NCBI RefSeq assembly: GCF_002356555.2
Contig: NZ_AP017372.2
Coordinates: forward strand, 1,240,001 to 1,304,000
Length of the DNA stretch: 64,000 bases
Reading direction: 5' to 3'
DNA from: Halorhodospira halochloris
Lineage (GTDB): Bacteria > Pseudomonadota > Gammaproteobacteria > Nitrococcales > Halorhodospiraceae
The number at the start of each line of letters is the position of its first letter. Positions within the stretch are counted from its first letter, which is position 1. A program made the position numbers and the translations under genes. This document shows positions 1-64,000 of this stretch, in pieces. The notes beneath the pieces are model-generated. The model saw nothing but the letters and a program-made list of their open reading frames with translations, made no database searches and was not told the DNA's origin.

Positions 1-580
1 CCTCGCAAAAGATCGCCGCGGTAAAGCTTTGCTCGCCCCAGCGCACTCGGTCGGTGTCGATCTCAAGTTCGGCAGGATCGAAGCGCTGCCGGTATAGTGA
101 GCCCTGCTCCCGGAGTAATCGTGCGGTAGCATCAAGAAGGGTCGGGGCATCGAGATGGCCGCCATGGATCTCGAAGCTGCCCAGCGGATCAGTGAGGATC
201 CCGTTACAGCCGCCAGGCTGATGGAAGTCCCCGAGCCATCTGGCATACGGCTCTTGTTGCTTGCGCTTGCGATAGCGGGGGATCTCATCGCGATGGCAGA
301 CGTTGTGCAGCAGCGTAAAACGGTGCAGGATCCGGCAGCCGAAACGGCGCTCTAGCTCTTGGTAACGCTGCCAAGAGAAGAGTACGCTCGGCGATCCTGC
401 CGCTGGAAAGGTCAGCCTAGGGCCGGCTAGGGGGGTTGCCAAGCCGCCGGTGATGCGCGATGCCGCGTCGGCCTCGGCGCTGTCAACAACGCTGACTTGG
501 CACCCGCGCTTAAGCAGGGCGAGTGCCGTCAAACTGCCGGCAAGCCCCTGGCCGACAATCAGGTAGTGGTAAGACTCCAA
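1..580 (-). CDS. FAD-dependent oxidoreductase (DAO-like), 3' end outside window
   Basis: The first 193 residues are open to the window edge, so the C-terminal part is missing. I chose a TTG start at 580 because AAGGGA lies just upstream and the protein then begins directly with a dinucleotide-binding fold: YHYLIVGQGLAGS has the GxGxxG pattern, and an acidic residue (VSVVD) ends the second strand. A following ITGGLATPLAG segment resembles the FAD-contacting loop of D-amino-acid-oxidase-like flavoproteins. The substrate cannot be told from this half. It lies 57 bp downstream of the DUF3006-like gene on the same strand and may share its transcript. The flavin-binding fold is well supported; the subfamily is not. 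Confidence 0.75.
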   Translation of the reverse strand, partial: MESYHYLIVGQGLAGSLTALALLKRGCQVSVVDSAEADAASRITGGLATPLAGPRLTFPAAGSPSVLFSWQRYQELERRFGCRILHRFTLLHNVCHRDEIPRYRKRKQQEPYARWLGDFHQPGGCNGILTDPLGSFEIHGGHLDAPTLLDATARLLREQGSLYRQRFDPAELEIDTDRVRWGEQSFTAAIFCE

Positions 581-637
581 CTGATGTTTCCCTTATGGTT
601 GGGTATGATGGGAGCGCAGTTAGCCAATCAACCGCTA

Positions 638-916
638 TCAATAATCCCTATCGTGCAGATCTAGGCTGCCCAAATCCCCCGCTGTGGGGTTCTCATTATT
701 GCCACCGGGGGCGTTTGAGAAGGTTGCTTCTGCTATGTCGCCTGACTCAGGCATGAAAACTGTAACCGTGTCACCTTCAACGGTTCCGTTAGGTAAGCGG
801 TTTAGGGGTACAATCTCCATGCTCGCTTCGGGGCCGATAAGGATTCTGGCCAAGCCTTGGTCTATGGAATCAACGGTAGCCATCTGACCGGCTTGGTGAT
901 CATGGTCGCTAATCAT
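638..916 (-). CDS. Small DUF3006-like protein
   Basis: This 92-residue protein has no signal peptide or membrane segment. Its centre (ATVDSIDQGLARILIGPE, then PNGTVEGDTVTVF) follows the pattern of the DUF3006 family: a short beta-rich domain that opens with a variant of 'VDRIEDGxAVL' and ends with 'xEGDxV'. The function of that family is unknown. The Asn/Asp-rich tail looks disordered. The ATG at 916 has AGAGG about 8 bases upstream; a second ATG at residue 12 would also leave the domain whole. It precedes the FAD oxidoreductase on the same strand. Confidence 0.55.
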   Translation of the reverse strand: MISDHDHQAGQMATVDSIDQGLARILIGPEASMEIVPLNRLPNGTVEGDTVTVFMPESGDIAEATFSNAPGGNNENPTAGDLGSLDLHDRDY

Positions 917-1124
917 GACCGAGAGCCTCTATTGCCAACATTGTTGCGGACGGTGTAAGACGTATCACCAATAATAGCCGCTTCGATGCGCAAACTAAAA
1001 CACCAAAGTTGGTTAGTCTAGTTCAGAGTATGGCTGGTGAGGCGAAGAACCGCGGATAATTATTTTGTTATCAGTGTCATTGTGGTGAAGTTGTACACTG
1101 ACTACCGACAACGGAGGATGATAA

Positions 1125-1907
1125 ATGAGGATAGGAAAAGTATGCCGGGCGAGCTTGCTCGGGTGGGGATTGGGGCTGTTGCTAGCATCGAGCGCCGCTC
1201 TGGCTAACCCTCAGGAAGAGCTGGTACATGCCGCCATCGATGGTGGCCCGGATGATATTGCCGCTGCTGTTGAAAACGGCGCAGACGTTAATGAGCCCCA
1301 CGAGGGTGGCTGGACCGCCTTAATGATAGCGGCCGAACTCAATGATGCCGATGTGGTTAAGAAGCTTATCGACGAGGGGGCAGACGTCTCGGTACAGCGC
1401 GAGGCTAGCGGTTTCTCGGCGCTGATGATTGCCGCCGAGCACAATGATGCCGAGGTTGTGCAAGCCCTGCTTGATGCCGGTGCCGATACTGAGATGCGGG
1501 ATAATGAAGACTGGACAGCCTTAATGCTGGCGGCCGCATGGAATGACCCCGAGGTGGTTGAAGTACTGCTGGATGGCGGAGCTGATATTGACGCGCGCAG
1601 TGACGGTGGGGGCACCGCGCTCATTTTTGCGGCGCGCAATAATAATGCGGCGATGGTAGAGGCCCTTATTGAGGGCGGCGCCGATGTCAATGCCCGCAAT
1701 GAGTGGGGATTTACCAGCCTGATGGCGGCATCTTACGCCAATGAGCCAGGGGTGGTTAGCTCGTTGATTGAGGCCGGCGCCGATCCGACCTTGACTGATC
1801 GGCACGATCAAACAGCCGCCGACTGGGGTAGGCGCAATTCCCGAGTTCACGATACACAAGTCTATTATGCCATGCGCGATGCCGAGGAAGAGGTTCAGGA
1901 GGAGTGA
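1125..1907 (+). CDS. Secreted ankyrin-repeat protein
   Basis: The protein has 260 residues. An N-terminal signal peptide (basic start, hydrophobic core LLGWGLGLLLASSAALA, likely cleavage after ALA near residue 27) sends it to the periplasm. The rest is about six ankyrin repeats of 33 residues with the recurring TALMIAAExND...V..LL..GADV pattern, ending in an acidic tail. Ankyrin repeats bind proteins; the partner cannot be predicted. The start is fixed by GGAGG 9 bases upstream. It stands alone between oppositely oriented neighbours. Confidence 0.85.
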   Translation: MRIGKVCRASLLGWGLGLLLASSAALANPQEELVHAAIDGGPDDIAAAVENGADVNEPHEGGWTALMIAAELNDADVVKKLIDEGADVSVQREASGFSALMIAAEHNDAEVVQALLDAGADTEMRDNEDWTALMLAAAWNDPEVVEVLLDGGADIDARSDGGGTALIFAARNNNAAMVEALIEGGADVNARNEWGFTSLMAASYANEPGVVSSLIEAGADPTLTDRHDQTAADWGRRNSRVHDTQVYYAMRDAEEEVQEE

Positions 1908-1980
1908 GCGCTGGGGCTGGAGTGCTGATTAGCGCTGCAGGTCAGTCAGCTGTTTTCCTCAGGCAGTCGCGGAGACGGTA

Positions 1981-3252
1981 CTAACGCACAACCGGCAGAT
2001 CCGACCAACGCGTCGTATAGGCAGGTGATAGGTTTTTCCGGCGCATCCGCCAGCCGGCGGGGCCGCGGCGCTGCACTCCGAAGGTAACGGCGCTCTGGCC
2101 GTGGCGGCGATTGATCGCATCGACCGTGTGCATAAGCTGTTCGGAGCGAGCGCGTGCGCTGTGATCGGTGAACAGATCAGCGGATGCCGCCGGGGACTGT
2201 AGCTCGGCGAGCATAATGCCTGCCTTGATGTAGGCATAGCCAGGCTGCCAAAGCTGCTCGGCAATGTGGAGAGCGGCGGTGAGCAAATCGCGGGTATCGG
2301 CAGTAGGTACCGGTAAACGGCTAGAAGCCGAGGGCGTGTGCTGAGGCTCAGCCGCCAGGTGCGGGTTGGTGCGCAGAAAGACCGTTAGCGCCCCGGCATA
2401 CTGACCGGTCCCCCGCAGGCGCTCGGCAGCGCGTACCGCGTAATCAGCAACAGCCTCGCGCATGGCCGAGTACTCCCTGATCGGGGCGCCGAAGGTCCGC
2501 GAGCAGATGATCTGCTGTTGCGGCGCAGGCTCGCTGTCAAGGTCGTGGCAGGCCCTGCCGCGCAGCTCCTCTGCGGTGCGTGCTAGAGTTACTGGGAAGA
2601 GCTGACGTATGCGGCTGTCCCGGAGGAGGGCTAGGTCGGCGGCGCTCCTAACACCAAGGGCTTCTAGCCGCTCGGCGAAGCGACCCCCGACGCCCCATAC
2701 CTCTTTAACCGGGATGTTTTTAAGGGCCTTGGTGCGCCTGTCAGGTTCACGCAGGCATGCGACACCATTATGCTGGGGGTCCTGTTTAGCAATGTAGTTG
2801 GCGAGCTTGGCTAGCGTCTTAGTTGGACCGATGCCGACGCTTACTGGCAGTCCGACATCACTTAAGACTCGAGCCTGGACCTGGCGACCGAACTCTAACG
2901 GATCGCTCAGCGCATCCAGACCGGTTAGATCGAGGAAGGCCTCGTCAATGGAGTAGACCTCGACGGCAGGGGCGAGCTCTTCCAGGGTGCGCATGACTCG
3001 CGCCGATAGATCGGCATAGAGGGCGTAGTTAGAGGAGAAGACCGCGGTACCGGCGGATTGTAGGGTGTCACGGACCCGAAAGTAAGGCTCGCCCATCGGT
3101 ACACCGAGCGCCTTAACCTCCGCCGAACGGGCTACAATGCAGCCGTCGTTGTTGGAGAGAACCACCACCGGGCGCCTAGCCAGATCGGGGCGAAACAGCC
3201 TCTCGGCACTGGCATAGAAGTTGTTCACATCAACTAGGGCGTAGATAGGCAT
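1981..3252 (-). CDS. umuC: DNA polymerase V catalytic subunit UmuC
   Basis: A Y-family translesion polymerase of 423 residues, the usual UmuC length. The start MPIYALVDVNNFYASAERLF carries the first catalytic Asp. SNNDGCIVARSAEVKALG and YSIDEAFLD supply the fingers and the second acidic pair, followed by the helix-hairpin-helix and little-finger regions and the UmuC-type C-terminus. The same frame stays open upstream to 3543, but that extension only overlaps umuD. The ATG at 3252 shares one base with the umuD stop (TGATG), the expected translational coupling. With cleaved UmuD it would copy damaged DNA during the SOS response. Confidence 0.93.
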   Translation of the reverse strand: MPIYALVDVNNFYASAERLFRPDLARRPVVVLSNNDGCIVARSAEVKALGVPMGEPYFRVRDTLQSAGTAVFSSNYALYADLSARVMRTLEELAPAVEVYSIDEAFLDLTGLDALSDPLEFGRQVQARVLSDVGLPVSVGIGPTKTLAKLANYIAKQDPQHNGVACLREPDRRTKALKNIPVKEVWGVGGRFAERLEALGVRSAADLALLRDSRIRQLFPVTLARTAEELRGRACHDLDSEPAPQQQIICSRTFGAPIREYSAMREAVADYAVRAAERLRGTGQYAGALTVFLRTNPHLAAEPQHTPSASSRLPVPTADTRDLLTAALHIAEQLWQPGYAYIKAGIMLAELQSPAASADLFTDHSARARSEQLMHTVDAINRRHGQSAVTFGVQRRGPAGWRMRRKNLSPAYTTRWSDLPVVR

Positions 3253-3680
3253 CAGCGCAAGGCATGGATGACGAAGGTGACTACACCGAAGATCTCGAGC
3301 ATTTCCGGGTCGGGGATAGCGATCGGCGCGTAATCTTCGTTCTCGGCCACCAGGCGCAGATTCGGACGGAGCTCCAGCCGCTTTACCGTCAGCTCGCCTT
3401 GCCAGGCGGCGATGACAATATCGTTGTGCTTGGCCTCGATGGCCCGATCGACAACCAGCACATCGCCGGGGTGGATGCCCGCCCCGAGCATCGACTCGCC
3501 TGCAGCGCGGACAAAGTAGGTCGCCGCCGGGTGATCTATGCACAGCTCGTTTAGATCAAGCGCCCGATCGACATAGTCCTGCGCCGGTGATGGGAAACCG
3601 GCAGTAACTGACTCCAAGAACAGCGGGCAGCGTAGCTTTGTGGGTTCTTTAGCGCACGGTTGAGGATCTGTAACCAACAT
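3252..3680 (-). CDS. umuD: UmuD, self-cleaving Pol V accessory subunit
   Basis: A 142-residue protein of the LexA/UmuD S24 peptidase family. The self-cleavage site is visible as Ala27-Gly28 (SVTAGFPSPA), the nucleophile as Ser63 (AAGESMLGAG) and the general base as Lys100 (ELTVKRLEL). In the known family, RecA-stimulated removal of the N-terminal arm gives UmuD', which activates UmuC. It overlaps umuC by one base. I found no CTGT-N8-ACAG LexA box in the short gap after the upstream kinase gene, so SOS control is expected from the family but not shown here. Confidence 0.92.
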   Translation of the reverse strand: MLVTDPQPCAKEPTKLRCPLFLESVTAGFPSPAQDYVDRALDLNELCIDHPAATYFVRAAGESMLGAGIHPGDVLVVDRAIEAKHNDIVIAAWQGELTVKRLELRPNLRLVAENEDYAPIAIPDPEMLEIFGVVTFVIHALR

Positions 3681-3701
3681 CGATGTTATAACTCCGTCAT
3701 A

Positions 3702-5837
3702 TCAGCTCTGGGGATCGATGAGCCGTTGTTCTCCTGCCCAGCGGAGCACTGCGAGCAGGTCCTGGCGTTGCACCGGTTTAGTCAGGAAGGTATCGGCGCC
3801 GAGCTGCTCGCACTCAATGCGCATATGCTCCCCGGCGTGGGCAGTGAGCATGGCTATACAAGTTCTATCTAGGTTGCGCTCCTTTTCTTGGTGGCGGATT
3901 TGCTCAAGGGTCTGCAGACCATCAAGGTAGGGCATTTGGACATCAAGGAGCAGCAAATCGAAGCTCTCTTGACGCCACTTTTGCAGCGCCTGCTGGCCAT
4001 CCGTGACTAATATAACAGTGGCGCCGAGTTGCTCGAGGATGGTCTGCACCAGTAGGGCGTTGGTCGGCTCGTCTTCGGCGACCAGAACTGAAACTCCCTG
4101 GTGAAAACCCTCTTTAGCATAACCATCTTCTGGAGTGGCGTTTGCTGGTTGGCCATCTCGACTAGGAGGCGTATGCTGAGAGCTAGTTCCGGGTAATTGC
4201 TCAGAGGGGCTGCTCTCTTCTCGATTGCAGGGAGTATGCTTGGCAGCGCTCACGGGTGCCTCATGGCCGTAGCGTTGCTCCTGATCGCCCTGAGGAGTAT
4301 CTGCGGTAGCCCGTAAGTCGGCGCTAAAGTAAAAAGTTGAGCCGCGCCCCAAGGTGCTCTCCAGCCATAAGTCACCCCCCATCAGCCGGCAGAGTTCGCG
4401 GCTTATAGTAAGGCCTAGGCCGGTGCCGAGGGTGCGTGACCCGGACTGGTCTAACTGTGTGAACGGCTCGAAGATCCGTGTCTGCTCCTGGGCCGATATA
4501 CCGGGTCCTGAGTCAGTTACCGCGACCGTGACCAGATCGTTGCTGTCTACTCCGGCGTGGACCGAGATGCTGCCCTGATCGGTGAATTTAATGGCGTTAA
4601 TAACCAGATTGTAGAGAACCTGAGCAAAGCGCACGTCGTCGCCATAGACGTATTCAGGCAGATCATCGTCTATCCTGACAACAAGCTCTAACCCCTTTTC
4701 CTCAGCGTGTAGAGTGAGCAGCTCAAGCTGTTCCTGGATAAATGAGCGCAGATTAAAGAGCTCTTCGCGCAGTTGCACATTGCCGCTCTCTAAGCGAGAG
4801 AGTTCGAGCAGGGTGTCAATTAGCCCGTGCAGCCTGAATCCAGCACGCCGGCTGAGACTGATGTAGTGGCGTTGGGTCTCGTCGAGACCAGAGGAGTCTT
4901 GGAGTAGTTCGGTAAAGCCGAGGATAGCGTTTAGCGGGGTGCGCAGATCGTGACTGACGGCGTTGAGAAAGTCGGTCTTTACCCGGTTGGCCTCCTCGAG
5001 CTTGAGCTGCAGGTTCTTTTGTTCGGTGATATCCCGGGCTGAACCGACAAAGCGAACAGCTGCAGCGTTATCCTCGTAAACGGGGAATTCGCGCTCTTCA
5101 ATCCAGCGCACCTCGCCGTCGGGGCGGATTATCCGGTAGGTGCCTTTAAAGCCCTGTCCGGAATCGAGACACTTTTTGTGTTCGCAGAAGATCCGCTCCC
5201 TATCCTCGGGATGGATGGCAGCAAAGAACTCTCCCGGATCTTTATAGAGAGCTGTGGGGCTTCTGCCCCAGACCCTGGCGAATGAGTCATTAACGTAAAT
5301 AAACTTCTCTTTGTTTCTAATCCATATCGTCTCATCGATGGTCGAGGCGATCTCGGTGAAGCGTTTCTCGGTACGTTGGAGCGACCTTTCCGCTGTATGG
5401 CGATCAGTTATATCCAGGTGATTGACTACGACCCCATAGATTTTACCTTGCTTGGCCAAAGGGGTGGCCTGCATAAGGAACCAGCGCTCTTGGTATGGCG
5501 AATGGCAGGGATATTCATGCACAAATAGCCTTATATCCCCGGCGAGAATGGCTACAATGCCCTGATATGCCTTGGTTGCGTCCGGATCGCCACTCTCCAT
5601 GGCTCTTTTCAGAACATCAAGATAATCGCTACCAATTTCGAGGGTGTGGCCGCTGCCGCCGTTATTCAGGGCGAAGCTTCGCCAGGCCTCGTTGACCATA
5701 ATTATCTTGCCGGAGGTGTCTATGACGGCAATATTCGAGCTGAGGGCATCGAGGCTGGCATTGGCCAGTTCCTCATTGCTTATGCTGATAGGGGCTTGCG
5801 GATAAGAGCCCCGAGAGCTTTTATTATCGGTCGCCAT
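3702..5837 (-). CDS. PAS-PAS hybrid histidine kinase with receiver domain
   Basis: A 711-residue protein without membrane segments, so probably a cytoplasmic sensor. Two PAS domains (about 25-135 and 150-270, the second ending in a PAC segment RDITEQK) lead into a HisKA domain with SHDLRTPLN (phospho-acceptor His near 295). The HATPase follows, with N box NLVINAIKF and G boxes DSGPGIS and GTGLGLTIS. A low-complexity linker rich in Gln, Ser and Pro joins a C-terminal receiver with LLLLDVQMP (Asp near 632) and FLTKPV. All catalytic motifs are intact. The signal and output partner are unknown. Its stop is only 21 bp upstream of umuD, so read-through into umuDC is possible. Confidence 0.9.
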   Translation of the reverse strand: MATDNKSSRGSYPQAPISISNEELANASLDALSSNIAVIDTSGKIIMVNEAWRSFALNNGGSGHTLEIGSDYLDVLKRAMESGDPDATKAYQGIVAILAGDIRLFVHEYPCHSPYQERWFLMQATPLAKQGKIYGVVVNHLDITDRHTAERSLQRTEKRFTEIASTIDETIWIRNKEKFIYVNDSFARVWGRSPTALYKDPGEFFAAIHPEDRERIFCEHKKCLDSGQGFKGTYRIIRPDGEVRWIEEREFPVYEDNAAAVRFVGSARDITEQKNLQLKLEEANRVKTDFLNAVSHDLRTPLNAILGFTELLQDSSGLDETQRHYISLSRRAGFRLHGLIDTLLELSRLESGNVQLREELFNLRSFIQEQLELLTLHAEEKGLELVVRIDDDLPEYVYGDDVRFAQVLYNLVINAIKFTDQGSISVHAGVDSNDLVTVAVTDSGPGISAQEQTRIFEPFTQLDQSGSRTLGTGLGLTISRELCRLMGGDLWLESTLGRGSTFYFSADLRATADTPQGDQEQRYGHEAPVSAAKHTPCNREESSPSEQLPGTSSQHTPPSRDGQPANATPEDGYAKEGFHQGVSVLVAEDEPTNALLVQTILEQLGATVILVTDGQQALQKWRQESFDLLLLDVQMPYLDGLQTLEQIRHQEKERNLDRTCIAMLTAHAGEHMRIECEQLGADTFLTKPVQRQDLLAVLRWAGEQRLIDPQS

Positions 5838-5898
5838 ATTCGCATTCTCTCGCGGTAGTCCCTCGCCGTGTGGGATTGATTAATCAGGGGGAACCGCG

Positions 5899-5923
5899 AA
5901 AATCCGCCGGTGGGGCGGTTTTT
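5899..5923 (-). terminator. Rho-independent terminator after the BASS gene
   Basis: Read on the minus strand, CCGCC, a five-base loop and GGCGG are followed by ATTTT. The A/T flanks are symmetric enough for some activity in both directions. It lies between the end of the BASS transporter gene and the start of the kinase gene and would keep their transcripts apart. Confidence 0.6.
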
Positions 5924-5936
5924 CGGATCTGCCTTT

Positions 5937-6956
5937 TTAATAGGTTGTGTCGACATCGCCGACTACCTTTCTGGGGTAACGGGTTTGGTACTCTTCACCG
6001 AACAGGCGTTTGTGAACCCTGGTGTTCTGGTGAAGCTCCCAGTCTACTTTACCTATGCGACGATAGAACAGAGTGACGAATGATGAAGTTACCACAATAA
6101 AGGCTGAGTAGAGTATGGCAATCCACAGCATTTCGCTTTGAATCGGCTCAGAGAAGCTGAGCAGGATAATGGCAAAGGCGATCGGCCCATTCTGGATGCC
6201 AGTCTCAAGCGAGATTGAGCGTTTAAATCGTGGCGGCATACGAAATGCTGTAGCAGTGCCATAACCGAACAAAAATCCAACTAGGCCTATGCAGATAGAG
6301 GCTACGTATATCTCCCAGGGGGTAGCTAGGAAGTATTCGGTACGTAGCAGCAGAGCGGAGAAGAGCAGAAAGAGAATAACTATTATCGCCATAAATCCGG
6401 CGGTATCCTCGGCGGTTTTGGCCCAATCGGGAGAAAACCGGCGGAGAACCATGCCGGCGGCCACTGGGACTATTACCACTAGCAGTGAGCTGACTATATT
6501 GCTATACGGGATAACAAAATGCCCCTCTTCGCCGCCCTTGCGCATCTGCTCATCGAGTTGAGCCGCGAAACCGCTGGCGTAGAGCTCGAGGAGCAGCGGC
6601 ATCATTATCAGTGCTAGTACCGTCGAGGCAGCGGTCATTGAGATGCTCAGCGCTACTGAGCCGCGGGCGAAATAGGTGAACATGTTAGAGGTACTGCCCC
6701 CGGGTAGGCAGCCGATAAGGATCAAGGCGATTGCCTTGGCCGGCGAGAGCTGAAGCAGGTGGGCGAGGCTGAAGGCTATCAGCGGCATGAGGCCGAATTG
6801 GGAGAGAAACCCGATGAGCATGCCGCGGGGGCGGTATAAGGCGTTGCGGAAATCTTGCGGAGTAAGCGCTGCGCCCATGCCGAACATGATGATCAGCACC
6901 ATGATGGCGAGTAGGCCTTGTTGGGCGGGGTTGAGAAGCTGCTGCTCGATTTCCAT
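5937..6956 (-). CDS. BASS-family (bile acid:sodium symporter-like) transporter
   Basis: A 339-residue inner-membrane protein with about nine or ten hydrophobic segments. Two hallmark stretches of the bile acid:sodium symporter superfamily are present: GCLPGGSTSNMFTYFARG and ETGIQNGPIAFAI, the broken helices that form the sodium sites in known structures. A loop rich in charged residues lies near 130-150. Bacterial members carry organic anions such as pantoate, pyruvate or sulfonates, and the substrate cannot be assigned here. The start ATG at 6956 is followed at once by a short cytoplasmic segment. It lies downstream of the acyl-CoA synthetase gene, separated by a palindromic element. Confidence 0.85.
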   Translation of the reverse strand: MEIEQQLLNPAQQGLLAIMVLIIMFGMGAALTPQDFRNALYRPRGMLIGFLSQFGLMPLIAFSLAHLLQLSPAKAIALILIGCLPGGSTSNMFTYFARGSVALSISMTAASTVLALIMMPLLLELYASGFAAQLDEQMRKGGEEGHFVIPYSNIVSSLLVVIVPVAAGMVLRRFSPDWAKTAEDTAGFMAIIVILFLLFSALLLRTEYFLATPWEIYVASICIGLVGFLFGYGTATAFRMPPRFKRSISLETGIQNGPIAFAIILLSFSEPIQSEMLWIAILYSAFIVVTSSFVTLFYRRIGKVDWELHQNTRVHKRLFGEEYQTRYPRKVVGDVDTTY

Positions 6957-7014
6957 ATTACCCTACCGTTGTTCCTGTTTGCTAGCTTAGTCCACGGTCA
7001 AAAATTAGTCTATA

Positions 7015-7057
7015 GGGCGTCTTTAAAGACTCCCCGGTGCCATTAGCTGCCCTGTTG
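7015..7057. repeat. Isolated left arm of the palindromic element
   Basis: The sequence CTTTAAAGACTCCCCGGTGC followed by a gctgccctg run resembles the outer left arm of the complete elements and the isolated arm at 22391-22444, but it has no partner arm. It directly precedes a complete copy, as at 22.4 kb. Confidence 0.55.
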
Positions 7058-7207
7058 GGTGCTTCTAAAAACTTTCCCGGTGCCACCATCCGCCCCGGTG
7101 TGGAGGGCGCCGTGAACCCATCCCTGGAGGCTTCATGGCACCATCCTTGGCGCCATGACCTCCCCACCGGGACGGGTGGTGGCGCCGGGGAGGTTTTTAT
7201 CAGTACC
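7058..7207 (+). repeat. Palindromic mobile element, copy 1
   Basis: A diverged complete copy. The core reads GGCGCCGTGAACCCATCCCT, then GGAGGCTTCATGGCACC; plus orientation is defined here by GCCGTGAATCCATCCCTGGA. The arms (gtgccaccatccgccccgg and its partner) pair with several mismatches and no flanking duplication is evident, so this copy looks old. It lies between the acyl-CoA synthetase gene and the BASS gene, both on the minus strand. Confidence 0.85.
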
Positions 7208-7213
7208 GGTAAC

Positions 7214-9169
7214 CTAATCATGGCCGGCATATAGTGCATCTATTTCATCGGCATATTTTTCGGCAATAACATGGCGCTTTACCTTTAATAGCTGCGTCAG
7301 CTCGCGCCCTGTGCTAAAGCCATTACTAAGTAACCGGAATAGGCGGACCCGCTCGTGGGCACGAAAGCCCTGCTGAGCGTTGATCCGCGACTTTATCTCG
7401 CTATCTATCCATAGGCGTGCTTCGGGTAGTTCGGCGAGTTCACTAATCGACTCGACGGCGAGCCCGGCCTCGCGAAAGCCCTCTAGCGAGGGGACTATGA
7501 GGGCCGCCGGTGAGCGCCGATCCTGGCCAACCACTACGCACTGCTCGATTAGCGGCGATTGGGTCAGCTGTAGCTCGATCGGGGCAGGTTCGATGTTTTC
7601 ACCATTGGCCAAAACAATGGTCTCTTTGCAGCGGCCAACTATCTTGAGGCACTCGCGATAGGTGACTAGGCCGATATCACCGGTGTGCAACCAGCCATCA
7701 CGCAGCACCTCGGCGGTTGCCTCGGGGTTACGGTAGTAGCCCTTCATGACCTGCGGGCCACGTACGACAACCTCGCCCTTCAAGTCGCGACCGTAATCCT
7801 TGCGGGTTGGGTCAGGGTAGAGTGTCTTGCCGGTATCCAGGCAGACTATGCGCAGTTCAGTGCCCGGTATTGGGGGGCCGACGGTGCCGATGAGCAGACT
7901 ATCGTAGGTGCGCACGGCGAGCACCGGCGATGTTTCGGTTAGTCCGTAACCCTCGAGGACGGGTATGCCGAGATAGTTAAAAAATTGATCTATGCCATCA
8001 GGCAAGGCGCCGCCACCGGATACCGAGCCCTTGAGGTTGCTGCCCACGGCCATGCGCACCTGCTCAAGGACTGCGGCGTTAAAGAAGCCGTACCACGGCA
8101 GGATTATAAACCAGCGCAGGGCGTGACCGATGCCTAGCAAGCCGTTGCTGAGCCAGCTGCGGCGGTGCATGTCGGTGCGCCGGCCGGTTAGAAAGAACAC
8201 CGACTCCTTATAGTAGTGGCTGAGGAAATAGGCCGTGCGAAAGAGGGCACGGCGCATGGGGTGGCGTTGGCGCACCCCTTTGAGGATACGTTGGTGCAGG
8301 TTTTCCCAGAGCCGCGGCGCCGAACCGATAAAGGTCGGCTCAACATTGCGCAGGTCCTCTTGCAGGGTTTTTACCCCCGAGTAGTAGGTGCAGCAGCCGT
8401 TACTGATGGCAAACATCTCGAAGACCCGCTCGAAGACGTGCCAGATCGGTAGGATCGAGACCACACGGTCGGCGCAGCTGATCTGCACGGGGATGTTCTC
8501 GATCTGCGAGATCATGTTGGCGTGAGTGAGCATGACCCCTTTCGGGGCGCCGGTGGTACCGGAGGTGTAGATCAAGGTAAAGAGATCTTCGGGCTGAATG
8601 CGCTCGATGCGCGCCTCAACATTGCGGTCGCCGGCCTGCCTGAGCTCTCGGCCACGTTCGATTAGCTCATATATATGCGGCGAGTGCTGGCGTGCCCCGG
8701 CGCCGGGCTCAAGGAGTATGAGCTTGTTGAGATCGGGCAGCTGAGCGCTCAAGGCGACTACCCGGTCGTGCAATTCGGCGGTTTCGACGAAGGCAATGCG
8801 CACCCCGGCGTGACCGAATATGGCGACTATCTCATCGTCGGTTACATCGCTGCCGCGAGGGACGTTGGCGGCCCCGGCAAGCTGGGTGGCGCAGTCGGCG
8901 ATGATCCACTCCAGGCGGTTATCGGCGAGGATGCCGATATGGTTTTGGTGCTCGACGCCGAGCTCGATGAGCGCCGTTGCTAGGGCCTGGCCCATCTCGT
9001 GGAGTTGGCGAAAGCTGGTCGGGATCCACTCGGTCGCCTTGCGCCGCGTAGCGAAGGCCGGCAGGTCGGCAAAGGTCTCCGCCGCCCTTTGGTAGAGCAG
9101 GGCGAGGTTGGGGGCGGTAATGCGTTGATAGTTAGAAGGGGCGGCCTTGAGACTGGGCAAGTTGATCAT
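7214..9169 (-). CDS. AMP-dependent long-chain acyl-CoA synthetase
   Basis: A 651-residue member of the acyl-adenylate-forming superfamily. The ATP-binding loop IYTSGTTGAPKGVMLTH is near residue 200, and the adenine-binding motif GYGLTETSP and the hinge DGWLHTGDIG follow in the usual order. Length and layout match FadD15/FAA-type long-chain acyl-CoA ligases, which activate fatty acids with ATP and CoA. A central insert with a hydrophobic stretch (LRWFIILPWYGFF) suggests peripheral membrane contact. The C-terminal lysine region is intact. Nearby fadL could supply imported fatty acids. Chain-length preference cannot be read from sequence. Confidence 0.9.
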   Translation of the reverse strand: MINLPSLKAAPSNYQRITAPNLALLYQRAAETFADLPAFATRRKATEWIPTSFRQLHEMGQALATALIELGVEHQNHIGILADNRLEWIIADCATQLAGAANVPRGSDVTDDEIVAIFGHAGVRIAFVETAELHDRVVALSAQLPDLNKLILLEPGAGARQHSPHIYELIERGRELRQAGDRNVEARIERIQPEDLFTLIYTSGTTGAPKGVMLTHANMISQIENIPVQISCADRVVSILPIWHVFERVFEMFAISNGCCTYYSGVKTLQEDLRNVEPTFIGSAPRLWENLHQRILKGVRQRHPMRRALFRTAYFLSHYYKESVFFLTGRRTDMHRRSWLSNGLLGIGHALRWFIILPWYGFFNAAVLEQVRMAVGSNLKGSVSGGGALPDGIDQFFNYLGIPVLEGYGLTETSPVLAVRTYDSLLIGTVGPPIPGTELRIVCLDTGKTLYPDPTRKDYGRDLKGEVVVRGPQVMKGYYRNPEATAEVLRDGWLHTGDIGLVTYRECLKIVGRCKETIVLANGENIEPAPIELQLTQSPLIEQCVVVGQDRRSPAALIVPSLEGFREAGLAVESISELAELPEARLWIDSEIKSRINAQQGFRAHERVRLFRLLSNGFSTGRELTQLLKVKRHVIAEKYADEIDALYAGHD

Positions 9170-9199
9170 GCTCGCGCTGACTCCGGATTTGTGCCTGAC

Positions 9200-9601
9200 T
9201 CAAAGCTCGGTTTTGTTGCTGCCGCGCTCCAGATGGCGCATGAGGAGGGTAGTGTACTCGGGATCCTGTGCCCACATGGGGGAGTTATGGCGGCTGCGCT
9301 GATTCTCCAGACGCGCGTAGAGTAGATCGAGCTTGCGCTGGGCATAATCACGGGTGGCGTGATCGGTTTCACTGATGCTATCGAGCAGATCTGCGACCTC
9401 GGCTATTTCGCGGCGGGTGTGCAGCTCTGGGGGCAGAAATCCGGCGTTACGCAACAGCTTATATCCCGAGCGCAGGTGTTCCGGGACTGAGCTCAGATCA
9501 TCGAGTTCGAGGGGTTTGCCGGCACCGCTGAGGTTGTCTAGGTCGCCCCTTTCAACTGCTTCTGTTATGTGCTGTTCGGCAAGCCGATCGATAAGGTCCA
9601 T
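9200..9601 (-). CDS. DUF1992 (DnaJC28 conserved-domain) protein
   Basis: A 133-residue soluble protein. The start MDLIDRLAEQHITEAVERGD and the following LSGAGKPLELDD are the signature of DUF1992, a domain shared with the eukaryotic DnaJ homologue DNAJC28 but without a J domain here. The function is not established. It lies 30 bp upstream of the acyl-CoA synthetase on the same strand, so the two are probably cotranscribed. The ATG at 9601 is the natural family start. Confidence 0.82.
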   Translation of the reverse strand: MDLIDRLAEQHITEAVERGDLDNLSGAGKPLELDDLSSVPEHLRSGYKLLRNAGFLPPELHTRREIAEVADLLDSISETDHATRDYAQRKLDLLYARLENQRSRHNSPMWAQDPEYTTLLMRHLERGSNKTEL

Positions 9602-9744
9602 GCTCTATCCAGTCGCTTGTTGGTTAACTAATGATCGCCGCTATAGTACATCAGCATCGTTGCGCCGCTACAATATCAGAGTTTTAATGATCTTGTTATC
9701 GAGGCGTGCGACAATACCCCTTTTTGGAGAGTCAGAAGATAGCT

Positions 9745-10296
9745 ATGCCGCTCTGGGAGTTGGCTGTAATAGGCTTGGCCGTATTGGCAATCGCCTCGGT
9801 AGTCTTTTATACGGTAGTCACCGGCACGGCGCCGATGCCTAGTTCTGCAGCGGCACGCGATCAGATGGTGGCTATGCTCTCGGAGCCGCGCTCGGGCGAT
9901 ATAGTCGATGTCGGCTGCGGGACGGGAACCTTGTTATTCGCTCTCGCTGAACGTTTCCCCACCGCTCAGGTGACCGGCTATGAGCGCTCGCCGCTGCCTT
10001 ACTGTATAGCTCGCCTGCGCTTATTTGCCGGCCAGTTGCGCGGTAAGTATCAGAATGTGACGCTCATCTGGGACGACTTTCGCCGCCGCTCCCTCGCCGG
10101 TTCCGGGGCAGTCTTTTGTTATCTCGATCGGCGTTCTATGCAGCAGTTAGGCGAGCAGCTTGCTGAGCAGTTGGCGTCGGGGGCGTTGGTCATTAGCAAC
10201 GCCTTTGCGATCCCCAACTGGCGACCACTGCGCGTCTGTCGTATTGCAGGCAACAGCGCCCTGCCTATATATCTCTATCGGGTCCAGCCGCAGTAA
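9745..10296 (+). CDS. Membrane-anchored class I SAM methyltransferase
   Basis: A 183-residue protein. I start it at ATG 9745 because the protein then opens with a single hydrophobic anchor (ELAVIGLAVLAIASVVFYTV); an upstream GTG at 9706 would add 13 residues with no family logic. Motif I of Rossmann methyltransferases is clear (IVDVGCGTGTLLFAL), and the acidic residue after strand 2 is in VTGYERS. The C-terminal half is short compared with typical enzymes, and the substrate is unknown. It resembles small anchored SAM-dependent methyltransferases of gammaproteobacteria. Confidence 0.72.
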   Translation: MPLWELAVIGLAVLAIASVVFYTVVTGTAPMPSSAAARDQMVAMLSEPRSGDIVDVGCGTGTLLFALAERFPTAQVTGYERSPLPYCIARLRLFAGQLRGKYQNVTLIWDDFRRRSLAGSGAVFCYLDRRSMQQLGEQLAEQLASGALVISNAFAIPNWRPLRVCRIAGNSALPIYLYRVQPQ

Positions 10297-10389
10297 GTAG
10301 GGTAGGTAGGGGGGGCTCGGCAGCTGCTGTTTAGAGCTGCCGAGGCTCCCGGTAGGCCTGCGCGTTGTTTGTAAAAGGCTAGGCAAAAG

Positions 10390-10537
10390 GGAACCTCTAA
10401 AACTTCGCCGGCGCCACCATCCGCCCCGGTGTGGAGGACGCCGTGAATCCATCCCTGGAGGCTTCATGGCGCCATCCCTGGCGCCAAGACCTCCACACCG
10501 GGGCGGATGGTGGCGCCAGCGAAGTTTTAGAGGTTCC
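10390..10537 (+). repeat. Palindromic mobile element, copy 2, with CAAAAG target duplication
   Basis: A 148-bp near-perfect palindrome bounded by GGAACCTCTAAAAC and GTTTTAGAGGTTCC. The flanks are exact 6-bp direct repeats, CAAAAG at 10384-10389 and 10538-10543. Arms CCACCATCCGCCCCGGTGTG and CACACCGGGGCGGATGGTGG pair completely. The core holds two hairpins whose loops both read CCATCCCTGG. It sits between convergent genes and is one of the youngest-looking copies. Confidence 0.95.
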
Positions 10538-10557
10538 CAAAAGGCTAGGCCGCTGGT

Positions 10558-11916
10558 CTAGAACCTCCAGTTGGCCGATGCGGCGAAGACCTGGACGTTG
10601 GATTCGTATTCGCCTTCGACTGGATCGTTAATAGCGTTTTGCTCTGCTAGATCTTCGGCCAAGGTGATTGCTGCATCATCGAGCCAGATATAGGTATAGG
10701 CGAAGTCGACGGTTAAGTTGCTAACGGCCTCGGGCTGCCAGGTGCCGCCAAGGGCCACCCAGGTGCGGTCCTCATCGGGGATGCGCGGGGTGCGGTAGCG
10801 GTCGCTGGTAGGGGTCTGATCGTAGGCGACACCGAGGCGGAAGTCCCACTGGTCACTGTGATCGTAGCGGGTGCCGAGGGAGAACATCCAGGTGTCGTCC
10901 CAGTCGTAGGTCTCCGGCTCGTTGTCAACATGATCGGGCAATATACTGGCATCCTTTTCTATGGCTAGCTCTTCGAAATCGCTCCACTGAGTCCAGGTTG
11001 CATCGGCGAGCAGTGTCCAGCGTTGGTGGAGCTGTTGGGCTATGCCCAGGTTAACCGAGGCTGGGATATCGAGATCGGCTTCGCCGTCGGTGCTGCCGTC
11101 GGTATGTGCCCCTCCTTCTTGATAATCCGCATCACCCTCTAGGGTGTGGCCCATGCCGTGGCGATAGGCGATGCCGAGCTGAGTGCCATGAGTGGGTGTG
11201 AAGTGGGCTCCAAGGTTAAAACCGTACGCCCAGGAGTCGCCTTCAACGGTCAATTTGCCGTCGCCGTCAGTCTCTAGGGTGGGGACGTGTTCATTATTGA
11301 TTTCATTGGTCTTTTCAGGGACCATGCTCGAAAGACTAGCATCGGCATACTGCGCCGATAGGCCAACCCCGAGGGCGAGCTGCTCGTTGACTCGCCAGCC
11401 GAGCGTCGGGTTGATGTCAATGGTCATGAGATCGGTGTTGACGGCGTCGTAGCGTCCCACCCAGTCCTCCGGGTAGTCGGTCTCCATGCCGTAGGGGACG
11501 TTGATGCCGAGCCCGAAGCGCAGGCCTGGAATTATATCGGTGGCGGCGTAGAATACCGGTACGAAGGCATCTTCGCCGCCGCCGGCGGATTGTTGGCCGG
11601 GCATCTCGCCTTGTGATGGGTGCGCTTGGCTAAAATCCGGAACCTCCTCAGCCTCAAAATCAAAGGTCGGACTGATGTAACTCAGGACCACTTCCGCCTC
11701 GGGGTCGTGGCCGAGGTGGACGCCGAGAGTGGCCGGATTGAAATACATGTGGCTGATATCGTGGGCGTCTGCGCTGCGCCCGGCGAAGGCACTGCCGAGT
11801 AGCGAGGCGCTCTGTTCCTGGAGCTGGAACGCGGCCGCAGAGGCGCCGCCCGAGAAGGCGGTAAGGGTAAGCAGGCACGGGGCCGCGATAAACAGACGGC
11901 GGTTCAGATTTGGCAT
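10558..11916 (-). CDS. FadL/OMPP1/TodX-family outer-membrane transporter
   Basis: A 452-residue outer-membrane beta-barrel. A signal peptide (cleavage near ASA-AAF) is followed by the FadL-type N-terminal plug with FQLQEQSASLLGSAFAG and the NPATLG motif. Many alternating aromatic strands follow, and the chain ends in Phe (ASANWRF), as expected for BAM-dependent insertion. FadL proteins take up long-chain fatty acids and other hydrophobic compounds. Extracellular loops are very acidic, which fits a halophile. The start is fixed by GGAGGAG 6 bases before ATG. It may feed the acyl-CoA synthetase at 7.2 kb. Confidence 0.88.
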   Translation of the reverse strand: MPNLNRRLFIAAPCLLTLTAFSGGASAAAFQLQEQSASLLGSAFAGRSADAHDISHMYFNPATLGVHLGHDPEAEVVLSYISPTFDFEAEEVPDFSQAHPSQGEMPGQQSAGGGEDAFVPVFYAATDIIPGLRFGLGINVPYGMETDYPEDWVGRYDAVNTDLMTIDINPTLGWRVNEQLALGVGLSAQYADASLSSMVPEKTNEINNEHVPTLETDGDGKLTVEGDSWAYGFNLGAHFTPTHGTQLGIAYRHGMGHTLEGDADYQEGGAHTDGSTDGEADLDIPASVNLGIAQQLHQRWTLLADATWTQWSDFEELAIEKDASILPDHVDNEPETYDWDDTWMFSLGTRYDHSDQWDFRLGVAYDQTPTSDRYRTPRIPDEDRTWVALGGTWQPEAVSNLTVDFAYTYIWLDDAAITLAEDLAEQNAINDPVEGEYESNVQVFAASANWRF

Positions 11917-11990
11917 GTGCTCCTCCTAGCTGTAATCATCGCCAGCTTGTTGTCACTAGTTTTATGCTTCTAAGTAAAATGCTATATATA

Positions 11991-12018
11991 TTGTATTGAC
12001 CGCAGCCAATACTATAAT
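11991..12018 (+). promoter_or_regulatory. Sigma-70-type promoter for the NfeD-like gene
   Basis: TTGTAT and a perfect TATAAT are separated by 16 bp, about 70 bp before the ATG at 12088. The surrounding DNA (ctatatatattg) is unusually A+T rich for this window. It is the best sigma-70-like match I noticed. Confidence 0.5.
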
Positions 12019-12087
12019 GAGGGCTGCGTCTGCGCAAAGCGTAAGGTCTTTGGCTTGCGTTTGGTTTGTGAGCAAAGGTAACTGCCC

Positions 12088-12570
12088 ATGGAGACAACCT
12101 GGCCCTTATGGCTGATAACAGCCGCCGCTTTAGCGACCATAGAGCTGGCTGCTTCGGATCGCGATCGGCGAGCTCGCGGGGTCTCCCTATCTATAGCAGC
12201 GGGGGCTGTTGTTGCGGCTCTGGTAAGCTTCGCCGGGCTCAGCCTAGCCGTAGAAGCAGTAGTGGCGGCGTTAGCCGCGGCCTTCGCTTACCTGCTCATG
12301 CCGCAGATATTGCCCCGCCTGGACGCGCGCCGGCAACAGCCGGTTAGTGGCGAGATCTTAAATGTGCGTATCGACGTCAATGGGCTGCCTTTCATCGAGC
12401 GTGAAGAAGGGGTACCGATACCGGCTGCCCTAGAAGATAGGGGCGAGCTGGAGATGGGCGCTGCGGTACGCCTGGTGCGGATAGAGGATGGCGTGGCGCT
12501 AGTGCGGATGGTCGGCCCAAGCAGCGGCAGGAAACCGCCGCCGCTGTCAGCCTGTAGGCTAAAGCGCTGA
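12088..12570 (+). CDS. Small NfeD-like membrane protein
   Basis: A 160-residue protein with two or three hydrophobic helices in the first 75 residues (LITAAALATIELAA, then VVAALVSFAGLSLAVEAVVA). A soluble C-terminal domain (SGEILNVRIDVNG...AAVRLVRIEDGVALV) has the strand spacing of the OB-fold at the end of NfeD proteins. NfeD proteins often partner SPFH/stomatin proteins, but no such gene is nearby. AAAGG lies before the ATG. The NfeD assignment is by resemblance only. Confidence 0.5.
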   Translation: METTWPLWLITAAALATIELAASDRDRRARGVSLSIAAGAVVAALVSFAGLSLAVEAVVAALAAAFAYLLMPQILPRLDARRQQPVSGEILNVRIDVNGLPFIEREEGVPIPAALEDRGELEMGAAVRLVRIEDGVALVRMVGPSSGRKPPPLSACRLKR

Positions 12571-12714
12571 TTGATCTGCCAAGGCAGCGAGGGGCGCAGG
12601 CAGTGCTGCTGGTCGCCACCTTAGCGGTATTTCCACAGCGATTGTGCGAATTATCTGGTAAGATGGCAACTGACAAAAATCATATTAAGCATGGATCTCT
12701 CTCGGAGAAGATAG

Positions 12715-13647
12715 ATGGCTAACGAAAAATTCCGCCTCGTCACCCGCAGCGACTTTGACGGCTTGGTCTGCGGTGTTCTGCTCAAACACCTGGACATGAT
12801 TGATACCGTGAATTTCGTCCATCCGAAGGATATGCAGGATGCCAAGATAGAGATCGGTAGCCGCGACATAACTACCAATCTACCTTACGTTGAGGGTGTC
12901 CACCTGGCCTTTGATCACCATCTATCTGAGACGATCCGCAATGAGGGACAGCGCGATAACCATATCATCGACCCCGATGCCCCTTCTGCGGCCCGCGTGG
13001 TCTGGAGACACTACGGGGGGCATGATGCCTTCCCAGCGAAATGGGACGAGATGCTAGCGGCGGTCGATAAGGGTGATGCCGCACAGTTTGATAAGGAAGA
13101 GGTGCTTAATCCCCGCGGTTGGGTGCTGCTTAACTTCCTCATGGATGCCCGCACCGGTTTGGGGAGATTCCGGAATTTCCGTATCTCCAATTACAACCTC
13201 ATGATGCAGTTGATTGATTACTGCAAGGATCACAGCATAGATGAGATCCTCAAGCTGCCCGATGTGCAGGAGCGGGTTGACCTTTACTTTGAGCACGAAG
13301 CTAAGTTCAAGGAACAGCTAAAGCGCTGCTCGACCGTCCATGATAACTTGGTGGTTCTGGATCTGCGCAATGAAGAGACGATCTGGCCGGGGAATCGCTT
13401 CATGATCTATGCGCTCCACCCGCAGTGCAATATCTCGATCCATGTCATGTGGGGCTATCAGCAGCAAAACACGGTCTTCGCAGTTGGCAAGTCGATCTTT
13501 GATCGCAGTTCTCGCACCAATGTTGGCGAGTTGATGCTCGAATACGGCGGCGGCGGACACGAAGCGGCCGGGACTTGCCAAATCGATACCGACCGCGCCG
13601 ATCAGGTCCTGCAAGAACTGATTGAGCGAATTACCAAAGATGGCTAA
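12715..13647 (+). CDS. DHH-family phosphoesterase
   Basis: A 310-residue cytoplasmic protein with the metal-binding motifs of the DHH superfamily: TRSDFDGLVC near the start, FDHHLSE near residue 68, and a C-terminal DHHA1-type GGGGHEAAGTC. The family includes exopolyphosphatases, RecJ and nanoRNA/c-di-AMP phosphodiesterases. The intact Asp and His ligands suggest an active manganese hydrolase, but the substrate cannot be told apart here. GGAGAAGAT precedes the ATG. It is followed 49 bp later by tRNA-Leu. Confidence 0.82.
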   Translation: MANEKFRLVTRSDFDGLVCGVLLKHLDMIDTVNFVHPKDMQDAKIEIGSRDITTNLPYVEGVHLAFDHHLSETIRNEGQRDNHIIDPDAPSAARVVWRHYGGHDAFPAKWDEMLAAVDKGDAAQFDKEEVLNPRGWVLLNFLMDARTGLGRFRNFRISNYNLMMQLIDYCKDHSIDEILKLPDVQERVDLYFEHEAKFKEQLKRCSTVHDNLVVLDLRNEETIWPGNRFMIYALHPQCNISIHVMWGYQQQNTVFAVGKSIFDRSSRTNVGELMLEYGGGGHEAAGTCQIDTDRADQVLQELIERITKDG

Positions 13648-13696
13648 GGATGGCTGATGCAAAGCCGATGCGGTGTGTGATATATTAAGTCCATAA

Positions 13697-13782
13697 GCCG
13701 GGGTGGCGGAACTGGTAGACGCGCTCGACTCAAAATCGAGTGGGCTTCGCCCATGTGGGTTCGAGTCCCACCCCCGGCACCA
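13697..13782 (+). tRNA. tRNA-Leu (anticodon CAA)
   Basis: An 86-base class II tRNA. The acceptor stem GCCGGGG pairs with CCCCGGC and is followed by the discriminator A and an encoded CCA. The anticodon stem CTCGA/TCGAG encloses the loop CTCAAAA with anticodon CAA, reading UUG. The long variable arm TGGGCTTCGCCCA is typical of leucine tRNAs, and the T arm contains GGTTCGAGTCCC. An ATPase gene fragment directly abuts its 3' end. Confidence 0.97.
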
Positions 13783-13783
13783 C

Positions 13784-14345
13784 TTCCTTATTATGGGAGG
13801 TCATCGGCACGCGCAGCTGCCTTTGGCTGGCGACTTCGTGGATCTTCCTGACCAGCGCATCTGCCCGGCTCGGATGCACCCCATTGTCGATCTCTTCTAT
13901 GATCAGCAGCGCTCCCGCCGGCGCGGACAAAAGCGCTGCGCCTACGGCCAGCGCGCGCAGGGTGCCGTCGGATAGCAGCGGGGCATCAACAAAACGCTGC
14001 TGCTCGCCGAAGGTCTCTTCTAGTTTCACCATCACATCCTGACGGGGAGTCTCAATGAACTGGATGTCGGTGATTTCTTGCTCGGGTAAGGAGCGGATGA
14101 TGCTCAGTAGTTCCTGTTTGCCTGCTGGGTCCTGACAGAGCCGATAGAGCACCGCGGAGAGATTACTACCGTCCTCTTTGGGATGCTTGTCGCCAGCATA
14201 CTCGTAGTCACGCATTTGCGCCGGGCGCGGATCAAGAAAAACGATATCGCGTAGCGTCTCACGCAGGGTACGGGTCACCTCGGGGATGAGCTCCTGAGCC
14301 TCGCTGTGAGATTGCTGGAAGCGCCCGGACGTCCTGATTATTCGT
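13784..14345 (-). pseudogene. C-terminal fragment of an AAA-type (AAA_21/OLD-like) ATPase
   Basis: About 185 codons remain. The segment SDGTLRALAVGAALL, a Walker B-like ALLIIEEIDNGVHPSRA and MTSHN match the end of SMC-like AAA_21 ATPases, which often occur in defence systems. The Walker A half is absent: the frame meets a stop just upstream of 14345. At the other end the frame runs into the antisense of tRNA-Leu and stops inside it at 13730, so the natural C-terminus is lost as well. This looks like the debris of an island inserted next to the tRNA gene. Confidence 0.7.
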
Positions 14346-14689
14346 TCAAATCACAAGCATTGAGCATAACTTGCTTGCTTGATTGAATGAGTTGTGTTGA
14401 CAAGCAAATGTCAAGTGAAGGAACGACCCTGCTCGGTTTGAGCCTCAAGTATTGGCTTAGCGCGGCGGATATGGCGCTTCTTGAGTCTATCTCACAGGGA
14501 CAGTCGCCTGAGAAGCAGGTTTGGCTGATCAATATGATTATCAATCGTCTTGGTATATTCCTAAATTGGTTGGAGGGGGGGGGTGATAATCGGCCGCATT
14601 TGCTTTTCGACTCTGCCTGTCGGAGCATGTCTCGCAATCGGCATGGCTGACTTTGCAGGTGTGCTGCACTAACTAACAGTGAGGCAATC
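14346..14689. other. Gap without a convincing gene
   Basis: About 345 bp between the ATPase fragment and the lipoprotein gene. One plus-strand frame of 87 codons (14387-14650) starts without a good ribosome-binding site and resembles nothing I recognise, and a longer minus-strand frame overlaps the lipoprotein gene. A G8 run occurs near 14577. I see no RNA gene or repeat. Confidence 0.4.
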
Positions 14690-15637
14690 ATGACTCGAAA
14701 AGAGTTGCGTACAATCTCGTTGATAGGTGCTAGTGCCCTAGTTGTTGGATGCGCCGCGTTTGACGAACGGGACTTGCAAAGATGGGCGATGGATAGGGCT
14801 ACAGATGAGGTGATCGATAGAGCCACTTCTCCGGCGGACGGTGAAGCTGATGAAGAGGAGCGGCAAGACAGGCAGGATAGAGGGTTGGAGGAGGGTGATA
14901 GGACGGTAGAAGCTGGCCAGTGTACGGAAGAGCAAATCGCGAAGATGATTCAGCGGGATATTTCTCGGGAGGTGATTGGCCACGTCTGTGCATCTGACAC
15001 CGATGCTGTTGCGACTTCAGAAGAAGATGATAGTGAAGATGAAGAAAAGGATGTTGAATTAGAAGATGAGCGGCTTGCTGAGGTTAGCGATGAGGAAGAC
15101 GTTGAGGAGGGGGTGAGCGCTGAGCCTGAAACGACTTCTGCTGAGACAGAAGAGGAGCCGTACGACGCTGATCGCGAGCCCCGGCGGACGTTTATCGGGG
15201 GAGGGTATTATCAGCTTGCGCAGCGTGTGCAAGTTCGTACTACCCAGACTGATCGGGAGCAATTCGACGGGCCTAGCATCGTTTTACGGCAAGCATTCCA
15301 CGATTATTGGACGGGTGAGATCAGATACTATTCTATCAACCACGATGATCACTCCGAATGGGATGTTTCTGGGTTAGTTATCAACCTGTGGCTGAGCACA
15401 AACGCGTTTGAACCTGGCTGGAACTTTGGAGTTGGCGGCGGTTTTTATACGGAGGACTGGGAGCAGGAGAGCTTTGCTGGTTTTAATATTGGCCTTTTGA
15501 TCGGTTATAGGTGGGAAAACTTTGGTTTTGATCTTGTAGCGGGAGGGCGAGATACTTCAGACCAAGATGACACTCTTTATGGAGACTCGGAGGTATCGCA
15601 CTCAACAGGCTCACTGAATTTCCTCTACCAATTCTAG
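14690..15637 (+). CDS. Lipoprotein with acidic linker and C-terminal outer-membrane barrel
   Basis: A 315-residue protein. The lipobox ALVVGCAA (Cys near residue 21) marks it for lipidation. A long Glu/Asp-rich region (about 45-165) contains a short helical module, CTEEQIAKMIQRDISREV, between two cysteines. The last 140 residues alternate aromatic and glycine positions (FIGGGYYQLAQRVQV, WNFGVGGGFYTEDW) and end in LNFLYQF, the terminal Phe of outer-membrane barrels. The family is unknown to me. Codon use is slightly richer in A/T than in neighbouring genes. It stands alone in a rearranged region next to tRNA-Leu. Confidence 0.65.
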   Translation: MTRKELRTISLIGASALVVGCAAFDERDLQRWAMDRATDEVIDRATSPADGEADEEERQDRQDRGLEEGDRTVEAGQCTEEQIAKMIQRDISREVIGHVCASDTDAVATSEEDDSEDEEKDVELEDERLAEVSDEEDVEEGVSAEPETTSAETEEEPYDADREPRRTFIGGGYYQLAQRVQVRTTQTDREQFDGPSIVLRQAFHDYWTGEIRYYSINHDDHSEWDVSGLVINLWLSTNAFEPGWNFGVGGGFYTEDWEQESFAGFNIGLLIGYRWENFGFDLVAGGRDTSDQDDTLYGDSEVSHSTGSLNFLYQF

Positions 15638-15828
15638 ATGTCCAGTTGTTTCGGTAGCGCTCGGCTCCGGCCTGTCAGTAGAAGCACTGGAAACTCAAAC
15701 AGGTAAGTGCATCGCCGGCAGGTTCTAGCTTTGTGGGCACCGGGCGCGCGATATCGCGTTCGTGCAGCGCGACTGGTTATACCCTGCGACCTGCGGGTGG
15801 GCCCGAATTCCAGGGTCGAATGCAGAAT

Positions 15829-15857
15829 ATGGCGCCGGGGAAGCTTTACAGGTTCCC
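15829..15857. repeat. Remnant right end of a palindromic element
   Basis: ATGGCGCCGGGGAAGCTTTA followed by CAGGTTCCC closely matches the right end of the complete elements (TGGCGCCGGCGAAGTTTTAG, then AGGTTCCC). The rest of the element is missing. It shows that older copies decay to their ends. Confidence 0.6.
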
Positions 15858-15897
15858 GCTTGCCTATGGGGTAGCTTAGTGGCAAAAATTATTTTAA

Positions 15898-17151
15898 TTA
15901 GCCATTAACATGCGCCTGAGAATTGCCGCTCACGAGAAGCCGCTCCTCGAGAAAAGCCCAGTCGGTCAGGGACTCGCTGCTAATAACGGACAGACCATTC
16001 TCGCGGCTGACGTTTATCACTCGTGGGGGGTCGATATGTTCCTCCCGCTCAATGTCGTAGACAACACGAACGATCGGCTTGGCCGAGTTCTCTCGACTGA
16101 CGTTCTCTACAACACCAAGCTGCCCGTTACTCAGTCTCACGATCGAACCAGGTGGATAGACCCCTATGCATTTGATAAAGCGCTTAAAGAGATTTTGGTC
16201 GAACTTCGCGCCTGCTTCGGCCATCATTTGCCTTAGCGCTTGCGTTGGAGTCATGCCGTCCTTATAGCAGCGCACCGCGGTCAGTGCGTCGTAAACGTCG
16301 ACAATCGCGGCAAGGCGCGCCTCGAAGGGGATCTTCGATTCCGGCAGGGCGTCTGGATAACCTTTGCCGTCGACGCGTTCATGGTGCAAGCGGGCGACTT
16401 CAAGGGCCTTCTCAGGGATGCCCGGCGTATCTTTAAGGATTTGGTAGCCGTGGCTAGAGTGCTTTTTGATCTCTGTAAACTCTTCATCGGTCAGCGCTCC
16501 CGGCTTTTGTAAGATCTCGTTGGGCACCCGAACTTTGCCAATATCGTGCAAAAAACCTGCTATGCCAAGGGTTCGAACGTGGTATTCGCCTAAGCCGTAA
16601 AAGCTGGCGAAGATCATCATCAGAACCCCGCAATTTACGCTGTGCTCATAAGTGTAGCCATCTCGGGTGCGTAGTCTTCCTACTGACAGCATAGCTGCGG
16701 GGTTGTTGGCGACTGAAGTCAGTAGTTCATCTGCGGTAGACTGTAGACCCTTAAAGTTAGGGAACTCTTCCTGGTGGTAAACTCCCCTAAAGAGTTCCTG
16801 AACAGTCTCCCTTGCCTCAAGAGTCGTTTCCTGAGCCTGCTCTAGCGAAGGAACGACTTTCTTTGATTTCGGGCGTTTGCCTTGCTTGCTCCGGACAGCT
16901 TCTTCGCTATTTTTTTCTTCGACTTTATCCTGCTCAACCTTTTTGCTCTCATCAATCCAAACGTGATCTACCCCGAGCTGTCTTATCTTATTAATGCTAG
17001 GAGCATCGAGGTAGAAGCTGTTGGTAAGAAAAGGGTGCCGTAGCCAATCTAAGCCCAGATCATGCAGATACATCCCAGGCTTTAACTCGCCCACAGGTAT
17101 CCTGCTTATCTCTTTGTCATCTTTGATCTTTTCTTTGCCTTCCGCGTCCAT
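15898..17151 (-). CDS. HD-GYP c-di-GMP phosphodiesterase with N-terminal DUF3391
   Basis: A 417-residue cytoplasmic protein. The N-terminal region (PVGELKPGMYLHDLGLDW) is the DUF3391 domain usual in this subclass, followed by a Lys/Glu-rich linker. The HD-GYP domain holds GFLHDIGKVRVPNEIL (HD near 202), the second histidine pair RLHHERVDGKGYP with the GYP-loop, and VDVYDALTAVRCYKDG. All metal ligands I can place are present, so it probably degrades cyclic di-GMP. I prefer the ATG at 17151 to the GTG one codon upstream. Remains of an EAL gene, also a c-di-GMP phosphodiesterase type, lie just upstream. Confidence 0.9.
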   Translation of the reverse strand: MDAEGKEKIKDDKEISRIPVGELKPGMYLHDLGLDWLRHPFLTNSFYLDAPSINKIRQLGVDHVWIDESKKVEQDKVEEKNSEEAVRSKQGKRPKSKKVVPSLEQAQETTLEARETVQELFRGVYHQEEFPNFKGLQSTADELLTSVANNPAAMLSVGRLRTRDGYTYEHSVNCGVLMMIFASFYGLGEYHVRTLGIAGFLHDIGKVRVPNEILQKPGALTDEEFTEIKKHSSHGYQILKDTPGIPEKALEVARLHHERVDGKGYPDALPESKIPFEARLAAIVDVYDALTAVRCYKDGMTPTQALRQMMAEAGAKFDQNLFKRFIKCIGVYPPGSIVRLSNGQLGVVENVSRENSAKPIVRVVYDIEREEHIDPPRVINVSRENGLSVISSESLTDWAFLEERLLVSGNSQAHVNG

Positions 17152-17322
17152 CACCCCTTCCCCATGGACTCCACAGCCTATGTCTTAAGTCGCTTGATAG
17201 CTCCGGCCGGAGCAACTTGATGGCCTGGGTAGCACGTAGTCAACCCGTGCAGTATCAAGGTAATAAGGTTACCAGGTCCAGTACATTTCGCCAGCTACGC
17301 TTAAAGTCGCGATTTTAGGTCG

Positions 17323-17558
17323 GTTGCCACCCTGGGCGTCGATATCGGTCGGGCGAAGAAGAATCCCTGTACGAAGTCGACGTCGGGGTAGAGGGCGGTC
17401 AGTGCCTGATGTTCAGTCTCGACTCCCTCGAGCACCACTAGGCTACCGGCCTCGTGGATCAGGGCAACGAGGTTATTGAGGATTCTCCGCTGTCCCTCGG
17501 CATGCTCCTCGACTGCGCGCTGGATTAGGGAGCGGTCGAGTTTAACCAGATCGGGCGT
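17323..17558 (-). pseudogene. Internally deleted remnant of an EAL-domain gene
   Basis: Bases 17345-17558 match 19012-19225, part of the second EAL remnant, with no length difference and only scattered substitutions. Bases 17323-17343 match 18632-18652 at 19 of 21 positions. This copy therefore lacks the sequence equivalent to 18653-19011, a 359-bp internal deletion, and is cut at both ends. It lies in the 495-bp gap between the HD-GYP gene and pyrF, which holds no intact gene. Confidence 0.85.
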
Positions 17559-17648
17559 TTAGACCGGCTTGGACGTTCCCTTTTTTCTAGGCAGGGAGTA
17601 AAATGCGAAGTTTACCGATTTCAGGTAACCCTTTGAGAGTAAATATCC

Positions 17649-18449
17649 ATGGTCGAAACAGAGGCTATCGCTAACCGACAATCCTCCAAGCCTATCCCCC
17701 CTGAGGAGAGGCTTATTGTCGCCCTAGATATCCCTAATACCAAGCAGGCCAAAGAGCTGGTGGAGCATCTCGGAGACAGCGTCAGCTTTTATAAGCTCGG
17801 CCTGGAGCTGTTCATGGCCGGGGGCTACTTCGAGCTGGTGGAGTGGCTGCGGGAGAGAGGGAAACGGGTCTTCGTCGATCTGAAGTTCTTCGACGTTCCT
17901 GAGACCGTTGCTTCGGCGGTTCGTCAGCTCCGCCAATATGGAGCAGACTTTGCCACTGTGCATGGCAATGACTCCATGCTGAAAGCGGCCGCAGGGGAAA
18001 AAAACGGAACAAAAATACTAGCGGTAACGGTTCTAACCAGCCTGGATCAGGGGGATATGGAAGATCTGGGGTTCGAGGCGGATATCAACAAGATTGTCCT
18101 GTCTAGGGCCCGGCGGGCCCTGGAGGTGGGTTGCGACGGGGTCATTTCTTCCGGCCTGGAAGCCCAGGATCTTCGCAAGTCCTTGGGTGAGAACTTCTTG
18201 ATCATTACCCCCGGCATCCGACCGGGCAGTAACCAGCGCATCGACGACCAGAAACGCACCGTGGACGTGGAGGATGCCTTCCACAAAGGGGCCGACTACA
18301 TCGTGGTGGGCCGACCCATCCGCGATGCCGATGACCCCAAGGCCGCGGCGGAGGACGTCCAGGCTCGCATTCGGTCCCTGTTTGCCGCTGACGGGGGTTC
18401 AGCCCGGTCCGTTATTACTCCAAGCGCTGTAAATTACAGAGGGGGCTAG
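17649..18449 (+). CDS. pyrF: Orotidine 5'-phosphate decarboxylase
   Basis: A 266-residue enzyme of UMP synthesis that decarboxylates OMP. The start of the TIM barrel (RLIVALDIPN), the catalytic Lys/Asp array VDLKFFDVPETV, the phosphate-binding ITPGIRPG and the final VVGRPIRDADDP are all present. There are 18 extra residues before the barrel and a short tail after it. The gene stands alone between two broken copies of one EAL gene, in the opposite orientation, and its TAG stop overlaps the other gene's stop through the palindrome CTAG. It was probably brought here by rearrangement. Confidence 0.95.
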   Translation: MVETEAIANRQSSKPIPPEERLIVALDIPNTKQAKELVEHLGDSVSFYKLGLELFMAGGYFELVEWLRERGKRVFVDLKFFDVPETVASAVRQLRQYGADFATVHGNDSMLKAAAGEKNGTKILAVTVLTSLDQGDMEDLGFEADINKIVLSRARRALEVGCDGVISSGLEAQDLRKSLGENFLIITPGIRPGSNQRIDDQKRTVDVEDAFHKGADYIVVGRPIRDADDPKAAAEDVQARIRSLFAADGGSARSVITPSAVNYRGG

Positions 18450-19370
18450 CTGTCAGTTGGGCGCCAGAGCAAGTCGCAGCAAAGTACGTAAGGGCTGCTT
18501 TCGGCGGGTGGTGTTTCGGCGATCGACAGCGTGACACAGATGTGGTTGCCGGTGCTGGATCGGTAAGGGCGTGAGACCTTCAGGCGTCGGAGTTCCATGC
18601 AGGCATCCCGGTAATAGTGGCGGCGCAGCCAGTTGCCGCCCTGGGTGTCGATGAGCGGGCGGTAGCGCTGGTCAGGGACTTGAGCAAAGAGTCTATCCCT
18701 GGCGGTGGCGGTCGCCGGATCGGCGGAGTAGCCACACCTTTTGGGCAGCACGTGCTCGTCGACCTGCTCACCGCGACCGTTGAGGACGTAACAGCGCTGA
18801 ACATAAGGCATCTTGAGGAGATCCGCGCAGCTGTCGTGAAGTCCGGTGCCTGCCTCAAGGCGGGCAGCGGCGCGTAAGAATGCCTGGCCGTAAGGGCGCA
18901 GGAAAGAGCGTTCCTGGGTAAGCTCCTCGAGGGCGTGTTCAGTGAACTTTTCTGTGATCTGGCGCAGTGGCTCCAGGCCGAGATCCGGGGGTGACTGCGG
19001 TCCAACTAGGGTCGGTCGGGCGAAGAAGAATCCCTGTACGAAGTCGACGTCGGCGTCGAGGGCGGTCAGCGCCTGATGCTCGGTCTCGACTCCCTCGAGC
19101 ACCACTAGGCTACCGGCCTCATGGATCAGGGCAACGAGGTTGTTGAGGATTCTCCGCTGTCCCTCGGCATGCTCCTCGACGGCGCGCTGGATCAGGGAGC
19201 GGTCGAGTTTAACCAGATCGGGCGTCAGTTCCAGGAGCCGCTCGAAGTTGGAATAGCCTGTACCGAAATCATCCAGAGCCACCAGGCATCCGAACTCCCG
19301 AAACCAGCTGACTGCATCGGCTAGGCGCTGGTTGTCTCCGGGGGTCTCGAGCATCTCAATAGAGATGTTG
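18446..19370 (-). pseudogene. EAL-domain c-di-GMP phosphodiesterase gene, N-terminus lost
   Basis: About 300 residues remain. The reading begins in the middle of the EAL domain (SIEMLETPGDNQRLADAV) and continues with ALDDFGTGYSNFERL, VKLDRSLIQ, LVVLEGVETEHQ and VQGFFFARP, then a C-terminal sensor-like region ending CCDLLWRPTDS. The first third, including the EAL signature and early metal ligands, is absent, and upstream of about 19370 the sequence is unrelated. It should be inactive as a phosphodiesterase. Part of it is repeated at 17323-17558. Its stop shares CTAG with the convergent pyrF stop. Confidence 0.85.
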
Positions 19371-19506
19371 ATATAATTGGCCCATGAGTTATAGAGAAGC
19401 GGACAAAAAAACGGCCAAAGTAGCGGCGGCTAACTGGCTCCAGGGAAACTTTAGAAGCGACCAAATTAAAATTAGCATGCTTACCAATGAATGGCGCAGC
19501 AATGGC

Positions 19507-20343
19507 TCACACAATCGCCAACGGTCGTGGCCCCTGTGGTGGCGGAAACACGTCATTAAGCTCGGCACGCTGTTCTTCGCTAAAGGATATTTCTAGAGCG
19601 CCCCGGTTCTCGGCTACTCGCTGCGGTGAGCGCGTTTTAGGTATCACCATGATGTCACCCTGATCAAGCAGCCAGGCTAGGGCTGCTTGGGCCGCTGTCA
19701 TCCCATAGCGCTCTGCGAACTGCTCTAGGCGCCGGTTTTTTAGGAGATTACCTTGGCCGAGAGGGCAATAGGCCATTACTGGTATGCCGCTACCTCTTAG
19801 TAACGGTAGGGTATCCCACTCGATGCCGCGCTCGTTGAGGTGATAGAGGAGCTGATTGGTAGCGCAGCCTTCGCCCCCTGGCACCTTATGGAGCTCCCGC
19901 ATATCGTCGGCATCTAGGTTGCTGACGCCCCAATAGCGGATCTTGCCACCGCGTTGCAGGTCCTGGAAGCCGGCCACGGTTTCCGCGAGCGGCTCTCCCC
20001 CTCGCCAGTGCAGCAGATAGAGGTCGAGATGATCGGTGCCTAGGCGCCTCAGGCTACGCTCGCAGGCGCTAATAACGCCTTTTCGGCTAGCGTTCCACGG
20101 AAACACCTTGCTAACCAAAAAGACCTCCTCGCGCCGTCCGGCAATGGCGTCAGCCACAACACGCTCGGCCCCGCCGTCCCCGTACATCTCGGCGGTATCG
20201 ATGAGGCTGAGTCCTTCATCCAATCCCGCCTTGAGCGCTGCCACCTCATCTTTGCGCTCGGCGCTGCGCTCGCCCATATGCCAGGTACCTTGACCGAGGG
20301 CTGGTACCTTTTCACCGCTGGGTAGGATTACGCTCTGTTCCAT
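19507..20343 (-). CDS. Aldo/keto reductase
   Basis: A 278-residue NADPH-dependent oxidoreductase of the aldo/keto reductase superfamily. The catalytic tetrad is visible: Asp in SLIDTAEMYGDGG with Tyr four residues on, Lys in FLVSKVFPWN, and His in LYLLHWRGG. The cofactor segment VIPKTRSPQRVAEN near the C-terminus is complete. The sequence resembles bacterial YeaE-like members. The ATG at 20343 is preferred because GAGGG lies 6 bases before it; a GTG two codons earlier is the alternative. The physiological substrate is unknown. It lies downstream of the EAL remnant region and upstream of the phaC 3' end. Confidence 0.88.
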   Translation of the reverse strand: MEQSVILPSGEKVPALGQGTWHMGERSAERKDEVAALKAGLDEGLSLIDTAEMYGDGGAERVVADAIAGRREEVFLVSKVFPWNASRKGVISACERSLRRLGTDHLDLYLLHWRGGEPLAETVAGFQDLQRGGKIRYWGVSNLDADDMRELHKVPGGEGCATNQLLYHLNERGIEWDTLPLLRGSGIPVMAYCPLGQGNLLKNRRLEQFAERYGMTAAQAALAWLLDQGDIMVIPKTRSPQRVAENRGALEISFSEEQRAELNDVFPPPQGPRPLAIV

Positions 20344-20464
20344 GGGCACCCTCGTAACTCTTATATAGTGCTAGCTGGGGAAGTTATCGACGGTATTTTT
20401 CAGCAATCGCCAGCAATCACTAGGCCAAATTGCTTATCCCATCAAGCACGCCGCTTCGCCCCGT

Positions 20465-20491
20465 CGCCCCCGCCACGCGGTGGCGGGGGCG
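20465..20491. terminator. Strong GC hairpin at the phaC 3' end
   Basis: CGCCCCCGCCAC and GTGGCGGGGGCG form a perfect 12-bp stem with a 3-base loop, 11 bp beyond the phaC stop. There is no T run, so it may pause polymerase or protect the 3' end instead of being a classical terminator. Confidence 0.5.
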
Positions 20492-20501
20492 TCCAGACCC
20501 A

Positions 20502-22298
20502 CTAGATCGCACCCTTCGGTGCACGCACCTTAACGTAGCGCCCGGGTGCCGGCTCGATTCCTTCCGGCGGGGTGCGCGCAGTAACGCTATCGCCGGCGTA
20601 TTTAGATACCCATGAGCGCCAATCCGGCCACCACGAGCCCGAGTGCTCTTTAGCCGAATCGAGCCAGCGCTGCGGATCAGCCAACAGGCGATTGTGGGTT
20701 CGATAGCCATACTTACCGGAGTTCTCAGGGTTGATTACCCCGGCTACGTGGCCGGAGCCGCCGAGTACAAAGCGAACCGGACCGCCAAGTAAGCGGGCAC
20801 TACGGTACGTGCTTTGCCAAGGGGCAATATGGTCGGCTGCGGTGGAGAGGAAGTAGGCCGGGGTCTTAATCTTGCCAAGATCAATCGGGCGCCCGGCGAT
20901 CTCGAGGGCAGCGGGCTCGCGCAGGCGGTTTTCGAGATAGAGATTGCGCAAGTACCACGACTGCATGCGCGCCGGCATGCAGGTGTTATCGCTATTCCAA
21001 TAGAGTAAATCGAATGGGACCGGTTCGCGGCCGAGCAGGTAGTTGTTGATTACGTAGCCCCAGATCAGATCGTTTGCCTGGAGTAGATTAAAGGCCTGAC
21101 CGAGCATCGCGCCCTGCAGGTAGCCCTTATTAGCCATATATTGCTCGAGCTGAGCGATTTGCTCCTCGTCGATAAAGACAGAAAGCTCACCGACCTCCGA
21201 GAAGTCGAGCATAGTGGTCAGGAAGGTAGCACTAGAGATACGATCCTCTTCACCGCCGGCAGCTAGCCAGGCTAATGTCGTCGCCAGCAGGGTGCCGCCT
21301 ATACAGTAGCCGAGGGCATTGACCTGCTGCGAGCCGGTTATTGAGTTGATAACCTCAAGTGCGGTTAGCGGTCCCTCGGTGAGGTAGTCGTCGAAAGTGG
21401 TCTCGGCAAGCTCGGCCCCAGGGTTGACCCAGGAGATAACGAACACCGTATGGCCTTGAGCTACTGCCCAGCGTATCCACGATTTTTTTTCGTTGAGATC
21501 AAGGATATAGTACTTGTTTATCCAGGGCGGGACGATTAGCAGGGGGCGCTCGTGGACGGTTTCGGTCGTCGGGCTGTACTGGATAAGTTGCATGAGACGG
21601 TTTTCATAGACCACCCGGCCCGGGGTAGCAGCAATATCTTGACCGACCGTAAATGCCTCGGGGTCAACATGGCGCAGGCGCAATTGGCCGTCACCGTCGG
21701 CGAGGTCCTCGAGGATATTTGCTAGGCCATTGAGGAGGCTTTCGCCACCGGTTTCGATAGCCTTTTCTGCCACTGCCGGGTTGGATAAGGCGAAGTTGGT
21801 CGGTGATAGAGCATCAATGTACTGACGCATATAAAACTCGACCATCTTCTTCGATTGGGGGTCAAGATCATCGGCCTGTTGGACTGTCTCAAGCAGGCGA
21901 TTGGCATTAAGCAGGTAGCTGCGGCGGATAAAATCGTAGACCGTATTTTCGAACCATGCCTCGTGCTGAAAGCGCCGATCGGGTTTGCCGCCGTCGGCTG
22001 TTTCAGCCGAGGTGTTCGGTGACAGGCTCTCTTGCCAGAGCTTGAAGCCGTCACTGATAAGTTCGGACTGGAGCTTTATCAGCTCCTGCGGGTTCTCCAG
22101 CAGAGAAGTGCCGAAGCGCTGAAAGGCGCGGCTTATCAGCATGGGGTCGGGGAACATGAAAAAGTCGCCGGTTAACTGGCGACGCGCGATACCGGCGGCT
22201 AAGCGACTGCTTGCAACGCCGATGCGTTGCCAGTGTTCAGTCATGCGCAGGGCATAGTCGCTGTCCGACGACTTGCTCTTATTGTCGCTCGTACTCAT
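20502..22298 (-). CDS. phaC: Poly(3-hydroxyalkanoate) synthase, class I
   Basis: A 598-residue enzyme that polymerises hydroxyacyl-CoA into carbon-storage granules. The lipase-box variant GYCIGG (catalytic Cys near 330), Asp in STAADHIAPW and His in GGSGHVAGVINP form the triad. PPWINKYYILDLNEKKSW and FVISWVNPG are family signatures. The length fits class I synthases, which work without a PhaE subunit. I chose ATG 22298, which has AAGGA upstream, over a TTG 33 bases earlier. No phaA, phaB or phasin gene lies beside it. Two palindromic repeats occupy its promoter side. Confidence 0.93.
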   Translation of the reverse strand: MSTSDNKSKSSDSDYALRMTEHWQRIGVASSRLAAGIARRQLTGDFFMFPDPMLISRAFQRFGTSLLENPQELIKLQSELISDGFKLWQESLSPNTSAETADGGKPDRRFQHEAWFENTVYDFIRRSYLLNANRLLETVQQADDLDPQSKKMVEFYMRQYIDALSPTNFALSNPAVAEKAIETGGESLLNGLANILEDLADGDGQLRLRHVDPEAFTVGQDIAATPGRVVYENRLMQLIQYSPTTETVHERPLLIVPPWINKYYILDLNEKKSWIRWAVAQGHTVFVISWVNPGAELAETTFDDYLTEGPLTALEVINSITGSQQVNALGYCIGGTLLATTLAWLAAGGEEDRISSATFLTTMLDFSEVGELSVFIDEEQIAQLEQYMANKGYLQGAMLGQAFNLLQANDLIWGYVINNYLLGREPVPFDLLYWNSDNTCMPARMQSWYLRNLYLENRLREPAALEIAGRPIDLGKIKTPAYFLSTAADHIAPWQSTYRSARLLGGPVRFVLGGSGHVAGVINPENSGKYGYRTHNRLLADPQRWLDSAKEHSGSWWPDWRSWVSKYAGDSVTARTPPEGIEPAPGRYVKVRAPKGAI

Positions 22299-22390
22299 AT
22301 TTTTTAATCCTTGTTGGCTCCAGGCTTCCAACCCCCATTTTGTCCGCCGAGTCTAGCAAAACCGTGGTGCTGCCCAAAATCACACGTAAC

Positions 22391-22444
22391 GGAACCTCTA
22401 AAACTCCCCGGTGAGCTTAGCTGCCCCAGTGGAGGAGGTCTTAT
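22391..22444. repeat. Isolated left arm of a palindromic element
   Basis: GGAACCTCTAAAACTCCCCG and the following gctgccccagtggagg match the left end and arm of the family, but the core and right arm are absent. A complete copy follows 25 bp later. The same arm-then-element arrangement occurs at 7.0 kb. Confidence 0.7.
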
Positions 22445-22469
22445 AGCTGAATGTTGCGATTCCCCCAGG

Positions 22470-22617
22470 GGAACCTCTAAAACTTCGCCGGCGCCACCAT
22501 CTGCCCCGGTGTGGAGGACGCCGTGAATCCATCCCTGGAGGCTTCATGGCGCCATCCCTGGCGCCAAGACCTCCACACCGGGGCAGATGGTGGCGCCGGC
22601 GAAGTTTTAGAGGCACC
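22470..22617 (+). repeat. Palindromic mobile element, copy 3, with CCCAGG target duplication
   Basis: A 148-bp element from GGAACCTCTAAAAC to GTTTTAGAGGCACC, flanked by exact CCCAGG repeats at 22464-22469 and 22618-22623. Relative to copy 2 the arm has CCATCTGCC and its partner GGCAGATGG, a compensated C-to-T/G-to-A pair. It lies in the divergent gap between phaC and the CheB-CheR fusion gene, so it cannot be a terminator for either. Confidence 0.95.
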
Positions 22618-22677
22618 CCCAGGTAAGTATTGCCAGGCGGGTGAAAACATGTTCTGATTTAGATACAACAATTCAAA

Positions 22678-25600
22678 ATGCTATTTACAGGGCAGAGAAA
22701 GGTGACTAACCCGCCCTTTAACCTTCAGCATGACAGCGGTGAGGGACCATTACTAGTCGGGGTAGCCGCCTCAGCCGGGGGGCTGGAAGCGCTACGCGAG
22801 CTATTATGCCACTTGCCGGAGGAGAGTGACCTAGCCCTTATCGTAGCTCAGCACCTCTCCCCCCATCACCGCAGCATCTTGCCTGAGTTGCTGGCTACTG
22901 AGGCGAAGCTATCAGTATGTGCCGCTGAGGACGGCGCTCAGATTGTCTCAGGCACTGTCTATGTGACCCCTTCTAATAATGACGTGACCGTGGAAGCAGG
23001 GCGCATTCGGTTATCGCCGCCGCCCGATCGGATTATGCCGAAACCCTCGGCTGATCGTCTCTTTCGCTCGTTGGCGGAGGATTGCGCTGAATCGTGTGCT
23101 GGGGTCGTGCTTTCCGGGACCGGCAGTGATGGAGCAGCCGGAGCGAGGGCGATCAAGGCCGCCGGTGGCGTTATCTTCGTCCAGGAGCCGAAAACCGCGC
23201 TCTATGATGGTATGCCCCGGGCTGCGCTAGATACTGGCTGTGCCGATGCTGTACCGTCATTGGCCGGTATAGCCGAGCGGCTATGCTGGTTGGCAGCAGG
23301 CGAGTTGCAGGTTGAGGAGGCCATTAGCGGCGGTGATGCCCTAGAGAGGATTATCCAGCTGGTATATCGCGGTAGGCGTATGGATCTTAGCGCCTATCGC
23401 GAGCCGACCTTGCAGCGGCGCTTACATCGGCGCTTGGTGGCGACCGGCAGTGCCGACTTGGAGGCTTACGAGCGGCTCCTGCTCGAAGATGATAGCGAGA
23501 TGGATCGGCTCTGCCGCGAGCTGCTTATATCGGTGACTGAGTTTTTCCGTGACCGGGAGGCATTTCAGTCACTGCATCGGATTATCGAATCTATGGTGCA
23601 GCACCGCGCTTGTGGTAACGAATTGCGTGTCTGGGTGCCGGGCTGCGCTACCGGGGAGGAGGCCTACTCGATCGGGATTCTGCTCTTTGAGGTTCTAGGT
23701 GAGCAGTGTTCGAATTACTCGGTACAGATTTTTGCCACCGATCTTGATGAAGAGGCCCTCACCGAGGCTCGCCTCGGGGCCTATCCGGCCGGGGCCGTAC
23801 AGGATTTGCCCCCGGATATAGTCAATAAGTACTTTGCCCGTGAATCAGGTCAGGTTAGGGTAGTCAAGATGCTGCGCGAGGCCATGGTCTTTGCCCGCCA
23901 GGATCTGCTCAACGACCCGCCGTTTACCCGCCTTGATCTGATCAGCTGCCGCAACGTATTGATTTATTTACGTCCTGAAACTCAGCAGCGGCTTCTCGAG
24001 ATATTCCACTACGCTCTACGGCAATCCGGCCGGCTCTTTCTCGGTCGAGCTGAGGGGATCAGTGGACGTGATTATCTCTATACCCCGCTTGATGCTGCGC
24101 AGCGGCTCTATCAGCGGCGCAACGATGTTCAGGCAGTGCAGCCGAACTTCGGCGGTCGGTCGCGCCGGTCGCAGAGCAATATAACTGATTCTCGCTCTGC
24201 TGGGCGCAGCAAGCAGCAGGGGCTGGTTGACAGGGCTACGGAATTGACTATGCAGGCCTATGCCCCGCCGAGCGTCCTTGTCGATGCCTCGGGAATGGTG
24301 CTGCGTAGCGATCGCGCTGCTGAGTACATGCGATTGCCCGATGGTGAAATCAGCCTCGGGGCGCAATCGTTGGTACGTGAGGAGCTGCGCTCTGATTTCA
24401 TCACTCTGCTAGCTCGCAGCCATCGCGAGAGCTGTGTGCAGGAGGGTAGTCCGATCTCGGTTGCTGGCATGGAGCAGCAGGTGCGGCTGCGGGTAGTTCC
24501 GGTAACTGGGGCTGCCGCAGGGGATGCAGTGCACTATCTGGTCTTTTTCGAGCCTGTTGCCGCTGCCCTTGAGCACGAGTTTGATCTGGAAGAAGCAGAC
24601 GATGCCGCACAGCGGGTTATCCAAGCTCTGCAAGCTGAGTTGACTGCTACTCGAGAACACTTGAACGTGATGACTGAAGAGCTTGAGCGAGCCAATCAAG
24701 AGCTGCAGTCGACTAACGAAGAGTTGCAGTCGTCGAATGAGGAGTTGCAATCGACCAACGAGGAGTTGGAGACCAGTAACGAGGAGCTACAATCGACCAA
24801 CGAGGAGTTGACTACCGTCAACGAAGAGCTAAACCGCCGCAGTGAAGAGCTCTCGGCTGCCTATGATGACCTTAATAACATTATGGATAGTCTAGGCGAT
24901 CCGCTGTTGGTGCTCGACGAGCAGCATTGTGTTAAGAGCCTGAACAGCGCGGCGCGCAATTTCTTCGGGATTGAGGGCGAACGGATCGGAATGCCGATTG
25001 CGGCAATAAGTAGTTCTTTAGATGTAGAGGACTTGGTGCCGCGGGTACAGCAGGTCCTCGAGCAGGGCAAACCTGAGGAAGAGCAGATTACCACCGCTGG
25101 TGAAGGGTTCCTTTTGCGCCTTCACCCTTATCGCGATCATCACGGGGTGATCCGTGGTTGTGTTCTGTTTATGGTTAATCAAACCGGAGTCATCCGTGCT
25201 GAACAAGGACTACGCGAGAGCCAGGCGCGTTTGGTTGGGGTGCTGCGTCACGCTCCGTTGTTGGCTGCTTTTACCGCCGAGGATGGCCGGTTTCGTTTTG
25301 TAAATCCTGCCTTTGAGCGCTTTTTCCGGCTTGATCCTGGAGATGCGCTGGGTTCTTATCCGCATGAGGTTTTGCCGGAAGAAGCTGCAGAGGAATTGGT
25401 CTCTGGTGACCGTGAAGTGCGCGAGACGCTGGGCTCATCTGTCGTCGAGCGCAGCTTGGTAATCGATGGGCGTGAGCGGCGCCTATGGATATATCGTATC
25501 CCTATCCTCGCAGAACCAGATAGTGGCCAACTTGATGCCGTATGCACTCTCGCCTTGGAGGTCACAGAGTGGTGGCAAGCGGTCGCGCAGACGCGGTTGC

Positions 25601-27123
25601 AGGCGCAGGCACTGGATTCTGCTGCCGAAGGTATGGTGTTAACCGATGCCACCGCCGATGATCAACCTATAGTCTATTGTAATCGCGCTTTTACCGACTT
25701 GACTGGTTACACAGCCGAAGAGGTATACGGCGAAAATTGCCGCATTCTCCAGGGCCAGGATACCGACGAGGAGGCCAGGGCAGTAATGCGCAATGCACTG
25801 CAGCGTCAGCAAGCTGTTGAGGTCACCCTGACCAACTATCGCAAAGATGGTACTCCATTCCTTAACCATTTGCGGGTTGCCCCGATACGTGATGAGCACG
25901 GTGAGGTAACCCACTATTTAGGTATTCAGACCGATGTAACCGCAGCCGAGCAAGCGCGCCAGGAGCTGTTGCAGGCCAAGGCCGAGGCCGAGGCAGCAAG
26001 CCGGGCCAAGACCGAGTTTCTCTCTTCAATGAGTCACGAGCTGCGTACGCCTCTAAACGCCATTCTCGGTTTTACGCAGTTACTACGCGGCGATGCTGAG
26101 CCCGATGCCGAGACTCGCCAGCGTTACTATCAGCATGTGCTGCATGCGGGATGGTTTTTACGAGACCTAGTCAATGAAGTTCTCGATTTAGCCCATATCG
26201 AGGCCGGACAGCTGGTTGTCAATCCTGATCGGCAGGAGCTCACAGCGCTCGTCGAGCAGTGTACGGCATTCGTTTGGGGTGAGGCGCAAGAAAATGAGAT
26301 CACGATTGAGGCACAGATAGGTGGCCAGGTATGGGTCGAAGCTGACCCCGTGCGAACCCGGCAGATATTAGTCAACTTGCTCTCTAACGCCGTGAAGTAT
26401 AACCGCAGGGGAGGCTGTGTAACTCTTACCCTCGGTTATGAAGATGATGATTGGGTAACGGTCGATGTTACAGATACTGGTTACGGTATTGATGAGGTAG
26501 GCAAGTCGCTGCTTTTCAAGCCGTTCGAGAGGTTAGGGCAGGAGCGCAGCACCATTGAGGGGAGCGGCATCGGTTTGGTTGTCTCACAACACCTAGCCCA
26601 TTTGATGGGTGGGCAGCTTAGACTCCATAGCAGTACTCTCGGGCAGGGCAGCACTTTTCGGCTCTATTTACCGCGGACCGAGGCACCTTCTCAGATAGGT
26701 GGTGATCACGTTGCTCGGATGACTCCTTCAGCAGGTGGAGGGGAAGGTGCAGATCAACGCCAGCTCAAAGTGCTCTATGTTGAGGATAACGAGCTGAACA
26801 AGATACTGGTTCGCGGCTTAATTCAGCGCTATGGGCATGTTGAGTTGATTGAAGCGGCTACGGGTGCTGAAGGCATTGCAGCTGCTGAGCGGGAAGAGCT
26901 GGATCTGATCCTGCTCGATCTTCACCTGCCTGATATGACCGGCTTTGACATAATGGCGGCACTGCGTGAGTCTAATCTTGCGGCTAACACAATGGTTGTT
27001 GCTGTAAGTGCTGATGCTTTGCCTGAGCAGCAACAGCGGGCTCATGAAGAGGGCTTTAGCGAGTATTTGGTAAAGCCTTTCCGGTTAGAGGATCTGGAGC
27101 GTCTTCTGGTAGCTGTGGGCTAG
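22678..27123 (+). CDS. CheB-CheR-PAS-histidine kinase-receiver fusion protein
   Basis: A 1481-residue signalling protein. Domains in order: CheB methylesterase (about 25-205; GVAASAGGLEAL, IVAQHLSPHH, LSGTGSDGA); CheR methyltransferase (about 225-480; TEFFRD, VWVPGCATGEEAYS, CRNVLIYL); a variable region; a coiled coil of tandem heptads (about 660-730; units such as ELQSTNE and ELQSSNE); three PAS domains (about 735-1110); HisKA (SHELRTPLNAI, His near 1120); HATPase (NLLSNAVKYN, GSGIGLVVS); and a receiver (LILLDLHLPD, Asp near 1413; LVKPF). This fusion class is known in proteobacteria, but its targets are mostly uncharacterised. No chemotaxis operon adjoins it. The exact start is uncertain because the ribosome-binding site is weak. 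Confidence 0.93.
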   Translation: MLFTGQRKVTNPPFNLQHDSGEGPLLVGVAASAGGLEALRELLCHLPEESDLALIVAQHLSPHHRSILPELLATEAKLSVCAAEDGAQIVSGTVYVTPSNNDVTVEAGRIRLSPPPDRIMPKPSADRLFRSLAEDCAESCAGVVLSGTGSDGAAGARAIKAAGGVIFVQEPKTALYDGMPRAALDTGCADAVPSLAGIAERLCWLAAGELQVEEAISGGDALERIIQLVYRGRRMDLSAYREPTLQRRLHRRLVATGSADLEAYERLLLEDDSEMDRLCRELLISVTEFFRDREAFQSLHRIIESMVQHRACGNELRVWVPGCATGEEAYSIGILLFEVLGEQCSNYSVQIFATDLDEEALTEARLGAYPAGAVQDLPPDIVNKYFARESGQVRVVKMLREAMVFARQDLLNDPPFTRLDLISCRNVLIYLRPETQQRLLEIFHYALRQSGRLFLGRAEGISGRDYLYTPLDAAQRLYQRRNDVQAVQPNFGGRSRRSQSNITDSRSAGRSKQQGLVDRATELTMQAYAPPSVLVDASGMVLRSDRAAEYMRLPDGEISLGAQSLVREELRSDFITLLARSHRESCVQEGSPISVAGMEQQVRLRVVPVTGAAAGDAVHYLVFFEPVAAALEHEFDLEEADDAAQRVIQALQAELTATREHLNVMTEELERANQELQSTNEELQSSNEELQSTNEELETSNEELQSTNEELTTVNEELNRRSEELSAAYDDLNNIMDSLGDPLLVLDEQHCVKSLNSAARNFFGIEGERIGMPIAAISSSLDVEDLVPRVQQVLEQGKPEEEQITTAGEGFLLRLHPYRDHHGVIRGCVLFMVNQTGVIRAEQGLRESQARLVGVLRHAPLLAAFTAEDGRFRFVNPAFERFFRLDPGDALGSYPHEVLPEEAAEELVSGDREVRETLGSSVVERSLVIDGRERRLWIYRIPILAEPDSGQLDAVCTLALEVTEWWQAVAQTRLQAQALDSAAEGMVLTDATADDQPIVYCNRAFTDLTGYTAEEVYGENCRILQGQDTDEEARAVMRNALQRQQAVEVTLTNYRKDGTPFLNHLRVAPIRDEHGEVTHYLGIQTDVTAAEQARQELLQAKAEAEAASRAKTEFLSSMSHELRTPLNAILGFTQLLRGDAEPDAETRQRYYQHVLHAGWFLRDLVNEVLDLAHIEAGQLVVNPDRQELTALVEQCTAFVWGEAQENEITIEAQIGGQVWVEADPVRTRQILVNLLSNAVKYNRRGGCVTLTLGYEDDDWVTVDVTDTGYGIDEVGKSLLFKPFERLGQERSTIEGSGIGLVVSQHLAHLMGGQLRLHSSTLGQGSTFRLYLPRTEAPSQIGGDHVARMTPSAGGGEGADQRQLKVLYVEDNELNKILVRGLIQRYGHVELIEAATGAEGIAAAEREELDLILLDLHLPDMTGFDIMAALRESNLAANTMVVAVSADALPEQQQRAHEEGFSEYLVKPFRLEDLERLLVAVG

Positions 27124-27125
27124 TG

Positions 27126-28364
27126 CTAACCGTTTGCGCGGGTTTTGGGTATTTGACGCAGGACGGTGGAGAACTGAACGACTTCTCCTGAGGCATCACG
27201 GTGGCCAATGATCACCTGGGATGTTGGGACCTCTTCGCCAGATTCGTTAAGCAGCGCGGTTTCGCCGTGCCAGATACCTTCACTGAGCGCAGTCGGTACG
27301 CCCTCATTGAGGATGAGATCGGCCGCCCACTGCGGGTGGAAGCGAAGGATAGAGTCCTCTACCGATTCCGGCAGCTCGGGGCTGTTTTGATCTGCATTAT
27401 TATTATAAATACCTGCGCCTAAGCCGACGAGCTCTATGCCTGCTGTGTTGACATATATCATCTTGCCTTCGTAGTCATGCAGAGCGACAACATCTGAAGT
27501 GTTATCGAGGATATCGATGAGCTGTTTCTGGTAATTCTCTTCTTTACGCTGCTCGGTGACATCCTCAACGGTGGCTATTATGCGCAGCGGTTTTCCTAAG
27601 TCGTCTGTCTCGAAGTGACCTCTTTCTAAGACTATGCGCACATCGCCATTAGCAGGGAGTATGCGGTACTCACTTGCCCAGGGTTGCTGGTCGCGTAATG
27701 CCTGCTCAAACTCAGCCTCTACAGCTTGCTGATCATCGGGATGGATAACGGCCAAAAAGCCCTTTTGGGAGGGGTCAAATGCCGCTTTCTCAACGCCTAT
27801 GCTGCGGTAGACCTCGGTTGAGCTGAAGGTATAGCCGGTTCGTAAGTCCCACACCCAGCTGCCGAGTCCGATTTTCGCCAAGCGCTGGGGTTCAGATAGC
27901 TCAAGTTCGCATTTTTTGGAGCTGTGGTTATCTTCGTGTAACGGAGTGTCGTTTTCTCTGTGAGGTGCAGTATTCGATTGCCTGCGGCGCTCCATTACAT
28001 CTCTTAGCACTAAGATCACGCCTATCACTGCAGACTTGTCATCTCGCAGTGGTGAGGCGTCGATACTCACCGCAAACGGCTCGGCATTATTTTTCTTCAG
28101 CCGCACCGGCTCATAGCAACGGATGTCCTCTTGGGTAGCTGCTACTAGGGCCAAACGATCAGCAACGGTAAACCTTTGCGGTAGCTGCGAGTAATAATCT
28201 ACAACGGTGTCGAATGAGCGGCCCAGTAGCTGCTCTGCATCAGGGTAACCGAGTAGCTCGCAGGCCTCTGAATTCAAATAGGTAAAGTAGCCGGCAACAT
28301 CAAGCGCACAGACACCGGCCGGGCAGCGGTCGAGCATGTTGTTATAAAACTCTTTAGCTTCCAC
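27126..28364 (-). CDS. PAS-only protein with three PAS domains and no output domain
   Basis: A 412-residue soluble protein built of three PAS/PAC units (about 5-130, 155-275, 280-405; PAC ends LVLRDVMERR, ATVEDVTEQRK, STVLRQIPK). No kinase, GGDEF, EAL or DNA-binding domain follows. The third PAS (LDNTSDVVALHDYEGKMIYV, later IWHGETALLNESG) closely resembles the PAS that precedes GGDEF in the protein at 51.2 kb, so this gene may be a diguanylate cyclase that lost its catalytic end. The GTG start has AGAAGG upstream and lies 8 bases after the preceding PAS gene. Confidence 0.75.
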   Translation of the reverse strand: MEAKEFYNNMLDRCPAGVCALDVAGYFTYLNSEACELLGYPDAEQLLGRSFDTVVDYYSQLPQRFTVADRLALVAATQEDIRCYEPVRLKKNNAEPFAVSIDASPLRDDKSAVIGVILVLRDVMERRRQSNTAPHRENDTPLHEDNHSSKKCELELSEPQRLAKIGLGSWVWDLRTGYTFSSTEVYRSIGVEKAAFDPSQKGFLAVIHPDDQQAVEAEFEQALRDQQPWASEYRILPANGDVRIVLERGHFETDDLGKPLRIIATVEDVTEQRKEENYQKQLIDILDNTSDVVALHDYEGKMIYVNTAGIELVGLGAGIYNNNADQNSPELPESVEDSILRFHPQWAADLILNEGVPTALSEGIWHGETALLNESGEEVPTSQVIIGHRDASGEVVQFSTVLRQIPKTRANG

Positions 28365-28372
28365 CTTCTAAA

Positions 28373-29569
28373 TCAATCCTTGGTGATACTTTTCACAGTG
28401 CCCATGAAAAGTTTGGGATTGCCGGTTTGGCTAAATTCGACGACCTTGCCGAGCGATTCTATCCACTGCCACCCCCCATCGGGTCTCTGGCCCCTGACTT
28501 GCAAGGTGTATGAGTCTTGTTGGGGGTTAGCAAAAACCGATTTTACAGCATCTTCTAGCGCTTGGCGGTCGTCGGGATGGACCCGAGAAATGAACTCGGA
28601 ATAATCCATCAAAATACCTTCTTGCGCATCGTAACCGAGCAGACGCAAAGTTTCGGCATCCCAGTAAACGCTCTGCGTCTCAACGTCCCACTCCCATATG
28701 CCAAAACGGGCTACGGACTGGGCTGGTCGATAGCGGTGCTCGCTGCGGGCTAGGGCCAATTCTGTCTCTTTATGCTTGGTGATATCAACTAAATAACCGG
28801 AGTGGTAGTCGCTACCAGTCTGGCGCCGTTCGATAACGGTGAAATCGTAAACCCAGCGGTAGCTGCCATCGGCGTGCAAGAGTCTGTAGGGTTTATGCTC
28901 AAAATACTCTGAGCCGATCGAGCGGTGGTACTCAACCTCTTGTGAAACCCGTTCAAAATCATCAGGGTGAACCAACTGGGGATAAATCACCGCGCCACCG
29001 ATTAAATCTTGTGGCTTATAGCCAAGCACACTGAAGACGTTTGGTGAAACATATGTAATCGGCCAGCCTGGCACCATTTGCCATTGGAAGATCACTGTGG
29101 GGCCGCCGATAAAGAGTCGACGCTCAAGCTGCAGAGCTTCCTTTTGCAGGATAAGTTCCTGCTTGATCGCATGTCGCGAACTGCGATCCTGAAAGGCGAC
29201 AATCAAATTGTCCACCTGGCCCTGTTCGTCAAAGATCGGCGCGGCGTTAATGCAAACCGGTAGAATGGTTCCGTCGGCTCGCCAGAGAAACTCATCTTGA
29301 TCTTCTATCGGGTGGTGGCTCTCTAAAGCGTTGATGATTGCACAACCTGGCACTTCGTTAGGGGTGCCGTTTGAGCTAGAATAGTTGGCAGGTCGATGGG
29401 TGAGTTCGTAAACACCTTTACCTATTACCTCGTGCTCAGAGTCGAAACCGAGCATTGTGAGGCCGGCCTTGTTCATAAAGGTTACCTGGCCAGAGTGGTC
29501 GACCCCTAGCACGCCCTCCGCTAAGACTTGCAGGATCTGCCAATGGCTACTATTGCTTAACTGCGTCAT
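28373..29569 (-). CDS. PAS-only protein, first gene of the pair
   Basis: A 398-residue soluble protein with three PAS/PAC units: about 8-135 (GVDHSGQVTFMNKAGLTMLG), 140-270 (FQWQMVPGWPITYVSPNVFS, a PAS_3 type) and 275-395 (ARFGIWEWDVETQSVYWDAE, ending VKSITKD). It stops where an output domain would normally begin. GAGGGGCGGA before the ATG is a good ribosome-binding site. Together with the next gene it encodes six PAS domains without output, in an operon that converges on the CheB-CheR fusion kinase. Either may act as a trans sensor for that kinase, which is inference. Confidence 0.75.
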   Translation of the reverse strand: MTQLSNSSHWQILQVLAEGVLGVDHSGQVTFMNKAGLTMLGFDSEHEVIGKGVYELTHRPANYSSSNGTPNEVPGCAIINALESHHPIEDQDEFLWRADGTILPVCINAAPIFDEQGQVDNLIVAFQDRSSRHAIKQELILQKEALQLERRLFIGGPTVIFQWQMVPGWPITYVSPNVFSVLGYKPQDLIGGAVIYPQLVHPDDFERVSQEVEYHRSIGSEYFEHKPYRLLHADGSYRWVYDFTVIERRQTGSDYHSGYLVDITKHKETELALARSEHRYRPAQSVARFGIWEWDVETQSVYWDAETLRLLGYDAQEGILMDYSEFISRVHPDDRQALEDAVKSVFANPQQDSYTLQVRGQRPDGGWQWIESLGKVVEFSQTGNPKLFMGTVKSITKD

Positions 29570-29713
29570 TCCGCCCCTCTAATGCCCTGTTGGGCTTATC
29601 CTCTGTAAGTGTAGTATTGCCAGTTACTTTCTACCAAAACGCGCCGCAGTGCTCCGCCTAAAGCCGCGCAGCGGCTTAGGGGGTGGTGAAGCGGCGCATG
29701 GCGCGCAGCGCCA

Positions 29714-30130
29714 TTACTCTGGGGCTTCCTGTTGTTCGATGTACTGCTTCAAGACCGACAGCGGCGCACCACCGACGGTAATGATGCAGTAGCTGCGGCT
29801 CCAGAATACCGGTTTGCGCCAGTAATACTGTTGAAGATGCTCCCCGAACTCCTTGCGGATGAGCCGGGAGGTCACCGTCTTTAGATTGTTGACGAAGGCG
29901 GAGGGGGCGGTGCGCGGTGTCAACTCCAAGAGCAGGTGCATATGGTCGGGCTCGCCGTTGAGCTCCAGCACCTCGCCTTCCCACTTTTCGGTCGTCGCCC
30001 GAGCGATTGCCTCTAAGCGGGAGAGCATCGGTTGGGTGATGCACGGGCGCCGATACTTGGTAACCACAACCAAGTGGTATTGAAGTCGGAAGGTGCAGTG
30101 ATATAGTCTCTTTAGTGGTTGCGATTCCAT
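29714..30130 (-). CDS. tnpA: IS200-type Y1 transposase TnpA
   Basis: A 138-residue HUH single-strand transposase. The HMH motif is in EPDHMHLLLEL and the nucleophilic Tyr is in LKQYIEQQ near the C-terminus. The start MESQPLKRLYHC is typical of the family, so I exclude 14 upstream codons in the same frame. Length and motifs are intact. It is divergent from tnpB with 22 bp between the start codons. Confidence 0.9.
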   Translation of the reverse strand: MESQPLKRLYHCTFRLQYHLVVVTKYRRPCITQPMLSRLEAIARATTEKWEGEVLELNGEPDHMHLLLELTPRTAPSAFVNNLKTVTSRLIRKEFGEHLQQYYWRKPVFWSRSYCIITVGGAPLSVLKQYIEQQEAPE

Positions 30131-30152
30131 AACAACCAAGTATACTGGGAAG

Positions 30153-31427
30153 ATGATCCAACGCAAAGCCACCTATCGACTTTACCCAACAGCTGAGCAG
30201 CTTGCCGCCTTGGAGCATCAGCTGTGGGTTCACTGCCTGCTGTGGAACGAGGCGCTCGCCGAGCGGCGCTGGGCTTGGAGCGAGCGGCAGGAGTCGTTGG
30301 GGTTCTCGGCACAGTGCAAGCGGCTGACCGAGTGGCGTAGCCAATCGAAACTTCTGAGTGGACTCAATGCCCAGTCTGAGCAGGTCACCCTCAAACGGTT
30401 GGATCTGGCGTTTCAGCACTTCTTTCGCCGGGTGAAGCAGGGCGAGACGCCGGGCTTCCCCCGCTTCAAGTCCCTGCACCGGTTCAAGGGCTGGGGGTAC
30501 AAGACCCACGGCGACGGCTGGCGGCTGTTGACCAACGAGCAGATGCAGCACGGCACCCTGCGTCTCTCCGGCGTTGGTGCGGTCGCCGTTCGGGGCAGAC
30601 CCCGCACCCCTGGCACACCCAAGACTTGCGAGATCATCAAACGCGGTGATCGCTGGTATGCCAGCATTACGCTGAACTGCGAGCCGGTGCGAGAGTGTGG
30701 CGAGAAGATGGGCGGGCTCGACTGGGGCTTGGAGACCTTCGCCACTGTGGCGACCGCGCAAGGTGCCGAGACCATCGATAACCCCCGCCACCTTGCCGGC
30801 ACCTTGGATGCCATCCGTGGCGTACAGCGCGAGATCTCCCGCAAGGAGGAATCGGCCAAGAAAGCGTCAGGTAGGAGCCGGGGGTTCCCCATCTCCAACC
30901 GGTTGCACAAGGCTTACAATAAGTTGCGCCGGCTGCACCGTAAGGTGGCCAATCAGCGCCACGATTTTCTCCATCAGGTCTCTGCCCGACTGATCAAAGA
31001 GTTCAGCGCTCTGGGCCTGGAGGCGCTGAGCATTCGGAACATGACCGCCAAAGGCGGTCAGCATAAGAGGGGCTTGAACCGCGGTATTCTTGATGCCGCT
31101 GGCGGGGCCTTCCATCAATTGCTCGGGTACAAAGCGGAAGAGGCTGGTGCTTGGGCGGTGGAGGCCCCGACGCGGCAGATCAAGCCCTCACAGACCTGTC
31201 ACGCCTGCGGGCAGCAGGAGAAGAAACCGCTCAGTCAACGCTGGCACAGCTGCCCTTGCGGAACGTCCTGTTCACGGGACGAGAACGCGGCTCGGGTGCT
31301 GTTGGCTTGGCTGGAGCGGAGTTTATCCGGTCGGGAACCGGCCGATGCGTGGAGGGAGGTCAGACCGGGTCATCCTTTGGATGAATCGGCACTCCCGTCG
31401 AAGCGCGAAACTCACGCCATAGCGTAA
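30153..31427 (+). CDS. tnpB: TnpB RNA-guided nuclease of IS200/IS605
   Basis: A 424-residue TnpB. The helix-turn-helix-like N-terminus (MIQRKATYRLYPTAEQ) is followed by the split RuvC domain: Asp near 190 in GGLDWGLETFA, Glu near 290 in LGLEALSIRNM and Asp near 376 in SCSRDENAARV. The zinc-ribbon cysteines CHACG and CPCG lie before the last motif. All three catalytic acids are present, so the nuclease may be active. In characterised TnpB proteins the guide (omega) RNA is made from the tnpB 3' end and the transposon right end; here a 149-bp palindrome begins 48 bp after the stop. Confidence 0.92.
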   Translation: MIQRKATYRLYPTAEQLAALEHQLWVHCLLWNEALAERRWAWSERQESLGFSAQCKRLTEWRSQSKLLSGLNAQSEQVTLKRLDLAFQHFFRRVKQGETPGFPRFKSLHRFKGWGYKTHGDGWRLLTNEQMQHGTLRLSGVGAVAVRGRPRTPGTPKTCEIIKRGDRWYASITLNCEPVRECGEKMGGLDWGLETFATVATAQGAETIDNPRHLAGTLDAIRGVQREISRKEESAKKASGRSRGFPISNRLHKAYNKLRRLHRKVANQRHDFLHQVSARLIKEFSALGLEALSIRNMTAKGGQHKRGLNRGILDAAGGAFHQLLGYKAEEAGAWAVEAPTRQIKPSQTCHACGQQEKKPLSQRWHSCPCGTSCSRDENAARVLLAWLERSLSGREPADAWREVRPGHPLDESALPSKRETHAIA

Positions 31428-31475
31428 GCTTGGCGGGAGTAGTTCATAAATCGCGCCGCAGTGCCGCGCCTATAG

Positions 31476-31624
31476 GTAAACTCTAAAATCTTCGCCGGCG
31501 CCACCATCCGCCCCGGTGTGGGGGTCTTGGCGCCAGGGATGGCGCCATGAAGCCTCCAGGGATGGATTCACGGCGTCCTCAACACCGGGGCGGATGGTGG
31601 CGCCGGAGAAGTTTTAGAGGCACC
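31476..31624 (-). repeat. Palindromic mobile element, copy 4, with CTATAG target duplication, inside the IS right end
   Basis: A 149-bp element from GTAAACTCTAAAAT to TTTTAGAGGCACC, core in minus orientation, flanked by exact CTATAG repeats at 31470-31475 and 31625-31630. Removing the element and one repeat restores GCGCCTATAGCAGCGCAGCG, which aligns with the IS left end. The palindrome therefore arrived after the IS element. Confidence 0.95.
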
Positions 31625-31682
31625 CTATAGCAGCGCAGCGGCTTAGGCGCTGTTTTGGAGGCGACCTGATTGGTGGGAACAG

Positions 31683-33017
31683 ATGCACAGTAGGGGTGGG
31701 CTGCACTTGAGAAGACTACTTGGATCGAGTGCTAAGCCTATAGGAAGACCAACTGCCGATTGGTGTCGGTTTAGCGCTAGCTTGGCCCTTTGTTCACTGC
31801 TCGGGATCGTGATGTTTGCCGCCCCTGCAAAGGGTACTGCCGCTGCAGCTACCGGTGAGAACAATGCTGAGAATCGGCTGCTGACGGAAGATGATTTTGA
31901 GATCGGCGGGGCCTTGCGATTTAACTACGCCGCGCAGCGCTCTGATGGTGATCAACGCGATCGCGGTGGCGATGCCTCTTTGGACCTGTTCCGCCTTAAT
32001 ATCGAGGGAGAGCAGCAGGGCATTGAGTTCTCCGCTGAATACCGCTGGTATACCAATCAGGATGTGCTCCACCACGGCTGGGCTGGGTTCGGGGCCGGGG
32101 AGCATGGCCAGGTCAGAGTCGGGGTAAGCCAAGTTCCGTTCGGGATTTTACCCTATGCAGCGCACAACTATTGGTTCGGCATACCCTTTTATGTCGGCTT
32201 GGGCGATGCCTACAAATTGGGCGCACAGTATATTCGTGAGAATGGGCCGTGGGATCTGCGTTTGGCCTTCTATAAGAATCCGGTGGAGAACGATCCGGGT
32301 AATTTAGAGCGCTATGGCTTTGATCTAGTTAATCATGCTGGATGTGCAGATAATGATGATAATGCAGCTAGCGATAACGGTAGTGGTGATAATGATAATG
32401 GTAGCGGGGAATCGCAAGACTGTACTCGCGAGAGCAATCAAGCCAATCTGCGCCTAGCCTATACCCTTGATGAGGGTGGGAGCTGTCCGGTTGAGCTTGG
32501 CCTCTCCGGTCAGTGGGGCATGGTCCCCAACTCTGAGACGGGTGAAGATGGCAGCCGCTGGGCCGGCGCCGCGCACCTGGATATGCGCTGCGGGCGCTGG
32601 GGAGTGCAGTTACAAGCCGGGCGTCAAGTTATAGATGTTGACTTGGACTCAACCGATGGCGATGGCGAGGAAGATACCGTCACCTTCGGCGGCATGGACG
32701 GCAAATATCAGGTAGCAAGCAAAGCCAACCTCGGTGTGCTCAATATCGCTTACAACTTCCCCGTGCCGTGGGAGAACATCGACTCGCTAACCTGCTACAA
32801 TGATTTTAGCATCTACCATAAGGATGAATCGGATTATTCAAACTCCAAGATAAACACCACCGGCTGCGCCATAGGGCGCGGTCCGCTGTTTATCTACGCT
32901 GACGTGATACGAGGCAAAAACGCGCCTTTTTTGGGGGATTCGGGCGCAGAGACCCTCGGCGAGGGTGGTGCCGGTTGGGATACCTATTACAACCTTAATC
33001 TAGGTTACTATTTTTAA
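31683..33017 (+). CDS. Outer-membrane porin (phosphate/carbohydrate-selective type)
   Basis: A 444-residue protein with a long N-terminal leader whose hydrophobic stretch (SLALCSLLGIVMFAAPAKG) is the likely signal peptide. Strand pairs such as FEIGGALRFNYAAQR and LDLFRLNIEGEQQG, the VGVSQVPFGI segment and the terminal NLNLGYYF with final Phe support a barrel of the OprP/OprO kind. Between two cysteines near 220 and 245 sits an Asn/Asp/Gly/Ser insert, probably an extracellular loop closed by a disulfide. The next ATG is one base past the stop, so it is tightly coupled to a solute-binding protein and probably serves the same solute. Confidence 0.72.
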   Translation: MHSRGGLHLRRLLGSSAKPIGRPTADWCRFSASLALCSLLGIVMFAAPAKGTAAAATGENNAENRLLTEDDFEIGGALRFNYAAQRSDGDQRDRGGDASLDLFRLNIEGEQQGIEFSAEYRWYTNQDVLHHGWAGFGAGEHGQVRVGVSQVPFGILPYAAHNYWFGIPFYVGLGDAYKLGAQYIRENGPWDLRLAFYKNPVENDPGNLERYGFDLVNHAGCADNDDNAASDNGSGDNDNGSGESQDCTRESNQANLRLAYTLDEGGSCPVELGLSGQWGMVPNSETGEDGSRWAGAAHLDMRCGRWGVQLQAGRQVIDVDLDSTDGDGEEDTVTFGGMDGKYQVASKANLGVLNIAYNFPVPWENIDSLTCYNDFSIYHKDESDYSNSKINTTGCAIGRGPLFIYADVIRGKNAPFLGDSGAETLGEGGAGWDTYYNLNLGYYF

Positions 33018-33018
33018 G

Positions 33019-34134
33019 ATGAAAGCTATGGCTAGTCGCGGTAGTAAAATCCTTATCGCCTTCATGCTTGCTGGATCGGCAGGATTAGCCGCCGGTGCTG
33101 CAGCCGCTAAGGATCTGACCGTGGTCAGTTGGGGCGGTAACTACACCCGCAGTCAAATGCTCGGTTTTATCCTCTCATACCAGGATGAACTGGAGCGCGA
33201 TGTTGATGTTATAGATTTTGATGGCGGGCTGTACGAAATCCGTCGTCAAGTAGATTCGTACAACGTCAGATGGGATGTGGTTGACCTTGAGCAGCTCGAT
33301 GTCATTCGCGGTTGCCGCGCGGGTTTGCTCGAGCCGATAGATGATCTGGAGCTTGCCGACTCTCCCGACGGCGTGGCCGCTGAGGACGATTTTATCGACG
33401 GCGCGTTTAGCGAATGTGGGGTGGGCTCGGTGGTCTGGTACACCGTCATCGGCTTCAACGCCGATGATTTCGGCGCGCAGCCGCCTTCAACCATGGAGGA
33501 CTTCTTCGATCTCAATGAGTATCCCGGCAAGCGCGGTATGCGGCGCACCCCTATGGGTAATCTAGAGTGGGCGCTGATAGCCGATGGTGTCGATCCGGAT
33601 GAGGTCTATGCGCAGCTGGAGACCGAACAAGGGCTGGATCGTGCCTTCAATGTGCTAAATCGCATAAAACCCAATATAATTTGGTGGCGCGATGGTCAGC
33701 AGCCAATAGAGCTGTTACGCCAGGGGCGGGTGCGGATGAGCACGGTTTACAGCGGGCGTGTTTGGGGCGCCAATGAGCAGCACGACGCAGACCTAGAAGT
33801 TATCTGGTCACATGCACAGCGTAGCATGCAGCAGTGGGCAATTACCCGCCACGGTCAAAATCAGGATAAAGCTCGGGAGTTTATCCAGTACGCAACGCAG
33901 ACCGGTAGCATTGTTGGCCAGGTCGAGCATATCCCGTATCGACCGGCACGGCGCTCGGCTGAGTCCTATGTGCCTGAGCGAATGCAGGATTATCTGCCCA
34001 AGACCGAAGAGGATCAAGTCCAGGAGTTTGTTGTCGATGCGCAGTGGTGGGCGGATAACTTCGAAGAAATAAATGCCCGCTTTGAGCGCTGGATTGATAG
34101 GCCTGTTCGGGTGCCGAGGGGGCTGCGCCGGTAG
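33019..34134 (+). CDS. Orphan ABC solute-binding protein, spermidine/putrescine (PotD) type
   Basis: A 371-residue periplasmic protein with a signal peptide ending AAAA-KDL. The mature start LTVVSWGGNYTRSQ and later VGSVVWYTVIGFN, EYPGKRGMRRTP, QQPIELLRQGRV and VYSGRVWGAN follow the family 1/PotD binding-protein pattern. No ABC permease or ATPase gene is nearby, so its transporter must be encoded elsewhere or lost. The ligand could be a polyamine or a similar cation. An alternative ATG lies three codons downstream. It is cotranscribed with the porin. Confidence 0.8.
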   Translation: MKAMASRGSKILIAFMLAGSAGLAAGAAAAKDLTVVSWGGNYTRSQMLGFILSYQDELERDVDVIDFDGGLYEIRRQVDSYNVRWDVVDLEQLDVIRGCRAGLLEPIDDLELADSPDGVAAEDDFIDGAFSECGVGSVVWYTVIGFNADDFGAQPPSTMEDFFDLNEYPGKRGMRRTPMGNLEWALIADGVDPDEVYAQLETEQGLDRAFNVLNRIKPNIIWWRDGQQPIELLRQGRVRMSTVYSGRVWGANEQHDADLEVIWSHAQRSMQQWAITRHGQNQDKAREFIQYATQTGSIVGQVEHIPYRPARRSAESYVPERMQDYLPKTEEDQVQEFVVDAQWWADNFEEINARFERWIDRPVRVPRGLRR

Positions 34135-34197
34135 TTATTCTATTTAATCATGCGCGCTATCGACTAAGGTCGGGCAAGAGCCCGGGGAGCGTCCGAG

Positions 34198-34836
34198 ATG
34201 AGAAGGGGAACGTACTTCTTTTTGGCACCAACTTTGGCGTTGGTACTGTTTAGTGGTGGCGAGATCGGCAAGCGCGATAACAGCAGCATAACGCAAGGCA
34301 ACCTCTCTGCGGGGTCTGTGCTTGCTAGCCTAGCCCCAAGTTTTAATGCAGCAGAGGCCCGGCGGGGGATATTTCGCCCCCGGGGAGGCTCGCCGAGGGG
34401 GCCGCGGCGAGATCAACAGCCGCAGCGCGGCCAGGATCAGCAGCGGGATATGGCGCCCAGAGGAGCAGCAGCCGCCGCAGCGGCACCGATGATAACCAGC
34501 CCGGGGCTATTGCTAGGTGGTCTTGGTGGCCTGGCTGCAGGGTATATGCTCTTCAGTCAGGCGCATGGTCAACCCCCGGTAAATATCGAGCAGATGATCG
34601 TCCACGGTTATCTCGATCCTCGGGATATTCCTGGTCGGCCTAGCCACTGGCTAGTCGAGGAGGGTGAACTGGTGCGCAAGAACATAACCGCCGAAGCCCT
34701 ACCTGAGCATAGCGAACTTGCCGAATACATCCAGCCCATGGATAAAAGAGAAGATGGCGAGATGCTATACGAACTGCGTATTGCCTTCGAGGATCTCGCC
34801 CGGCTAAAGGAAGAGGGCGAACTGGAGAGAGATTAG
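34198..34836 (+). CDS. Exported or membrane protein with Arg/Gln/Pro-rich segment, unknown
   Basis: 212 residues. A hydrophobic start (FFLAPTLALVLFSGG) could be a signal peptide. A basic low-complexity stretch (about 60-95, rich in RG, RD and Q) and an Ala run precede a second hydrophobic helix (LLLGGLGGLAAGYMLFS), and the C-terminal 90 residues are soluble and acidic (PSHWLVEEGELVRKNIT). I do not recognise the family. The unusually basic segment stands out among acidic neighbours. It follows the solute-binding protein by 63 bp and may be in its operon. Confidence 0.5.
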   Translation: MRRGTYFFLAPTLALVLFSGGEIGKRDNSSITQGNLSAGSVLASLAPSFNAAEARRGIFRPRGGSPRGPRRDQQPQRGQDQQRDMAPRGAAAAAAAPMITSPGLLLGGLGGLAAGYMLFSQAHGQPPVNIEQMIVHGYLDPRDIPGRPSHWLVEEGELVRKNITAEALPEHSELAEYIQPMDKREDGEMLYELRIAFEDLARLKEEGELERD

Positions 34837-34851
34837 CCTCGGTTCGACAGC

Positions 34852-35385
34852 TCAGCCGCTCTCATCGGGAATCTTGACGGCCAATGCGACCTTGAGCTGC
34901 CGAGCATCGCTATCGCTGCTTATCTCTACTACCCGGATGTGGCTCAGCACACTGTCGGGCAGATAGCGAGCCCAGTCCTGATCCTTGATGCGCTTGCCAA
35001 TGTCCACTAGCACCCGTGAGCCTACTACTTCAAACTCCTCGCGCTTACCTAGCGCCTTGAGGGCAAAGGGGTATGCCAGAGAGGGGGAGGTGCGTTCCAG
35101 CTTAAGGTCTATCGACTGGGGCGGGGCGCCAGCAGCCGGGGCCCTTGCAGAGAAAGTGGCGGAGAAGGGAATCCACCAAGGACCGATTTTCTTGCGGCCA
35201 GTGAAGATTAGCTGAGAGTTTGCCGCTATGCTCAGAGCCAAGTCGCTAACTGACGGTTCGTCGATCTGGCTAACTACCGCGGCTAGTGCAGACTCAGGAA
35301 TGGGGATAGAGATCCTGCCCCGCTGCAGATCTTGGATAATGTTCTTGCCCCGGTTGGTCAGCCAGTTGGGAAAGAATAGGCCCAT
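34852..35385 (-). CDS. Conserved-looking hypothetical protein
   Basis: 177 residues, no obvious signal peptide. Alternating hydrophobic and polar strands (SISIPIP-like start, ALSIAANSQLIFTG, VVGSRVLVDIGKRI, LKVALAVKIPDE) suggest a mostly beta fold. I do not recognise it. It converges on the preceding gene with a 15-bp gap and is divergent from queA. Confidence 0.5.
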   Translation of the reverse strand: MGLFFPNWLTNRGKNIIQDLQRGRISIPIPESALAAVVSQIDEPSVSDLALSIAANSQLIFTGRKKIGPWWIPFSATFSARAPAAGAPPQSIDLKLERTSPSLAYPFALKALGKREEFEVVGSRVLVDIGKRIKDQDWARYLPDSVLSHIRVVEISSDSDARQLKVALAVKIPDESG

Positions 35386-35470
35386 AGGGTTTGCTACCTC
35401 AGCTTAATTTAATTGGAATTTTACCACATATTGATATCCTTGCCGGCAAGTGATTCTTCAGGAAGAGAGA

Positions 35471-36499
35471 GTGCACAAGAGCGATTTCCACTACCAGTTA
35501 CCCGAGCGACTGATTGCTGAGCGTCCCGCTCAACGTCGCACCGATAGTCGCATGCTGGTGCTTGAGCGCAGCAGCGGCGAGATTGCTGATAGGCAGTTCA
35601 CCGACTTGCTGAACTACCTGAGACCGGGCGATCTGCTCGTGCTTAACGATACCCGGGTTATCCCGGCGCGTTTGGCGGCGCGTAAGAGTAGTGGCGGCGC
35701 GGTAGAGGTGCTGCTTGAGCGCATAGTTGATCCTGACAATGGTGAGATTCTTTGCCATCTGCGCGCCAACCGAGCCCCCAAGCCTGGTGCTGTCATCATC
35801 CTGCCTGAAGGGGTTGAGGCGGATGTTGAGGGCCGGGCAGGGCGGCTGTTTCGCCTCAAGCTCAGAAACGTTGACCGGGATCTGATCGACTACCTGGAGA
35901 GGGTAGGCCGAGTGCCGCTACCGCCATACATACGCCGACAGGATGATGCTTGCGACCGGGAGCGCTACCAGACTGTCTTTGCCGCCCGTCCCGGTGCTGT
36001 AGCCGCGCCTACAGCTGGCTTGCACTTCGATGAGAGGATGCTCGAAGAGCTACGCGCGTTGGGGGTGGAGATCACTCAGGTTACTCTGCATGTCGGCGCC
36101 GGTACGTTCACGCCGGTTGATAGTGAGGATCTAACCGCGCACCAGATGCATGCAGAGTATTTGGATGTCTCCGCGCAGGCAGTTAGTGCTATCGATGCTG
36201 CACGTGAGCGCGGCGGCCGGGTGGTTGCGGTCGGTACCACTGTGGTGAGGGCGCTGGAGAGCGCCGCAGCGCAAGGTCAGCTGCGGCCTTATAGTGGGGA
36301 GACGGACCTGTTCATAACCCCAGGTTTTCGGTTTCGGGTTGTCGATGTCATGCTGACCAACTTCCACTTACCAGAGTCGTCCCTATTGATGCTTGTATCT
36401 GCCTTTGGTGGCTATGAGCAAGTTATGGCCGCATATCGCCATGCTGTGGAGCAAGAGTACCGGTTCTTCAGTTATGGCGATGCCATGCTGTTACTTTAA
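35471..36499 (+). CDS. queA: S-adenosylmethionine:tRNA ribosyltransferase-isomerase
   Basis: A 342-residue enzyme that builds epoxyqueuosine in the tRNA wobble position from SAM. The start HKSDFHYQLPERLIAERPA, LLVLNDTRVIPARL, PTAGLHFDERML, LHVGAGTFTPV and TNFHLPESSLLMLV are the QueA signatures, all in order. I start it at GTG 35471, preceded by AGGAAGAG, since the seven codons before it are not part of the family. tgt, yajC and secD, often next to queA, are not here. A palindrome remnant begins at its stop codon. Confidence 0.96.
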   Translation: MHKSDFHYQLPERLIAERPAQRRTDSRMLVLERSSGEIADRQFTDLLNYLRPGDLLVLNDTRVIPARLAARKSSGGAVEVLLERIVDPDNGEILCHLRANRAPKPGAVIILPEGVEADVEGRAGRLFRLKLRNVDRDLIDYLERVGRVPLPPYIRRQDDACDRERYQTVFAARPGAVAAPTAGLHFDERMLEELRALGVEITQVTLHVGAGTFTPVDSEDLTAHQMHAEYLDVSAQAVSAIDAARERGGRVVAVGTTVVRALESAAAQGQLRPYSGETDLFITPGFRFRVVDVMLTNFHLPESSLLMLVSAFGGYEQVMAAYRHAVEQEYRFFSYGDAMLLL

Positions 36500-36574
36500 G
36501 ACGCCTCTAAAGACCTCCCTTTAAGCCCTAGAGCTGCCTAGGTTTGGAGGTCTTGGTGCCAGGGATCCATTCAC
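36500..36574 (-). repeat. Truncated palindromic element
   Basis: GCCTCTAAAGACCTCCCTTT, then TTTGGAGGTCTTGGTGCCAG and GGATCCATTCAC correspond to the left arm and the first third of a minus-oriented core. The rest is absent. The fragment fills the 75 bp between the queA stop and the sprT-like stop. Confidence 0.7.
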
Positions 36575-37093
36575 TCAGTGCGTTAGTGGATCGTTGCACC
36601 TCGTACACCGGTATATTGCCTTGCCCTGCTGGATCCGGTTATGCCGCGTTGTACTGACGTATACATCGCCGCAGCTACAGCGGTAACGCCAGCGCCGTTG
36701 CACCCCAGGTAGCCCGGTGATATCCAGATCGTGAGTCCGCTTAGGGGTAAAGCCTACTGCCTCCATGACGCTGCGCCAGGCTGGATCGTGACCGCAGGTT
36801 CCGTGCAAGGCGTAGGCGGCAAGGTGACAGAGTTCATGGACTACGGTGTTGGGTAGGATTATGGCAAAGCCGTCGTCGCGCTCGAGCATAGGCCGGTTAA
36901 ATGCCACTAACCAGTGGCGCACATCGGCAATACCAGCGCGTGAGCCGCGCTCAAACCATTCGGTGCGCGGTAGGGGGGAGTGCTGCAGGCGTGGATAGAG
37001 TGCATTCAACTCTTGCCACCACTCGGTTGTCGCTTGCTCTACCTGCTGCTGGCGCAGTTCAAGATCGGCTCGCGGTTGTGTATCCTGTGCCAC
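36575..37093 (-). CDS. SprT-like zinc metalloprotease
   Basis: A 172-residue protein of the SprT/Spartan-like family. VVHELCHLAAYALHG supplies the HExxH zinc motif, HDPAW the third ligand region, and the C-terminal CSCG and CTRC pairs form a zinc ribbon. Eukaryotic Spartan cuts DNA-protein crosslinks; the role of bacterial SprT is not well defined. The GTG start has GGAG five bases before it. Its stop codon lies at the edge of a palindromic-element remnant, so the last codons may have changed. It is divergent from a UvrD-like helicase. Confidence 0.85.
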   Translation of the reverse strand: MAQDTQPRADLELRQQQVEQATTEWWQELNALYPRLQHSPLPRTEWFERGSRAGIADVRHWLVAFNRPMLERDDGFAIILPNTVVHELCHLAAYALHGTCGHDPAWRSVMEAVGFTPKRTHDLDITGLPGVQRRWRYRCSCGDVYVSTTRHNRIQQGKAIYRCTRCNDPLTH

Positions 37094-37162
37094 TGCTGCT
37101 CCACCATTAAAGCCTTATAGCTGAGAGTATAATCAATAATCTCTTTGTTTAAGTTGCCCAAG

Positions 37163-37314
37163 GGTACCTCTAAAGTCGCCCCGGAGCCGGATGGTCGCCC
37201 TGGTGTGGAGGGCATGGCGCCAGGGATTGCGCCATGAAGCCTCCAGGGATGGATTCACGGCGTTCTGCAAACCAGGGCGACCAACCGGCTCCCAGGGGAA
37301 GCTTTAGAGGTGTC
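37163..37314 (-). repeat. Palindromic mobile element, copy 5
   Basis: A complete, moderately diverged copy with outer ends GGTACCTCTAAAG and CTTTAGAGGTGTC. The arm GGTCGCCCTGG and its partner CCAGGGCGACC differ from copy 2 (CCGCCCCGG and CCGGGGCGG) yet still pair. I see no exact target duplication. It lies in the divergent promoter region between the sprT-like gene and the helicase gene. Confidence 0.88.
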
Positions 37315-37376
37315 TTGAGTTTGTGCTATTTAACAGCAATATCCGCCTCATTGTGGAGGTCACGGCGCTAAGCATA

Positions 37377-39473
37377 ATGCCCGAATACACCCCTGAACAA
37401 CTGCAGGTCATCCACCACCCCCGTGGCCACGCCAAGGTCAGTGCTGCGGCCGGCTCCGGCAAGACCGCCACGTTAATCGCCCGAGTTATTGAGCTGCTGC
37501 GCCGCGGGGCGGATGCCCGAAGGCTGCGGGTATTGATGTTTAATCGCTCGGCTCGTGAGGACTTTCAGCAGCGCTTGAGTGCAGCTTTGCACCAGCACGG
37601 TATAGCCACTACGGTCTCGGTGCAGACCTTTCATAGTGCCGGTTACCGGCTCTTGCAGCGACTTGAGCAAGAAGAGATAGTGCCGCGCCGGCGTCTCCTT
37701 ACCGAGCAGTGGCGCATACGCGCCTTGGCCCGGGCTGCCCTTGAGAACGCGCTTGGCCAGAGCACGTCGCTAGCGACCCTTGAAGATGAAGATATCGACA
37801 CCTTTCTCGGTTTTATCGATGTCGTTAAGGCCGATATCCGCCCGGTCAGTGAGGTCTACGCCGATGCCGCCAACCTGCTAGGCGAAGCTCTGCCCGAGCA
37901 CTACGTAGCGGCCTACCAGGCGTTCGAGGAGCAGTGCAGCGAGCAGCGGGTGCGCACCCTGAACGACCTAGTCCACCGTCCGGTGCAGGAATTGATTGCC
38001 GATCAGGGGCTGGCTGAGCGCTTTCGCAACCAACTCGATCACCTCATAATAGATGAATATCAGGACGTTAATGAGGCGCAGCAGCAGTTGATCCGCTGTG
38101 TTGCTGGGGAGCGGGCTGAGGTTATGGTAGTCGGCGACCCTGATCAATGCGTCTATCAGTGGCGCGGGGCGCGCCCGGAGTATATTGTGCGTCGATTCGG
38201 GGAAGATTTCAGCGGGGCGAGCGAATACCTGTTGCCCCATACCTTTCGGTTTGGTCATGCGGTAGCCCTGCTCGGCAATCACAGTGTCGCCCATAATCGT
38301 CAGCGCGACGGTAAGCTCTGTCTAGCAGCCCCAGGCACCCCGCAGACTGAGGTTGAACGCCGCCGCGATGATGATCCGCAGCTCTATCGCAGTATCATCG
38401 CTGAGCACCTGAACTCGGGGGGCAAGCTCGCTGATATTGCGGTGTTAGTGCGCTTATACAGCCTCGGTGCTGCGGCCGAGCTGGAGTTGCTCGAGGCCGG
38501 CGTGCCGTTCACTCTGGAAGGGCGCGAGAGCTTATTTCAGCGCCGCGAGGTGCGTGCCTTGCTCGGCTATTTGCGCTATGCCGCCGGCAGGCTTGGCGAG
38601 CGGCTCAGCGACGGCAGTGCACCTGCCGAGCTACTCGGCGAGATGTTGATGTTGCCGCTGGCCGGGCTGCGCCGTAGCGAGGCTCGCGATGTAGCCCGTG
38701 GATTCAGCCCTAGTGGCTTACCGCTAGGGCGCTATCTCAACACCATCGCAGCCGAGTTGCCGGCCTGGAAGGCCCGCCGGCTGCGCCAACGCAGCTCCTT
38801 TCTTAGTGATCTTAGCCATTTTCACCTCACTGATCCGGCGGTAGATGTCCTCGATGAGGTCTTGGATGGGTTAAATATCTACGCAGCCATCGCGCAATCG
38901 GGTGGCAGCGCCGAGGTGGCGAGTGATCGGGCCATGATCTGTGCTGCTCTGCGCCGTTTTGCCATTGAGGGCGGGTGGGAGCTTGGCGACTTCCTGGAGC
39001 GTTGTGATGAGCTGATCGCTAAGGCGCTGGAATGGCAGCGTCAACCCCCCGCCGATGCCGTCTGTATAACATCCATCCATCGCGCTAAGGGCTTACAGTG
39101 GCCTATCGTAGTGGTACCTGGGTTAACCGAAGGTAGTTTTCCTTATTTAGCCAATGGAGCCAATGCTGCCACTTTGGAGGCCGAGCGGCGGCTGTTTTAT
39201 GTCGCCATTACCCGAGCGCAACAGCGTCTCTACCTTGTCCATCCACATGATCGCCATCTTGAGAAAGTTATAGCTTCTCAGGGAAAGCGCCGTTTTGATT
39301 TAAGCAAGTCCAAAGCCTCACGCTTTCTCGCCGAGGCCTGCCCCCAAGCCTCAGTTAACGCCGCGGTGGCGATTGCCCAGGGACGGCCTCCGCCTGCAGG
39401 CTCGATGACCAAGATCGTCAAGAGCTATGCCGATCAGCTAGCAAATGAGATAGATCATGCCGCAAATCAATAG
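37377..39473 (+). CDS. UvrD/Rep-family superfamily 1 DNA helicase
   Basis: A 698-residue 3'-5' helicase. Motifs seen in order: Walker A SAAAGSGKTATL, motif Ia VQTFHSAGY, Walker B IIDEYQDVNEAQ, motif III GDPDQCVYQWRGA, motif V ITSIHRAKGLQWP and motif VI RLFYVAITRAQQRL. I start it at ATG 37377 (MPEYTPEQLQ); the longer frame from 37323 is less likely. It is not the usual uvrD or rep by length or ending. It overlaps the following MrfA-like helicase gene by 17 bp, so the two are translated from one message and probably act together. Confidence 0.88.
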   Translation: MPEYTPEQLQVIHHPRGHAKVSAAAGSGKTATLIARVIELLRRGADARRLRVLMFNRSAREDFQQRLSAALHQHGIATTVSVQTFHSAGYRLLQRLEQEEIVPRRRLLTEQWRIRALARAALENALGQSTSLATLEDEDIDTFLGFIDVVKADIRPVSEVYADAANLLGEALPEHYVAAYQAFEEQCSEQRVRTLNDLVHRPVQELIADQGLAERFRNQLDHLIIDEYQDVNEAQQQLIRCVAGERAEVMVVGDPDQCVYQWRGARPEYIVRRFGEDFSGASEYLLPHTFRFGHAVALLGNHSVAHNRQRDGKLCLAAPGTPQTEVERRRDDDPQLYRSIIAEHLNSGGKLADIAVLVRLYSLGAAAELELLEAGVPFTLEGRESLFQRREVRALLGYLRYAAGRLGERLSDGSAPAELLGEMLMLPLAGLRRSEARDVARGFSPSGLPLGRYLNTIAAELPAWKARRLRQRSSFLSDLSHFHLTDPAVDVLDEVLDGLNIYAAIAQSGGSAEVASDRAMICAALRRFAIEGGWELGDFLERCDELIAKALEWQRQPPADAVCITSIHRAKGLQWPIVVVPGLTEGSFPYLANGANAATLEAERRLFYVAITRAQQRLYLVHPHDRHLEKVIASQGKRRFDLSKSKASRFLAEACPQASVNAAVAIAQGRPPPAGSMTKIVKSYADQLANEIDHAANQ

Positions 39474-41838
39474 CGATGATCCTGTAATGCGTCTTTCAGC
39501 GCGGCTGAAGCAGCGCTATAGCAAGCGCATCACCGGTGAGCTTAGTCTGCCTGCTAAACCGGCTAACTACGCCGAGCTGCCTGGTGAGCTAGATCAACGC
39601 TTGGTTAACGCGCTGCGCGCGCGAGGTGTTGAGCGCCTGTATAGCCATCAGCACCAGGCCTGGGAGGCCATCCGCGCTGGGCAGAACTGTGTAGTGGTAA
39701 CCCCGACCGCATCTGGTAAGACCCTGTGCTATAACCTGCCGGTGCTGCACGAGTTGTTGAGTGGCTCGTCTAAAGCGCTCTATCTGTTTCCGACTAAAGC
39801 CCTGGCACAGGATCAACTAGCCGAGTTAACCGAGCTAAATCAGCAGGGCGAACTAGGTGTGCGGGCCTTTACCTTTGATGGCGATACCCCGGGTGATGCG
39901 CGCAAGGCGGTGCGCACCAAGGGCGATATCGTAATCTCCAATCCAGATATGCTCCACCAGGGAGTGCTTCCCCACCATACCAAGTGGGCGCAGTTCTTCG
40001 AGCAACTCGCCTATGTGGTAATTGATGAGGTACATACCTACCGCGGCGTCTTCGGTTCGCATATGGCCAATTTACTGCGCCGCCTTAGGCGCATATGCCG
40101 GTTTTATGCGGTTGATCCGGTATTCATTTTTACTTCGGCGACCATCGCCAATCCCCGCCAATTAACCGAGACCCTGGTTGAGGATGATGTTACGCCGATT
40201 ACTGAGAGCGGGGCTCCGCGCGGGGCCAAGCAGCTGCTGCTGTGGAACCCTCCGGTCATAGATCACGATTTAGGCATCCGCGCCTCGGCGCGCTCGCAGA
40301 CCACCCTTATCGCTAGATTTGCCCTGCGCGCCGGCATGAAGAGCATCCTTTTTGCGCGCAGCAGGCTTATGGTTGAGGTGTTGACTAAATACCTTAAGGA
40401 TATCTTTGATAGCGATCCGCGCCGACCGAGTAGGGTTGCGGCATATCGGGGCGGCTATTTGCCAACTGAACGCCGGCAAACGGAGAGCTCACTGCGCAGT
40501 GGCGATATCGATTGCGTAGTAGCGACCTCGGCGCTCGAGCTCGGGGTCGATATCGGCAGTCTGGATGTCGCCATCCTTAATGGTTACCCCGGGACTATTG
40601 CCGGGACCTGGCAACGTCTCGGTCGGGCTGGGCGGCGTGAGCGCACCGCTCTGGGGGTTGTGGTGGCGAGCAGCGAGCCGCTGGATCAGTATATGATCCG
40701 TAATCCGCAGTTCTTTCTCGGTGCCTCACCTGAGCACGCCCGGATTGCCCCTGATCAGCTACTGATACTCCTTGATCATGTGCGCTGTGCCTCTTTTGAG
40801 CTGCCTTTTCGGCAGGGCGAAAAGTTTGGCGGTGAGGATTTGGAGCAGATTCTGGATTACCTGGTTGAACAGGGGTTGTTGCACCGGGAGGGGGAGAGGT
40901 GGCATTGGATTGCGGACAGCTATCCGGCAAATGATGTAAGCCTGCGTTCGGTAGCCGATGGTAACTTCGTGGTCATAGATATCAGCGCAGGCGCTCAGCG
41001 CGTGATTGCCGAGGTCGATTACACCACGGCACCGGTAACTATTTATGAAGGGGCAATATATCTAATCCAGGCCCGTCCTTATCAGGTAGAGCGCCTTGAC
41101 TGGGAGGGGCGCAAGGCCTATGTGCGCGAAACCCGGGCAGATTATTATACCGATGCTATCGACTATACCCGCTTGAAGATCCTCGAGCGCTTTGAGGGCG
41201 CGGCGCAGGGCCGGGGCGAGGCTGCTCGGGGCGAGGTGCACCTGGTCCGCAGGGTTGCCGGCTATAAGAAGATCCGCTACTACACGCATGAAAACGTCGG
41301 CTACGGTGATATCGAGCTGCCCGATCAAGAGATGCATACCAGTGCTGCTTGGTGGACGATAAATCCGCAGGATCTGGAACGCGCCTTCAGCTCCCGCCAC
41401 CACGCCCTCGATGGCTTTCTCGGTGCTGCGTATGCTTTGCATCACGTTGCCGCGCTGCGCTTGATGGCCGAGCCGGGGGATCTAGGGCGCGCGGTCGGCG
41501 ATGGTGACGCTGAATGGTTTGCGGTTACCGGCCCGCGCGGTAGGGGGCAAATCCGCGATAGTGAAGGGCGGCAGCATGATCCGGAACAGGCCGGACGATT
41601 TAAGCCGGCGGTCTTCCTTTACGATAATTACCCGGGTGGCGTCGGACTGTCAGCGCCGCTTTTCGATATGTGCGGATCGGTTGTGCGCGATGCCCGCGAG
41701 TTGATAGCTGGCTGTCCGTGTAGCTTTGGCTGCCCGGCTTGTGTCGGGCCAATCCTGGGCAGTGAGCAGGAGCGGGGCGAGTCGCCTAAGGTCTCAGCTG
41801 TGCGGGTGCTGGAGTTGCTGAGCGGAGGTTCTGGCTAG
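39457..41838 (+). CDS. MrfA/YprA-like DEAH-box helicase with DUF1998
   Basis: A 793-residue superfamily 2 helicase. Q-motif region LYSHQHQAW, Walker A TPTASGKTLCY, DEVH box, FTSATIANP and the C-terminal motif QRLGRAGRRE are intact. The C-terminal third ends in a four-cysteine cluster (CPCSFGCPAC), the DUF1998 zinc site. This is the layout of Bacillus subtilis MrfA (YprA), shown there to work with MrfB in repair of mitomycin C damage. Adjacent position to an MrfB-like gene supports the same pairing here. Its stop shares CTAG with that convergent gene. Confidence 0.88.
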   Translation: MPQINSDDPVMRLSARLKQRYSKRITGELSLPAKPANYAELPGELDQRLVNALRARGVERLYSHQHQAWEAIRAGQNCVVVTPTASGKTLCYNLPVLHELLSGSSKALYLFPTKALAQDQLAELTELNQQGELGVRAFTFDGDTPGDARKAVRTKGDIVISNPDMLHQGVLPHHTKWAQFFEQLAYVVIDEVHTYRGVFGSHMANLLRRLRRICRFYAVDPVFIFTSATIANPRQLTETLVEDDVTPITESGAPRGAKQLLLWNPPVIDHDLGIRASARSQTTLIARFALRAGMKSILFARSRLMVEVLTKYLKDIFDSDPRRPSRVAAYRGGYLPTERRQTESSLRSGDIDCVVATSALELGVDIGSLDVAILNGYPGTIAGTWQRLGRAGRRERTALGVVVASSEPLDQYMIRNPQFFLGASPEHARIAPDQLLILLDHVRCASFELPFRQGEKFGGEDLEQILDYLVEQGLLHREGERWHWIADSYPANDVSLRSVADGNFVVIDISAGAQRVIAEVDYTTAPVTIYEGAIYLIQARPYQVERLDWEGRKAYVRETRADYYTDAIDYTRLKILERFEGAAQGRGEAARGEVHLVRRVAGYKKIRYYTHENVGYGDIELPDQEMHTSAAWWTINPQDLERAFSSRHHALDGFLGAAYALHHVAALRLMAEPGDLGRAVGDGDAEWFAVTGPRGRGQIRDSEGRQHDPEQAGRFKPAVFLYDNYPGGVGLSAPLFDMCGSVVRDARELIAGCPCSFGCPACVGPILGSEQERGESPKVSAVRVLELLSGGSG

Positions 41839-42746
41839 CTGGCGTGCAGATCATTCAGGGCGGCCCATAGGGCTGCTAGGGCGGTTATGTCAGCGGCGTT
41901 ATGTTCGAGTACATCCTTTAGCCGCCGACCGTCGCCGCGTTGTAAATAGTCAAGCCAAGCTGCTGGTGCTTCTGCTCCGGGCAAATCATCGAGTCGGTAA
42001 TGTCCGAGTAAGCGCTTCTCAGCCGTAACCAGACGGCAGTTAGGCCAGCTGTGGCGAAATTTACGGCGGGTAGGGTGGAGCAGATCGAGATTAACAAGGT
42101 CATCGACCTCCAGAGCTATGCCATTTAATCTAGCCCTGCTCTTGAGTAGGGGTATGTCGAATGACTTGCCGTTGTAAGTCACCACCCCCTGGGCATTGGT
42201 AAGAGAGCGGGTTAGTTGCTCGAGTTGGCTTGGTTCGGCGCCAAAACCGCTGAGTAACCACTGCTTAATCGTCAAGCTATCGGCGTTGATCTGCCCGGCC
42301 CCAATCAAGAAGGCTATGGTACCGGTTCCCCCGGCTAGCCCGGTAGTCTCAACATCGAGAAAAACCGCCTCTGATGGATGCAGCTGCGCCCCTTCCGGCA
42401 GGTTATCCAGCCCGCTGCCAAGTGCTGCTAGCGGCTGTCTGCCATAGCTGCTGTGCAAGCCGACCTTAACTTCAACCTCTATTAGACCGTGCTCAAGGAG
42501 TTGCCCGCCGACTAGCTCGGCCAAGGCCTGGCTATCCGGAGTTTGTCGCTGGGTGGGGTTGAAACGTTTATCTGACCGCACTCTGCTGCGCTCGAGCCGT
42601 GAGCGCAGACACGCTTGTTTTTCTTGCGCAGAGGGGGAGGGTGTATTGGCCGCTATAGTGGTTGCAGAGCTATTATCAGCATCCCGATGCGATTCGATAT
42701 TGCCGGTCTGGGCACGCAGCTTGTCTAGGCGTTTGGCTAGGTTCAT
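41835..42746 (-). CDS. MrfB/YprB-like DEDD exonuclease
   Basis: About 303 residues, with a ribonuclease H-like domain in the C-terminal two thirds: FLDVETTGLAGGTG (first DE pair), VVTYNGKSFDIPLLKSR (second Asp), and DVLEHNAADITALA (last Asp with a preceding His). This is the DEDDh-type pattern of YprB. The N-terminal region is charged and less conserved. The start at ATG 42746 (MNLAKRLDKLRAQ) is more natural than the first codon of the frame at 42815, which would overlap the NfeD gene. It is convergent with the MrfA-like gene, not in one operon as in Bacillus. Confidence 0.82.
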   Translation of the reverse strand: MNLAKRLDKLRAQTGNIESHRDADNSSATTIAANTPSPSAQEKQACLRSRLERSRVRSDKRFNPTQRQTPDSQALAELVGGQLLEHGLIEVEVKVGLHSSYGRQPLAALGSGLDNLPEGAQLHPSEAVFLDVETTGLAGGTGTIAFLIGAGQINADSLTIKQWLLSGFGAEPSQLEQLTRSLTNAQGVVTYNGKSFDIPLLKSRARLNGIALEVDDLVNLDLLHPTRRKFRHSWPNCRLVTAEKRLLGHYRLDDLPGAEAPAAWLDYLQRGDGRRLKDVLEHNAADITALAALWAALNDLHAS

Positions 42747-42780
42747 GGTGATGCCACTATCAATAGTCTCTTCAAGGCGA

Positions 42781-43275
42781 TTAGCTGTCCAGTCTGCTGC
42801 CCACTGCCGCATCAACAGGCCTGATAACGGCCTTAACCCCTTCCAGGCGAACGATCTGAACTGCGCTGCCGTCTTCTATCTGAGCTTGGCTCTGCGTTTC
42901 AGGGGTGGCGGCATACTCCTCGCCCATTGCCGCCACCCGTAGATTTCCCCGGGCATCGTAATAGGCCTTGAACGCTGTGTTATGAAGCATCTGTGACTGG
43001 GTAGTGCTCGGCGGCCCGCCGCCAGGTCCGTAGCGGCGATATATCCAAACCGCTAACGGCAGGGAGAGGATGCCGATGACAGTGGCCACTACGAATTGCC
43101 AGAGCAGGGGTGCGCCCATTAGCGCCATGGCCATACCGGCCAGGGCCATTACCGAGAACAGAAAGAGGACTCCGCTGGCGGCCCCGGCTAGCAGCAATTC
43201 GATGCCAAAAAGGACTACAGCAACAGCTAGCCATACCGTCCAGGCACCCTCTGGGTCGCTCATCAACTCCATCAT
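42781..43275 (-). CDS. NfeD-family membrane protein
   Basis: A 164-residue protein with three hydrophobic helices (about 13-85; VWLAVAVVLFGIELLLAG) and a C-terminal beta domain (LRVAAMGEEYAAT, SAVQIVRLEGVKAVI) of NfeD type. NfeD proteins usually accompany SPFH/stomatin proteins in membrane quality control; no SPFH gene is nearby. GGAG precedes the ATG at 43275. It lies upstream of the MrfB-like gene and downstream of a tiny membrane-protein gene, all on the minus strand and possibly cotranscribed. Confidence 0.8.
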   Translation of the reverse strand: MMELMSDPEGAWTVWLAVAVVLFGIELLLAGAASGVLFLFSVMALAGMAMALMGAPLLWQFVVATVIGILSLPLAVWIYRRYGPGGGPPSTTQSQMLHNTAFKAYYDARGNLRVAAMGEEYAATPETQSQAQIEDGSAVQIVRLEGVKAVIRPVDAAVGSRLDS

Positions 43276-43298
43276 GGCTACTCCGCGAGAACGGTCTA

Positions 43299-43433
43299 TT
43301 ACATGGGGCGCATGATCAGCCCAACAATTACAAGTGCCACTAGCAGTGACAGGATGCCGGCTATGACCGGGTGGCGGCGTATTCCTCCCGGCTCGGCCAG
43401 GTCACGAACGGTATCGCGGATACGATCCATCAT
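43299..43433 (-). CDS. 44-residue single-helix membrane protein
   Basis: A small frame encodes MMDRIRDTVRD, a short basic region (GGIRRHP) and one membrane helix (VIAGILSLLVALVIVGLIM). It sits 23 bp upstream of the nfeD-like gene on the same strand. The amphipathic N-terminus followed by a clean helix argues for a real small protein. GGAG lies 14 bases before the first ATG, which is far for ribosome binding. Confidence 0.5.
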   Translation of the reverse strand: MMDRIRDTVRDLAEPGGIRRHPVIAGILSLLVALVIVGLIMRPM

Positions 43434-43542
43434 AGGAGTAACGCTCCTCGGTTGCTTTTTTGGTTAGTCTAGCTACCTCAGCGGATGGTAGTATTATTAC
43501 TAATTAAAACATAAGAAACCACAGGATGGACTCTTAACAGTC

Positions 43543-44034
43543 ATGCATGATGCCATAGCGATGTACCCCATAGGGGTCATTCACACCCCGCATAAACAAC
43601 GTCAGGGTGCTCCCATTCAGCCCTCTGGGGCTGCCGAAGTCGCCGGTCGGGTTGAGGTGTTTGAGGAGTTTGCCGCCGGATTGCGCGATCTGGACGGCTT
43701 TTCGCACATAACTCTGGTTTTCGTGTTCGATCGCAGTGATGACTTTGAGCTTGAGATAGTACCGTTTCTCGACTCTGAGTATCGCGGTGTGTTCGCTACC
43801 CGCGCCCCCCGCAGGCCTAATCCGATTGGCATCTCTACAGTGCGATTAACCAGCATCGAGGACAATATCATCAACTTCCAAGGTCCGGACATGCTAGATG
43901 GTACGCCGCTTTTGGATATCAAGCCGTGCACCCCGGAACTCTCGCCTCAGGAGCCGGTCCATCGTGGCTGGCTGGAAGGCAATGAGCGGGCGATGGCTGC
44001 CCGCAAAGCCGATGATAGGTTTGGTAGTACTTGA
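43543..44034 (+). CDS. trmO: tRNA (t6A37) N6-methyltransferase TrmO
   Basis: A 163-residue member of the TsaA/YaeB/UPF0066 family, which methylates N6-threonylcarbamoyl-adenosine 37 in tRNA-Thr using SAM. YPIGVIHTPHKQ at the start, GFSHITLVFVFDR, ATRAPRRPNPIGIS and the DMLDGTPLLDIKPC segment are the family landmarks. The fold is a small beta barrel unrelated to Rossmann methyltransferases. It is a single gene, convergent with the end of the rnf operon. Confidence 0.93.
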   Translation: MHDAIAMYPIGVIHTPHKQRQGAPIQPSGAAEVAGRVEVFEEFAAGLRDLDGFSHITLVFVFDRSDDFELEIVPFLDSEYRGVFATRAPRRPNPIGISTVRLTSIEDNIINFQGPDMLDGTPLLDIKPCTPELSPQEPVHRGWLEGNERAMAARKADDRFGST

Positions 44035-44069
44035 CGGCGCTAATCGGGGATAATCAAGCAGCCCTTATT

Positions 44070-44504
44070 TTAGCTGTTGCGCCTCTTTAAGCGGACTTGA
44101 TTTGCGTCTTTACCGCATCTATTGAGCAGCAATCTTGCGACCGCGAAACCGGCTATCAGACCTATACCGGCGCTAATGGCAGTCAGCCAGGACGGCAGGC
44201 CGAATGCCAGATCAGCGCCAAGCGCTGCGGCGACCATGAAGGCAAGGGGGAGCAAATAGACCAGCATAGCGCCGGTCAGCAGATCACCCGAGCCGATCTC
44301 AAGCGTCACCGTCTCGCCCACTTCAGCGCCCGCGGTGTTCTCTACCCACAATCCCGGGTTGCCGCGGGTGCGCTCGAGCACGCTGACACCGCAGGCCATG
44401 CGGGCACTGCAAGCACCACAAGCTGCCGGCCGATCGGCCTCGATACGGGCCTGTCCGCCGTGGACTTCGGCTACTACTGCTTCGCGCTGCAGGCACTCGC
44501 TCAT
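44070..44504 (-). CDS. rseC: RseC/MucC-family protein, last gene of the rnf operon
   Basis: 144 residues. The N-terminal domain has the cysteine cluster AACGACSARMACG of RseC proteins, followed by a beta-rich stretch and two membrane helices (GAMLVYLLPLAFMVAAALG, LTAISAGIGLIAGFAV) and a basic tail. In enteric bacteria RseC, with Rsx/Rnf, keeps SoxR reduced. Its ATG overlaps the rnfH stop by four bases (ATGA), so it belongs to the rnf operon and may be an accessory Rnf protein. Confidence 0.87.
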   Translation of the reverse strand: MSECLQREAVVAEVHGGQARIEADRPAACGACSARMACGVSVLERTRGNPGLWVENTAGAEVGETVTLEIGSGDLLTGAMLVYLLPLAFMVAAALGADLAFGLPSWLTAISAGIGLIAGFAVARLLLNRCGKDANQVRLKRRNS

Positions 44505-44797
44505 GACTGATTCTGCTCCTCCCGATCGCGCCGGGGAACGCTCTCTGGGTCAGCGGTTATGGGGCGGTAGAGTTCCACCCGGTCACCCTCTTCAAGCTCT
44601 CGATCTGGTTTTACCGGCTTGCCGAAGATGCCGAGCTTGAGTTGTTGCGGATCGGCCGCCGGGAACCTTTGTTGTACCCCCGAATGGGTGACGGCATCAA
44701 GGGCAGTGCTGCCTGCCGGCAGGCTAAATTCGCGCCAGAAGTGCTCGCCGTGCTCAACGTAGGCCACCGAGACGCGCATTGTAGACTGCTCATGCAT
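44501..44797 (-). CDS. rnfH: RnfH-family ubiquitin-like protein
   Basis: 98 residues. MRVSVAYVEHGEHFWREFSL, LGIFGKPVKPD and GDRVELYRPITADP are diagnostic for RnfH (UPF0125), a beta-grasp protein found in rnf operons but of uncertain role. The ATG at 44797 has GGAGG at ideal distance; the longer frame from 44824 would run further into rnfE. It overlaps rnfE by 8 bp and rseC by 4 bp. Confidence 0.9.
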   Translation of the reverse strand: MHEQSTMRVSVAYVEHGEHFWREFSLPAGSTALDAVTHSGVQQRFPAADPQQLKLGIFGKPVKPDRELEEGDRVELYRPITADPESVPRRDREEQNQS

Positions 44798-45539
44798 GAT
44801 TGCCTCCAGCCAGTCGCCGGTCAATCAGCCGTTTACCGGCCATGATAAAGCCTAGGGCTATAAACCCCCCAGGGGGTAAGATCATTATTAGAAACCCGGC
44901 GTAATCATCAATTAGGGTCATTTCCAGGAAAGTGAAGGCTTCGCCGAGCATCAGTGAGGCGTCAGCGAACAGCGTTCCCGAGCCGAGAATCTCACGCACG
45001 CCGCCGAGTACTATGAGGGTCAGGGTGAAACCGATACCCATCATTAGCCCATCAAAAGTAGCCTCACTGGTAGGTCGCTTTGAGGCAAACACCTCGGCCC
45101 GGCCGAGAATGGCGCAGTTGGTAACAATGAGCGGGATGAACAGGCCTAAGGCTTGGTAGAGCTCATTTAGGTGGGCCTCCATGACCAGGTCGACTATGGT
45201 CACCAAGGTGGCGATGAGCAGGATAAAGACCGGTATGCGGACTGGATCGGTAATCATCCCGCGCAAAGCCGAGACCAGTAAGCCGGTCATAACCATCACG
45301 AATAGTGTCGCGAGGCCAAGTCCGAGGCCGTTGGTGGCGGTCGATGTAACTGCTAACAGCGGACAGAGGGCAAGCAGCTGAGCAAAGACAACGTTGTTAT
45401 CCCACAGCCCGTCACGGGCGATGCGCCGCCATGTGCCCATGCGTGGGCTGCTATCTGCTGTTGCATCCTGCTGCGCTGCGCTGCTGACTGATTCTGCGAA
45501 TGGTTCGCCGGTGGAGTCGGCAATATTATTGGTGGTCAT
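44790..45539 (-). CDS. rnfE: Rnf complex subunit RnfE
   Basis: An integral membrane subunit of the ion-pumping ferredoxin:NAD reductase. About six helices, with NNVVFAQLLALCPLLAVT, IPLIVTNCAILGRAE and MILPPGGFIALGF as RnfE landmarks. A Cys in a half-membrane helix (TNCAI) matches the one that binds an iron-sulfur cluster together with its RnfA counterpart. The chosen ATG gives 249 residues, including about 45 hydrophilic residues before the first helix, longer than usual; ATG 45557 is an alternative. Confidence 0.92.
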   Translation of the reverse strand: MTTNNIADSTGEPFAESVSSAAQQDATADSSPRMGTWRRIARDGLWDNNVVFAQLLALCPLLAVTSTATNGLGLGLATLFVMVMTGLLVSALRGMITDPVRIPVFILLIATLVTIVDLVMEAHLNELYQALGLFIPLIVTNCAILGRAEVFASKRPTSEATFDGLMMGIGFTLTLIVLGGVREILGSGTLFADASLMLGEAFTFLEMTLIDDYAGFLIMILPPGGFIALGFIMAGKRLIDRRLAGGNHA

Positions 45540-45549
45540 GGCTATCCCA

Positions 45550-46209
45550 CTATTCATCGGTCGCGTCGGTGGCTGAGACCTGCTGCGGGGCAAGTAACTC
45601 ATCGCGGTGTTCGGCGAATATGGTCAAGGCATCGTGGACCGCCTCTACCACAGCCCGGGCGCTTATGGTGGCGCCGGTTATTTGATCGAAATCACCGCCA
45701 TCCTTCGCTACTGCCCAGTCTTCAGGGGGTGGATCAGCAAGTGAGCGCTGCTCGAACTGATCGATCCAGTCAGAGCGCCGCGCCTCGATATCATCACCCA
45801 AACCGGGAGTTTCACGATGTTCGGTGACCCGCGCAGCAACTACCTGGCCATCTCTATCGATGCCAACTATTACACCGATTTGCCCGGCGTAACCCTGTGC
45901 GCTGCTCTCCATAGCGATGGCCGCTATCTGCTCATCACCGTCGCTTAGCTGCCAGGCCCTCGCCGTGCCGCGCTGATCACCAAGTTCCAATTCCAGCTCA
46001 CGCTCTAGCGGTGCCGCGTCGTGATCAGTCGGTGGCAGGACTGCCATAATCTGCTCGGCAAGGCGTTGTTGTTGAGCGGCCTTTATCTGTTCGCGAGTCT
46101 GCTCATCGCTGATTACCAAGGCGGTGCTACAGACCAGTGCCACCGTGCCGAGAAGAGTGACATGGTAAGCTGTGCGCTGCTGATAACTCGGTCGCTGCGG
46201 TGTGCTCAT
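45550..46209 (-). CDS. rnfG: Rnf complex subunit RnfG (FMN-binding)
   Basis: 219 residues: one N-terminal membrane anchor (YHVTLLGTVALVCSTALVI), then a periplasmic FMN-binding domain. The covalent flavin site is the Thr in GATISARAVVEAV near residue 180. HRETPGLGDDIE is also characteristic. The acidic surface is strong, as in other exported proteins here. Start and stop overlap its neighbours or lie within 10 bp of them, so it is part of a single transcript. Confidence 0.93.
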   Translation of the reverse strand: MSTPQRPSYQQRTAYHVTLLGTVALVCSTALVISDEQTREQIKAAQQQRLAEQIMAVLPPTDHDAAPLERELELELGDQRGTARAWQLSDGDEQIAAIAMESSAQGYAGQIGVIVGIDRDGQVVAARVTEHRETPGLGDDIEARRSDWIDQFEQRSLADPPPEDWAVAKDGGDFDQITGATISARAVVEAVHDALTIFAEHRDELLAPQQVSATDATDE

Positions 46210-47276
46210 GGCCTCTGCTCCTTGCCATTCAAGGGATTACCGAGGCGGTCGCGGCCGTAGATGCGCGGACGTAGGTAGTGATCGATGATCGGCGTAAAGC
46301 AGTTCATTAGCAGTACAGCGAATGCGCTCGCCTCTGGATAGCCGCCATAGGTTCGCACTAGCCAAATGATCGCCGCACAGCCGGCGGCAAAGATGGCTCT
46401 TCCGAAGGGAGTAGCCGGGGATGTGCTTGGGTCGGTGGCGATGAAAAAGGCGGCGAGTAGGGTTGAGCCGGCGAGTATATGGACGCTTGCAGAGGCGTAA
46501 CGATCTGGGTCGAGCACATGGAAGCCGGTGCTTAAAACGGCCAGGGTGACGAGCATTACTATAGGTATATCCCAGGCAATGATCCGCCGGGCTAGCAGAT
46601 AGATGCCTCCTGCTAGCAGGAGTAGCGCCGAGCTTTCCGCTAGGCTGCCCGGGGCGTAACCGAGCAAGGCCAGCCAGGGGTCGAAGACATCCGGTAAAGC
46701 CGCCTCGATTGTTCTGCCTTCAGCGAGGGCGGTACGGGTAGCATCGAGAGTGGTGGCGCTGGTGACCGCATCCCAGTCGACAGCGCCGAGAAAGGTGATC
46801 TGCAATCCTTCCAGAAAACCTGGCGATGCACCGGAGGTAAGCGGCGCCGGCTCAACCCAGCGGGTCATCTCTACCGGGAAGGCGATAAGTAGGGCGACGC
46901 GGGCGACCATGGCCGGGTTGAAGAGGTTTTGCCCGGTGCCGCCGAATACCCCTTTAGCAACTATAATCGCCACCAGGCCACCGGTCACGGCTATCCACCA
47001 CGGTGCCCAGGGCGGCAGGCTCATGGCGAGGATTAAGCCGGTGACTAGGGCGGAGCCATCACGCACCCCGCCGGTAGGGCGCCCGGCAAGGCGTAGGCAG
47101 AGCAGTTCGGCGAGGATAACCGTAACGAGAGTAATGGCCACTAGGTTAAAGGCGGGCCAGCCGTAGAGCCATATGCCGAAGAGGGTTGCTGGGGCAGCGG
47201 CAAGCATGACTTGCCGCATAATGCTCTCCAGGGTTAAGGGTGCCCGGGTATGAGGGGCGGCAAGGGGCTCACTCAC
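46206..47276 (-). CDS. rnfD: Rnf complex subunit RnfD
   Basis: A 356-residue membrane protein with about ten helices. GGTGQNLFNPAMVARVALL is the RnfD/NqrB signature, and SATTLDATRTAL carries the Thr expected to hold a covalent FMN. FFIATDPSTSPATPFGRAIF is also conserved. The four-base overlaps with rnfC upstream and rnfG downstream indicate translational coupling. Confidence 0.94.
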   Translation of the reverse strand: MSEPLAAPHTRAPLTLESIMRQVMLAAAPATLFGIWLYGWPAFNLVAITLVTVILAELLCLRLAGRPTGGVRDGSALVTGLILAMSLPPWAPWWIAVTGGLVAIIVAKGVFGGTGQNLFNPAMVARVALLIAFPVEMTRWVEPAPLTSGASPGFLEGLQITFLGAVDWDAVTSATTLDATRTALAEGRTIEAALPDVFDPWLALLGYAPGSLAESSALLLLAGGIYLLARRIIAWDIPIVMLVTLAVLSTGFHVLDPDRYASASVHILAGSTLLAAFFIATDPSTSPATPFGRAIFAAGCAAIIWLVRTYGGYPEASAFAVLLMNCFTPIIDHYLRPRIYGRDRLGNPLNGKEQRP

Positions 47277-48862
47277 GACTCGGTCTCCTGTTCTAGTTGC
47301 TCGCGGGGCTGTGTTTCAGGCTGCTGCTGCGCCGGCGCTGCGCGATGTTTTGCTGTCTGCTGTTCAACCTCCTCTTCCTTCTCTTTTGGCTTTTGCTGTT
47401 CCTGTTCTTGCTGTTTTTGGGCGGCACGGCGTTTGCGCCGTTCGGCGGCCGCCTTTTTCTTCGCCTCGGCCTCGCGGCGTTGCCGCTCGGCGCGGTTCTC
47501 AGCGAGGCGCTTTTGGAGTTCGGCGCGCTGGCGTGAAGCTGCGTTATCGGCGTGGCGACCACGGGCGTAGTGAAAGAGCTGCACTAACGGGCGGGCTGAT
47601 GGGCAGACATAGGCGCAGGAGCCACAGGTGAGGCAGTCGAGCAGGCCGTTATCGATAGCGCCATCAAGATCTTCAGAGGCGGCGCGGTTGGCGATCTCAA
47701 ACGGCATTAATCCCATCGGGCAAGAGTCAACACAGCGCCCGCAGCGGATGCACGGCAATCCGTCCGGTTCACGGATCTCGGCAGCGGTCAGAGCAATTAC
47801 CCCAGTGGTCCCTTTAGCTAGCGCTGCTGATGTCGGCACCTCTTGGCCCATCATCGGGCCGCCGGCGAGGATGCGCGCCGGCTCGCACTTAAGCCCGCCG
47901 GCTAGCTCGATCAAGTGGGCAAGCGGGGTGCCAATGGGGGCTTCGAAGTTGCCGGGCTCTTTGACAGCGCCGCCGCCGACGGTCACCGGGCGCCTTATCA
48001 GCGGCTCGCCCTGGCGAATGGCGCGATGGACAGCGTAGGCAGTGCCAACATTATGTACTACTACACCGATATCCGCGGCTCGCTTGCCTGCCGGTACTTC
48101 GCGTCCGGTGAGGGTGTAGATGAGGTGTTTTTCCGAGCCTTGTGGCCAGAGGCTGGGTACCGGAATAACTTCAGCGTAGCCGAGAGACTCAGCGGCTCGC
48201 TGCATGGCGTGGATGGCCTCGGGCTTATTATCTTCGATACCGATGGCTGTGCGTTGGGCGCCGAGGGCATGCGCCATAAGCCGGGCACCGTCGATTATCC
48301 CCGCGGCCCGCTCGCGCATCAGCCGATCATCACCGGTAAGGTAAGGTTCGCATTCGCCACCGTTGATTATCAGCGTCTGCACCGAGCTATCTGGGGTTAG
48401 TTTGACCGCGGCCGGAAAGGCGGCGCCACCCATACCGACAATCCCCGCTGCCGCGACCCGTTCGGCAATCAGCTCACTGTCGATCTGCTCAGCAGCGGCA
48501 GTCAGCGGCGGTGGCAAGTTTGGATCCCACTCCCTGTTGCCATCTGGCTCGATGACAACGGTTTTGACCGGCAGGCCCGAGGGGTGCGGGGCGGGGTGCT
48601 CGGTTATATCGATAACAGTCCCTGAGCATGGGGCGTGCACGGCAGCCGATATGCCGGCATCGGGCTGACCGATCAGTTGCCCTTGCAAGACCTTGTCGCC
48701 AGGCTCGACCAACGCTAGCGCCGGGGCCCCGATATGCTGTGCCAAGGAGACGAACAGCCTAGCTGGGGGGCGAATCGGCACTAGCGGGCAATCAGCTGTG
48801 GGGTGTTTGCGCGAATCCGTCCTCACTCCCCCGCGAATCAGCTTTGGTCTGCTAAGCAGCAT
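47273..48862 (-). CDS. rnfC: Rnf complex subunit RnfC
   Basis: 529 residues, the soluble NADH/flavin and iron-sulfur subunit. GVVHNVGTAYAVHRAI and INGGECEPYLTGDDRLM mark the Nqo1-like nucleotide/FMN fold, and two 4Fe-4S motifs follow (CIRCGRCVDSCP, CLTCGSCAYVCP). The last 80 residues are a Lys/Glu/Gln/Arg-rich helical tail (AEAKKKAAAERRKRRAAQK), longer than in minimal RnfC proteins and probably disordered or coiled. The start overlaps rnfB by 11 bp. Confidence 0.95.
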   Translation of the reverse strand: MLLSRPKLIRGGVRTDSRKHPTADCPLVPIRPPARLFVSLAQHIGAPALALVEPGDKVLQGQLIGQPDAGISAAVHAPCSGTVIDITEHPAPHPSGLPVKTVVIEPDGNREWDPNLPPPLTAAAEQIDSELIAERVAAAGIVGMGGAAFPAAVKLTPDSSVQTLIINGGECEPYLTGDDRLMRERAAGIIDGARLMAHALGAQRTAIGIEDNKPEAIHAMQRAAESLGYAEVIPVPSLWPQGSEKHLIYTLTGREVPAGKRAADIGVVVHNVGTAYAVHRAIRQGEPLIRRPVTVGGGAVKEPGNFEAPIGTPLAHLIELAGGLKCEPARILAGGPMMGQEVPTSAALAKGTTGVIALTAAEIREPDGLPCIRCGRCVDSCPMGLMPFEIANRAASEDLDGAIDNGLLDCLTCGSCAYVCPSARPLVQLFHYARGRHADNAASRQRAELQKRLAENRAERQRREAEAKKKAAAERRKRRAAQKQQEQEQQKPKEKEEEVEQQTAKHRAAPAQQQPETQPREQLEQETES

Positions 48863-49397
48863 GATCTATCACCTCCTGCGGGCGCGGCCAGCGCCAATTG
48901 GCTAGGGTGATCGTCTCGGGCACCATCTGCAGGGTTTGAGTAGGACAGGTCTCGATACACGCCACGCACCCGGAGCAGGCTTCCGGCAAGACGCCGTGGA
49001 TCTGATTCGGGGCGCCGATGATGGCGTCGGTAGGGCAGACCTTAAGGCATTTCAAGCAGCCGATGCACAGATCCTCATCGACCACCTTGGCGACCATGCG
49101 TGGTCCCTCTTGTTTTTGGCCGTAACTGAGTGGCCGACCGGTGATACGGGCTAGCTCCTCAGCTACTGCCCGGCCTCCTGGTGGGCAGAAGTCGACCGGC
49201 AGTTCACCGTCAGCTACGGCGACTGCACCCGTGGCACAACCGGGATATCCGCACTGACCGCAGTTGGTGCCGGGTAGGGCGCTTTCAATCTCAGCGGCTA
49301 TCTCGTCGGGTTCACCCTTTAAGTAGTGGTGGGCAATGGCGAGCACCCAGCCGAGGGCTATAGCCATCAGAGTCAGAACCAGCATTGCTGCGTACAT
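48852..49397 (-). CDS. rnfB: Rnf complex subunit RnfB
   Basis: 181 residues. One membrane anchor, then the 4Fe-4S module GTNCGQCGYPGCATGA...FCPPGG, then two ferredoxin motifs CIGCLKCLKVCP and CSGCVACIETCP. This subunit receives electrons from, or gives them to, ferredoxin in known Rnf complexes. All cluster cysteines are present. It lies 3 bp downstream of rnfA. Confidence 0.95.
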   Translation of the reverse strand: MYAAMLVLTLMAIALGWVLAIAHHYLKGEPDEIAAEIESALPGTNCGQCGYPGCATGAVAVADGELPVDFCPPGGRAVAEELARITGRPLSYGQKQEGPRMVAKVVDEDLCIGCLKCLKVCPTDAIIGAPNQIHGVLPEACSGCVACIETCPTQTLQMVPETITLANWRWPRPQEVIDHAA

Positions 49398-49400
49398 GGC

Positions 49401-49982
49401 TTAGGCTCCTGGAAGTCCGGTTAGTCCCATGAACGCCAGCGCCATTAGGCCGGCGACTATAAAAGCTATTGGTGCCCCCTGGAATGCTGCAGGCACGGCG
49501 GCGCAGGCCAAGCGCTGGCGCAGCCCGGTGAAAAGTATCAGCACTAAAGTAAAGCCGAGTGCTGCACCGAAACCGAACATCACACTCTCGATAAAGTTAT
49601 GGCCTTCTTGAATGTTGAGCAGGGCTACTCCAAGCACCGCGCAGTTGGTGGTTATCAGCGGTAGAAAGACCCCGAGTATCTGGTGCAGGGTGGGGCTTAG
49701 GCGGCCAACAGCCATCTCGGTGAACTGCACGGTGCCGGCAATAATCAGGATGAAACTGAGGATGCGCAGGAACTCAAGATCGAGCGGGATAAGGATAGCT
49801 GTCTCGATAATCCAGCCCGCGGCTGCGGCCAAAGTCAGCACGAATGTAGTCGCCAGCCCCATCCCTAAGGCGGTATCGAGGCGGTTGGATACCCCCATGA
49901 ACGGGCACAGGCCTAGAAACAGGGTCAGTACTACATTGTTGACCAGGGCGACACCAATCAGCAGTAGCAAATAGTCAGCCAT
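49401..49982 (-). CDS. rnfA: Rnf complex subunit RnfA
   Basis: A 193-residue membrane protein with six helices and the expected [19 protein letters not shown] and [16 protein letters not shown] segments; the two half-helix cysteines are present. As first gene it follows a sigma-54-type promoter, with about 26 bases of predicted leader. In nitrogen-fixing proteobacteria Rnf uses the ion gradient to drive electrons from NADH to ferredoxin for nitrogenase, which the neighbouring nif genes support. Confidence 0.95.
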
Positions 49983-50017
49983 TGGGAATCCGTTTGAATA
50001 GGCTTTTGCTGATGTGA

Positions 50018-50033
50018 TGCATTAAATGTGCCA
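50018..50033 (-). promoter_or_regulatory. Sigma-54 (-24/-12) promoter of the rnf operon
   Basis: Minus strand TGGCACATTTAATGCATC. The GG and GC pairs are separated by exactly 10 bases, with one departure from TTGC. The -12 element lies about 37 bases before the rnfA ATG. It would need an enhancer-binding activator such as NifA. I found no TGT-N10-ACA site upstream, where a palindromic element begins 8 bp away. Confidence 0.7.
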
Positions 50034-50040
50034 GTTGGCT

Positions 50041-50200
50041 GGGGGCGCTTGGGCTCATCCCCCCGAGCCACTTGGCTGTCCCGGCGTGGAGGACGCCGTG
50101 AATCCATCCCTGGAGGCTTCATGGCGCCATCCTTGGCGCCAAGACCTCCACGCCGGGACAGAGCCAAGTGGCTCGGGAAGGAGGGGTTCCAGAGGTGCCC
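50041..50200 (+). repeat. Palindromic mobile element, copy 6
   Basis: The core is almost identical to copy 2, but the arms are different: GAGCCACTTGGCTGTCCCGG pairs with CCGGGACAGAGCCAAGTGGC. Relative to copy 2 the inner arm has two compensated changes (GTCCCGGCG and CGCCGGGAC for GCCCCGGTG and CACCGGGGC). The outer ends are diverged. It lies immediately upstream of the rnfA promoter; the 160 bp between it and the parE-type gene holds no gene I can see. Confidence 0.88.
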
Positions 50201-50362
50201 TTATAGATGGAGCCGTGAGTGCTTATCAGGTATCGCTACGGGGGGGGTTGGCGTGATTATCCCCACAACTGGGCGTGCGGTGGTAAGATTAATAATAGGG
50301 CACCAAATTAGTGCGCTTCACTTCATTGGAAAACGTCCCTGGCGCGTAGACTGTGGAACAAG

Positions 50363-50656
50363 TCACCGGGGGTAGTGCAATTCTCTCTGATGACGGATGG
50401 CGAGGATACGAACCTCACTCCATGCGGGGACATAACGGTAAAGCGCAACATAGCCGGTCTTGCCGTAGGAGATAACAAGTTCGCGGATCTCTCCAGCAAC
50501 TTGCCGTCCCAACAGTGGATGGTGGCTCAGCATGTCGACGGCGGTGGTAATTGCGGTAACGGCTCTGTCAGCAGCACCCTGATCCTGCTCAAGCAGAAAG
50601 AGCATTGCGCGCTCAAGGTTGTCGAGGGCATTGGGCGAATAGACTACCTTCGCCAA
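50363..50656 (-). CDS. ParE/RelE-family toxin
   Basis: 97 residues. KVVYSPNALDNLERAMLFL, HHPLLGRQVAGEIRELVI and VRILAIRHQRELHY follow the ParE/RelE pattern of a small alpha-beta toxin with a basic C-terminal region. ParE types poison gyrase and RelE types cut mRNA; the spacing of conserved Arg and His residues looks more like ParE. It overlaps the antitoxin gene by 13 bp, the usual order. Confidence 0.85.
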   Translation of the reverse strand: MAKVVYSPNALDNLERAMLFLLEQDQGAADRAVTAITTAVDMLSHHPLLGRQVAGEIRELVISYGKTGYVALYRYVPAWSEVRILAIRHQRELHYPR

Positions 50657-50928
50657 GGATCAGGCCTGTCACTCTTATCACCAGCAGCCAGCTGCCTCAG
50701 CCAGCGGTGCACGTCTTCGATCTGATAAACCTCGCCGCCCTCGTCGATGGCTTGGTCGGCCTTTGCTGCCTCCTGTATGAAGTTATGGAGGCTCTCTTCA
50801 CGTGATACCTCGCGCTCCAGCGCCTCGACCATGACGCTGTGGGCGCTGCGTTGGGTTAGCTCGGCTACACGTTGAATGCGTGACCTGAGTTCCGGGTCAA
50901 TCTTAACGGAAGTGGTTGTATTGTCCAT
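50644..50928 (-). CDS. Ribbon-helix-helix antitoxin (ParD/CopG type)
   Basis: 94 residues. TTSVKIDPELRSRIQRVAEL followed by RSAHSVMVEALERE is a ribbon-helix-helix DNA-binding domain; the rest is an acidic toxin-binding tail. Such antitoxins repress their own promoter. It starts 14 bases after GCAAGGTA and precedes the toxin gene. The module sits between the rnf and nif transcription units, which it may stabilise. Confidence 0.85.
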   Translation of the reverse strand: MDNTTTSVKIDPELRSRIQRVAELTQRSAHSVMVEALEREVSREESLHNFIQEAAKADQAIDEGGEVYQIEDVHRWLRQLAAGDKSDRPDPWRR

Positions 50929-51024
50929 TACCTTGCTCCCGACAGGCTATAGCCAAATAGTAATACCCACGTTGGGCCCTGACAAGCGCTTCGAAGAGGC
51001 ATAGACACAACAGAAAATAATATA

Positions 51025-51134
51025 TGAGCCGTTTAGCAGCCCCGGTGTGGAGGTCTTGGCGCCAGGGATGGCGCCATGAAGCCTCCAGGGATGGATTCAC
51101 GGCGTCCTCCACATCGGGGCTGCCAAATGGCTCA
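51025..51134 (-). repeat. Palindromic mobile element, copy 7, short arms
   Basis: A complete core in minus orientation with arms TGAGCCGTTTAGCAGCCCCG and CGGGGCTGCCAAATGGCTCA; the arms pair except for a few bases. The outer CCTCTAAAA-type ends are absent, so this copy is truncated at both sides, perhaps by arm-arm recombination. Confidence 0.85.
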
Positions 51135-51184
51135 GGGGCGAGCCTGTTGCTAAGCGAGGCGCCAAAGGTTACTCGATCGGTTTT

Positions 51185-52543
51185 TCACGGATAGTAAATC
51201 ACCATGTTGCGTCCCGAGCGCTTGGCCTTGTAAAGGGCGTTATCGACCCGCTTAAGGGCGGAGTTGGGGGTGTCGTTATCGAAGATTTGAGTGGCGCCGA
51301 GGCTGATGGTGATATGACCTACTCCAGTGAAGGGGTGTTCGGCTACGTCTAGCCGCAGTCTCTCGGCAAGGCTTTGAGTGCCTGTGGCGTCGGTCTCGGG
51401 AAGGATGATGACGAACTCCTCACCGCCCCAGCGCGCGAGTACATCGGGGTCGCGAAGATTTTCAGTCACCCGCACAGTCAGCTCGATAAGTACCCTGTCG
51501 CCGGCGTCGTGGCCGTATGTGTCATTGAGAACCTTAAAGTGGTCGATGTCGAACATGATCAAGCCGATCTCATTGCCGTAGCGATTATGCCTGGAAATGG
51601 CCTGATCAAGCTCGGTGTCAAAGCGTTGGCGGTTGAATATACCGGTTAGATGGTCAGTAGTGGCCTCATACGCTAAGGCCTTTTCTAGGCGCTTTTGTTC
51701 GGTCACATCGCGCAAGATAGTCGATATGTGGCTAAGTCTGCCAGATTCGTTGTAATGGGCAATGAGCACTTGCGAAACTGGAGTCTCATTATTTTGTTGA
51801 TCACGGATAGCCGTTTCACCCTGCCAATAACCATCGCGAAGAGCAGTCGGCAGGGCCTGGCCGGTGATTTTTTTTAGAGCCCAGTCTGGGTATGCCTGGG
51901 CAAGGGGAGGTGCGACCTGCAACTGCTCTCGTGGAGATTGGCTGCCATCTGGGTCACACTGGCGGTTTTGCCCCTCGAGGGAGAGTTGGGATTGGTCGTC
52001 GTGTATATCAAAATACCTTTTGCCGGAGGCGTTTAGATACAGGGTCTCGCCCTCGGGGGTATTCATCGCGACTATATCTGGGGTGCTATCGAGGATGGTG
52101 ACCAAACGGCGCAGGTTATCTTCTAGGTCAAGCTGCTCTTCAGGGGTTGCGTCGAGCTTCTGAAAAGAGACTACCGCTCCGGTGAGCTGGTTGCCGCTTT
52201 GGGATTCTTTGCTTTCACTAGCATTGGCGTGGATTTGATTTCGCCCATAGGTTAGTCGAGTAGCGCTAATTTCTACCCAGTGGGGAGAGTTGTTGAGGCG
52301 GTGCAGCAAATATCTCCCCGTCCACGACTGCCGCTTGCCGCTTATAATCTCTTGCACGCGCTCTTCTAAGCCATCCGTGGCATCGCTGCGGGTCAATTCA
52401 CCCAAGGTTTTACCGATAAGTTCAGCAGCTTCCCTGCCAAGCATTTCAGCGAGTCTAGCATTAACTTGCTGTATTTGGCCGTTAGTGTCGATCTCAGCCA
52501 AGGCAACTGGGGCTTGCTCGAAAATAGCTTGATATTCTTTCAT
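51185..52543 (-). CDS. PAS-PAS-GGDEF diguanylate cyclase
   Basis: 452 residues, soluble. PAS 1 (about 5-135, ALAEIDTNGQIQQVNARLA), PAS 2 (about 145-275, with DGYWQGETAIRDQQN) and a GGDEF domain (about 285-450) with the active-site loop RWGGEEFVIILPE near 372 and FDIDHFKVLNDTYGH. The active-site residues for c-di-GMP synthesis are intact. PAS 2 resembles the last PAS of the output-less protein at 27.1 kb. It is the only intact c-di-GMP synthase in the window, balanced by the HD-GYP hydrolase at 16 kb. Confidence 0.9.
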   Translation of the reverse strand: MKEYQAIFEQAPVALAEIDTNGQIQQVNARLAEMLGREAAELIGKTLGELTRSDATDGLEERVQEIISGKRQSWTGRYLLHRLNNSPHWVEISATRLTYGRNQIHANASESKESQSGNQLTGAVVSFQKLDATPEEQLDLEDNLRRLVTILDSTPDIVAMNTPEGETLYLNASGKRYFDIHDDQSQLSLEGQNRQCDPDGSQSPREQLQVAPPLAQAYPDWALKKITGQALPTALRDGYWQGETAIRDQQNNETPVSQVLIAHYNESGRLSHISTILRDVTEQKRLEKALAYEATTDHLTGIFNRQRFDTELDQAISRHNRYGNEIGLIMFDIDHFKVLNDTYGHDAGDRVLIELTVRVTENLRDPDVLARWGGEEFVIILPETDATGTQSLAERLRLDVAEHPFTGVGHITISLGATQIFDNDTPNSALKRVDNALYKAKRSGRNMVIYYP

Positions 52544-52741
52544 TATTCTTGGCTTTATTTCCCTGCCCCCAGTAAAGCATTCGGCTTTAAGGGTTTTTCT
52601 AAAATCACTCGCGCTAGGCGTAATCCATAACCGCAGGCTTTGGATGTGCCATTACAGCTAGTTTACTAGTATTTAGGAAAGTATTGCTAGCTAGCTCTCA
52701 TGCGGGGACGGCGTAATTCCTTCCTTGGAGAGCGTCTCTAG

Positions 52742-52905
52742 GGGACCTCTAGCAACCTTTAAACCGCCCATTGAGCCTGGCCGCCCCGGTGTGGAGGTCT
52801 TGGCGCCAGGGATGGCGCCATGAAGCCTCCAGGGAAGGATTCACGGCGTCCTCCACACCGGGGCGGCCAGGCTCAATGGGCGGTTTAAAGGTTGCTAGGA
52901 GGCTT
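52742..52905 (-). repeat. Palindromic mobile element, copy 8, longest perfect arms
   Basis: CTAGCAACCTTTAAACCGCC through the arm and core to GGCGGTTTAAAGGTTGCTAG forms a palindrome of about 145 bp whose arms pair without mismatch over roughly 48 bp each. The arm sequence (ACCGCCCATTGAGCCTGG) is unlike other copies although the core is the same. It lies in the divergent gap between the GGDEF gene and nifB, about 110 bp upstream of the nifB promoter. The remaining leader DNA (52906-53124) holds that promoter and no gene. Confidence 0.93.
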
Positions 52906-53013
52906 TGCAGCCGCATCTTCTTTCGGCGGTCATTGGTTCCCCTTGATGTTTAGCAGGATGGCACCGTACTGAAGTTGCTGGTTTTCTAGCAAAGCGTTTC
53001 CTCAAACGACATG

Positions 53014-53030
53014 CGGCACGCATCTTGCAA
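53014..53030 (+). promoter_or_regulatory. Sigma-54 (-24/-12) promoter of nifB
   Basis: CGGCACGCATCTTGCAA gives GGCAC, five bases and TTGCA, with GG and GC separated by 10 bases, a near-perfect -24/-12 match, about 95 bases before the nifB ATG. It would read nifBVWZM. I could not find a TGT-N10-ACA activator site upstream. Confidence 0.8.
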
Positions 53031-53124
53031 ATTGCATCTCAATAGATAAATACGCACCTCGTCGTTATAGCTAAGCCGGCCTCAGCAAGGTTACGGCCCA
53101 ATCACTGAGGTAAAAGGGGATAAC

Positions 53125-54198
53125 ATGAAAGACTCCACCCCCCACCAGAATGCCGCATCAGCACGCTCAGCCTGTAGCGGGCCGCGCGATGGGACAGGAA
53201 AACTGCCGGTAGGGGTGCGCGAGAAGATTCGCAATCACCCTTGCTATTCTGAGGACGCCCACCACCACTTTGCCCGTATGCATGTCCCGGTAGCCCCGGC
53301 TTGCAACATCCAGTGCAATTACTGCAACCGTAAGTACGACTGTTCTAATGAGTCGCGCCCCGGTGTTGTATCGCGGGTGCTCAAACCGGAACAGGCGGTG
53401 CGCAAGGTGGCCGCGGTGAGTCAGCGAATACCGGAGTTAGCGGTTGTCGGTATTGCCGGTCCAGGCGACCCACTGGCCAATGCGCGGCGGACTTTGCACA
53501 CCTGTGAGTTATTGCGCGAGAGCTTCCCAGAGTTGCGCTTGTGTTTATCGACCAACGGTCTGGCCTTGCCTGAGTATGTTGATCAGCTGTGCAGCTTAGG
53601 TGTTGAGCACGTAACGGTAACCATCAATGCGATCGACCCGGCGGTAGGCGCCCGGATTCACCCGTGGGTCTTCTATGAGCATCGCCGCTATACCGCCGAG
53701 CAGGGTGCCGAAATACTACTCAACCAACAGCTTATGGGTATCGAGCAGCTGGCAGCCAAGGATGTATTAGTAAAGGTTAATTCGGTGCTCATCCCGGGAA
53801 TTAACGATGATCATCTGCCCGCGGTGAGTAGTGCAGTGCGCCAGCGTGGTGCGTTCTTGCACAACGTTATGCCACTGATCTCCGAGCCAGAGCACGGCAC
53901 CGCTTTCGGCCTTAGTGGTCAGCCCGCCCCGAGCACTGCCGAGTTGCAGGCCGTGCAGGCGAAGTGCGCCGGGGATATGCCGCAGATGCGCCACTGTCGA
54001 CAGTGCCGGGCGGATGCGGTGGGTTTTCTCGGCGCTGAACAAAGCGCCAATCTTACCGCCGAGCAACTACCTGAAGAAGGGGCGGCGGAAGACCCATACA
54101 GCAACCCACCGGCAGACATATATACCCTCTTGGCCCGGCAACAAAGCCGCCGTCAGGCGTTTGCTGAGGCGGATGCGGAGATTGAGGATGAGGGCTGA
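53125..54198 (+). CDS. nifB: NifB, radical SAM FeMo-cofactor synthase
   Basis: 357 residues. The radical-SAM cluster motif is APACNIQCNYCNRKYDC with Cys60, 64 and 67. GIAGPGDPLAN and the C-terminal MRHCRQCRADAVGFLG, which supplies ligands for the auxiliary clusters, are also intact. NifB fuses two 4Fe-4S clusters and inserts carbon to give NifB-co, the precursor of FeMo-co. The separate NifX-like domain that ends many NifB proteins is missing, so this is the short form. It is the first gene after the sigma-54 promoter. Confidence 0.95.
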   Translation: MKDSTPHQNAASARSACSGPRDGTGKLPVGVREKIRNHPCYSEDAHHHFARMHVPVAPACNIQCNYCNRKYDCSNESRPGVVSRVLKPEQAVRKVAAVSQRIPELAVVGIAGPGDPLANARRTLHTCELLRESFPELRLCLSTNGLALPEYVDQLCSLGVEHVTVTINAIDPAVGARIHPWVFYEHRRYTAEQGAEILLNQQLMGIEQLAAKDVLVKVNSVLIPGINDDHLPAVSSAVRQRGAFLHNVMPLISEPEHGTAFGLSGQPAPSTAELQAVQAKCAGDMPQMRHCRQCRADAVGFLGAEQSANLTAEQLPEEGAAEDPYSNPPADIYTLLARQQSRRQAFAEADAEIEDEG

Positions 54199-54201
54199 GT
54201 T

Positions 54202-55413
54202 ATGGCTTTAAATAGGCTTTGTGGCGCAGAAGATGGTCCGGTGAGATCCCGAGAGGGCGATGTAGATCGCACCAGCACAACTGCAGCTGTAGAAGTAGTT
54301 ATCGACGATACCACCTTGCGCGATGGTGAGCAGTCGGCCGGGGTCGCCTTTAGCCGGGATGAGAAGCTGGCCATCGCTACTGCGCTTGATCAGCTTGGTG
54401 TCCTTGAGTTGGAGGTCGGAATCCCGGCGATGGGCGAGGAGGAGCAGGACGATATACGCGCCCTGGTTGGTGCCGGTTTGGCTGCCCGGCTATTGGTCTG
54501 GTGCCGGATGCGCGGTGAGGATATTGCCGCATGTGCCGATCTTGGTGTCTGGGGGGTTGATCTCTCCATCCCGGTCTCCGATCAGCAGATCGAGCATAAG
54601 CTCGGCACTTCGCGCGGCTGGGTCTTGGCGCAGATTGAGCAGCGGGTGGCCGAGGCGCGAGCGCTGGGGCTTGAGGTTTGCGTTGGCGGGGAGGATGCGA
54701 CCCGGGCCGACCCCGATTTTCTCCTCGAGGTGGCCGGCTGTGCCGAGGCGGCTGGCGCGCGCAGACTGCGCATCGCCGATACCGTGGGGATCGGCGAGCC
54801 GTTTGCGATACGCGAGCTGTTTGCCAACCTGCGCGCGGTTAGCCGGCTGGAGTTGGAGATGCATGCCCACGACGATTTCGGCCTGGCTACCGCAAATACC
54901 TTGGCCGCGGTGATGGGTGGAGCCAGCCACGTTAATACTACTGTCTGCGGGCTTGGTGAGCGCGCCGGTAATGCTGCCTTGGAGGAGGTGGCTTGCGCAC
55001 TTTATAGGCTGCTGGGAAGGCCCTCGAGCATTGATCTGCACGGTTTGACTGGGGTGGCGGCTTTGGTCGAGTCGGCATCAGGCAGGCCGGTGCCGTGGGG
55101 TAAGAGCATCATCGGAGCGGGGGCCTTTAGCCACGAGGCGGGTATCCATGTCGATGGCCTGCTCAAGGATGAGCGTAACTATCAGGGCATAAACCCCGAT
55201 GATCTGGGTCGTCAGCATGAACTCGTGCTGGGTAAGCACTCTGGCACCAGTGGTGTGATAAGTGCGTGTCGGGCGGTGGGCTTGGAGGTTACCCGCGATC
55301 AGGCGCGGGCTATGCTGCCGCAGATCAGAAGCTGGAGTGTTGAGCACAAAAGAGCCCCCTCAGAGCATGAACTGCAGGGGTTAGTTGCACGGGTGATGGG
55401 GGTATTTCGATGA
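54202..55413 (+). CDS. nifV: Homocitrate synthase NifV
   Basis: 403 residues, a DRE-TIM enzyme that condenses acetyl-CoA with 2-oxoglutarate to supply the homocitrate of FeMo-co. [17 protein letters not shown] starts the barrel, [17 protein letters not shown] holds the metal-binding histidines, [18 protein letters not shown] the conserved loop and GKHSGTSGV the C-terminal part. About 30 weakly conserved residues precede the barrel. It starts 3 bp after nifB and overlaps nifW by 4 bp. Confidence 0.93.
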
Positions 55414-55841
55414 GCTGGCAGGTGGTTTTAGAGCGGGCGCTGGCGGCGCTGGAGGATAACGCAGGCACTGTGCAGGGTACCCAGGGTGGTCCCGATGACC
55501 ACGATGATGGCATTGATGATATTGCAGAACTCAGTGCCGAGGCCTTCTTCGAGGCCTTAGGGGTGGAGTATCGAGCCGACCTGGTAAGAGTCTATCGGCT
55601 GCACATCCTGCAGCGCTTTCATGACTATTTGCGCAATCAACAGGTGCCAGCGGATCAGCAAGAGGCCCTCAAACTGGCGGGCGCGATGCTCAGCCAGGCC
55701 CACGATGATTTCCTCAACTCAGATCCGCGTACCGAGGCAGTGCTGAGGGTTTATCAGCAACAAACAATTGATCTGAATACGACAACTATCCCGATATCAG
55801 CTATACGACGGGGGAGGGGCCATGCAAAGACAGCGCTTTGA
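55410..55841 (+). CDS. nifW: Nitrogenase-stabilising protein NifW
   Basis: 143 residues. [15 protein letters not shown] followed by [15 protein letters not shown] is the NifW signature; the rest is helical. NifW is needed for full activity and oxygen stability of the MoFe protein and binds it during maturation. An acidic insert (DDHDDGIDD) near the start is longer than usual. ATGA overlap with nifV; 20-bp overlap with nifZ. Confidence 0.92.
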
Positions 55842-56283
55842 GCTAGGTGCAGCGGTGCGAGTAGTCCGCAACGTGCGTGATGATGGCACGTATCCAGGGG
55901 CGCAGCGTGGCGAACTGCTGGTTCGCCGGGGCAGTGTCGGCTATGTCCGCGAGGTAGGCACATTCCTCCAGGACCAAATCATCTACAGCGTCGATTTTCC
56001 CAGTGTCGGTAAGATCGTCGGCTGCCGCGAGGAGGAGTTGATTGACCCGCTCCAGCCTTGGGTCGAGTGTTCTTTCGAGGCGCGTGAACAGGTTACTCCG
56101 AAGCGGCGACTGGCAATTGATGGCGCGGTGGTGGCTGAGCCGGGGATGGTCGGAGAGATCCTCCAGGTGCTGCGCGATCACCCCCAGGCTCCGGCCTATC
56201 ACGTGCGTTTCCCAGGGCGCACACTGCTCGTCCCGGAGCGTAGCCTGGAGTCAGTGGAGGCGCGGGAGGGAGAGGCTGTATGA
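55822..56283 (+). CDS. nifZ: NifZ, P-cluster maturation protein
   Basis: 153 residues. GAAVRVVRNVRDDGTYPGA and RRGSVGYVREVGTFLQDQII are the NifZ core. A second, similar beta unit follows (VVAEPGMVGEILQVL, then YHVRFPGRTLLVPE), giving the two-part form also seen in Azotobacter-like NifZ. It assists formation of the second P-cluster in NifDK. Overlaps with both neighbours suggest fixed stoichiometry. Confidence 0.92.
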   Translation: MQRQRFELGAAVRVVRNVRDDGTYPGAQRGELLVRRGSVGYVREVGTFLQDQIIYSVDFPSVGKIVGCREEELIDPLQPWVECSFEAREQVTPKRRLAIDGAVVAEPGMVGEILQVLRDHPQAPAYHVRFPGRTLLVPERSLESVEAREGEAV

Positions 56284-57128
56284 GCGCGGCGAATTACCGC
56301 CTGATGCGCTCTGCGCTGGGGCTTTTTGATTGCGCCCCAGCACAGCTCGGCGCTGAGCAGTTGGAGCAGGCCCGCGAGCAGGCGGCCAAGGAACAGGCAA
56401 TCGAGGAGCTTATCCTGCGAACAGCCGAAGCTAGCGCCGTGCAGATTGATGATAGCGATGTTGAGCAGGCTGTTGAGCAGATTGTGCAGCGTTTTGCAGA
56501 TGCCAGGGAGTTCGAGCAGGCATTGGCAGATAACGGACTGGATCGTGGTGCACTGGCTAGTGCAATAGCACAGGAGTTGCGCGTTAATGGGGCACTGGAA
56601 AGGGTCGCTGAGCAGGTCCCGCCGGTGAGTGAAGAGGAAATAGAGCAGTTCTATCGGCGCCATCCGAAAAAGTTCTGGCGTGACGAAGTCCGCACAGTGC
56701 GCCATATATTGATAACCATCAACGATGACTTTGCCGAGAATAGGCGCGCGAGCGCTTATCAGCGAACCTCTTCGCTGGCTGATCAATTAAGCCAATCATC
56801 TCAGGCGGTTACCGAGCATTTTGCGCAACTAGCCGAGCGCTACTCTGAGTGCCCCAGTGCGATGCACGGCGGCCTGATCGGTTCGCTGCCCCGTGGGCAT
56901 TTATATCCAGAGCTCGACTCCGTGCTGTTTCGTATGGAGGAAGGCCAGGTTAAGGGAGTAGTTGAATCGCCCATGGGCTATCACGTACTCCTCTGCGAGC
57001 AAATCACGCCGCCCGGCTTGGTGCCTCTTGAGCAGGTGCGCGAGAAGATCGCCGAGACGATCCAAGGCCAGCGCTCCGAGCAGGCTAAACGCCAGTGGAT
57101 CAAGGCCTTGCAAAAATGCGGTTGCTAA
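56280..57128 (+). CDS. nifM: NifM, peptidyl-prolyl isomerase for NifH maturation
   Basis: 282 residues. A helical N-terminal SurA-like domain is followed by a parvulin domain (VRHILITINDD, AERYSECPSAMHGGLIGSLP, FRMEEGQVKGVVESPMGYHV). NifM is required for a stable Fe protein in several proteobacteria. It is the last gene of the nifB operon; 60 bp after its stop a palindromic element starts, and then nifH. Confidence 0.93.
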   Translation: MSAANYRLMRSALGLFDCAPAQLGAEQLEQAREQAAKEQAIEELILRTAEASAVQIDDSDVEQAVEQIVQRFADAREFEQALADNGLDRGALASAIAQELRVNGALERVAEQVPPVSEEEIEQFYRRHPKKFWRDEVRTVRHILITINDDFAENRRASAYQRTSSLADQLSQSSQAVTEHFAQLAERYSECPSAMHGGLIGSLPRGHLYPELDSVLFRMEEGQVKGVVESPMGYHVLLCEQITPPGLVPLEQVREKIAETIQGQRSEQAKRQWIKALQKCGC

Positions 57129-57187
57129 AAGCCATTCGCTCACCGCAAGGGTTCTCTTCTAAGTCGACCCCTAACTCTTCCCTTAAG

Positions 57188-57338
57188 GGGCTCTCTAAAA
57201 CTCCCTCCGGAGCCGCTTAACTACCTCGGTGTGAAGGTCTTGGCGCCAAGGATGGCGCCATGAAGCCTCCGGGGATGGATTCACAGCGTCTTCCACACCG
57301 AGGCAGCTGAGTGACTCCGAAGGAAGTTTTAAAGGTTC
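57188..57338 (-). repeat. Palindromic mobile element, copy 9, directly upstream of the nifH promoter
   Basis: Outer ends GGGCTCTCTAAAAC and GTTTTAAAGGTTC. The flanks are CTTAAG and CTTAAA, a probable target duplication with one change. The arm CTACCTCGGTGTG pairs with CACACCGAGGCAG, a compensated variant of copy 2. The element stops 11 bp before the -24 box of nifH. Confidence 0.92.
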
Positions 57339-57348
57339 CTTAAATATT

Positions 57349-57365
57349 TGGCACACACATTGCAT
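57349..57365 (+). promoter_or_regulatory. Sigma-54 (-24/-12) promoter of nifHDK
   Basis: TGGCACACACATTGCAT matches the -24/-12 consensus perfectly, GG and GC 10 bases apart. The nifH ATG follows about 60 bases later. No TGT-N10-ACA NifA site is visible between nifM and this promoter, a stretch mostly taken up by palindromic element copy 9. Confidence 0.9.
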
Positions 57366-57377
57366 TACAAAAGTTGA

Positions 57378-58301
<924 letters not shown>

Positions 58302-58358
58302 TGGGCGGCGGGAAATGCAGCTGAATTACGCGTCTTACACAAAGGGGAGCAACCACCC

Positions 58359-59804
58359 ATGTCGAGCATGAATCGCCAAGAGTCAGAGGCCCTCATTGAA
58401 GAGGTCCTTGAGGTCTATCCCGAGCAGGCACGCAGTGATCGGGCTAAGCACCTGACCGCCAATGATCCGAATCTGGATGATGCCAGCAAGTGCATGACCT
58501 CTAATCGTAAATCTGTCCCCGGGGTGATGACCCAGCGTGGCTGTGCCTATGCTGGCTCGCGCGGGGTAGTGTGGGGGCCGGTCAAGGACATGGTGCATCT
58601 ATCGCACGGTCCGGTCGGCTGCGGTCAGTACTCGCGCGGCGGACGGCGCCATTACTACAGCGGGGTGACCGGGGCGGATAGCTTTACCACTATCAACTTC
58701 ACCTCCGATTTCCAGGAGAAAGACATCGTCTTTGGCGGTGATCATAAGCTGAAGAAGATCATCGACGAGATCGAGATGCTCTTCCCCCTTAACAAGGGCA
58801 CTACGGTGCAGTCCGAGTGCCCGATCGGACTGATCGGTGACGATATAGGGTCAGTCGCCCGGGAGGCCGGTAAGCGGATTGACAAAGCCGTATTACCGGT
58901 CAGCTGTGAGGGCTTTCGCGGGGTATCGCAGTCACTCGGCCACCATATCGCCAATGACGTTATCCGTGATCACGTGCTCACTAAGCGTTACGACGAGCGC
59001 CCTGAACCGGGGCCCTACGATGTCGCCATCATCGGTGATTACAACATCGGTGGTGACTTGTGGTCATCACGGATCCTGCTCGAGGAGATGGGCCTGAACG
59101 TCCTCGCGCAGTGGTCAGGTGATGGCACGCTGGCCGAGATGGAGGAGACCCCGCGGGTGCAGCTCAATCTGCTGCACTGCTACCGCTCGATGAACTATAT
59201 CAGCGAGTTCATGGAGGAGAAGTTCGGTATCCCATATATGGAGTACAACTTCTTCGGGCCGACCAAGATCGATCAGAGCATCCGCGATATCGCCGCACGG
59301 TTTGACGAAACCATTCAGGCCAACGCCGAGAAGGTTATAGCCAAGTATCGGCCATATATGGATCAGGTGGTTGAGAAATTCCGGCCGCGACTTGAGGGCA
59401 AGAAGGTCATGCTCTACGTCGGCGGGCTGCGTCCGCGCCACGTTATCGGCGCCTATGAGGACCTGGGGATGGAAGTGGTCGGTGCCGGTTATGAGTTCGC
59501 CCATAACGACGACTACGACCGTACCTTCAAGGAGCTCGGCGATGGTGCACTGATCTATGACGATGCGAGTGCCTACGAGCTTGAGGAGTTTGCCAAGCGC
59601 CTCAAGCCCGATCTGATCGGTGGCGGGGTCAAGGAGAAGTACGTCTTCCAGAAGATGGGCATCCCGCTGCGCCAGATGCACTCCTGGGATTACTCCGGCC
59701 CATATCACGGCTATGACGGCTTTGCCATCTTTGCCCGGGATATGGATATGGCCCTGAACAACCCGTGCTGGGGTGCGTTAACCCCGCCCTGGAAACGCAC
59801 CTAA
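58359..59804 (+). CDS. nifD: Nitrogenase MoFe protein alpha chain NifD
   Basis: 481 residues. P-cluster ligands Cys62 (QRGCAYAGS), Cys88 (GPVGCGQYS) and Cys154 ([10 protein letters not shown]) keep the Azotobacter numbering. The FeMo-co ligands are Cys in [10 protein letters not shown] and His in [18 protein letters not shown]. This is the molybdenum form, not Vnf or Anf. GGGGAGCAACC precedes the ATG. Confidence 0.98.
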
Positions 59805-59819
59805 GCAGGAGGTATAGCA

Positions 59820-61391
59820 ATGAATAATGATGCTGAAGCAATCAAGCCGTGTTATCCGCTGTTTCAGGACGATGAATATCAGCAGATGCTGTCGCGCAAG
59901 CGGGAGGGGCGCGAAGAGGGCTACTCCGCCGATAAGGTCCATGAGGTCTTCATGTGGACTACTTCCGAGGAGTATAAGGAGCTCAACTTCTCGCGCGAGG
60001 CACTGACCATCGACCCGGCCAAGGCCTGTCAGCCGCTCGGGGCGGTGCTCTGTGGGCTGGGTTTTGAAGGCTCACTGCCTTACGTCCACGGCTCGCAGGG
60101 GTGCGTGGCCTATTTTCGGACCTACTTCAACCGTCACTTCAAGGAGCCGATTGCCTGCGTCTCCGATTCGATGACCGAGGATGCCGCGGTCTTCGGCGGC
60201 CATCCGAACATGAATCAGGGCCTGCAGAATGCCTACACCATCTATCAGCCGAAGATGCTGGCGGTGTCGACAACCTGTATGGCAGAGGTTATCGGTGATG
60301 ATCTTAATGCCTTCATAACCAACGCTAAGAACGAGGGTTATCTGCCGCAAGAGGTGCCGACCCCGTTTGCTCACACCCCGAGCTTTGTCGGCAGCCACGT
60401 CAACGGCTGGGACAATATGTTTGAGGGAATAATCCGCTACTTCACCATCAACGAGATGGAGTCTAAAGAGGTCGGCAGCAAAGCCAAGATCAATCTGGTG
60501 CCCGGCTTCGAGACCTATCTGGGCAGCTATCGCTGGCTGCATCGGGCGATGGGTGAGATGGGGGTCGATTACAGCCTGCTCTGTGATCCCACCGAGGTCC
60601 TCGATACCCCTGCTGATGGCGAGTATCGCATGTACGCCGGCGGGACCAGCATCGATGAGGTCAAGGATGCGCCGAACGCTCTCGATACCCTGCTGCTCCA
60701 ACCCTGGGGACTGACGAAGACGAAGAAGTTTATCAAGCAGACCTGGGGGCAGCCGTGTAGCGATATCTCGGTGCCAATCGGCCTGGAGGGGACCGATCAG
60801 TTCCTGATGAAGGTCTCGGAGCTGACCGGTAAGCCGATCCCAGAGTCGTTGGAGAAGGAGCGGGGGCGACTGGTCGATATCATGACCGACTCGCACGCCT
60901 GGCTGCACGGCAAGCGCTTTGCCCTGTGGGGGGATCAGGACTTTGTTATGGGGGTCACTAAGCTGCTTACCGAGATCGGTGCTGAGCCTACCCATATCCT
61001 CTGTAACGGTGCTAATAAGCGCTGGGGTAAGGCGATGCGCAAGATGCTCGATGAAACGCCGTTCGGTGAGAAGGCCGAGGTCCATGTCGGTAAGGACCTT
61101 TGGCATATGCGCTCGCTGGTCTTCACCGATCGCCCGGATTTCATGATCGGCAATACCTACGGCAAGTATATCCAGCGTGATACGGCCTATCTGGGTAAGG
61201 ATTTCGAGGTGCCGTTGATCCGTCTCGGTTTCCCCATCTTCGATCGCCACCATCTGCACCGTAACTGCATATGGGGCTATGAGGGGGCTATGTACATCAT
61301 CACCACGCTGGTCAATGAGGTGCTAGCGCGCCTCGATGAGGAGACGCAGAAGCTGGGAGAGACCGACTATAACTTCGACCTGATCCGGTAG
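59820..61391 (+). CDS. nifK: Nitrogenase MoFe protein beta chain NifK
   Basis: 523 residues. P-cluster ligands Cys70 (PAKACQPLGAVLCGLG), Cys95 (HGSQGCVAYF) and the Cys in VSTTCMAEVIGDD are present. FNRHFKEP and the C-terminal DRHHLHRNCIWGYEGA are typical. It follows nifD by 15 bp with AGGAGG before the ATG. A 395-codon open frame on the opposite strand is a shadow. Confidence 0.98.
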   Translation: MNNDAEAIKPCYPLFQDDEYQQMLSRKREGREEGYSADKVHEVFMWTTSEEYKELNFSREALTIDPAKACQPLGAVLCGLGFEGSLPYVHGSQGCVAYFRTYFNRHFKEPIACVSDSMTEDAAVFGGHPNMNQGLQNAYTIYQPKMLAVSTTCMAEVIGDDLNAFITNAKNEGYLPQEVPTPFAHTPSFVGSHVNGWDNMFEGIIRYFTINEMESKEVGSKAKINLVPGFETYLGSYRWLHRAMGEMGVDYSLLCDPTEVLDTPADGEYRMYAGGTSIDEVKDAPNALDTLLLQPWGLTKTKKFIKQTWGQPCSDISVPIGLEGTDQFLMKVSELTGKPIPESLEKERGRLVDIMTDSHAWLHGKRFALWGDQDFVMGVTKLLTEIGAEPTHILCNGANKRWGKAMRKMLDETPFGEKAEVHVGKDLWHMRSLVFTDRPDFMIGNTYGKYIQRDTAYLGKDFEVPLIRLGFPIFDRHHLHRNCIWGYEGAMYIITTLVNEVLARLDEETQKLGETDYNFDLIR

Positions 61392-61402
61392 TTATAAGCT
61401 GG

Positions 61403-61425
61403 CCCCGGTGGGTAAGTGACCGGGG
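61403..61425 (+). terminator. Hairpin just after nifK
   Basis: CCCCGGT and ACCGGGG with a 9-base loop start 11 bp after the nifK stop. There is no T run. It may protect the nifHDK 3' end or lessen read-through into the ferredoxin and nafY-like genes. The following 190 bp before the ferredoxin contain several GGTGG/TTGTGGG runs but no gene. Confidence 0.5.
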
Positions 61426-61615
61426 TGCCGCTGCCTGGCCTTGTGGGTTGGCCTTGTGGGTGCCTGACCTTAAGTCGGTGGTTTGAACTCAAGCCGGTGG
61501 CTTTGATTAGGCAGGCGCCCGTTAAGCCAAGTCCCGCAAGGGCGAGCAAAAACGGTGTGGTTACAGGCGGCGGCAACCTTGCTCTTACCCACCTTGATGC
61601 GAAGGAGTAGAGACA

Positions 61616-61816
61616 ATGGCAATGTTTATCGATGCGGATGTTTGTACATCTTGTGGAGACTGCGAGCCGGAGTGCCCGGAGGGGGCGATCCGCAAGACTA
61701 AGATGGGAACCTACGAGATTGTGGCTGATCGCTGCACCGAGTGTGAGGATCAATTCGATATGCCGCGCTGTGAAGAGGTCTGTGAGGCCGATGGGGCTAT
61801 TCAGCCGATCGATTAA
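61616..61816 (+). CDS. Small 2x[4Fe-4S] ferredoxin of the nif cluster
   Basis: 66 residues. Cluster motifs are CTSCGDCEPECP and CTECEDQFDMPRCEEVC; the second has the enlarged spacing between cysteines typical of nif-associated (FdxN- or YfhL-like) ferredoxins. Its position after nifHDK makes it a likely electron donor to NifH, perhaps reduced by Rnf, or a cofactor-assembly ferredoxin. AAGGAG precedes the ATG. Confidence 0.9.
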   Translation: MAMFIDADVCTSCGDCEPECPEGAIRKTKMGTYEIVADRCTECEDQFDMPRCEEVCEADGAIQPID

Positions 61817-61876
61817 AGGGGCGCAGAGGCCTGCAGGCTCTGGTGATTACCCAACCATGTTCTGAGGAGCCCGATT

Positions 61877-62617
61877 ATGAGTAACGAACTACTAACTCGA
61901 GCCTTGGCGCTAAGGATCGGCTTAGCGGCACGGCAGATACCTGAAATCGAGGTGCATCAGCTCATTGCATTACTCAATCGGGTCTGTGGTGCGCCGCTGG
62001 ATGAGGAGAAACTTGCCGCCGTTAGTGCCGCCGAGCTGCGCCGGGGAGCTCGCGTGATGCATTACGACGGTCTTTATGAGGCAGCAGATGCGGCCTTGGA
62101 ACGTGCTTGTAGTGCCCTGCGGGGTGATTCCCAAAGTGAGCAGGGTGACGGCGAGCAATTTGCGGGGTTGCCGGAGCCGGTCGAGGAGCTGGCGGATGTT
62201 ATGGCGATTCGAGTTGCCTGCGCCTCCAATTCAGCGGCGAATCTCGATGGCCACTACGGCTCTTGTGCCCGCTTCTTGGTCTTCCAGGTTCTGCCCGGCG
62301 AGGCGCGGTTGATCGATGTGCGTTCGACAGCTGAGGTTGCCAGCGGTGTTGCTCGAACCGAAAAGAGTGCGGCCCGCGCTGCGCTCATCAATGACTGCCA
62401 TATTCTCTACTGCTGCTCGATTGGCCCGCCGGCGGCGGCCAAGGTAGTCAGGGCCGGATTGATGCCGGTTAAGCGTGCCGATGGTGGCAGCGCGCCGGAG
62501 CTTATGGCGGATTTGGCTGACATGCTCACCAGCAATCCCCCGCCGTGGCTGGCTAAGCTGCTGGGCCATGAACAGCAATCGCGGGTTCGCTATGCCGATT
62601 TTGCCGGCACCAGTTAG
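61877..62617 (+). CDS. NafY/NifY-like FeMo-cofactor carrier
   Basis: 246 residues. The N-terminal part (about 1-90, helical, RIGLAARQIPEIEVHQLIAL) resembles the apo-MoFe-binding domain of NafY, and the C-terminal part (about 110-225; IRVACASNSAANLDGHYGSC, HILYCCSIGPPAAAKVVRAG) is a NifX/NifB-type cofactor-binding domain with a conserved His in DGHYG. Such proteins hold FeMo-co or NifB-co and stabilise apo-NifDK. nafY, nifY and nifX are related, so I leave the symbol open. Confidence 0.88.
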   Translation: MSNELLTRALALRIGLAARQIPEIEVHQLIALLNRVCGAPLDEEKLAAVSAAELRRGARVMHYDGLYEAADAALERACSALRGDSQSEQGDGEQFAGLPEPVEELADVMAIRVACASNSAANLDGHYGSCARFLVFQVLPGEARLIDVRSTAEVASGVARTEKSAARAALINDCHILYCCSIGPPAAAKVVRAGLMPVKRADGGSAPELMADLADMLTSNPPPWLAKLLGHEQQSRVRYADFAGTS

Positions 62618-62624
62618 CAACACA

Positions 62625-62651
62625 ACAGCGGCTGGGTTGCTCAGCCGCTGT
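62625..62651 (+). terminator. Intercistronic hairpin after the nafY-like gene
   Basis: ACAGCGGCTG and CAGCCGCTGT form a 10-bp stem with a 7-base loop directly after the stop. There is no T tract, so it is more likely a stabiliser or partial terminator before the 2Fe-2S ferredoxin gene. Confidence 0.5.
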
Positions 62652-62708
62652 GGAACTCAACCTTGATACCACAAAAATTCTTGTTTACTAGTGCGGAGGA
62701 AGATTTGT

Positions 62709-62993
62709 ATGGCTAGAGCTAAATTGACATTTCAGGATATCAACTTAACCGTTAACGCCCCGGTTGGCTCGCGAGTAGTAGAGCTATCCGATAAGGTCGG
62801 TTCGGGCATAGCTTACGGCTGCCGCGAAGGCGATTGCGGAACTTGCTTGATGACAGTAGTTGAGGGGATGGAGAACCTCAGTGAGCCCTCGTCGGTAGAG
62901 AAGAAGCTGCTTAAGGAGAATGTCGCCGGTAAGAATGACAGAGTCGCCTGTCAGGCCCAAATACTCGGTGATGTGACGGTAAAACCAGCCTGA
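62709..62993 (+). CDS. [2Fe-2S] plant-type ferredoxin
   Basis: 94 residues from ATG 62709, which has GGAGGAA upstream; an earlier start 18 bases before is less likely. Cys38, Cys43, Cys46 (YGCREGDCGTC) and Cys81 (RVACQAQ) are the CX4CX2C...C ligands. It resembles the 2Fe-2S ferredoxins found with nif genes, including the type that protects nitrogenase from oxygen (FeSII); whether it protects or donates electrons here is open. A strong terminator follows. Confidence 0.88.
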   Translation: MARAKLTFQDINLTVNAPVGSRVVELSDKVGSGIAYGCREGDCGTCLMTVVEGMENLSEPSSVEKKLLKENVAGKNDRVACQAQILGDVTVKPA

Positions 62994-63008
62994 TCTCAGC
63001 TATCTTGT

Positions 63009-63044
63009 AAAGGCCTTGGTTCCAGGAATGGTGCCAAGGCCTTT
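63009..63044. terminator. Bidirectional terminator resembling the palindromic core
   Basis: AAAGGCCTTGG and CCAAGGCCTTT pair in an 11-bp stem with A and T flanks usable in both directions. The loop side reads CTTGGTTCCAGGAATGGTGC, close to the element core CTTGGCGCCAGGGATGGCGC, so it may derive from a shrunken copy. Confidence 0.7.
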
Positions 63045-63048
63045 ATCA

Positions 63049-63258
63049 TCCGATCCCTGCCCAAATCGACTGCGCATGGATAGTACTCTGCTGGGCAGCA
63101 ACCTCTGGCTACCTGCAACCGCTTACAAACGATCTGAGACCTGTCAGGACGAAAGGCTCAACCTCATTGTCGATGTCCAGATCGACCCCGCCACTGCCGC
63201 CGACAACAGCTACCTCCAAGAGGCGGTCACGAACAGCGAACAGACCCGGGGCAGTAGG
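63049..63258 (+). pseudogene. Possible transposase fragment
   Basis: One frame reads LWLPATAYKRSETCQDERL and LNLIVDVQIDPATAADN, then LQEAVTNSEQTRG. This resembles the middle of a DDE-type insertion-sequence transposase (the part leading to the second catalytic Asp), from memory of the family pattern. There is no start, no end and no terminal repeats. It ends where palindromic element copy 10 begins. Confidence 0.4.
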
Positions 63259-63267
63259 TGGCGCAGG

Positions 63268-63420
63268 GGAAGCTCTGAAACCTTCTCCTGAGCTACTGTG
63301 GCTGCCCCGAAGTGGAGGACGCCGTGAATCCATCCCTGGAGGCTTCATGGCGCCACCCCTGGCGCCAAGACCTCCACTCCGGGGCAGCCACAGTAGCTCT
63401 AGGAAAGGTTACAGAGCTAC
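63268..63420 (+). repeat. Palindromic mobile element, copy 10
   Basis: A complete element with core as in copy 2 and arms GAGCTACTGTGGCTGCCCCG and CGGGGCAGCCACAGTAGCTC, which pair although their sequence differs from other copies. Outer ends GGAAGCTCTGAAACC and GGTTACAGAGCTAC are diverged, and I see no exact target duplication. It ends at the stop codon of nifN. Confidence 0.9.
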
Positions 63421-64000
63421 TAACTAGGCTCTGCTTCCGGATGCTTGAATACAGAGCGATAAGGCTTGAGGGCAGGATGGTGCTCACGGTGCTCAAGGAG
63501 GGCATTGGCCAAATCAAAGAGCAGATCGCGACTGCCCCGATAGCCGACCCGCGAGCGGGTATGCAGGCCAAGACGCTCCCAGATCGGATACCCGTGCTGA
63601 ACTATCGGGATACCCAAGCGCTCAGCAGTGGCCGCCGCATGGCCGCTGCCGACGATAATCTCGGCCCCATTCTCGCGGGACGCCAGCTCTAGATCTTCTA
63701 AATCGCCAATCTTGACAGTGCTCGCGGCGATACCCTCGAGTCCTCTAGCGTTATCATCCGGAGCCACCAGGCTGACAATCTCCATGCCGACCGAACTTAC
63801 CAGATTACTTAACCCGGCGAGCAGATCCGCCTCACCGGCCATGCCTATCCGGCTTTGACCAAGGACTAGGTGGGTGTCGAGAAGGGCGTCCTGGAATTGC
63901 TGGCGCTGCCGCTGGATTTTGCGTGGGACGGCGCGCCCGCTAATCTCGCGCAGGGCCATTATCAAACGGTCGGTTTGCTGCATGCCCATAATGTGATCGA
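63420..64000 (-). CDS. nifN: NifN, FeMo-cofactor scaffold subunit, 5' end outside window
   Basis: The last 190 or so residues, open to the window edge (DHIMGMQQTDRL continues upstream of the first visible ATG at 63989). DTHLVLGQSRIGMAGEADLL, VKIGDLEDLEL, IIVGSGHAAATAERLGIPIV and VGYRGSRDLLFDLANALL match the C-terminal domain of NifN, the NifK-like half of the NifEN scaffold. It could be a close relative such as NifK, but the missing P-cluster-type context and the ending favour NifN. It is convergent with the ferredoxin operon, with the terminator and copy 10 in between. Confidence 0.85.
   Translation of the reverse strand, partial: DHIMGMQQTDRLIMALREISGRAVPRKIQRQRQQFQDALLDTHLVLGQSRIGMAGEADLLAGLSNLVSSVGMEIVSLVAPDDNARGLEGIAASTVKIGDLEDLELASRENGAEIIVGSGHAAATAERLGIPIVQHGYPIWERLGLHTRSRVGYRGSRDLLFDLANALLEHREHHPALKPYRSVFKHPEAEPS

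Follow-up and report, generated by a model that had tools for sequence, protein, structure and literature searches.

REP/BIME palindromes have a RAYT transposase as their partner. They measure 20–40 bp according to PMC3733652, against 150 bp for the repeat element described here. The element also resembles the Yersinia YPAL/RU-2 repeat, which PMC2229807 and PMC2759123 present as an intergenic palindromic repeat that was recently mobile. The former gives it a length of ∼168 bp, duplications of 3–26 bp and inverted repeats that are internal. The element here departs from that description, with a length of 150–152 bp, terminal repeats and a duplication of 4 bp, while the twin-hairpin core at its centre, ending TTTACGGCGT, is the same when aligned with the RU-2 core taken from a table of PMC2759123. 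The consensus of the Rfam family Ysr224 (RF02770) includes this core as well, on the opposite strand, with a best match of 28.7 bits that lies below the gathering score of 70. The Rfam family TwoAYGGAY (RF01731) was absent among 20 Rfam matches up to E 10 at eight loci.

At its ends the element resembles a different class of repeats, MITEs with IS5-family ends (relatives of NCBIfam IS5_4, NF033581). Like these it is short, with no room for a transposase gene, and has inverted ends of the form GGGNNCCTC[TG]AAAAAC, a short duplication and a high copy number. It differs from them in that its interior is a conserved hairpin core that occurs elsewhere without such ends, in that no intact partner was found in the genome, and in that related IS copies either lack a duplication or have one of 3, 4 or 5 bp.

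The window, a 64,000-nucleotide stretch of Halorhodospira halochloris (NZ_AP017372.2, positions 1,240,001–1,304,000), contains ten copies of the element, and copies 2, 3 and 4 carry an exact, in-register 4-bp repeat (Table 1). We interpret them as MITE copies mobilized in trans by an IS5-family-like transposase, with a 4-bp duplication, each a chimera assembled around an older core, and we put the probability of this reading at about 0.8.

Table 1. Repeat copies and associated features (positions in the window)
Feature	Position	Strand	Remarks
MITE copy 2, 150 bp	10389..10538	+	GGGAACCTCT...AGAGGTTCCC; near-perfect palindrome
Left target-site duplication of copy 2, 4 bp	10385..10388		AAAA
Right target-site duplication of copy 2, 4 bp	10539..10542		AAAA
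Three-way-junction core of copy 2, two ANGGA-loop hairpins	10430..10500	- (ANGGA strand)	position taken from where model R1 matches lie on sister copies, not from a match on copy 2
MITE copy 3, 150 bp	22469..22618	+	CCAG at 22465–22468 and 22619–22622
MITE copy 4, 151 bp	31475..31625	-	TATA at 31471–31474 and 31626–31629
Uninterrupted paralogue of the copy 4 target	29640..29680	+	90% identity over 41 bases, ungapped over the junction
Older copy (copy 9), 153 bp	57187..57339	-	TTAA at 57183–57186 and 57340–57343; one terminal base missing
Degraded copy 1	7058..7207	+	without clean duplication
Copy with degraded ends	37172..37297	-	without duplication
Core copy, arms divergent	50044..50193	+	
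Core copy, arms divergent	51014..51139	-	
Core copy, arms divergent	52758..52883	-	
Core copy, arms divergent	63270..63419	+	

Across the genome (2,834,560 bases in one contig), a 25-base core pattern with up to three mismatches gave 254 matches, and 0 in the control; 40 scored copies, from 347 first-look candidates over the whole genome, were 94–100% identical. For the analysis of the ends we combined the window with 60 stretches of this genome (386,760 bases, 13.6% of it), in which matches to the core pattern with up to five edits defined 102 copies. Both ends are present in 75 of these 102, which bears out the earlier claim of constant boundaries; since the stretches were picked around full-length copies and end matches, and the same pattern missed three of the ten window copies, such rates are not genome-wide. 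Directly outside GGGNNCCTCT...AGAGGNNCCC, an exact 4-bp direct repeat is found in 47 of the 75 two-ended copies, where shuffled flanks give a mean of 1.3, and is missing in the other 28. The element is almost wholly palindromic and spans 150–152 bp in 44 of these 47 copies. It shows features of a MITE, being short, bounded by terminal inverted repeats, present in many copies and flanked by a fixed-length target-site duplication. A search of the sampled stretches for coreless elements with these ends gave nine solitary end-like sites and no pair, and neither genome_contigs nor viral_contigs, collections from which this genome itself may be absent, contained an exact match to a 20-mer covering the end and part of the arm.

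Many copies in the genome have arms that diverge in sequence and are still paired. Copies such as those at 790187 and 618457 belong to subfamilies whose arms are quite different and yet largely paired, which self-correction of palindromes could explain. Two further features of the window stand apart from the element. A direct repeat of 214 bp, 96% identical, occupies positions 17345–17558 and 19012–19225, the first copy between ORFs and the second overlapping the ORF at 18446–19354. At 13697–14278 a tRNA gene is overlapped by an opposite-strand ORF, ATPase-fragment-like by eye, in what is possibly an integration scar; a tRNA is also the only feature that Rfam recognizes in the window at the gathering threshold.

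The interior of the element has a distribution of its own. Matches to the element were found in 17 of 58 relatives (18 of 59 with its own genome), none of them to its ends: all lie in the interior, most in the core and the one in G016 in an arm. We aligned the element core with 16 sequences from 15 relatives and with the RU-2 core of PMC2759123, an alignment that leaves out one locus missed by the extraction pattern (L020) and one matching the arm and not the core (L024). The core folds on this alignment into an outer stem and two hairpins, with changes on both sides of 19 of the 23 pairs. A covariance model places it in 43 of 232 genomes of the class, or 39 of 187 genera, its own genome included. 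Among the congeners the model finds five core copies in H. abdelmalekii (G002) and one each in G006 and G007, against the 254 matches obtained here with the pattern. One of the H. abdelmalekii copies, with arms unlike those here, occupies the site orthologous to that of a core copy in this genome. The outer arms with transposon ends have so far been found in this species alone. The core is the older part of the element and is widely shared among Gammaproteobacteria, where it has other arms. The preliminary description had set transposition against recombination or a REP-type origin; its case for transposition stands, but the exclusion of a REP-type origin was too simple, as the interior is an old palindromic intergenic core that YPAL/RU-2 and other gammaproteobacteria have in common, and one core copy with other arms occupies an orthologous H. 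abdelmalekii locus.

What might keep such a core in place is suggested by its loops. A core maintained by selection as a CsrA/RsmA-binding RNA, through its two ANGGA-loop hairpins, would make the MITE its vehicle. Read on one strand, loop 2 is A-N-GGA, with N varying, in 50 of 50 sequences, some of which were themselves the seed of the model that recovered the others. On the same strand GGA is present in loop 1 in 49 of the 50 (45 by a pattern that requires GGA, and four of the other five read by eye). The paired changes noted above fit such an RNA, and both this genome and the 12 relatives examined for it have a CsrA gene. In several relatives UACAGGGAUGUA fits the SELEX consensus RUACARGGAUGU, which PMC7652899 gives with its GGA in a six-base loop; the same paper describes CsrA as able to bridge two sites. 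Against this, the direction of the ANGGA strand is unbiased, with 21 sense and 21 antisense copies in tandem gene pairs by crude gene calls. Counting genes that read toward the element gives 41 sense and 41 antisense, which is no independent evidence because every convergent pair contributes once to either count. Ysr224 is modelled on the opposite strand, both strands fold about equally well, and a hairpin acting at the level of DNA would also conserve the loops. No literature joining YPAL with TwoAYGGAY, AYGGAY or CsrA was found among the matches listed. We therefore treat a CsrA-binding role as possible and putative, and selection for it as an unlikely account of why the core is kept.

A second alternative would dispense with recent movement for most copies, taking them as old, vertically inherited intergenic palindromes of the YPAL or REP kind that gene conversion has homogenized. 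The orthologous H. abdelmalekii copy with its different arms, the presence of the core across the class, the divergent arms that are still paired here and the 28 two-ended copies without an exact duplication could all be read in this way. However, gene conversion accounts neither for exact 4-bp duplications at constant boundaries in 47 copies nor for copies inserted into other copies, and the five, one and one core copies found by the model in the congeners contrast with the 254 pattern matches here. Insertion into existing copies emerges from a search for empty sites, in which the flanks of each of the 47 exact copies were joined, minus the element and one duplication, and aligned to the sampled stretches. 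For eight of the 47 the sampled stretches contain an uninterrupted paralogue to which the joined flanks align with no gap where they meet. In seven of these eight the interrupted target was itself a copy of the repeat, one alignment (1830347) covering just 40 bases, and the eighth is window copy 4, the paralogue of which lies within the window. Four of the 12 alignments initially obtained had been dropped, three (316282, 1675851 and 2678000) as self-matches via the end of the element and one (717577) as gapped near the junction. Separately, a 40-bp repeat of palindromic sequence at 29657–29696 and 31624–31663 of the window constitutes the target of copy 4.

Orthologous positions were also compared between species. 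The aligned parts of the genes flanking copy 1 are separated by ∼98 bases in H. abdelmalekii and by ∼282 here, and no core was found in the orthologous gap; copy 1, the sole copy with an empty orthologous gap, is also one without a clean duplication. With constant ends, exact duplications in 47 of 75 copies and eight interrupted targets that have an uninterrupted paralogue, the repeats have moved by transposition, with defined boundaries, as had been proposed, and inheritance as homogenized palindromes is by comparison quite improbable for most of them.

The length of the duplication, in contrast, has to be revised. The preliminary description had reported 6-bp repeats, CAAAAG, CCCAGG and CTATAG, around copies 2, 3 and 4, and had deduced a 6-bp staggered cut. 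These repeats are present as claimed; at copy 2, the CAAAAG at 10384–10389 and 10538–10543 includes, besides the AAAA repeat, a terminal G or C of the element that had been counted as target. For copy 9, described as lying between CTTAAG and CTTAAA, the inner four bases are indeed repeated on both sides, and one terminal base is missing. Among the 47 copies with an exact 4-bp repeat, a 6-bp match is exact in 26 and fails in 21, with the outer bases alone differing. Of the 47, 35 have C as the left outer base and 38 have G as the right one, a preference of the target, which is often C-NNNN-G. Another left outer base occurs in 12 exact copies, and all 12 keep the C on the opposite side. The mirror test gave a left G in six, T in two and A in one of the nine copies where the right outer base is not G. 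These outer-base tests therefore indicate that the terminal G and C are part of the element and that the duplication is 4 bp. The apparent 6-bp match arises because the element ends in G...C and its targets are often C-NNNN-G.

Two individual copies lead to the same length. Copy 1743612 is nested in another copy, and the host sequence is restored unchanged only when 4 bp are removed; at copy 958961 the host base is that of the left flank, so that the right-hand C is not target. The duplication is thus 4 bp. A 6-bp duplication around an element of 148–149 bp that lacks the terminal G and C, for which the 26 exact matches, window copies 2, 3 and 4 among them, would speak, is refuted by the 21 copies that match over 4 bp and not over 6, by the constant C in 12 of 12 and by the nested copy and copy 958961, unless all 21 outer mismatches are later mutations, which we consider extremely improbable.

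Returning to the reading of these repeats as MITEs, we searched the genome for the transposase. It had been noted that no transposase with matching ends lies in the window, and the genome-wide searches with PF01609 and NF033581 agree, showing no match in the window span. The PF01609 profile has seven matches in the genome. L087 (IS1634 by NCBIfam) and L088 and L090 (both IS1380) were set aside, as was L089, which a stop interrupts and which shares 55% identity with L088 over 325 residues; neither a scan for CCTCTAAAA-like ends nor an inverted-repeat search gave a MITE-type end pair around L087–L091. The suggested genome search for a transposase with matching ends did yield an IS5-family relic, which is decayed and has just one such end. 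This IS5_4-type transposase lies at genome positions 2243645–2244112 (NF033581 match of 1.3e-15). The end GGGAGCCTCTATAAAC comes after it and has TATAG as its flank. The relic is the sole NF033581 match in the genome, and a genome search with its own sequence gave no other match. Because a single end is recognizable, the relic's own duplication is unreadable. The searches with PF01609, NF033581 and the relic found no intact transposase of the IS5_4 type in the genome, so the mover is putative. Directly beyond the relic end, a second PF01609 match at 2244149–2244292 (within L092, 2243645–2244292) is part of another transposase gene, as would be expected had the relic inserted there.

The ends of the element are like those of the IS5_4 group. 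The left end GGGC[AG]CCTC[GT]AAAAACC is present in five of the six plasmid relatives first examined (L106, L107, L109, L110 and L111) and was not recognizable at the sixth, L108. The nine plasmid copies of related IS5 elements, two of which (L110 and L244) share flanks, have duplications of 4 bp, 5 bp and 3 bp in one copy each, 3 bp only with a 2-base slip in one and none in five; L245 and L246 are outside the end analysis. Since the duplications of these plasmid relatives vary, we infer the assignment to the IS5 family from the similarity of the ends and from the decayed relic, and an IS5-family-like mover, of which the searches found only a relic, is probable.

The same core is found within a second kind of element in the Halorhodospira sp. 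MAG CSSed162cmA_122 (G009), which the labels of the search tool assign to another genus of the same family. Here it is central to an element of 140 bp bounded by TACTAACCTTTCGG...CCGAAAGGTTAGTA. TA stands at both borders in eight of the 11 elements with both ends visible, two of which share a flank, possibly as an effect of assembly. Ten of these 11 contain the core, eight as the exact string and two by the model, and one of 144 bp is without it. Another TA-bordered element of this MAG, 193 bp long (contig C82:2448–2640, L235), has similar ends and a different interior, in which a model search found no core match. The two elements share the central core, the presence in several copies and the palindromic arms, while the ends and TA borders of the 140-bp element are unlike the IS5-like ends with a 4-bp duplication seen here. 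TA borders are those of IS630/Tc1-like elements. With the core in both MITEs and coreless members of the TA type, the core is common to two MITEs with unrelated ends, the second of which also occurs without it. We tentatively infer that the core was captured by MITEs.

The mechanism that we propose would have an IS5-family-like DDE transposase act in trans on the GGGNNCCTCTAAAA(A)C ends and make staggered cuts four bases apart in the target, which is often C^NNNN^G, leaving a 4-bp duplication on either side of the insertion. The MITE is a chimera in which outer arms with transposon ends enclose the older, conserved twin-hairpin core, and the core would have been amplified in this species after it gained such ends. 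More tentatively, and in our judgement probably going too far, the ANGGA core might be a modular passenger, the heart of YPAL as well, that was independently packed into MITEs with unrelated ends and may persist through the binding of CsrA/RsmA to its RNA.

For this species, the footprint of the element is corrected and the kind of transposase to seek is indicated. One core unites the Halorhodospira repeats with Yersinia YPAL/RU-2, Rfam Ysr224 and other gammaproteobacterial intergenic hairpins, which were previously described apart, the outer transposon ends varying by lineage, and the origin and persistence of such palindromic repeats become testable. If the more tentative reading is true, the elements would be mobile CsrA-binding sites or sponges.
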